Positions 1-20,850 of a stretch of DNA of 20,850 bases are shown here, piece after piece (the stretch's first letter is position 1; the number at the start of each line of letters is the position of its first letter). The notes beneath the pieces were generated by a model, which saw nothing but the letters and a program-made list of their open reading frames with translations, had not been told where the DNA came from and did no database searches. The DNA lies in the IMG/VR virus record IMGVR_UViG_3300005096_000172, positions 1 through 20,850 of that record, one strand, 5' to 3'. Made by a program: the position numbers and the translations under genes. The DNA is from a virus.

Positions 1-2
1 TA

Positions 3-962
3 GCAGGAGACCCAACTAGTACAGATACGCTCATGCAGTATATTAAGCAGTTAATAAATATTCTGGTAGGAACAACAGGAGTAACAACATTCCCATCCGA
101 AGCCGCTCCAGGTAATGGGGTAAGTTTGGCAGAAGTTATCCGCGCTATGCATGCTGATGTGACGGGATTAAACGGCGATGTTATGCGCGGTACAGAACTA
201 GCAGCAACCGCTACTGCATTGGCAACCGCCCAAGCAGATCTTGATACTCTGACAGGGGCAGATGGGGTTACTTTAGCGACTAGCCAACCTAATTACGCCC
301 CTAATACAGTTGTACCTGATGCGGCGGGTGTGGCGGCCACGGGAACCGCGTTGACAACCGCTCAAAATGATTTAGATATCCTGACAGGTTCAGACGGGGC
401 AACATTGGCAACTAGTCAGCCAAATTACGCGCCTAACACTGTTGTTCCCGACGCAGCAGGAGTGGTTCCAACCGCCATAGAAGTCAGGCAGGAAATAGAC
501 TCTAATAGTACACAGCTTGCTGCTATTGTCCTGGATACAGCCGAGATAGGTTCTGCGGGTGCTGGTCTAACCAATCTTGGTGGCATGTCAACAGGAATGA
601 AGGCAGAGATCAACACAGAGGCCGACACAGCGTTAACCGATTACGACCCACCGACTAATGCAGAAATGGTAGCAAGGACTCCTACAGCGGCTCAGCTTGC
701 TTATATAGTCAGTAACTCAGCAGATGGATTGCCAGTTACATTTACAGGTGGCACAACAACAACAGCAATATTAGGGAACGTAGACGGCGTAGCAGCTAGT
801 TCAACAAATGATGTTTATAACGGTAGGGTGCTTGTTTTTAATGCTGGGACATTAGATCAACAAGTAACCGATATAGTTGACTACGTTGGATCGACAAAAA
901 CAGCAACTATCACGGCGGTTACTACAAGCGTAACTTCAAGCCATACGGCTAATTTAAAATAA
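3..962 (+). CDS. Tail/virion structural protein, C-terminal part (5' truncated by window edge)
   Basis: The frame is open to the left edge and reads AGDPTSTDTL before the first internal Met at 33, so this is the C-terminal part of a longer gene. The segment 'LINILVGTTGVTTFPSEAAP' followed by 'NGVSLAEVIRAMHADVTG' is a pattern I associate with large tail or virion proteins of environmental phages. The composition is rich in Thr, Ala, Gly and Asp with no catalytic motif, as in tail-fibre or baseplate proteins. Counting from the Met at 33, residues 62-105 and 106-149 are two copies of a 44-residue repeat. The C-terminus is Thr-rich and probably beta-structured. The stop TAA overlaps the next start (TAATG), so the genes are probably translationally coupled. 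The role is inferred from composition and context. Confidence 0.6.
   Translation, partial: AGDPTSTDTLMQYIKQLINILVGTTGVTTFPSEAAPGNGVSLAEVIRAMHADVTGLNGDVMRGTELAATATALATAQADLDTLTGADGVTLATSQPNYAPNTVVPDAAGVAATGTALTTAQNDLDILTGSDGATLATSQPNYAPNTVVPDAAGVVPTAIEVRQEIDSNSTQLAAIVLDTAEIGSAGAGLTNLGGMSTGMKAEINTEADTALTDYDPPTNAEMVARTPTAAQLAYIVSNSADGLPVTFTGGTTTTAILGNVDGVAASSTNDVYNGRVLVFNAGTLDQQVTDIVDYVGSTKTATITAVTTSVTSSHTANLK
216..479 (+). repeat. Two tandem 132-bp coding repeats (44 residues each)
   Basis: The units lie at 216-347 and 348-479. The peptide core LATSQPNYAPNTVVPDAAGV is identical in both copies, whereas many third codon positions differ. The duplication is therefore old and the protein sequence appears to have been kept by selection. 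Confidence 0.85.
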
Positions 963-1258
963 TGGCGCTGTCAGGATCACAAATAACCCGAATTGGGGTT
1001 ATCGGATTCACAGGGATAGCTTATGCAGGATTCACGGCTAAAACTGAAGGCGTTATATCGCTTCTATCATTTGGGATACTAGGGCATATTAGTACAACAG
1101 GACAAGGTGTAATAGGTGCTATTAGTGCAGATGGAATGGGTGTTTTAGGAAGAATAGATTCAAGCATCGGTGTTCTCGGCATGATTAATGGAAACGACCA
1201 AGGTGTAGAAGGCAAGATCGAAGAAGATGGGCAAGGAATATTAGGGTCTATGACATAA
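962..1258 (+). CDS. Small Gly-rich probable virion protein
   Basis: A 98-residue protein starting at the ATG of TAATG, directly coupled to the upstream structural gene. It contains a degenerate repeat of the form G-V/I-L/I-G-x-I roughly every 12 residues (GILGHI, GVIGAI, GVLGRI, GVLGMI, GVEGKI, GILGSM). This suggests a regular beta-strand or short solenoid. There are no catalytic residues. Its place after a tail-type gene suggests a minor tail or fibre-associated part. I do not recognise a named family. The opposite-strand frame over 1021-1485 looks like a shadow caused by this repetitive composition. Confidence 0.65.
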   Translation: MALSGSQITRIGVIGFTGIAYAGFTAKTEGVISLLSFGILGHISTTGQGVIGAISADGMGVLGRIDSSIGVLGMINGNDQGVEGKIEEDGQGILGSMT

Positions 1259-1259
1259 A

Positions 1260-1301
1260 ATGGAAGATTACACAGTACGAATTGAAGAGGTGCGTAAATG
1301 A
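1260..1301 (+). CDS. Possible 13-residue coupled mini-ORF
   Basis: ATG at 1260 gives MEDYTVRIEEVRK, and its TGA overlaps the start of the next gene (ATGA). It begins one base after the upstream stop codon. No good SD is visible. It could be a translational coupler, a remnant of a longer gene, or chance. Confidence 0.2.
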   Translation: MEDYTVRIEEVRK

Positions 1302-1642
1302 TAGTTGCAACTGAGGTAGGGCGAGCATTTAGACTGTCAACTAATGATTTTGATATGAGCGGCAACACAGGATTAACGTTGAATTTCACTAGTCCAACTG
1401 GAATTGCTTTGCAAAAAACAGAGCTAACAACTAATGCGGTTAGTGCCCCAGCCGTTGCATTGGTCAATGATCCTGATCTAGGCAATCAAGCAGCAAGTAC
1501 ATACTTTGAATTCCTAACAGTTGCTACCGATTTCACTGAGGCTGGCACCTGGACTGTATGCGGGATATACACAGACGGTACTCCAAAAGTCTATCATACA
1601 GTTGCAGATTATACCTTCACAGTTCTAGAGGCGTGCTCGTAA
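1298..1642 (+). CDS. Small beta-rich probable tail/baseplate protein
   Basis: A 114-residue protein. Alternating segments such as 'GLTLNFTSPTG' and 'AGTWTVCGIYTDG' near the end resemble Ig-like beta-sandwich modules of phage baseplate or fibre proteins, in which a Thr/Gly-rich N-terminal strand set ends in 'GTWTV...Y'. No signal peptide or membrane segment is seen. GAGG at 1286-1290 is a usable SD for the ATG at 1298, which also overlaps the preceding mini-ORF stop. It belongs by position to the virion block. The family is not certain; the fold statement is an inference from strand pattern. Confidence 0.6.
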   Translation: MIVATEVGRAFRLSTNDFDMSGNTGLTLNFTSPTGIALQKTELTTNAVSAPAVALVNDPDLGNQAASTYFEFLTVATDFTEAGTWTVCGIYTDGTPKVYHTVADYTFTVLEACS

Positions 1643-1659
1643 ACTAAAGGAGAATATCT

Positions 1660-1731
1660 ATGCCATGCGGAAAACCACATAAAGCAAAGAAAGGGAAAAA
1701 GAAAATGCCGAAAGGGAAAAGGAAATATTAA
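1660..1731 (+). CDS. 23-residue lysine-rich peptide
   Basis: ATG at 1660 follows an excellent SD (AAAGGAG at 1646-1652) and encodes a peptide opening MPCGKPHKAKKGKKK and ending KGKRKY. More than half of the residues are Lys or Arg. The strong SD, the compact placement between two other genes and the extreme composition argue that it is translated. Such a peptide could bind nucleic acid or an acidic protein surface; that is inference only. The next gene starts two bases after its stop. Confidence 0.55.
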   Translation: MPCGKPHKAKKGKKKMPKGKRKY

Positions 1732-1733
1732 CC

Positions 1734-1940
1734 GTGTTTATTACGTGGATTGTCTGCAAGTGGGATTGGATGATCTACAGATTCGCTTACGGGACAATGA
1801 AACGAATGTGCGAGAGAGACCCCGCATTTGCGTTTATTCTTGAGCGAAGGATACAAGAATGGCGGAGTAAAAACCCTATGAGTGAAACATTGGAAAAAGC
1901 TGCTGAATCATTTTTTGAAGCAACGAACGATGAAGTATAA
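1734..1940 (+). CDS. Small protein of unknown function (GTG start)
   Basis: A 68-residue protein starting at GTG 1734, two bases after the previous stop, with AAAAGG at 1717-1722 as SD. The N-terminus is aromatic (FITWIVCKWDWMIYRF), and the rest is amphipathic helix with an acidic end. The N-terminal stretch could be a membrane-associated or interfacial helix, but it carries charges and is not a classical transmembrane segment. The stop overlaps the next possible start (TAATG). Unknown family. Confidence 0.5.
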   Translation: MFITWIVCKWDWMIYRFAYGTMKRMCERDPAFAFILERRIQEWRSKNPMSETLEKAAESFFEATNDEV

Positions 1941-1987
1941 TGCCAACAGATTGTGAAGTAAGCTATTCGGGATATCCTAATAAGTGA
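1940..1987 (+). CDS. Possible 15-residue coupled mini-ORF
   Basis: The ATG overlaps the upstream TAA (TAATG) and the frame MPTDCEVSYSGYPNK ends in a TGA that overlaps the GTG start of the next gene (GTGA). It bridges two genes with overlaps at both ends, as a translational coupler would. Alternatively it is the true N-terminus of the next protein, separated by a one-base frameshift near 1981-1985. The sequence alone cannot decide. Confidence 0.35.
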   Translation: MPTDCEVSYSGYPNK

Positions 1988-2259
1988 CCAGAGAAGCAGA
2001 ATTTAACTCTATTTTGCATGAGATGAGAAGAAACTATCCGCATAGTCCAACAACATTCGGGATATGCTGCGTAGAAGGGTGCAAGAACCACGCGAGAGGA
2101 AGTGGAAAATGCGCCTATTGCTGTGAAGAAGAAATGGCAACTGTATTAAATAGCAGCGAACTTGCTGGGCAGATCCACACAGCCACAAGAAAAACAGCTG
2201 AATTAATTAGCAATGCGATAGAAAAGATTTTAGAAGCACAAAGTATCAACGAGAACTAA
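1984..2259 (+). CDS. Small Cys-rich, probably zinc-binding protein upstream of terminase
   Basis: A 91-residue protein. Six cysteines cluster at residues 28-47: CC-x3-C, then CAYCC, separated by 'KNHARGSGK'. This looks like a small zinc knuckle. The C-terminal half is a helix rich in Ala, Glu and Lys. The GTG start has no strong SD and overlaps the stop of the 15-residue mini-ORF, so initiation may depend on coupling. It lies directly before the small terminase gene, where phages often carry such small Cys-containing proteins. The exact role is unknown. Confidence 0.6.
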   Translation: MTREAEFNSILHEMRRNYPHSPTTFGICCVEGCKNHARGSGKCAYCCEEEMATVLNSSELAGQIHTATRKTAELISNAIEKILEAQSINEN

Positions 2260-2318
2260 TAATGAATGAGTATATAAAAAGATTACTAAGTACAACCCGG
2301 AAGGCTTGGAGGTGAGAA

Positions 2319-2822
2319 ATGTGTGCAGCACCAATAGGGAATAGATTTTGGGAAGCTAGAAGTTCCCATGGAAGAAAACCAAAATTTAAAGATGCTGATG
2401 TATTATGGAGTGCTTGCTGTGAGTACTTTAAATGGGCAGAGGACAACCCACTATGGGAAAATAAAGTAACTCAATACCAAGGTGTCCCTGTAGATATGCC
2501 AGTTGCTAAAATGCGAGCAATGACCTTATCAGGAATGTGTTTATTTCTAGATATAGATAAAACAACATGGGAAAATTACAGAGTTAAAGATGATTTTTTC
2601 CGCGTCACTAGTAATGCTGAGCAAATAATATACAATCAGAAGTTTGCAGGGGCATCGGCAGACCTGTTAAATGCTAATATTATTGCTAGAGATTTAGGCT
2701 TAGTCGATAAACAAGAAAAGAACATTAAAGGCAATCTCCAGCTAACAGACATGACCTCTGATGAACTGGAGCGTAAGAAGCAAGAGCTAGAAAACGAACT
2801 AGCGGAGTCACTCAGGGATTGA
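2319..2822 (+). CDS. terS: Terminase small subunit (P22 gp3-like)
   Basis: A 167-residue protein, close to the 162 of P22 gp3. It recognises the packaging (pac) site on phage DNA and recruits the large terminase. The N-terminal '[17 protein letters not shown]', the middle '[16 protein letters not shown]' and the C-terminal '[17 protein letters not shown]' match the gp3-type family as I know it. The end is a charged helix ([18 protein letters not shown]) of the kind that contacts the large subunit. GGAGGT at 2308-2313 is a very strong SD. It is unusual that the large terminase lies about 5.3 kb downstream, past a divergent gene cluster. In P22 the pac site lies inside this gene, so it may do so here as well (inference). 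Confidence 0.9.
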
Positions 2823-2975
2823 CCTAACCTTTCCATCCATCGGGCATGCTATGGGGCAGTAGCTAGGTATGATCGTATCTTTTGGTATGCCTAGTTTTTC
2901 GCAATAGCCGGTGAATTTACTTTTGAGTTCTTCATACTCATTAAAAGACTTGCATTTATCACATGTTCTTATCAT
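2808..2975 (-). CDS. Small Cys-rich (CxxC) protein, end of leftward operon
   Basis: A 55-residue frame on the minus strand, starting ATG at 2975 and reading [18 protein letters not shown], later '[11 protein letters not shown]'. Cysteines at 5, 8, 25, 40 and 44 form CDKC and CPIAC pairs, suggesting a metal-binding miniprotein. A purine-rich GGAGAGGG precedes the start. It lies 22 bases after the previous leftward gene and its last 15 bases overlap the end of the convergent small terminase gene. Unknown function. Confidence 0.6.
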
Positions 2976-2997
2976 CACAGCACCCTCTCCGCTAAGA

Positions 2998-3213
2998 TCA
3001 ACTATTTGACCTTAGTAGTCTAGTAGCTATTCGTCTGTTCAGCGTCATTCTATCCGCACCTGATAATTCAGAAGTAAGCTTGTTATAGTGCTTTTGCTTC
3101 TCTTTTATATTTTCATTTTCGATACGAATAAGCTTGGTCATCTTGATCAATTGAGCGAAGACATTCCAACTGCCATCTATCCTCGGCCGTTTACCATCAA
3201 AATTATCCATCAT
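2998..3213 (-). CDS. Small basic helical protein of unknown function
   Basis: A 71-residue protein, very rich in Lys, Arg and Asn, with a long amphipathic helix (residues about 20-55) and a basic tail (NRRIATRLLRSNS). The ATG at 3213 overlaps the last codons of the pentapeptide-repeat gene, so the two are probably co-translated in the leftward operon. The basic helical make-up would suit a nucleic-acid-binding or partner-binding role, but I recognise no family. Confidence 0.6.
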   Translation of the reverse strand: MMDNFDGKRPRIDGSWNVFAQLIKMTKLIRIENENIKEKQKHYNKLTSELSGADRMTLNRRIATRLLRSNS

Positions 3214-3524
3214 TTTAGCTGTGCATCTGTTAAATTAGAACGGAATAGATTAGTACCTAATAAATAAGAATGTATTAGATCAGTCCCCTGTAAATTAGAA
3301 TTTGTTAACGTAGCATCTGTTAAGTTAGTTTTTTGCATGCTAGCAAACGCTAAATTAGCGTGACGTAAGTTAGCGCGCGATAAATCCATGCCGATTAAAT
3401 CAGCACATTCTAACGAAACACCTTTTTTAACTGCAAGCTCTATAAGCTCTCGCTCGCTGACACAATTGTACGAAAATAGTATTTCCCCTGTTTTCCATTT
3501 ATTAATATCCATTATCTTCTCCAT
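3210..3524 (-). CDS. Pentapeptide-repeat protein
   Basis: A 104-residue protein. Residues 1-40 are a lead-in domain. From residue 41 to the end there are about twelve consecutive five-residue units of the A(D/N)LXX type: ADLIG, MDLSR, ANLRH, ANLAF, ASMQK, TNLTD and so on. Such units form a right-handed quadrilateral beta-helix. Some family members (Qnr, MfpA) mimic DNA and protect DNA gyrase, but most phage examples have no known function. The start at 3524 lies inside the upstream HTH gene (23-base overlap), which supports one operon. This repeat set is short compared with Qnr-type proteins, so gyrase protection is not implied. Confidence 0.85.
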   Translation of the reverse strand: MEKIMDINKWKTGEILFSYNCVSERELIELAVKKGVSLECADLIGMDLSRANLRHANLAFASMQKTNLTDATLTNSNLQGTDLIHSYLLGTNLFRSNLTDAQLK

Positions 3525-3678
3525 GATTTTTGGCTACAGCGCCACGCAAGACAAGGTCAAATAATATAGGCTTGTTCTTATGCCAGTTGTTTAATGTTTG
3601 CACAGATGTTCCGCTAATCTCCGAAAGCTCAGAAAGGCTTTTCAATCCAGATGCTTTGCATTTTTCAGATGGCTTCAT
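3502..3678 (-). CDS. Small helix-turn-helix DNA-binding protein
   Basis: A 58-residue protein starting MKPSEKCKASGLKSLSEL. The segment 'SLSELSEISGTSVQTLNNW' has the spacing of a helix-turn-helix, with the second helix TSVQTLNNWHK contacting DNA. I associate this short 'NWHKNKP' type with phage accessory clusters. I chose the ATG at 3678 over the TTG at 3687 because it forms an ATGA overlap with the stop of the upstream gene, a sign of translational coupling. It may regulate the leftward promoter or the divergent rightward one. Which operator it binds is unknown. Confidence 0.7.
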   Translation of the reverse strand: MKPSEKCKASGLKSLSELSEISGTSVQTLNNWHKNKPILFDLVLRGAVAKNHGEDNGY

Positions 3679-3839
3679 ATCCCACAAAGCTTAGCAATTT
3701 GCTTTAATTCTTTGTCTGATTTAAAGCAAAGTGAAAAAAATGTATCACCTTCGCAAAAAGATCTACCCATCGATTCGGCTTTAATTCTTAGTTGTTGAAC
3801 TATCAAGGCAATTACATTCCCTTTTTCTTTGCTATTCAT
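3675..3839 (-). CDS. First gene of leftward operon, small unknown protein
   Basis: A 54-residue protein starting MNSKEKGNVIALIVQQLR and ending ELKQIAKLCGI. The ATG at 3839 is preceded by AGGA at a good distance. The stop TGA overlaps the ATG of the HTH gene (ATGA). The pattern 'GDTFFSLCFKSDKELKQIAKL' looks like a conserved small phage protein paired with HTH genes of this kind, but no function is known to me. It is the promoter-proximal gene of the leftward operon, about 37 bases from the proposed -10. Confidence 0.65.
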   Translation of the reverse strand: MNSKEKGNVIALIVQQLRIKAESMGRSFCEGDTFFSLCFKSDKELKQIAKLCGI

Positions 3840-3875
3840 CTCAATATCCTTTCCGTTGTTAATGTCTATGTATCT

Positions 3876-3904
3876 ATAATACTATATCTATTTTAGTAAA
3901 GCAA
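3876..3904 (-). promoter_or_regulatory. Sigma70-type promoter for leftward operon
   Basis: On the minus strand: -35 TTGCTT (3904-3899), a 17-base spacer, and -10 TATTAT (3881-3876). It is correctly placed ahead of the leftward gene starting at 3839. Its -35 is identical to that of the promoter at 20818. Confidence 0.65.
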
Positions 3905-3935
3905 GTATTTAATGCAATGAACTAATAATAATCCC

Positions 3936-3949
3936 TTATATACATATAA
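3936..3949. promoter_or_regulatory. Operator-like palindrome in divergent control region
   Basis: TTATAT and ATATAA arms around a two-base centre (AC), lying between the leftward and rightward promoters. The whole 3840-4037 stretch is very AT-rich and holds no gene. A repressor site is a reasonable guess given the HTH gene next door, but in such AT-rich DNA a six-base dyad may be chance. Confidence 0.3.
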
Positions 3950-3981
3950 CAAATCACTATATATAAATACACAAAAAAGCG

Positions 3982-4009
3982 TTACTTTGTCCCGCAGATA
4001 TGCGATAAT
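3982..4009 (+). promoter_or_regulatory. Probable rightward promoter
   Basis: TTACTT (3982-3987), a 16-base spacer, and GATAAT (4004-4009). A TG one base upstream of the -10 (TGCGATAAT) makes it an extended -10 promoter. It lies 28 bases before the start of the gene at 4038 and faces away from the leftward promoter. Confidence 0.55.
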
Positions 4010-4037
4010 AGGTACAAGTTAACAAAAGGAGATAAGC

Positions 4038-4340
4038 ATGACGTTATTCAAACATATTATTGATGGCTTAAACGAAAACGCGGCAATGAACAATCTAGAC
4101 CATTGGTTTGACGGCTTCGATTCAGCAGAGGAAGCAATTGCTCTCTATGGTGATAGCTTCAGCGGAGAAACAACTGAAGATGAAATGAAAGCAACTGTAC
4201 ACGCACTAGGAGTAATGTTTGTTTATGATGTCGACGACATTGAGCACAACACAGCTCAGAATGTGATTAGAACTTGGAACAAGCGAGTTTGGGGGCAAGA
4301 CTTTGTTAACAACGGATTGTCAGTACCTTTTTCCGGATAA
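4038..4340 (+). CDS. Acidic protein of unknown function, first rightward gene
   Basis: A 100-residue acidic protein with SD AAAAGGAGA before the ATG. The stretch 'HWFDGFDSAEEAIALYGD' and a C-terminal 'NVIRTWNKRVWGQDFVNNGL' look like a compact alpha/beta domain. There is no membrane segment or cysteine. As the first gene after the divergent control region it may be expressed early and be subject to the HTH protein. Its acidic make-up would be compatible with a DNA-mimic or inhibitor role, but this is not supported by any specific motif. No family recognised. Confidence 0.65.
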   Translation: MTLFKHIIDGLNENAAMNNLDHWFDGFDSAEEAIALYGDSFSGETTEDEMKATVHALGVMFVYDVDDIEHNTAQNVIRTWNKRVWGQDFVNNGLSVPFSG

Positions 4341-4378
4341 AGCAAAACTATTAATACAGTAATCGGAGAGACGTACGA

Positions 4379-4570
4379 ATGAATGATTGTAGAGTAGCAT
4401 GGTCACCCCGTAGCACCCCATTAACTGAAATCGGCGTAATTATATCAGGTGGGTATTTTTTAAATGCACCTGAACCTATGTCTGAGAGATTTGCAAAGGA
4501 TTTTGCAAGCAGACTTAATAATGAGACGGCGGGTTCGCTCGGAACATATCACGTAATTTACCCGGAGTAA
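4379..4570 (+). CDS. Small protein of unknown function
   Basis: A 63-residue protein starting MNDCRVAWSPRS, with GGAGAG about 8 bases before the ATG. 'EIGVIISGGYFLNAPEP' followed by 'MSERFAKDFASRLN' suggests one beta-hairpin and one helix. It lies in the rightward accessory operon, five bases before the next start. Unknown family. Confidence 0.55.
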   Translation: MNDCRVAWSPRSTPLTEIGVIISGGYFLNAPEPMSERFAKDFASRLNNETAGSLGTYHVIYPE

Positions 4571-4574
4571 GACC

Positions 4575-4781
4575 ATGGGCATACTACTCGCACTATCAGC
4601 ATCGTGCTTAATCATGTCAGCGTATTGCAAAATTCAGAACGCATCGAACATACACGCAGATTATTGGTTATATGGATCGATCTTATTATTCACCATGCTT
4701 GCATGGCTGAGCGCGCATCCAGTCGCAATGATTTTGGCTATGTTGCTCGTTGTTTCTGTGATTGTAGCCCAAGTCTTTTAA
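4575..4781 (+). CDS. Small membrane protein with two or three transmembrane helices
   Basis: A 68-residue protein: hydrophobic residues 2-18 (GILLALSASCLIMSAYC), a short polar stretch with Asn, His and Asp, then hydrophobic 32-67 ending VVSVIVAQVF, which could make one or two further helices. It begins 4 bases after the upstream stop. Holin-like size and topology are possible, but no lysis enzyme is recognised nearby. The C-terminus resembles that of the next small protein (VIVAQVF and AIVAQVL), so the two may be related. Confidence 0.6.
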   Translation: MGILLALSASCLIMSAYCKIQNASNIHADYWLYGSILLFTMLAWLSAHPVAMILAMLLVVSVIVAQVF

Positions 4782-4800
4782 TGGGCATGGGCACAAAATA

Positions 4801-4917
4801 ATGGATATGTTAGTAGATGCTATACTAATAGCTTTGTGGATCGAAATAGCACTTGTAGCTTTGTTGGTTATAGTGTGTTCTGTGTGGGCAATTGTAGCTC
4901 AGGTATTAACTAAATAG
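4801..4917 (+). CDS. 38-residue single-span membrane protein
   Basis: ATG at 4801 reads MDMLVDAILIALWIEIALVA and ends SVWAIVAQVLTK, essentially one long hydrophobic helix with an acidic start and a Lys at the end. It follows the previous membrane gene by 19 bases and precedes the 372-residue gene by 9, so it fits the operon. No strong SD is seen; a TAATG context at 4798-4803 (stop of a six-codon frame from 4781) may couple it. Confidence 0.5.
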   Translation: MDMLVDAILIALWIEIALVALLVIVCSVWAIVAQVLTK

Positions 4918-4926
4918 GAGACTGAA

Positions 4927-6045
4927 ATGACTAATCAAACTATACCGCATCATCAAACAGTTTTAATAGCTTATGGATCATCGATTGAGGGAGCTAGTCA
5001 CTCATATAGTGGCTGGGTTGATTACACGTATATGCGTCATGATGGTGTGCTGTATGTCGACAGGGTTGGCCAAGGCGTATTCGGAGCCGATAACGGATAT
5101 GGCCCCGCTGAAAAGCTGGGCTTGTGGGATAAACTAAAAGAGGACTACGCGGATAGAGTGTGGAGCGAAGTCGATGGGCTTAAGGCCTCCTCCGCGTTAC
5201 AAGATGCGGCAGGAATTGAAATGAAAGTTCCTGCCGGAGAAGTCGTCGTAATGTTACGTAGCGGAGGGATGCTAGGCGGCACGTATGCCGAGTGCTGGGG
5301 GAGCGCTCAACAATCAAAAAACGGGGGGAAAATAGCTCCAACCAGGTACCGACAAGCAGAGAAATACGGGCGAGTATTACGCGTGGGCGACAGCCTCAAA
5401 TTTGTAGAGGTAAGTACATGGAGCAAAGAGGACGGGCGTAGAATAATTAAAAACATAGGCGGCCAAGCTGTTATTGAGCAAGACCCGGCGGTTAAAGCAG
5501 ATCAGCATAATTTCGCGCAAGAGCAGATATCCATGCTCATATTATCCGGCTACAGCAAAGAAAAAGCCTGGAAAATATTAAAAGCGGGTGGCCCTGGGGC
5601 TGTAAAAAATGCTCTAGCCTGGGTTGTAGCAATGGACAGTAAGCCCGGCGCTGTAGTATTGGCGGCACTACATGGATGTCGGAAATGGCATAAAAACCAA
5701 AAGGCTGATGCGATTAGATTAGCCGGGAACCCAAGCCAGCACAGTGACGCGTATTCCAGTATGCTATACGGCACTGGAGGGAAAAACGGTTTTGGAATGG
5801 ATCGAATCGAAGGCGCATTTGTAGTGATGGGCTTAGCTTGTCCCAACCACCGGAATTCTAGGCATCTGCATGCAATATTACGAGCATGTATAGCAATGAT
5901 ACCGCTTCCAGACAGCTTAATTAACCCCGAATGGGTCGAGGAAAAAGTTTCGAAACATAGAACTGAGCCGGATTATAACATCCCGGTAGAGTACCAAACC
6001 GTATTCACAAACAGTGCAATGGAAGATGCGCTAAAAGGAGCATGA
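4927..6045 (+). CDS. Orphan 372-residue protein
   Basis: The largest gene of the accessory block, with SD TAGGAG just before the ATG. I do not recognise it. Visible parts: an N-terminal region with 'AYGSSIEGASHSYSGWVDYTYMR' and 'GVLYVDRVGQGVFGADNGYG' that looks beta-rich; a middle strand region 'AGEVVVMLRSGGMLGGTYAE'; a helical region 'QISMLILSGYSKEKAWKILK'; and a C-terminal segment with 'ACPNHRNSRHLHAILRACI', containing clustered His and Cys. There is no signal peptide or transmembrane segment. It looks visibly richer in G and C than its neighbours, suggesting separate acquisition. Small membrane-protein genes flank it on both sides, so an effector working with membrane partners is one possibility (inference). 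Confidence 0.7.
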   Translation: MTNQTIPHHQTVLIAYGSSIEGASHSYSGWVDYTYMRHDGVLYVDRVGQGVFGADNGYGPAEKLGLWDKLKEDYADRVWSEVDGLKASSALQDAAGIEMKVPAGEVVVMLRSGGMLGGTYAECWGSAQQSKNGGKIAPTRYRQAEKYGRVLRVGDSLKFVEVSTWSKEDGRRIIKNIGGQAVIEQDPAVKADQHNFAQEQISMLILSGYSKEKAWKILKAGGPGAVKNALAWVVAMDSKPGAVVLAALHGCRKWHKNQKADAIRLAGNPSQHSDAYSSMLYGTGGKNGFGMDRIEGAFVVMGLACPNHRNSRHLHAILRACIAMIPLPDSLINPEWVEEKVSKHRTEPDYNIPVEYQTVFTNSAMEDALKGA

Positions 6046-6067
6046 AGGAAGGATAGGAGGTAGTAAA

Positions 6068-6163
6068 ATGATAAGCCTAATAATCGAGGCGATACTGTTA
6101 TCTTTTTTGATAGGTGTGCTCTTAGGCTGGGCGGTTATGGCCCACATGGGGAAGCGGAAATGA
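6068..6163 (+). CDS. 31-residue membrane peptide
   Basis: ATG at 6068 follows a strong SD (TAGGAGGT at 6055-6062). The product opens MISLIIEAILLSFLIGVLLG and ends in a basic tail MAHMGKRK: one transmembrane helix with the N-terminus probably outside and positive residues inside. Its stop overlaps the next ATG (ATGA). It follows the 372-residue gene by 22 bases. Confidence 0.55.
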   Translation: MISLIIEAILLSFLIGVLLGWAVMAHMGKRK

Positions 6164-6270
6164 AATTAACGGTCATGATTTTGATATTACTTGCTGTTGG
6201 TTTAGGGTTTACTTTTTACCCTGTTGAGATACACATGCTAACAGCAGTGGCAGTGGATAACTGCAAATAA
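6160..6270 (+). CDS. 36-residue membrane or exported peptide
   Basis: Coupled to the previous peptide by an ATGA overlap. It opens with a signal-anchor-like stretch (MKLTVMILILLAVGLGFTF) and ends in a short polar tail with a single Cys. There is no lipobox. Two coupled small membrane peptides could be a holin/antiholin-type or spanin-like pair, but sequence alone does not show this. Confidence 0.5.
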   Translation: MKLTVMILILLAVGLGFTFYPVEIHMLTAVAVDNCK

Positions 6271-6300
6271 GGGAAGATGGAAACACGGCTATAATAATAC

Positions 6301-6351
6301 ATAACGAAGTTATCGCAGGGGTCGCTATTAATTGCTATGTTAGTATAGCAA
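6301..6351. promoter_or_regulatory. Two dyads upstream of the Cro-like gene, possible operators
   Basis: ATAAC-GAA-GTTAT at 6301-6313 and TTGCTAT-GTTAGT-ATAGCAA at 6332-6351, the latter with perfect 7-bp arms. A TATAAT at 6290-6295 lies just upstream without a good -35. The interval 6271-6415 holds no gene. The setting ahead of a Cro-like HTH gene fits an operator region. Confidence 0.4.
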
Positions 6352-6415
6352 GTAGCACTGTCACTATTTGTAACCTCATATTTTTCTTTTAAAGAATTAC
6401 TAGGAACAGCTTTAA

Positions 6416-6615
6416 ATGAACGCGAAAGAAGATGAAATGCCTAAGAAAGCTATAACGCTCAGGCAATACATTAAAGACAACTACGGCACTCAACGAGCAT
6501 TTGCTAAGGCACTAGGCGTTAAGCCCCACAGGTCACTCAGTGGCTTAACAAAGATGAAATCGTAGTTGGGGACAAGGCGTATAGCTTTAGAAGGAATCTC
6601 ACTAATGAAGTATAG
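6416..6615 (+). pseudogene. Cro-like HTH repressor, frameshifted at a C run
   Basis: From ATG 6416 the frame reads MNAKEDEMPKKAITLRQYIK, then 'YGTQRAFAKALGVKP', and goes off into a short unrelated end at the TAG of 6563-6565. One frame over, the continuation 'PQVTQWLNKDEIVVGDKAYS' then 'FRRNLTNEV' runs to the TAG at 6613-6615. Together they make a complete Cro-type domain of about 66 residues, with the recognition helix PPQVTQWLN. The break is at CCCC (6524-6527): one extra C, or a -1 ribosomal slip, restores the frame. It is therefore either a broken repressor, a sequencing error in a homopolymer, or a product of frameshifting. SD AGGA lies near 6402. Confidence 0.75.
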
Positions 6616-6624
6616 AGAGGAACT

Positions 6625-6882
6625 ATGAAAAACAAAGAACTGTTTAGAATTTTTATGGATAAACATAGTGAAGCTGATTTATTTAATGAAGTGGAAAAGC
6701 TGATTGAAAGACAGATCAGTGATGCTATAGGTGCGGAGAATGCTTGCTTCTACTTAATCCTGCGTAAGTTATCGGATAGCATTAATAATCCTGACGGGGA
6801 AGTTCTCCATACAGAGCAGATTTCACTGTTAATTAATGAAATATTCGAAAACCACGAAAAGTATATATCCTTTTATACATAG
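6625..6882 (+). CDS. Small helical protein of unknown function
   Basis: An 85-residue acidic, mostly helical protein (MKNKELFRIFMDKHSEADLF) with a good SD (AGAGAGGA) about 6 bases before the ATG. It starts 9 bases after the end of the Cro-like frame. The C-terminal 'INEIFENHEKYISFYT' is amphipathic. No known motif. First intact gene of the block leading to the large terminase. Confidence 0.6.
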   Translation: MKNKELFRIFMDKHSEADLFNEVEKLIERQISDAIGAENACFYLILRKLSDSINNPDGEVLHTEQISLLINEIFENHEKYISFYT

Positions 6883-6943
6883 TGTTTGCAGCAACTGAGA
6901 GAGTATAAAAACGATGGACAATATGTGTGAGGTAAAATGACAA

Positions 6944-7105
6944 ATGACAAATGATGAATTGAAGGATTTAAGAGTGCGACTGAAATCTGGTGAATACGAT
7001 GGCGTGCATATCATGCAAGCATGGATAGCTATTGATGAACTGGTTAAAAAAAGAATCGAGTTAAAAGAGCTAAGAGAATTTAGAGAAAAAGCATTTAAGG
7101 CATGA
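6944..7105 (+). CDS. 53-residue helical protein sharing its tail with the gene at 7840
   Basis: ATG at 6944 reads MTNDELKDLRVRLKSGEYDG and ends ELREFREKAFKA, with GAGGT as SD about 10 bases upstream. A first ATG at 6937 runs into a stop after five codons. The C-terminal FREKAFKA resembles FREKAFEA in the gene at 7840, with 20 of 24 bases shared (7079-7102 and 8050-8073), so the two are partial paralogues. After its TGA the same frame continues LIDA to a TAA at 7118-7120, suggesting that the stop has moved inward. Confidence 0.6.
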   Translation: MTNDELKDLRVRLKSGEYDGVHIMQAWIAIDELVKKRIELKELREFREKAFKA

Positions 7106-7146
7106 TTAATTGACGCATAACAGTATGCACAGTCCAGGAGAAACCA

Positions 7147-7392
7147 ATGGATAAACAGCAACATAACACAACTAAATTTAGCAATACAATCAAAGCAGGA
7201 GTTGATAAAGACGGAAAACCTTATATTGACTTATCAGATAGGCCAACAGCTGCACACTTTATGGCCCAGGCTGATAGATTTAAAAACATTAAGTGCGGTG
7301 AGCCGTGCAGTCCCGGATGCCAGGGGAAGTGCCGTTGTTTAAGGCGCGACACAATACAAGGGGGTATTGATGTTTTACATAGCAACAGATAA
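7147..7392 (+). CDS. Small protein with a dense Cys cluster
   Basis: An 81-residue protein with SD CAGGAG at 7136-7141. Cysteines at residues 50, 54, 58, 62 and 64 have the spacing C-x3-C-x3-C-x3-C-x-C within 'CGEPCSPGCQGKCRC'. Such close spacing suits metal coordination more than disulfides in the cytoplasm. The N-terminal half is polar. Its end overlaps the next gene by 23 bases. Family unknown. Confidence 0.6.
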   Translation: MDKQQHNTTKFSNTIKAGVDKDGKPYIDLSDRPTAAHFMAQADRFKNIKCGEPCSPGCQGKCRCLRRDTIQGGIDVLHSNR

Positions 7393-7573
7393 TGACATCG
7401 AGTATTATAAATCATGCGGGCTTAAATTACTTGAAAAGCCAGATGTTTATGATGGCCCAAAACATTGGCATAGATTTGAAATAGAAGGCGAAGAGAAAGG
7501 GTTTAATGCTGCGAAAGAGTCCACAGCATGGGCTATAGCAGCGATTAGTTTTGGTGTAAGCAATGAAATATAA
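7370..7573 (+). CDS. Small protein of unknown function
   Basis: A 67-residue protein, MFYIATDNDIEYYKSCGLKL. I chose the ATG at 7370, which has AGGGGG about 5 bases upstream, over the TTG directly before it. It overlaps the gene on each side (23 and 11 bases), typical of a tight phage operon. It has alternating strand and helix pattern and no catalytic signature. Confidence 0.6.
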   Translation: MFYIATDNDIEYYKSCGLKLLEKPDVYDGPKHWHRFEIEGEEKGFNAAKESTAWAIAAISFGVSNEI

Positions 7574-7793
7574 CACAGGACTTATGCCGAAAGACCTAAA
7601 AATTGGGGTAAAGTTCAGAGATAAAGAAGAAAGACTCTGGCAGGGGAGAAAATATAGTAATTTTGTTCCTTCATCTGGTATCGGAAAAACATATATGTTG
7701 CAAGTATGGGTTTTTAAATTATGGGTTAATGCGAGTGAGGCAAAGAATGGTAGAACAAGATTATTTAACGTGAATATTGAAATTGAAATATAA
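7563..7793 (+). CDS. Small basic protein of unknown function
   Basis: A 76-residue basic, beta-rich protein (MKYNTGLMPKDLKIGVKFRD; later 'YMLQVWVFKLWVNASEAKNG'). The start overlaps the end of the previous gene by 11 bases. No cysteine or membrane segment. Small OB- or SH3-like folds look like this, but that is only a pattern impression. Confidence 0.55.
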   Translation: MKYNTGLMPKDLKIGVKFRDKEERLWQGRKYSNFVPSSGIGKTYMLQVWVFKLWVNASEAKNGRTRLFNVNIEIEI

Positions 7794-7800
7794 TCCTATG

Positions 7801-7826
7801 ACAACAATATAAGGAAACACTAATAT
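7801..7826 (+). repeat. 26-bp direct repeat, copy 1 (leader of the gene at 7840)
   Basis: Matches 8126-8151 at 24 of 26 positions. This copy ends 14 bases before the ATG at 7840 and immediately precedes its SD. Confidence 0.8.
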
Positions 7827-7839
7827 TTTGGAGGTAGTT

Positions 7840-8091
7840 ATGAATTTAGAGACTAATAGAAAAGATTTTGAGCAAGCATTAGACGAGATGAAGGTATCCT
7901 TGGAGGCTATGGATAAGTGTATAGATTACGAAATTCTAGAACCTGTACATGCCGTGATAAATGAATATGAGGAACACTATTCCGCCGGAATAGATGAGAT
8001 CATATCTGAGAGACACGCGCTACAAAGAAAAGTTCATGAGTTGGAAATGTTTAGAGAAAAGGCATTTGAAGCGCGTGTCTCTCAGATATGA
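7840..8091 (+). CDS. Coiled-coil protein upstream of large terminase
   Basis: An 83-residue protein (MNLETNRKDFEQALDEMKVS), highly charged, almost all helix with heptad-like hydrophobic spacing. The ATG at 7840 has GGAGG 5 bases upstream; the TTG at 7828 is less likely. Its C-terminal FREKAFEA matches the end of the gene at 6944, and the following RVSQI plus stop is encoded by the right arm of a 23-bp inverted repeat whose left arm lies inside the same gene. The last codons therefore look like a late graft. Confidence 0.65.
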   Translation: MNLETNRKDFEQALDEMKVSLEAMDKCIDYEILEPVHAVINEYEEHYSAGIDEIISERHALQRKVHELEMFREKAFEARVSQI

Positions 8092-8092
8092 T
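7999..8092. repeat. Perfect 23-bp inverted repeat, 48-nt loop
   Basis: The left arm 7999-8021 is exactly complementary to the right arm 8070-8092. Both arms are coding, and the right arm includes the stop codon. There is no T run after it, so it is not a classical terminator. In the mRNA it would form a long perfect duplex about 58 bases ahead of the large terminase start, which could be an RNase III site. Confidence 0.9.
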
Positions 8093-8125
8093 ATTGGCTT
8101 ATAACAGGTGGCTAATCTCCTTACA

Positions 8126-8151
8126 ACAACAATATAAGAAAACGCTAATAT
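8126..8151 (+). repeat. 26-bp direct repeat, copy 2 (leader of terL)
   Basis: 24 of 26 bases match 7801-7826. The last two bases are the first two of the large terminase ATG. A purine-rich AAGAAAACG takes the SD position, so the terminase start has only a weak SD. Confidence 0.8.
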
Positions 8152-9640
8152 GTCAAAAGGCAAAACAATAGAATACATCCAAATCATGGAAGAGCAAGTA
8201 AGGAGGAATAACAATAGTCGCCTCGAACGGATATACGAGTCATTCTACGATTGGCAAATGAAGTTTGTAGCGGGAACGAAAGACTATACTGTTGCCGCAT
8301 TACTTGGAGGAAACAGGGTCGGAAAAACCAGAACAGGTCTAGTGATAGATGCATATCACTTAAGGGGTGATTATCCAGAGAATTGGCCTGGGGTAAAATA
8401 TGACTTTCCGCCGCTTTGTTGGCTATTAGGCTATTCAGGAGAAAAAACCCGCGATTTACTACAGTATAAATTGTTCGGGAGATACATCGAAAAAAGGTTT
8501 GAAGGAGGGCTTATTCCCGCAGACAGAATCGTAAGCCATCTATCGATGCAAGGCACGTCTGGCGCAATGAGAGAGGTCAGAGTCAAGCATGTTAACGGTA
8601 TTTCTACATGCCAATTCTGGTCTTACTCTCAAGGACAGAGCGCGTTAATGGGTGATAATGTTGACCATTTTCATTTTGACGAAGAAGCAGAGAAGCCGGA
8701 TATTTTCCCGCAGGTTGTAACCAGAACATTAACAGGTAACAGAGGTAAGGGTGGGGGGGGGATACTCACGTTAACGCCTGAATACGGGAAGACCCAATTA
8801 ATTTGTAAGCTAATGGGAGAAAGTTCTGATTTAGAAGAGGGCGAAGATGAGATAAATATCGAAACGGATAGCATGTATTTACAAACTGCTACCTGGGATC
8901 AATGCCCTCATATCGACGAAGACGCTCGACGTAAAATAATGTCAATATATCCGGCTCACCAAAAAAAAATGCGCTCAATGGGCGTACCTTTAATGGGGGC
9001 TGGGCTAATATATGACGTGGATGAGGATCTAATAAAATGTAAGCCGTTTGAAATACCAGACTATTGGTTTGTTATTAACGGGTTAGATTTCGGATGGAAC
9101 CACCCGCAAGCACACATACAACTCGTATGGGATCGTGATGCCGATATATATTATGTGATAAATGCGTGGAAGGCATCTAGAAAACAGCCGTTCGAGGCTT
9201 GGCATGTAATCAAGAAGTGGGCCGAAAACATACCTACGGCTTGGCCTAGCGATGGATTACAAACTGAAAAAGGTTCTGCAAAACAACAGAGGGTTTATTA
9301 CAAAGACGAAGGCTTTAATCTATTGTCTGAACATGCTACATGGGAAGACGGGGGCAATGGCAGATGGGCTGGTATCGTTGAGCTTAATAACCTAATGAAA
9401 ACTGGACGACTAAAGATTGTTTCTTCGCTTCATGAGGTCTTTGAAGAGCTTAGACAGTATCACACCAAAGACACCGGAAACGGAAAGTCTGAAATAGTAA
9501 AGATTAAAGATGATTTATTAGACGCAATTAGATATGCATATATGATGCGCCGCCACGCCATAAGAATAATGGATCTATATCAAGACGACTACCAGCATTT
9601 GCAGCAAGATCAAAGCCGAGATGATACAACTGGCTATTGA
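8150..9640 (+). CDS. terL: Terminase large subunit (P22 gp2-like)
   Basis: A 496-residue protein, close to the 499 of P22 gp2. It is the ATP-driven packaging motor and headful nuclease that docks on the portal. Walker A GGNRVGKT is at residues 53-60 and Walker B VDHFHFDEEAE at about 171-181, with the catalytic Glu after the Asp. The C-terminal RNase H-like nuclease shows D313 (GLDFGWNHPQAHIQL), D368 (AWPSDG) and D454/455 (DDLLDAIRYAYMMRR). The stretch from GLDFGW to YMMRR follows P22 gp2 closely from memory. Start at ATG 8150, whose weak SD lies within a repeated leader. Gene context: the small terminase is 5.3 kb to the left and the portal 4.5 kb to the right. The gene appears intact. Confidence 0.95.
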   Translation: MSKGKTIEYIQIMEEQVRRNNNSRLERIYESFYDWQMKFVAGTKDYTVAALLGGNRVGKTRTGLVIDAYHLRGDYPENWPGVKYDFPPLCWLLGYSGEKTRDLLQYKLFGRYIEKRFEGGLIPADRIVSHLSMQGTSGAMREVRVKHVNGISTCQFWSYSQGQSALMGDNVDHFHFDEEAEKPDIFPQVVTRTLTGNRGKGGGGILTLTPEYGKTQLICKLMGESSDLEEGEDEINIETDSMYLQTATWDQCPHIDEDARRKIMSIYPAHQKKMRSMGVPLMGAGLIYDVDEDLIKCKPFEIPDYWFVINGLDFGWNHPQAHIQLVWDRDADIYYVINAWKASRKQPFEAWHVIKKWAENIPTAWPSDGLQTEKGSAKQQRVYYKDEGFNLLSEHATWEDGGNGRWAGIVELNNLMKTGRLKIVSSLHEVFEELRQYHTKDTGNGKSEIVKIKDDLLDAIRYAYMMRRHAIRIMDLYQDDYQHLQQDQSRDDTTGY

Positions 9641-9651
9641 CATTCAGCCCA

Positions 9652-9666
9652 TAAGTGTTACACTTA
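9652..9666. promoter_or_regulatory. 15-bp perfect palindrome after terL
   Basis: TAAGTGT-T-ACACTTA, with 7-bp arms around one central base, 11 bases after the large terminase stop. A one-base loop cannot form a good RNA hairpin, so a dimeric DNA-binding protein site is more likely than a terminator. Confidence 0.45.
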
Positions 9667-9694
9667 ATAATCAAACAACCAAGGAGATAGTAGC

Positions 9695-9922
9695 ATGAAA
9701 AAACTAGTTGAAGAAGTTAAAAGAGTGACCGTATTTTGTATGAATTATATCTACACTGGACAATTAACCGGGGTGAATGACTCATGTGTATTGTTGACAG
9801 AGGCATCTATTGTATACGAAACCGGAGATTTTAATAAAAAAGAATGGGCTGATGCTCAAAAGTTACCTCAAGATTGGTATATACAGAAAGCCGCAATCGA
9901 ATCATTTGGGTTGCTAAAATGA
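9695..9922 (+). CDS. Small conserved phage protein of unknown function
   Basis: A 75-residue protein with a strong SD (AAGGAGAT). 'VFCMNYIYTGQLTGVNDSCV' followed by 'LLTEASIVYETG' and 'QKAAIESFGLLK' looks like a small beta-barrel (Sm/SH3-like) phage protein that I recall as conserved but uncharacterised. The TGA stop (9920-9922) is followed in the same frame by an open stretch through the hexanucleotide repeat to 10114. An ATG overlaps the stop (ATGA at 9919). Confidence 0.65.
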   Translation: MKKLVEEVKRVTVFCMNYIYTGQLTGVNDSCVLLTEASIVYETGDFNKKEWADAQKLPQDWYIQKAAIESFGLLK

Positions 9923-9943
9923 TTGCCGGTAAAAAACATACGC

Positions 9944-9978
<35 letters not shown>

Positions 9979-9988
9979 TGAGCATCTA

Positions 9989-10114
9989 ATGCCAAAATTA
10001 TTAACGTGCCCAATATGCAAGCATAAAGTATTGAAGAACTCGCATGCTAAAACATGCTCTGTAAGGTGCAGGGTAAAGAAGATGAGAGATGGTCGTAAGA
10101 ATAGAGAAGATTAG
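9989..10114 (+). CDS. Zinc-finger-like miniprotein
   Basis: A 41-residue protein starting MPKLLTCPICKHKVLKNSHA, then 'KTCSVRCRVKKMRDGRKN'. CPIC and CSVRC make a C-x2-C...C-x3-C zinc site followed by a basic tail, a common layout in small phage nucleic-acid-binding proteins. I chose the ATG at 9989. The same frame is open upstream to a TTG at 9923 through the hexanucleotide repeat (giving an Arg-Gly run) and is in frame with the preceding gene, so a longer or read-through product is possible. No clear SD precedes 9989; the GGGG run at 9972 is 13 bases away. Confidence 0.55.
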   Translation: MPKLLTCPICKHKVLKNSHAKTCSVRCRVKKMRDGRKNRED

Positions 10115-10157
10115 GAATGGTCGAAGCGATGTTAAATTATTTATTAGCAGGTGATAT

Positions 10158-10370
10158 ATGACTTTATTTGAGTGGAAAAAGGCTATTGACGAAATCGCAT
10201 TTCATGATCGGTCAATTAAAGATTTTTGCAACAAAGTAATGATAAATGAAGGAATGCACGATGATGCTCTAAGCCCAAAAGAGGCGTATATTTCAGAGTG
10301 CGTTGGGCTTGATGAATGCCCGTACGGACTAAGGCATTACCAGAGGAACTTTAAAGGTATTGGTGAATAA
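10158..10370 (+). CDS. Small acidic protein of unknown function
   Basis: A 70-residue protein, MTLFEWKKAIDEIAFHDRSI, with AGGTGA as SD. It contains three cysteines (CNK, ECVGLDECP) and a C-terminal 'YGLRHYQRNFKGIGE'. The leader AGGTGATATATG is repeated exactly before the next small gene at 10444. Unknown family. Confidence 0.6.
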   Translation: MTLFEWKKAIDEIAFHDRSIKDFCNKVMINEGMHDDALSPKEAYISECVGLDECPYGLRHYQRNFKGIGE

Positions 10371-10443
10371 TAAGGTCGCGGATTCTGTACACGAGTTGCG
10401 GCGAGCTAACCAAGGTTAAGTTGAGTGAGATGTGAGGTGATAT

Positions 10444-10575
10444 ATGTGGTTTGGATGGTCTGAGGTTTATATAGATAAGGATGGCATGCCGACTGAAGAA
10501 GTAACACAATGGAAGGCAAGTGCATTCATTCTTTTTACTCATGTAATTTATGTTGGAGAGGTAACGCCAGTATGA
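10444..10575 (+). CDS. 43-residue protein of unknown function
   Basis: The ATG at 10444 has the same leader (AGGTGATATATG) as the gene at 10158, with SD AGGTGA. It encodes MWFGWSEVYIDKDGMPTEEV and ends 'FILFTHVIYVGEVTPV', a beta-rich small domain. The interval 10371-10443 before it holds nothing else recognisable. Unknown function. Confidence 0.5.
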   Translation: MWFGWSEVYIDKDGMPTEEVTQWKASAFILFTHVIYVGEVTPV

Positions 10576-10588
10576 CATTATATTCAAG

Positions 10589-10612
10589 TAGGGACACCTT
10601 TAGGGACACCTT
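10589..10612 (+). repeat. Tandem 12-bp repeat followed by a T run
   Basis: TAGGGACACCTT occurs twice back to back (10589-10600, 10601-10612) and the second copy runs into a T run (10611-10618) that abuts the next ATG. It is not a hairpin: the copies are direct and not inverted. Confidence 0.75.
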
Positions 10613-10618
10613 TTTTTT

Positions 10619-11101
10619 ATGTCCAAACATAGCAGAGGGGTGAAAGTATTGGTGAAGAATAGTGAAGCCACACCAATTGAAACAATTACCACGCTAGACC
10701 TTGCTATGTCTTTTTACCTAACTTCTGAAGATCTCCCTGAAGATGGCGAATATGTATTGATTCATTTATTGAAAAATAATTGGGGTGATTCTGATGACCC
10801 GCTTGGAAAACGATACTGGAAGGTTGCTAAGTTCAGAGAAGGTATTTCAGAAGAAGATCGGCTGAAAATGAAAAATGGAGAATTGATTGATCCAGACACC
10901 GTAGAATGGACGTGCCCAACACCCCCAGGAAAATGGGTTTCTAGCGAGAGTAAAAGGAGCACAATTTATAAGTGTGGTGATGTCCACGGGAACAATCTAG
11001 TTCCTTATGTATGGGATGAAATTGGCCCTGGCGCTTACTTTGGGCAAGAAGTAGATATTTGGGCAAGACTCCCAGACTTAGATAAGATAATAGGGGCGTA
11101 G
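10619..11101 (+). CDS. DUF551-like protein
   Basis: A 160-residue protein as given. 'LTSEDLPEDGEYVLIHLL' in the first third and 'FGQEVDIWARLPDLDK' at the end are the two conserved ends of DUF551-like phage proteins, in which a 'LP..g..VLv' strand and a terminal 'W..LP' frame a short domain; no biochemical function is known. Here the middle is longer than usual ('NWGDSDDPLGKRYWKVAKFR', 'CPTPPGKWV'). The ATG at 10619 has only a T run upstream, so a start at the TTG/GTG of 10646/10649, behind AGAGGGG, may be the true one. The last 10 bases, including the stop, overlap the tRNA-Trp gene. Confidence 0.65.
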   Translation: MSKHSRGVKVLVKNSEATPIETITTLDLAMSFYLTSEDLPEDGEYVLIHLLKNNWGDSDDPLGKRYWKVAKFREGISEEDRLKMKNGELIDPDTVEWTCPTPPGKWVSSESKRSTIYKCGDVHGNNLVPYVWDEIGPGAYFGQEVDIWARLPDLDKIIGA

Positions 11102-11165
11102 TTTAGCGGTAAAATAGCGGTCTCCAAAGCCGTTGTCGGTGGTTCGATTCCATCCGTCTCTGCCA
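11092..11165 (+). tRNA. tRNA-Trp (anticodon CCA), 3' CCA encoded
   Basis: Folds as a full cloverleaf. The acceptor arms are 11092-11098 (AGGGGCG) and 11155-11161 (CGTCTCT), with two G-T pairs. The D arm is GTTT/AAAT with GG in the loop. The anticodon stem is GCGGT/GCCGT with loop CTCCAAA, giving CCA. The T arm is GGTGG/CCATC with loop TTCGATT. Discriminator G and an encoded CCA end at 11165. The 5' end AGGGGCGTAGTT matches the E. coli tRNA-Trp start. The gene overlaps the 3' end of the upstream coding sequence by 10 bases, and the next gene's SD begins four bases after the CCA. Confidence 0.95.
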
Positions 11166-11180
11166 ATTAAGGAGTATAAA

Positions 11181-11420
11181 ATGGGGCAAAAAAGTCTTCT
11201 ACGATTAGATGATGATGCAATCAACTCTCATATGGTTCAAGGGATCATGTCTGGGATAAAAAAGGAACTTAAGAGCGTACTAATGGATACGGCGGAAAAA
11301 GAGATTGATTTAGTGGTTGAGAAAGTATCAAAGAGACTTGAAGTTCATATTTCTAAAGGAAATTTCGGTCTTGAGAATAGCCATATATCACTTAGATACC
11401 TTTTGGAAAAAGAAAAATGA
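11181..11420 (+). CDS. Small helical protein of unknown function
   Basis: A 79-residue protein, MGQKSLLRLDDDAINSHMVQ. The start at 11181 has AAGGAG at 11168-11173. A longer frame from 11133 would begin inside the tRNA and is rejected. Mostly charged helix ('MDTAEKEIDLVVEKVSKRLE'). The stop TGA overlaps the next ATG (ATGA at 11417). Unknown family. Confidence 0.6.
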   Translation: MGQKSLLRLDDDAINSHMVQGIMSGIKKELKSVLMDTAEKEIDLVVEKVSKRLEVHISKGNFGLENSHISLRYLLEKEK

Positions 11421-11479
11421 AACTATGGATATTAGAAAGAACTGATGGGGAATATTGCGATGAAGATGATCAACTTTGA
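11417..11479 (+). pseudogene. 20-residue remnant or mini-protein (MKLWILERTDGEYCDEDDQL)
   Basis: Coupled by ATGA to the previous gene. The opening MKLWILERTD is like the N-terminus of a longer small phage protein family that I recall continuing past 'YD' with 'FVVRA'. Here the frame stops after 20 codons and the next gene starts inside it, so it is probably a truncated relic. It may still act to couple translation. Confidence 0.35.
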
Positions 11480-11726
11480 TGTTGCACAGGCACTGGTAAA
11501 CTATGTTGCAAGAGATGGAGATTGCGACTCTCTTGCATGGGGAATATTGACCGCGAAAACTGTAAGAGAAGAGTTGTGTAGGGTAAGGGGAAAAGATAAT
11601 AAGGTTTGTTTTCAATTGCTTTGTAATTATTTCGCAGAAAACCGCACGGGTAAAATGGTTGGAAATGCAAACAAAAAACTTGAATTCTTAAAGATTCTAA
11701 TGAAAGAAGCTTCAAACACAAAGTAG
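11460..11726 (+). CDS. Small protein of unknown function
   Basis: An 88-residue protein, MKMINFDVAQALVNYVARDG. I prefer the ATG at 11460, with GGGGAA about 9 bases upstream; an ATG at 11445 would add five residues. It has four cysteines and a basic C-terminal half ('KMVGNANKKLEFLKILMKEA'). It overlaps the 20-codon remnant. No family recognised. Confidence 0.55.
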   Translation: MKMINFDVAQALVNYVARDGDCDSLAWGILTAKTVREELCRVRGKDNKVCFQLLCNYFAENRTGKMVGNANKKLEFLKILMKEASNTK

Positions 11727-11788
11727 TATTATATGCGTAAAACGCAAAAAAGAACTAGTCGTTTAGAATACCAAGGAGTTACTTCGAA

Positions 11789-12019
11789 ATGAAACTTATA
11801 CTAATTATTGTTCTTGGCTTACTTGTAGGCTTTAACATACCCGCTTATGCTGGTGATAAAAAAACAGTATGCGAAAATGCGAGAGATAAAGCGAGAGACA
11901 AGTGCTTTCAGGAGATAGATAGAAAAGGCAATAGGCATTTATTTCCCCGTTGTATACTGCCGTATATTGAGATGTGTGAGAGCAAGAAGTCGATGAAATA
12001 TACTTATGTGGGAAACTAA
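11789..12019 (+). CDS. Predicted exported small Cys-rich protein
   Basis: A 76-residue protein with a textbook Sec signal peptide: Lys at 2, hydrophobic core LILIIVLGLLVGF, and an AYA motif with likely cleavage before Gly22. The mature part of about 55 residues is highly charged and has four cysteines (28, 39, 55, 63), fitting two disulfides in the periplasm. SD AAGGAG lies 11 bases before the ATG. It also overlaps, by ATGA, a possible 19-codon frame (11733-11792). Exported phage proteins of this size are often lysogenic-conversion or superinfection-exclusion factors; that role here is inference. Confidence 0.65.
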   Translation: MKLILIIVLGLLVGFNIPAYAGDKKTVCENARDKARDKCFQEIDRKGNRHLFPRCILPYIEMCESKKSMKYTYVGN

Positions 12020-12038
12020 AGAAACGAGGGGATAAATC

Positions 12039-12299
12039 ATGAAAAGAAATATGGCCAGTTTTTCAGTTACTCCGAAATTAATAGAAGAAGCTTTATTTAT
12101 GCCGGAAGGATACGAAATCGTTGGGGGTGAGTGGGATTTTTCATCGAGAACAATAAAGCTCTTTATTGAAGGCCCTGGCTTGCCAGTTGTGAACACTGGA
12201 GAAATGTTAATGCATATAAGGCCAAGCGTGACAAAGAACCAAGAGATAGAAGGCCTAGTTAGGTATGAGTGGAATTGGAATTGTAGCGAACTGGAATGA
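12039..12299 (+). CDS. Small conserved phage protein of unknown function
   Basis: An 86-residue protein. 'LIEEALFMPEGYEIVGGEWD' followed by 'TIKLFIEGPGLP' is a pattern that I recall from several environmental phages as a short beta domain without known function. SD GAGGGG is 9 bases before the ATG. The stop TGA overlaps the next ATG at 12296. An internal ATG at 12051 could also serve. Confidence 0.65.
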   Translation: MKRNMASFSVTPKLIEEALFMPEGYEIVGGEWDFSSRTIKLFIEGPGLPVVNTGEMLMHIRPSVTKNQEIEGLVRYEWNWNCSELE

Positions 12300-12511
12300 G
12301 AAGGATGAGTATTAGATGGAGAAAGGATGGTAGTCTAGTATGTGCTGCAATGAGTAGCGAGAAAGAAGGAGATTGCTATATAGATGATCGATTACACTAT
12401 CAGCTATCAGTTATCTCGAAAGCGATTATTGCCGACATTGGCCACGAATCTAACGGCCTCTGGCACTGGGTACACGGGGATAAGTTTCTAAGGTCACAGG
12501 CTGAAATATGA
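12296..12511 (+). CDS. Small conserved phage protein of unknown function
   Basis: A 71-residue protein, coupled by ATGA to the previous gene. 'SIRWRKDGSLVCAAMS' and 'DDRLHYQLSVISKAIIAD' then 'NGLWHWVHGD' look like a conserved small phage domain without assigned function. The true start may be the second ATG at 12305 (MSIRW). The region 12512-12606 after it holds only very short frames. Confidence 0.6.
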   Translation: MRRMSIRWRKDGSLVCAAMSSEKEGDCYIDDRLHYQLSVISKAIIADIGHESNGLWHWVHGDKFLRSQAEI

Positions 12512-12606
12512 TTATACGAGAGACGGTATGAGTACTAATCTATGACTATTAGTTCAATCCACACACCCGTAAGGTGAGACCGTAAGGTTTGAACGGAGAG
12601 GAAAGC

Positions 12607-12831
12607 ATGTGGGATGAAGTGGAATGTAAATGTGGACTTGGAGCCCCGCATATGTCTTATTTTCGTGAAGACATGTCGGTAGTTGTTCGAAACCACGGCA
12701 ATTCTGGAAACACACTAAAGAAAGAGTTATTTTGCACAAATATGTACGGAGAAGAACTGGAAGGAAAGTATTTTTCTCCAAAAAAAGCGATGGCCAAAAT
12801 AGATGAGTTATATCCTATTGGAGAATATTAG
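12607..12831 (+). CDS. Small protein of unknown function
   Basis: A 74-residue protein starting MWDEVECKCGLGAPHMSYFR. I chose the ATG at 12607, with CGGAGAGG 6 bases upstream, over a TTG at 12589. CKC near the start and a single later Cys; the C-terminal 'SPKKAMAKIDELYPIGEY' is a helix. The 95 bases before it contain a direct repeat CCGTAAGG-5-CCGTAAGG. Unknown family. Confidence 0.6.
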   Translation: MWDEVECKCGLGAPHMSYFREDMSVVVRNHGNSGNTLKKELFCTNMYGEELEGKYFSPKKAMAKIDELYPIGEY

Positions 12832-12833
12832 GA

Positions 12834-13067
12834 ATGGGCGATGTTATAGAGATAAAACCGAGCATGAATATTCCGGAAACACTAAGAAATATTGCTGATG
12901 GTATTGAGCGTGGTGATATAAACCCTGACGCTATAACGCTGATAGCAATACCGAATGTATATCAAATTGGCATATTCAACGATAACGACGCGGCATCTGA
13001 AACTATATTTGCGTGTAATTACGCGATACATAAACTAATGACAGCGTCTATGGATATTAACGCATAA
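12834..13067 (+). CDS. Small conserved phage protein of unknown function
   Basis: A 77-residue protein. 'NIPETLRNIADGIERGDINP' and 'IFNDNDAASETIFACNYAIH' are recognisable as a small domain that recurs in phages without known function. SD GGAG is about 8 bases before the ATG. Its stop TAA lies inside the left arm of the 93-nt inverted-repeat element (GCATAAC), as is common for genes inside integron cassettes. Confidence 0.65.
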   Translation: MGDVIEIKPSMNIPETLRNIADGIERGDINPDAITLIAIPNVYQIGIFNDNDAASETIFACNYAIHKLMTASMDINA

Positions 13068-13154
13068 CAAGCAAAAGCAGATGCCACCTACAAAACTTAA
13101 AAGCAACGGACAAACCACGCGGCATTTTGTCCGACTGAATTTTGCTTGTTATGC
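13062..13154. repeat. 93-nt attC-like inverted-repeat element
   Basis: Terminal arms of 15 bp are perfectly complementary (13062-13076 and 13140-13154), beginning GCATAAC and ending GTTATGC. After a small bulge come a 3-bp pair (CAG/CTG) and an inner hairpin CGGACAAA (13107-13114) / TTTGTCCG (13126-13133). The AAC...GTT ends, the length and the imperfect interior resemble integron attC sites, but GCATAAC and GTTATGC each miss the RYYYAAC/GTTRRRY consensus at one base. The right 25 bases recur, 21 of 25 matching, at 13586-13610. Confidence 0.6.
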
Positions 13155-13181
13155 CGCTTTATTAAAAAGGTCAAAATCATA

Positions 13182-13454
13182 ATGAATATAATTCCATCTC
13201 CATCAGAAGACAGACAAGAACATCACGTAAATCTTGTTGAGGCAATAAACCACATAGACTCTGTACAGTCACGCCTGGATGAATTGTATTGTAGAATTAG
13301 AGGCCCTGAGCCAGAAGAAAGTAAAGTTATCATCGATACTAACGACGCAATGCCGACACTTTCAGGCGTGCTAAATAGTGCTCCTGATCATATCCGCTCC
13401 AAGACCGAAAAGCTGCACAAGAGAATAGACGCCATCTCTGCTTCTATTTTTTAG
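13182..13454 (+). CDS. Small conserved phage protein (helical)
   Basis: A 90-residue protein starting MNIIPSPSEDRQEHHVNLVE. 'AINHIDSVQSRLDELYCRIR' and the C-terminal 'SKTEKLHKRIDAISASIF' are two helices, separated by a Pro/Asp-rich linker with 'MPTLSGVLNSAP'. I recall this layout from phages with P22-like or p19-portal modules; its function is unknown. The ATG at 13182 is preferred to a start at 13146, which lies inside the inverted-repeat arm. Confidence 0.6.
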   Translation: MNIIPSPSEDRQEHHVNLVEAINHIDSVQSRLDELYCRIRGPEPEESKVIIDTNDAMPTLSGVLNSAPDHIRSKTEKLHKRIDAISASIF

Positions 13455-13461
13455 CTGGCTA

Positions 13462-13489
13462 GCCGCTCAACGCATAAGCTGAGAGCGGC
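13462..13489 (+). other. GC-rich hairpin after the gene at 13182
   Basis: GCCGCTC (13462-13468) pairs with GAGCGGC (13483-13489) over a 14-base loop, starting 8 bases after a stop codon. There is no T run, so it is not a typical terminator. The surrounding 13455-13544 has no gene and is visibly GC-richer than the rest. Confidence 0.4.
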
Positions 13490-13544
13490 GAAACATCGCG
13501 CATCAGCGGACGGGCAACACTGGGCCTTAAAGGAAGCTATAGCT

Positions 13545-13946
13545 ATGAATGACACTAAAGACCAGAAAAACAACGCCGAGGCCGTTCCGACTGAATGCGC
13601 CTTGTTATGCGACGCTATCAGATTGCACTTAGGGCAGTGCGCACCCCATATTAAGCAGCGAGAAACAAGCAAGTTATTGCAGCGTTCAGCCGATGAAATG
13701 CGAAGGCTTTACGCATTGACTGATAAAAATGCAAATGACTTTAGTGTTGAGGTTAGCTATTCGCTGACATGCACTGATTGCGGGACTTCGTTTTTTGAAA
13801 AAGGAACTGGCATATACCACTTTGAAACATCGGAAGAGGTGATTAAATTAGCGAAAGCCGAAGAATGGCGGATTGGCGAGGAAGTTCCGAACGGAAGTAA
13901 GTGGAATTTTTGCCCAAGATGCATATTAAGGCGTGGTGACGCATAA
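13545..13946 (+). CDS. Zinc-ribbon-like protein
   Basis: A 133-residue protein. The N-terminal half is helical ('CDAIRLHLGQCAPHIKQRET', 'MRRLYALTDK'). The C-terminal half has CTDCG (76, 79) and CPRC (123, 126), the two knuckles of a zinc ribbon, with beta strands between. Such proteins often bind nucleic acid or act as adapters; no specific role is visible. The gene ends GACGCATAAC. Bases 13586-13610 repeat the right arm of the 93-nt element and encode PTECALLC. SD AAGGAAG is about 9 bases before the ATG. Its base composition seems richer in GC than its neighbours. Confidence 0.65.
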   Translation: MNDTKDQKNNAEAVPTECALLCDAIRLHLGQCAPHIKQRETSKLLQRSADEMRRLYALTDKNANDFSVEVSYSLTCTDCGTSFFEKGTGIYHFETSEEVIKLAKAEEWRIGEEVPNGSKWNFCPRCILRRGDA

Positions 13947-13993
13947 CATACTGTTATACGGACGCAGGTCGAATAATAGTCAATATACCGCCC

Positions 13994-14066
13994 CGCAATC
14001 AAAATAATTGCGCCCATCAAAACCCATGCTATAATAAGAATATTATAAATTGCTGATATTCTTATT
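13994..14066. promoter_or_regulatory. Two dyads ahead of the portal operon
   Basis: CGCAAT/ATTGCG at 13994-14012 with a 7-base loop, and an 11-bp perfect dyad AATAAGAATAT (14033-14043) / ATATTCTTATT (14056-14066). The second ends 5 bases before the ATG at 14072, where an SD would be expected but is missing. The interval 13947-14071 holds no supported gene. These may be operators or a structured leader. Confidence 0.4.
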
Positions 14067-14071
14067 TAGAC

Positions 14072-14194
14072 ATGTGCCCAAATTGCATCAAAGAAAAAGA
14101 TAAGCCGCTTACTTACGCAAAATGTACTCTTTGTGACGGCTACCGCCTGCTTACTCCCCAAGAACTCGACAAGATCAAAAGAAGGAAACGCTAA
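14072..14194 (+). CDS. 40-residue double-CxxC zinc miniprotein
   Basis: MCPNCIKEKDKPLTYAKCTL then CDGYRLLTPQEL and a basic end KIKRRKR. CPNC (2, 5) and CTLC (18, 21) form a compact four-Cys zinc site. The TAA overlaps the portal ATG (TAATG), so it is the first gene of the head operon by position. No SD precedes it; an 11-bp dyad ends just upstream. Confidence 0.6.
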   Translation: MCPNCIKEKDKPLTYAKCTLCDGYRLLTPQELDKIKRRKR

Positions 14195-16413
14195 TGGTTC
14201 CTCCTGATGAAATGCGCGGGTTAATGCCTCAACCACCAGATATAGAGGAACCACCCTCAGAAAATCTTGAGCTTGACGATGCTTATGGTGAAGAAGAGAA
14301 AACCGACTCTCCATTGATGAAATATCTAGATCAAGGGAATATTGTCGAAGAGCTAGAAGACAACTCAAAAACAGCTACCGATATTATTGGGTTGTATGAT
14401 GAGGCTTTTATCTCAATGAAGCCTTGGCGTAAAAAGTACGACCGCGCTCTAAACCTAGCAAAGTTACAGCCCACAGCAAATGGTAAGGAAATAACGAAAA
14501 AAACCTTTCCTTTTGACGGCGCAAGCTTGGCGATGATGCCTTACATCCTAGAAGCGGCTCTTGATTTTAACTCTAGATCTGCTCCAGAATTAGCATGGGC
14601 TAATAAAATAGTTCACGTTAAAGCGTATGGTAAAAATACACAAGAGAAGGAAGACAGAGTTAAGCGTGTTGCAGATTTTTCCAACGCTCAGCTAGACGAG
14701 CTAATCCCGCAATGGAAGTCAGAGCAAGATAAGTGCTTATTTAATCTTCCGATTGTTGGTACATCCTACAAAGAAACATATTACGATTATGAAGAGCAAC
14801 GAGTAAAATCTGACCTCGTACTAGCGGATAAAATCGTATTTAATCACAATTACTCTTCATTTGAAGAATCCCCGGATAAGTTCAAAGAATGCGAATTTAC
14901 TAGAAACCAGGTAATCGGGTTTATTAGAGGTGAGCAAAAGTGGGATCTAAGTGAGGATGATCTAGAAGAAGACAAAGAAGACTTTAAATTCATTAAGGCT
15001 TATACCTGGATAGATTTAGACGATGACGGTCTCAAAGAGCCTTATGTTGCTATTGTTTACAAAGAAATAGATAAGATTGTCTGTTTGTACCCTTGTTATG
15101 ACGAGGATACAATTATCATGAATAAAAAAAATGAAATTGTCAAAGTAACGCCTATTGAGTACTTCACCCAGTATCGATTCATTCCAGATCCAGAGGGCGG
15201 CCCAATGGGCTTAGGCTGGGGAATATTGTTAGGCCCGATGTTTGAGTCTATCAATACGACAATGAGACAGCTTAACGATGCAGGTACGTTAAGCCTCACC
15301 GCTGCAAACTCAGGGCTGATATCTAAGCAAATGGCATCTGGCCGAGGTAATGCGGCAAAATCTGGGCCAATTGAAATCGCCATGGGCAAGTTTACCCAAA
15401 TAGAAATGAGCGGCTCCGGTAGCTTGCGAGATAACATTGTTCAACTCCCATTCGCTGGTCCTAACCCAGTCATGATGCAGCTATTAGAGTCCCTGATAGC
15501 ATCCGCTAGGTCAATGACAAATGCCGCTGTGAATGTCCAAGCCCAGGCGGGGGAAGCCGCTGCGCTTTATCTCGCTAAATTACAGCAAGGGTTGAAGATT
15601 CCAAACTCCATCATCATGCGAGTACATGATGGCGCTAAGAAAGAGTTTAAAAAAATATCCCTGCTTAATTACAAGCATTTCGACGATGAGCTATACAATA
15701 ATATCCTTGACATTGATATCCAGGTGTCGATGGAAAAGGATTTCAACCCCAAAGACTTTGATTTAAAACCGGTTGCTGACCCATCCCAGGGATCGGATGT
15801 TGAAAGGCTTCAGCGCGCTCAAATTGTTTTTGATATGGCGAAAGACCCTCAACAACCACAGCAGGTTGGTAACTATAGAGCGGCTTATATCGGTCTATTA
15901 GAAGCCATGAAAACACCGAACATCGATGAACTTGCCCCTGAGCCAGACCCGAATGCAAAAGACCCCCAGGCCGAAATGCAGCAAGCTATGATAATGCAGC
16001 AAATGGCCGATATGGAGCTGAAGAAGAAAGATCAAGATTTAAGAGCCGAAGAAAACAAAATGAAGCAGCTTAGAATCACAATGGAACAGCAAAAGCAGGC
16101 TATGCAAGCAGCTAAGGACATGGGAGACCTTGGCATTAGGAATGACAAAACAGAGGCTGAGATACAGCGTTTGTATGTTCAGTCACTTGTTGATTTAGTT
16201 AACCTAGGTCTTCCTATTGACAGCGCAATTTCAAAAACACAACAAATAGAAAGTACGTTTATTGATTCCAAGGCCGGGAGTAAAGACACGCCAATAGAAC
16301 TAGAGTACGATCCATTTAGCGGATCTATAAATGATAGGGTTCCAGATATGCCACCGTCTGAACCTATCTCTCCTTCTGAACCTATGATGGCAGAACCAAA
16401 TGCCGTACTTTAA
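14194..16413 (+). CDS. Portal protein (p19-like)
   Basis: A 739-residue protein forming the dodecameric ring at the packaging vertex, where it docks the large terminase and later the tail. The region of about residues 45-110 ('KPWRKKYDRALNLAKLQPTA', 'TFPFDGASLAMMPYILEAAL') and 'YTWIDLDDDGLKEPYVAIVY' match the portal type often called p19 in environmental phages. The middle 'LGWGILLGPMFESINTTMRQ' is a strong family signature. The C-terminal 150 residues are Gln/Met/Lys-rich helix ('MQQAMIMQQMADMELKKKDQ'), like portal barrel helices. Length is usual for podovirus portals (P22 gp1 is 725). SD AAGGAA lies before the ATG, which overlaps the upstream TAA. It looks intact. Confidence 0.9.
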   Translation: MVPPDEMRGLMPQPPDIEEPPSENLELDDAYGEEEKTDSPLMKYLDQGNIVEELEDNSKTATDIIGLYDEAFISMKPWRKKYDRALNLAKLQPTANGKEITKKTFPFDGASLAMMPYILEAALDFNSRSAPELAWANKIVHVKAYGKNTQEKEDRVKRVADFSNAQLDELIPQWKSEQDKCLFNLPIVGTSYKETYYDYEEQRVKSDLVLADKIVFNHNYSSFEESPDKFKECEFTRNQVIGFIRGEQKWDLSEDDLEEDKEDFKFIKAYTWIDLDDDGLKEPYVAIVYKEIDKIVCLYPCYDEDTIIMNKKNEIVKVTPIEYFTQYRFIPDPEGGPMGLGWGILLGPMFESINTTMRQLNDAGTLSLTAANSGLISKQMASGRGNAAKSGPIEIAMGKFTQIEMSGSGSLRDNIVQLPFAGPNPVMMQLLESLIASARSMTNAAVNVQAQAGEAAALYLAKLQQGLKIPNSIIMRVHDGAKKEFKKISLLNYKHFDDELYNNILDIDIQVSMEKDFNPKDFDLKPVADPSQGSDVERLQRAQIVFDMAKDPQQPQQVGNYRAAYIGLLEAMKTPNIDELAPEPDPNAKDPQAEMQQAMIMQQMADMELKKKDQDLRAEENKMKQLRITMEQQKQAMQAAKDMGDLGIRNDKTEAEIQRLYVQSLVDLVNLGLPIDSAISKTQQIESTFIDSKAGSKDTPIELEYDPFSGSINDRVPDMPPSEPISPSEPMMAEPNAVL

Positions 16414-17311
16414 AATATACATAAAAGGGAAAGATACTCCACTAGAGTATTACGAAGACTCTGAAGCCATTGAATTCGTGAAACAAAAACTCGACGAGAA
16501 ATTTGCACCGCTAAAAGAATTCGCAAAGAAAGCATGGGGCGGAATGTCCCCTTTCGATAAGGCGGCATTAGCAACCGCACCACTGCCTATTATTGGCGAC
16601 ATAACCGGCCTAGTAGCTGATGCCGATATGTTTATAAATGATCCAGAAAGTAGGACATTGTTAAATGCGGGGCTTTCGGCAGCTGGATTGATTCCTTTTG
16701 TCCCGGCGCTGAGCACGGTTAGAAAAGTAAATAACCCACCTATGGATGAAGCAAGCAAGATGGAAAGAGCGAAAGAGCAGGGATATAAAAGAGGTTTTTA
16801 CAGGGGCGGTAAGCCCCCGGACGAAAAAGGACTTATGGGTGGTCAGCAATTTTATTCAAGAGATAAAGAATATGCCGAGGGGTTTGGTGAGAAATCGCCA
16901 GATTTTAGAGAATATATGTTAAATATCGAGAAACCCCTAAATTGGAATAGTGCTATAAATAAGGCCGATATAGATGATATCGAATCTTATTTGAATAAAA
17001 TAGGTGACAAAAGATTATCCCCTTACTTGCAGGATATTGTCGCTACTGATTATGAAGGGGAAATATCAGGAGCAACATTATACCAACTTTTAGATAATGT
17101 TGGCATTGAAACTCCCGAAGGAATTTTAAAAGCCTCAGGTTTTGATGCAATAGATACAGGAAGAGATGTCCGTAAAATTACAAAAGAAGGGGTCAGAGAC
17201 CTTACAGCAGCCTTTGACCCCTCTAAGAAGCTAGATCCTAATGTATTTGCGACTGGTGCGGTCGGAGCTATAGGATTAAGCGCAATTAACGATGAAGATA
17301 GTCAAGATTGA
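16400..17311 (+). CDS. ADP-ribosyltransferase-like protein coupled to portal
   Basis: A 303-residue protein starting inside the portal gene (14-base overlap). Three parts can be seen. Residues 1-50 form a short charged lead. Residues 57-110 ('LPIIGDITGLVADADMFIND', 'GLSAAGLIPFVPALSTVRK') are a hydrophobic pre-toxin-like region typical of phage polyvalent or injected proteins. Residues 130-277 resemble the ADP-ribosyltransferase fold: GFYRGG (132-137), QQFYSRDKEYAEGFG (149-163), YMLNIEKPLNW (172-182), GFDAID (247-252) and LTAAFDPSKK (268-277). In related ART-like effectors the last motif usually carries a Glu; here an Asp lies nearby and no E-x-E is visible, so activity is uncertain. Position suggests virion packaging and injection. 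Role inferred. Confidence 0.6.
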   Translation: MPYFKIYIKGKDTPLEYYEDSEAIEFVKQKLDEKFAPLKEFAKKAWGGMSPFDKAALATAPLPIIGDITGLVADADMFINDPESRTLLNAGLSAAGLIPFVPALSTVRKVNNPPMDEASKMERAKEQGYKRGFYRGGKPPDEKGLMGGQQFYSRDKEYAEGFGEKSPDFREYMLNIEKPLNWNSAINKADIDDIESYLNKIGDKRLSPYLQDIVATDYEGEISGATLYQLLDNVGIETPEGILKASGFDAIDTGRDVRKITKEGVRDLTAAFDPSKKLDPNVFATGAVGAIGLSAINDEDSQD

Positions 17312-17496
17312 TGTTTATTAACATATCTATAAATACACCCAGTGCCAAGGCTTTTCACTACAGTTTTAGAGAACTTATGCTGGTTCTCTTTAGCTATATT
17401 GACTGCCATACCTTCATCTTTACCGCTATAAAGAGGTTTAAGGGCTTGATTAAAATCATCGTCTGGCCAAGTTACACCGTATGTCCAACAATACAT
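17302..17496 (-). CDS. Antisense moron-like small gene
   Basis: A 64-residue protein on the minus strand, MYCWTYGVTWPDDDFNQALK, ending 'GTGCIYRYVNKHQS'. The ATG at 17496 has a near-perfect SD (AAAGGAGAG) 5 bases away and a strong extended -10 promoter just upstream. Its 3' end overlaps the end of the convergent ART-like gene by 10 bases. A single gene with its own promoter, opposing a late head operon, is the definition of a moron, often expressed from the prophage to alter the host. I do not recognise the family. The plus-strand frame over the same stretch (17308-17553) lacks an SD and looks like a shadow. Confidence 0.65.
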   Translation of the reverse strand: MYCWTYGVTWPDDDFNQALKPLYSGKDEGMAVNIAKENQHKFSKTVVKSLGTGCIYRYVNKHQS

Positions 17497-17518
17497 ATTG
17501 CTCTCCTTTTAAAGAGAT

Positions 17519-17548
17519 ATTATAACATTAATGTATACAAAATGACAG
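17519..17548 (-). promoter_or_regulatory. Extended -10 promoter for the antisense gene
   Basis: On the minus strand: -10 TATAAT (17524-17519), preceded by TG one base upstream (TGTTATAAT), and a -35 CTGTCA (17548-17543) at an 18-base spacing. The likely start site is about 16 bases before the ATG, giving a very short leader containing the SD. Confidence 0.7.
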
Positions 17549-17569
17549 ACTAAAAACAAGCGTAACTTA

Positions 17570-17938
17570 TTGATAATAATAGACAAACAAGAAATATTGA
17601 CGGCCAGTTTGCTAGAGCATACTGCGGAGCTTACCTTGACATATAAGAAAATAGATCAAATACAACTAGAACAATGGCTGATTAATCCGGTAACTAAAGC
17701 ATATTTCCAGTCTATTTACTGGAGCAATGATCAATTGAAAGAAGTGCAAGGTAACGGCGGAACATTTAACGTCAATAGCATGGAAAAAACCTTTGTAGAT
17801 ACAGCGCTTTATGAAGGTAAAAAGCAAGGATATGAATGCGCGATGGATGTATTCAGTGAGCTTAATCGGTTTGATTTTTTAGAAGACGGAATTGATGTAG
17901 ATATTCCAGATTTTAAAGATATAGCAGAGGAGGAGTAA
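17570..17938 (+). CDS. Head-module protein of unknown function
   Basis: A 122-residue acidic, helical protein. The frame has no ATG near its start; the likely start is TTG at 17570 (then IIIDKQEILTASLLEHTAEL) with no clear SD, and in-frame stops exclude anything upstream of 17546. 'VTKAYFQSIYWSNDQLKEVQ' and 'GYECAMDVFSELNRFDFLED' look like a conserved small protein between portal and scaffold genes. The interval 17497-17569 carries the antisense promoter. Function unknown. Confidence 0.6.
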   Translation: MIIIDKQEILTASLLEHTAELTLTYKKIDQIQLEQWLINPVTKAYFQSIYWSNDQLKEVQGNGGTFNVNSMEKTFVDTALYEGKKQGYECAMDVFSELNRFDFLEDGIDVDIPDFKDIAEEE

Positions 17939-17944
17939 TATTTT

Positions 17945-18457
17945 ATGGGGATTACCACGACAATAGAGGTAAAAGAAAGCGGCCTACCTGTCAAGATAGA
18001 GTTAAAGGAGTGGATAGAATCAGACCTTGCAAAATCACTTGAAAGCGAAGAAGACTTTAGTAAGTGGGGATTATTTGGGGTTGTCGATTCTTTATGTGCT
18101 AATGAGAATTATGAATGCAGTATCGGCAATCAGCTTAGGTTTGAGAATCATGTTTATGCTGCGAACGTGGAAGGGGTAAACATGAAGGCTCTTAAAACAA
18201 TGATTGGAGAGATATTGATTTCGCTTAGAGATTCGGCGATTGCTCTTAAGCTTGAAGGTATGAACATAGGATCTGGCCGGTTAATTATACAAGATAGGAT
18301 GGGAGTAGTTATTGACAGGGATGGTGATTATGATGATATTTCAGGAGATGGGGAAAGCACAACGTTTAAGCGATCCAGTAAGTACAAGGCAATGTGGTAT
18401 GGGTGTATGACAAGGATGCCTGAAGGCTATGAGCACAAGCCACACAACAGAAAATAG
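17945..18457 (+). CDS. Protein of unknown function in head module
   Basis: A 170-residue protein with GAGGAG 9 bases before the ATG. 'NVEGVNMKALKTMIGEILIS' and 'RLIIQDRMGVVIDRDGDYDD' suggest a mixed alpha/beta domain with a surface Asp-rich loop. The C-terminus is basic (HKPHNRK). No known family. Located six bases after the previous stop in the same operon. Confidence 0.6.
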   Translation: MGITTTIEVKESGLPVKIELKEWIESDLAKSLESEEDFSKWGLFGVVDSLCANENYECSIGNQLRFENHVYAANVEGVNMKALKTMIGEILISLRDSAIALKLEGMNIGSGRLIIQDRMGVVIDRDGDYDDISGDGESTTFKRSSKYKAMWYGCMTRMPEGYEHKPHNRK

Positions 18458-18468
18458 AGGATAAATAG

Positions 18469-18705
18469 ATGGATAAAGAGATAGATACAGAATTAAGCTT
18501 TGGTGAGGCATTTGATAAAACGAAAAAAGGTGGAGCTATGCGGCTTCCATCATGGATGCCTGACGTTTTAATAAAAGCGCAATACCCCGGCCCATATAGC
18601 AAAATGACGGCCCCTTATTTATATGTAGAGTCGAGACATGGGAAAGGACCGTGGAAAGAAACTATGATTGAGCTATTTTCTAATGAATGGGTTTATATAA
18701 AATAA
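18469..18705 (+). CDS. DUF2829/Tad2-like protein, anti-Thoeris candidate
   Basis: A 78-residue protein. 'LSFGEAFDKTKKGGAMRLPS' then W, 'KMTAPYLYVESRHGKGPWKE' and 'IELFSNEWVYIK' follow the DUF2829 pattern closely: F-x-x-A....k.G....R...W, then PYLY, PW and a final (D/E)W. Members called Tad2 form tetramers that bind and sequester the cyclic ADP-ribose-type signal of Thoeris defence. Length and motif order are complete. SD AGAGGATAA lies before the ATG. The assignment to the family is fairly firm; anti-Thoeris activity is inference, as not every family member has been tested. Confidence 0.7.
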   Translation: MDKEIDTELSFGEAFDKTKKGGAMRLPSWMPDVLIKAQYPGPYSKMTAPYLYVESRHGKGPWKETMIELFSNEWVYIK

Positions 18706-18972
18706 ATGGAAAGAAGACTAAAGCTAGGTTACATAAGTATGAATGAGCTAGTTGCTCACGGTAAGAATGCCGGTGATGTCTTAGAAGACATGTTAAAAAA
18801 ACAGAACGCCCATAAGATAAATCAAGCAGATGATTTAACAACAGGGTCGTTATTGATGGTGCTTTATTGTGAGGATTGGCCCATTGTTAAGTTAGGAGCA
18901 AAACTAGAGAAGATAGTTTTGCCGTTAGGTAAGCCGAAAGAGACATCGGCAAAAATTGCATATAATCATTAG
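18706..18972 (+). CDS. Small protein of unknown function
   Basis: An 88-residue protein starting MERRLKLGYISMNELVAHGK, its ATG directly following the upstream stop (TAAATG) without its own clear SD, so probably coupled. Mixed helices and one strand ('SLLMVLYCEDWPIVKLGAKL'). It ends 8 bases before the cochaperonin gene. Unknown family. Confidence 0.55.
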   Translation: MERRLKLGYISMNELVAHGKNAGDVLEDMLKKQNAHKINQADDLTTGSLLMVLYCEDWPIVKLGAKLEKIVLPLGKPKETSAKIAYNH

Positions 18973-18980
18973 GAGATATT

Positions 18981-19397
18981 ATGTATATAAGTGATGAAGA
19001 TGTTAACGCGGCTAAAGAGTTGATAGCCAACGGCGAAGCAGTTCCGGTAGGTTATAGGGTAATGGTTCGCTCTATTCATGTGGATACGAATCTTGACTCG
19101 TATTCAAAGAGTGAGTTTCCGACACTTGGCGAGATTGAGTTCCAGGATAAAACAGATGATGAGGCCGTGAGGCAGTCAGTAGGGACTTATTTTGGTTTAG
19201 TCGTTGATGTTGGTGATTTTGCCTATGGCGGCGGAAGGCTCGGAGACAAGCCATGGGTAGAAAAAAGCGATGTTGCTATTTTTGAGCGATACGCCGGAGT
19301 TAGAGTTGATTTCAACGGTGATGAGTACCGTTTTATGAACGATGAAAACATCTTAGGAAAGATAATGCCTAAAAGTGAGGTAGAAAATGTCAAATGA
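18981..19397 (+). CDS. GroES-like cochaperonin
   Basis: A 138-residue protein. 'AVPVGYRVMVRSIHVDTNLD' is the first strand pair of the Cpn10 fold. 'TYFGLVVDVGDFAYGGG' is the G-x-V-x-x-V-G strand, 'PWVEKSDVAIFERYAGVRVD' the V(G/D)D-x-V-x-F-x-(R/K)-Y-x-G strand, and 'EYRFMNDENILGKI' the final strand. These are the Cpn10 landmarks as seen in phage forms. Such proteins replace or assist host GroES so that GroEL can fold the phage capsid protein (T4 gp31 is the classic case). The segment between 'VDTNL' and 'GEI' would hold the mobile loop. SD AGGAGA before the ATG. It overlaps the scaffold gene by 11 bases, fitting a role in capsid folding. Confidence 0.75.
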   Translation: MYISDEDVNAAKELIANGEAVPVGYRVMVRSIHVDTNLDSYSKSEFPTLGEIEFQDKTDDEAVRQSVGTYFGLVVDVGDFAYGGGRLGDKPWVEKSDVAIFERYAGVRVDFNGDEYRFMNDENILGKIMPKSEVENVK

Positions 19398-20217
19398 AGC
19401 GCTAGAAGAAAAGCTAGATGTGGAAGAAAATCTAGAGACTGAAGAAAAAAAAGAGCAAGAAGGGTATATGGAGCATGAGCAATGGATCGCGGCTGGAAAA
19501 GATCCTGAAAAATTCCGAGGCCGAAAGGCTTTTGATGATCATGGTGAGTCTATCCAGACAATAAAAGATTTGAAAAACCAATTTAGTCGATTTAGTGAAA
19601 CCGTTGGCGAGCTAAAGGCAACATATGAACAAGATGCCAATCGTCGAGTAGAGCAAGCAAGAACTGAAATTCAGGCGGAAATTGAAAAAGCAAGGGAAGA
19701 TGAAGATATTCAAGCTTTTGAAGCTGCTAAAAACAAACTCGATGGTTTAAAACAGACAGAACAGACAGTTAGGCCGTTGGGAATTATCCAAGAGTTTTTG
19801 AGCAAAAACCCTGTATTAGATGCTAATAGCGATCAATTTGACTCGAATTTATATGGCACATGGGCTAAAACGCATGATGCGACGCTTGATTCTATTCTTA
19901 GCGGTGACAGAAACAAACAAAATACTTTAACGGAAGATGAAATATCGAGGTCGATGAATGGTGCTATGCAAACGGCTAAAGGGCTATATCCGGAGAAATT
20001 CACGTCTTCTCGAAATTCTCGCCAACAAGCACCCACTGGAGGGACTAAAAAGCCAACGCAATCAGTTGATTACCGCTCCAGGTTAAAAGATATCCCGTCA
20101 AATATCATGAATAGCAGAGATACGACTGCAAATATCGATATGTATGATCTTTTGTTGAAGAAAGGATCTAAAAAAGATGCTGACGATTATGCAAAAGCTG
20201 TGTTAGGAGATAAATAA
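19387..20217 (+). CDS. Scaffolding protein
   Basis: A 276-residue protein, acidic at the N-terminus (EEKLDVEENLETEEKKEQEG) and with a long coiled-coil in the middle (about residues 50-115: 'QFSRFSETVGELKATYEQDA', 'RVEQARTEIQAEIEKARED'). The C-terminal part is basic (SRNSRQQAPTGGTKKPTQS), and capsid-binding ends of scaffold proteins are usually basic. Size, composition and position after the portal and before the expected capsid gene all fit a procapsid scaffold that leaves during packaging. Its sequence is not close to P22 gp8 as far as I can tell. SD GAGGT precedes the ATG. Confidence 0.75.
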   Translation: MSNEALEEKLDVEENLETEEKKEQEGYMEHEQWIAAGKDPEKFRGRKAFDDHGESIQTIKDLKNQFSRFSETVGELKATYEQDANRRVEQARTEIQAEIEKAREDEDIQAFEAAKNKLDGLKQTEQTVRPLGIIQEFLSKNPVLDANSDQFDSNLYGTWAKTHDATLDSILSGDRNKQNTLTEDEISRSMNGAMQTAKGLYPEKFTSSRNSRQQAPTGGTKKPTQSVDYRSRLKDIPSNIMNSRDTTANIDMYDLLLKKGSKKDADDYAKAVLGDK

Positions 20218-20813
20218 TGAAAAACAACAATCAAAAGAAGAACGAGATAAACGCTAACAAGAATATCCGAAGCCCTATAGGTGCAGAGACATCGCATCAC
20301 AAGATGTCAAAAGCGGAAGAGATAAGAATAGCGACTGGAAAGCAGAAACGTATTGATTGGGATCATTATACCCGCCTCCCCGAATATGAGGGAATGAGAT
20401 TATTTGGGTGTAATGATGAAGACGGCGAATTAAATTCCTGGTTTCAGTTAGGCGCTGAGCCGGTAAAAAGGCAAGGAAAGTCTAGAAAAACGTTTGCAGG
20501 TATTAATGATACGTCCGCATCAGAATATGAATACGTTGAAGTGGGAGTTAATCAATATGGAAACCCAATTAAATGTTACCTCTTATTCATACCTGAAAAA
20601 AGATATCTGGAACTCAAAATCGAACCTCAAAACGCAAGGAATCAAGCGATCCGCGATTCTATGGGAATGGGGGTTATGAACAATGATGGGCAAGGAAAGA
20701 TAATGCCTAATATTAAAGGGCTTCAAACCTATGCGCCGAATACATCAGTCAACGGTGAGAAAGTCGGCAGTGGTCATAGAGGACTAAGTACAGAAATGAA
20801 GCATGACGCATAA
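20217..20813 (+). CDS. Head-module protein of unknown function
   Basis: A 198-residue protein coupled by TAATG to the scaffold gene. An Asn/Lys-rich lead is followed by 'MSKAEEIRIATGKQKRIDWD' and 'LPEYEGMRLFGCNDEDGELN' then 'WFQLGAEPVKR', and a beta-rich middle 'YEYVEVGVNQYGNPIKCYLL'. The C-terminus is Gly/Asn-rich and probably flexible. Position between scaffold and the expected capsid gene suggests a head-assembly or minor head protein. No family recognised with confidence. The stop lies in GACGCATAAC. Confidence 0.6.
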   Translation: MKNNNQKKNEINANKNIRSPIGAETSHHKMSKAEEIRIATGKQKRIDWDHYTRLPEYEGMRLFGCNDEDGELNSWFQLGAEPVKRQGKSRKTFAGINDTSASEYEYVEVGVNQYGNPIKCYLLFIPEKRYLELKIEPQNARNQAIRDSMGMGVMNNDGQGKIMPNIKGLQTYAPNTSVNGEKVGSGHRGLSTEMKHDA

Positions 20814-20817
20814 CTAT

Positions 20818-20846
20818 TTGCTTATATACTAATACTATTCTATAAT
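20818..20846 (+). promoter_or_regulatory. Strong sigma70-type promoter, probably for capsid genes to the right
   Basis: TTGCTT (20818-20823), exactly 17 bases, then the perfect -10 TATAAT (20841-20846), just after the stop of the last gene. No terminator is visible before it. The downstream gene is beyond the window; the major capsid protein is the usual next gene after a scaffold. Confidence 0.7.
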
Positions 20847-20850
20847 ATAA

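Follow-up and report, generated by a model that had tools for sequence, protein, structure and literature searches.

A short-branch Tad2-family gene in a variable head-module slot of a phage, probably encoding a signal sponge of changed specificity

The head module of a phage known from IMG/VR record IMGVR_UViG_3300005096_000172 carries a small gene of the Tad2 family (PF11195, formerly DUF2829), and its product, a member of a short and divergent branch, is on balance best understood as a sponge for a TIR-type signal whose specificity has changed along that branch and which is encoded in an accessory slot of the module. The window, i.e., the whole stretch of DNA that was analysed, covers positions 1 to 20,850 of the record (20,850 nucleotides). 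The family is known and the gene call is correct, and for its divergent branch a change of ligand is plausible from sequence comparison. Seen for the window alone, the gene is ordinary, an accessory gene from a known family. The analysis shows the family, the fold, the branch with its changed segments, and the genomic slot with its recurrence; oligomeric state, ligand, anti-defence activity and the argument on timing are inferred.

The open reading frame starts with ATG, has 78 codons and keeps exactly the coordinates first called (Table 1); its product is MDKEIDTELSFGEAFDKTKKGGAMRLPSWMPDVLIKAQYPGPYSKMTAPYLYVESRHGKGPWKETMIELFSNEWVYIK. The gene is tightly packed, with an 11-base gap upstream and a 0-base gap downstream. 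An imperfect 12-base tandem repeat (18452-18487) spans the ribosome-binding site and the start of the gene, and it codes for part of an N-terminal extension that is missing in most relatives. The original prediction had placed the gene in DUF2829/Tad2 from its motif order, and the profile search bears this out: Tad2-like is the sole Pfam family called for the protein (28.7 bits, E=2e-06, against a gathering cut-off of 25 bits), and PHROG 1048, to which no function is assigned, matches as well. A leave-one-out profile of 40 related short phage proteins, with the window protein excluded, scores it at 125.7 bits, and among 2,000 shuffles of its residues the highest score was 7.3 bits, which rules out chance similarity. 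None of the NCBIfam models matches the protein, and a PDB search with the protein as a single sequence gave no match; a family profile is required, and a nine-sequence profile with the window protein as one row recovers every solved Tad2 chain present in the PDB (E 2e-11 to 3e-07). This is a real gene of the Tad2 family.

The predicted structure points the same way. An AlphaFold2 model of the single chain, built from a 47-row alignment, has a pLDDT of 92.6, and the top 11 Foldseek matches in the PDB are all Tad2 chains (probability 1.00 each, TM 0.73-0.81); the first match outside the family has a probability of 0.08, and nothing else is convincing. The matched chains are SPO1, Myroides and Spt Tad2, either apo or with 1''-3' or 1''-2' gcADPR, His-ADPR or cGG, the ligand-bound ones being 8smf and 8smg (gcADPR), 9eib (His-ADPR) and 8wjd (cGG). 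The modelled protein thus has the Tad2 fold, at only 12-18% identity to the solved members in the structure alignment. Functional Tad2 is a homotetramer built from two V-shaped dimers.

Within the family, the protein sits on a branch of its own. Its nearest annotated phage relatives are proteins of a Latilactobacillus phage (62% identity) and Enterococcus phage 9183 (54%). In IMG/VR, 368 relatives were confirmed and the best 80 of them retained. No close relative turned up in a scan of GTDB genomes; the profile scan recovered 16 loci, spread over Bacillota, Bacteroidota and Desulfobacterota, and 55 relatives of the binned host genome contained no match. The tree, which is drawn from 73 columns only and whose bootstrap is not fully settled, groups the window protein with its short relatives and with the proteins from Enterococcus and Latilactobacillus phages; a branch 1.22 long, supported at 99/98, sets this group apart from the Tad2s of SPO1, Hgm and Mod. 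Members of this short branch have a core of about 70 aa and lack the long insertion that goes with binding of cyclic dinucleotides. The branch is divergent and, in the literature covered, uncharacterised.

A review locates the pocket of Tad2 in the beta1-beta2, beta3-beta4 and beta4-alpha3 loops together with helix alpha3 (PMC12043709). Common to the solved Tad2s are GWNGK, which follows the first strand, and W[VTL][PA]S[QV][TS]D, which precedes the last helix; we assign these two segments to two of the pocket elements by sequence order, following the description in that review (PMC12043709). The window protein retains neither, having PSWMPD in place of GWNGK and WKETMIE in place of W-x-x-S-x-x-D. 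In the short members the corresponding stretches are [Px]xWxxD and either WKETMIE or WKETNIE, which are nearly invariant across the 40 sequences compared, and the same 40 relatives keep R25, L26, W29, V33, T47-A48, Y50-V53, G58, P61-W62, E64-T65 and E68-F70 invariant or nearly so, a degree of conservation that is inflated since the set was gathered by similarity to the query. The window copy deviates from the branch consensus at G41, P42 and G60, and its insertion ahead of the third strand is shorter than in SPO1 Tad2. Read from the alignment, the strong constraint in the short branch falls in the very loops that differ from the solved members. Relatives from Aeromonas, Acinetobacter and Mycobacterium combine a short SKMT loop with canonical GWNG and LASQTD segments, so the short loop and the pocket segments have not always changed together.

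The original prediction held that the protein traps the Thoeris signal molecule. Family and fold speak for such a role, but the branch stands apart from the solved Tad2s and both compared pocket segments are replaced, so the gcADPR ligand cannot safely be carried over. Loss of ligand-pocket residues had been named in advance as what would undo that prediction, and the loss is partial: the compared segments have gone and the three core tryptophans (W29, W62, W74) are kept. SPO1 Tad2 (gp34.65; 8sme, 8smf, 8smg, 8wje) shares PF11195, the fold and these tryptophans with the window protein, but is 12-15% identical to it and has GWNGK and VPSQTD where the latter has PSWMPD and KETMIE. ModTad2 from a Myroides odoratus prophage (9eib with His-ADPR, 8v3e) is of the same family and fold and is the top Foldseek match, but differs in sequence (17-18% identity) and lies on the other side of the 99/98 branch. 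A plain Tad2 of canonical specificity, i.e., for 1''-3' gcADPR of type I Thoeris, with the changed segments simply tolerated, would agree with the shared fold (TM 0.73-0.81 to SPO1 chains with and without ligand), with the retained tryptophans, and with the conservative nature of the S-to-T and D-to-E exchanges in the last helix segment. We nevertheless consider it unlikely, the strongest of the alternatives though it is, given the low identity to every solved Tad2 and the branch-wide replacement of both segments by a near-invariant set that includes the charged K63 and E64. The explanation we favour is that the protein sequesters a TIR-derived signal and that its specificity has changed.

Further indications come from phages that carry two Tad2 genes. 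Among the best 80 of 368 relatives, a long Tad2 directly follows the short one at 12 loci in 4 independent groups (L031, L032, L033, L036, L038, L043, L053, L054, L068, L078, L079 and L012). In L054 the long partner is a match to ModTad2 (E about 8e-35), and those of L078 and L079 are of the same type; two of the four tandem groups have such a ModTad2-like gene immediately beside the short Tad2. ModTad2 binds His-ADPR (title of PDB 9eib; PMC13299392). Two different Tad2s side by side argue for different ligands, and we infer that the short and long types may fit two such ligands. At three other loci (L030 4782-5210, L080 4884-5210, L089 4899-5210), the short Tad2 is fused to an N-terminal segment that bears DGY-x-SWSP-x-x-VFEEAYR, received no Pfam call and looks Phage_gp49_66-like by eye; separate gp49_66 genes adjoin Tad2 in L036, L038, L078 and L081. 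In Aeromonas phage Ahp1_CNU-2021 (L007), a Tad2-like gene immediately precedes one for nicotinamide phosphoribosyltransferase, possibly a pair of signal sponge and NAD salvage.

The surroundings of the gene in the window are those of a head module, as first proposed, with the portal gene upstream and GroES-like and scaffold-like genes downstream (Table 1). Promoter matches in the window are no commoner than in shuffles, so the operon structure is read from gene spacing. By tblastn, the portal matches those of Alcaligenes, Pelagibacter and other phages, and PF00166 scores the GroES-like gene at 24.6 bits (cut-off 21.1). Between these borders, the slot contains the ART-like gene, two plus-strand genes of no assigned function, the Tad2-like gene and a further gene of 88 aa, as well as a possible minus-strand ORF.

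Table 1. Features of the head module around the Tad2-like gene in the window
Feature	Coordinates	Strand	Basis
Portal (head-to-tail connecting) protein, upstream border of slot	14194..16413	+	PHROG portal 2.4e-10; tblastn
ART-PolyVal-like domain protein, directly 3' of portal	16400..17311	+	Relatives L113, L114
Possible ORF, 64 aa, between ART-like gene and accessory genes	17302-17496	-	No Pfam or phage match
Accessory-slot gene, 122 aa, no assigned function	17570..17938	+	No family match
Accessory-slot gene, 170 aa, directly upstream of Tad2-like gene	17945..18457	+	No family or phage match
AGAGG ribosome-binding motif of Tad2-like gene	18456..18460	+	Direct sequence reading
Tad2-like (PF11195) gene, 78 aa, short-branch type	18469..18705	+	Pfam; leave-one-out profile; fold match
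Accessory-slot gene, 88 aa, directly downstream of Tad2-like gene	18706..18972	+	No family above cut-off
GroES-like (Cpn10) gene, downstream border of slot	18981..19397	+	PF00166; PHROG co-chaperonin; position
Scaffold-like gene (putative)	19387..20217	+	Position after GroES-like gene; no profile match

The order of portal, variable genes and GroES-like gene recurs in relatives of the window portal, and the interval holds 0 genes in Alcaligenes phage QDWS535, 1 in ct2os315 and 11 in Pelagibacter phage HTVC027P, with no Tad2 in that interval of any of the three. Because the interval varies in this way among related phages, the Tad2-like gene is an accessory gene in a variable head-module slot reaching from the portal to the GroES-like gene. 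Elsewhere in the window, the small terminase (2319-2822), large terminase (8150-9640) and portal genes are separated from one another by gaps of about 5 kb filled with small unassigned ORFs, a spacing that is not usual in a module of podophage type. The phage has a terminase about 54% identical to Pseudomonas podophage terminases and a portal from another lineage; large terminase and portal have their closest relatives in different lineages of phages. A pentapeptide-repeat protein gene (3210-3524, minus strand) lies between the terminase genes, and a perfect (GGTCGG)5.8 repeat (9944-9978) inside a small ORF (9923-10114) encodes an RGRGRG run ahead of a cysteine-rich segment.

Placement in a head operon had been thought unusual, and the relatives contradict this. 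By their flanking DNA, the best 80 of 368 relatives fall into 52 independent groups. A recognised head or packaging gene lies within 1.5 kb in 20 of them and anywhere in the available flanking stretch in 27, and seven groups have the gene between upstream packaging or portal-type genes and downstream head genes; these counts measure recurrence, not enrichment over chance. In L031, the order is TerS, TerL, portal, minor capsid, short Tad2, long Tad2 and scaffold; the pattern of packaging or portal gene, Tad2 and head gene is repeated in Pelotomaculum (L094) and Enterococcus (L105), and the relative in Latilactobacillus phage TMW 1.1381 P1 adjoins portal and terminase small-subunit genes. The head-operon placement of the Tad2-like gene is thus not unusual. 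The DUF2829 proteins of this phage and of Enterococcus phage 9183 come from siphophages or large Bacillota phages, and neither record assigns a function. The PF11195 gene p015 of the Sinorhizobium podovirus AP-20-A (PMC13299392) also stands a few genes before the predicted tail/portal genes p018-p020, but at 97 aa and about 50% identity to ModTad2 it is of the long type, unlike the window protein.

A recurrent site between portal or minor head protein and scaffold or capsid in unrelated phages, together with the very strong conservation within the branch, could also be expected of a small head-morphogenesis factor that has the Tad2 fold and no sponge role. We regard this as improbable, since relatives also occur at a distance from head genes (beside those for dUTPase and guanylate kinase in Enterococcus phage 9183, and with a recombination/replication-type region in L100), 25 of the 52 groups among the best 80 of 368 relatives have no recognised head or packaging gene in the available stretch, related phages with the same portal do without Tad2, and several phages pair the short Tad2 with a ModTad2-like sponge. 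More doubtful still is an anti-CRISPR of the AcrIIA7 type: AcrIIA7 does carry DUF2829 (PMC6739104), and 9kzr (AcrIIA7) and HgmTad2 (8kbi) appear in the same profile search and give near-identical alignments to the same query, but the window protein is distant from the HgmTad2/AcrIIA7 sequence in the tree and lacks its long insertion between the domain halves. That cyclic-dinucleotide-binding insertion (PMC12043709), missing throughout the short branch, likewise distinguishes SptTad2 (8wjd), which belongs to the same family by profile and by fold, as HgmTad2/AcrIIA7 does by profile.

The suggestion that the phage might manage NAD-derived signals by two routes, the second being the ART-like protein encoded nearby, finds no support. 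The ART-like protein of the window has no Pfam call of its own and no match in annotated phages, but the description as ART-like is backed by relatives of ART-PolyVal type (PF18760), of which L114 (110-571) scores above the cut-off and L113 (3920-4684) below it, and a MERAKEQG(Y/F) segment ahead of the domain is common to this protein and L113. By these sequence comparisons, the ART-like domain is probably real and recurs after portals elsewhere, and such proteins may represent a recurrent portal-linked ART. The L113 gene directly follows a P22-type portal on a phage contig with no Tad2 on its available stretch, and for this reason the pairing of ART-like and Tad2-like genes in the window looks incidental.

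The host was assigned by binning to a genome that is 95.6% complete, an assignment that does not prove infection. No Thoeris system was recognised in this genome, with no ThsB_TIR and no SIR2_2 domain, and STALD had no match there or in the control genomes. One protein of 445 aa (L092 523-1860, minus strand, contig C35) matches TIR_2 below threshold; as a candidate Thoeris ThsB it was rejected, not being of the ThsB type, and it looks like a different TIR protein.

By analogy with characterised Tad2s, which sequester signals without cleaving them (PMC12043709), the window protein is probably a signal sponge. It would act stoichiometrically: a small oligomer, made at the same time as the head proteins, would bind an alarm signal derived from a nucleotide, most likely an ADP-ribose derivative produced by a TIR protein, and keep this signal from its effector without degradation. 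The preferred signal is probably neither gcADPR, as for SPO1 Tad2, nor His-ADPR, as for ModTad2, because the short branch has its pocket-lining segments replaced as a set. The major capsid protein triggers Thoeris systems of staphylococci and streptococci (PMC12578639), and a portal protein triggers the TIR NADase SpbK (PMC12847820). Co-expression with head proteins would fit the moment at which such capsid- or portal-sensing TIR systems fire, which offers a rationale for the timing and not evidence for the window phage.

Beyond this single phage, it is tentatively conceivable that the short Tad2s form a separate class of sponges, directed at a TIR-derived signal that Tad2 is not yet known to counter. 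Such sponges would occur in phages of several bacterial phyla, would at times be encoded next to a His-ADPR sponge, and would be made along with the head proteins that act as triggers. If true, this would account for the presence of such genes beside those for capsid and portal, the known triggers of TIR defences (PMC12578639, PMC12847820). If the short branch does bind another signal, it would provide a ready reagent with which to find and block that signal, as well as a test of whether phages stack differently specific sponges in the head operon.
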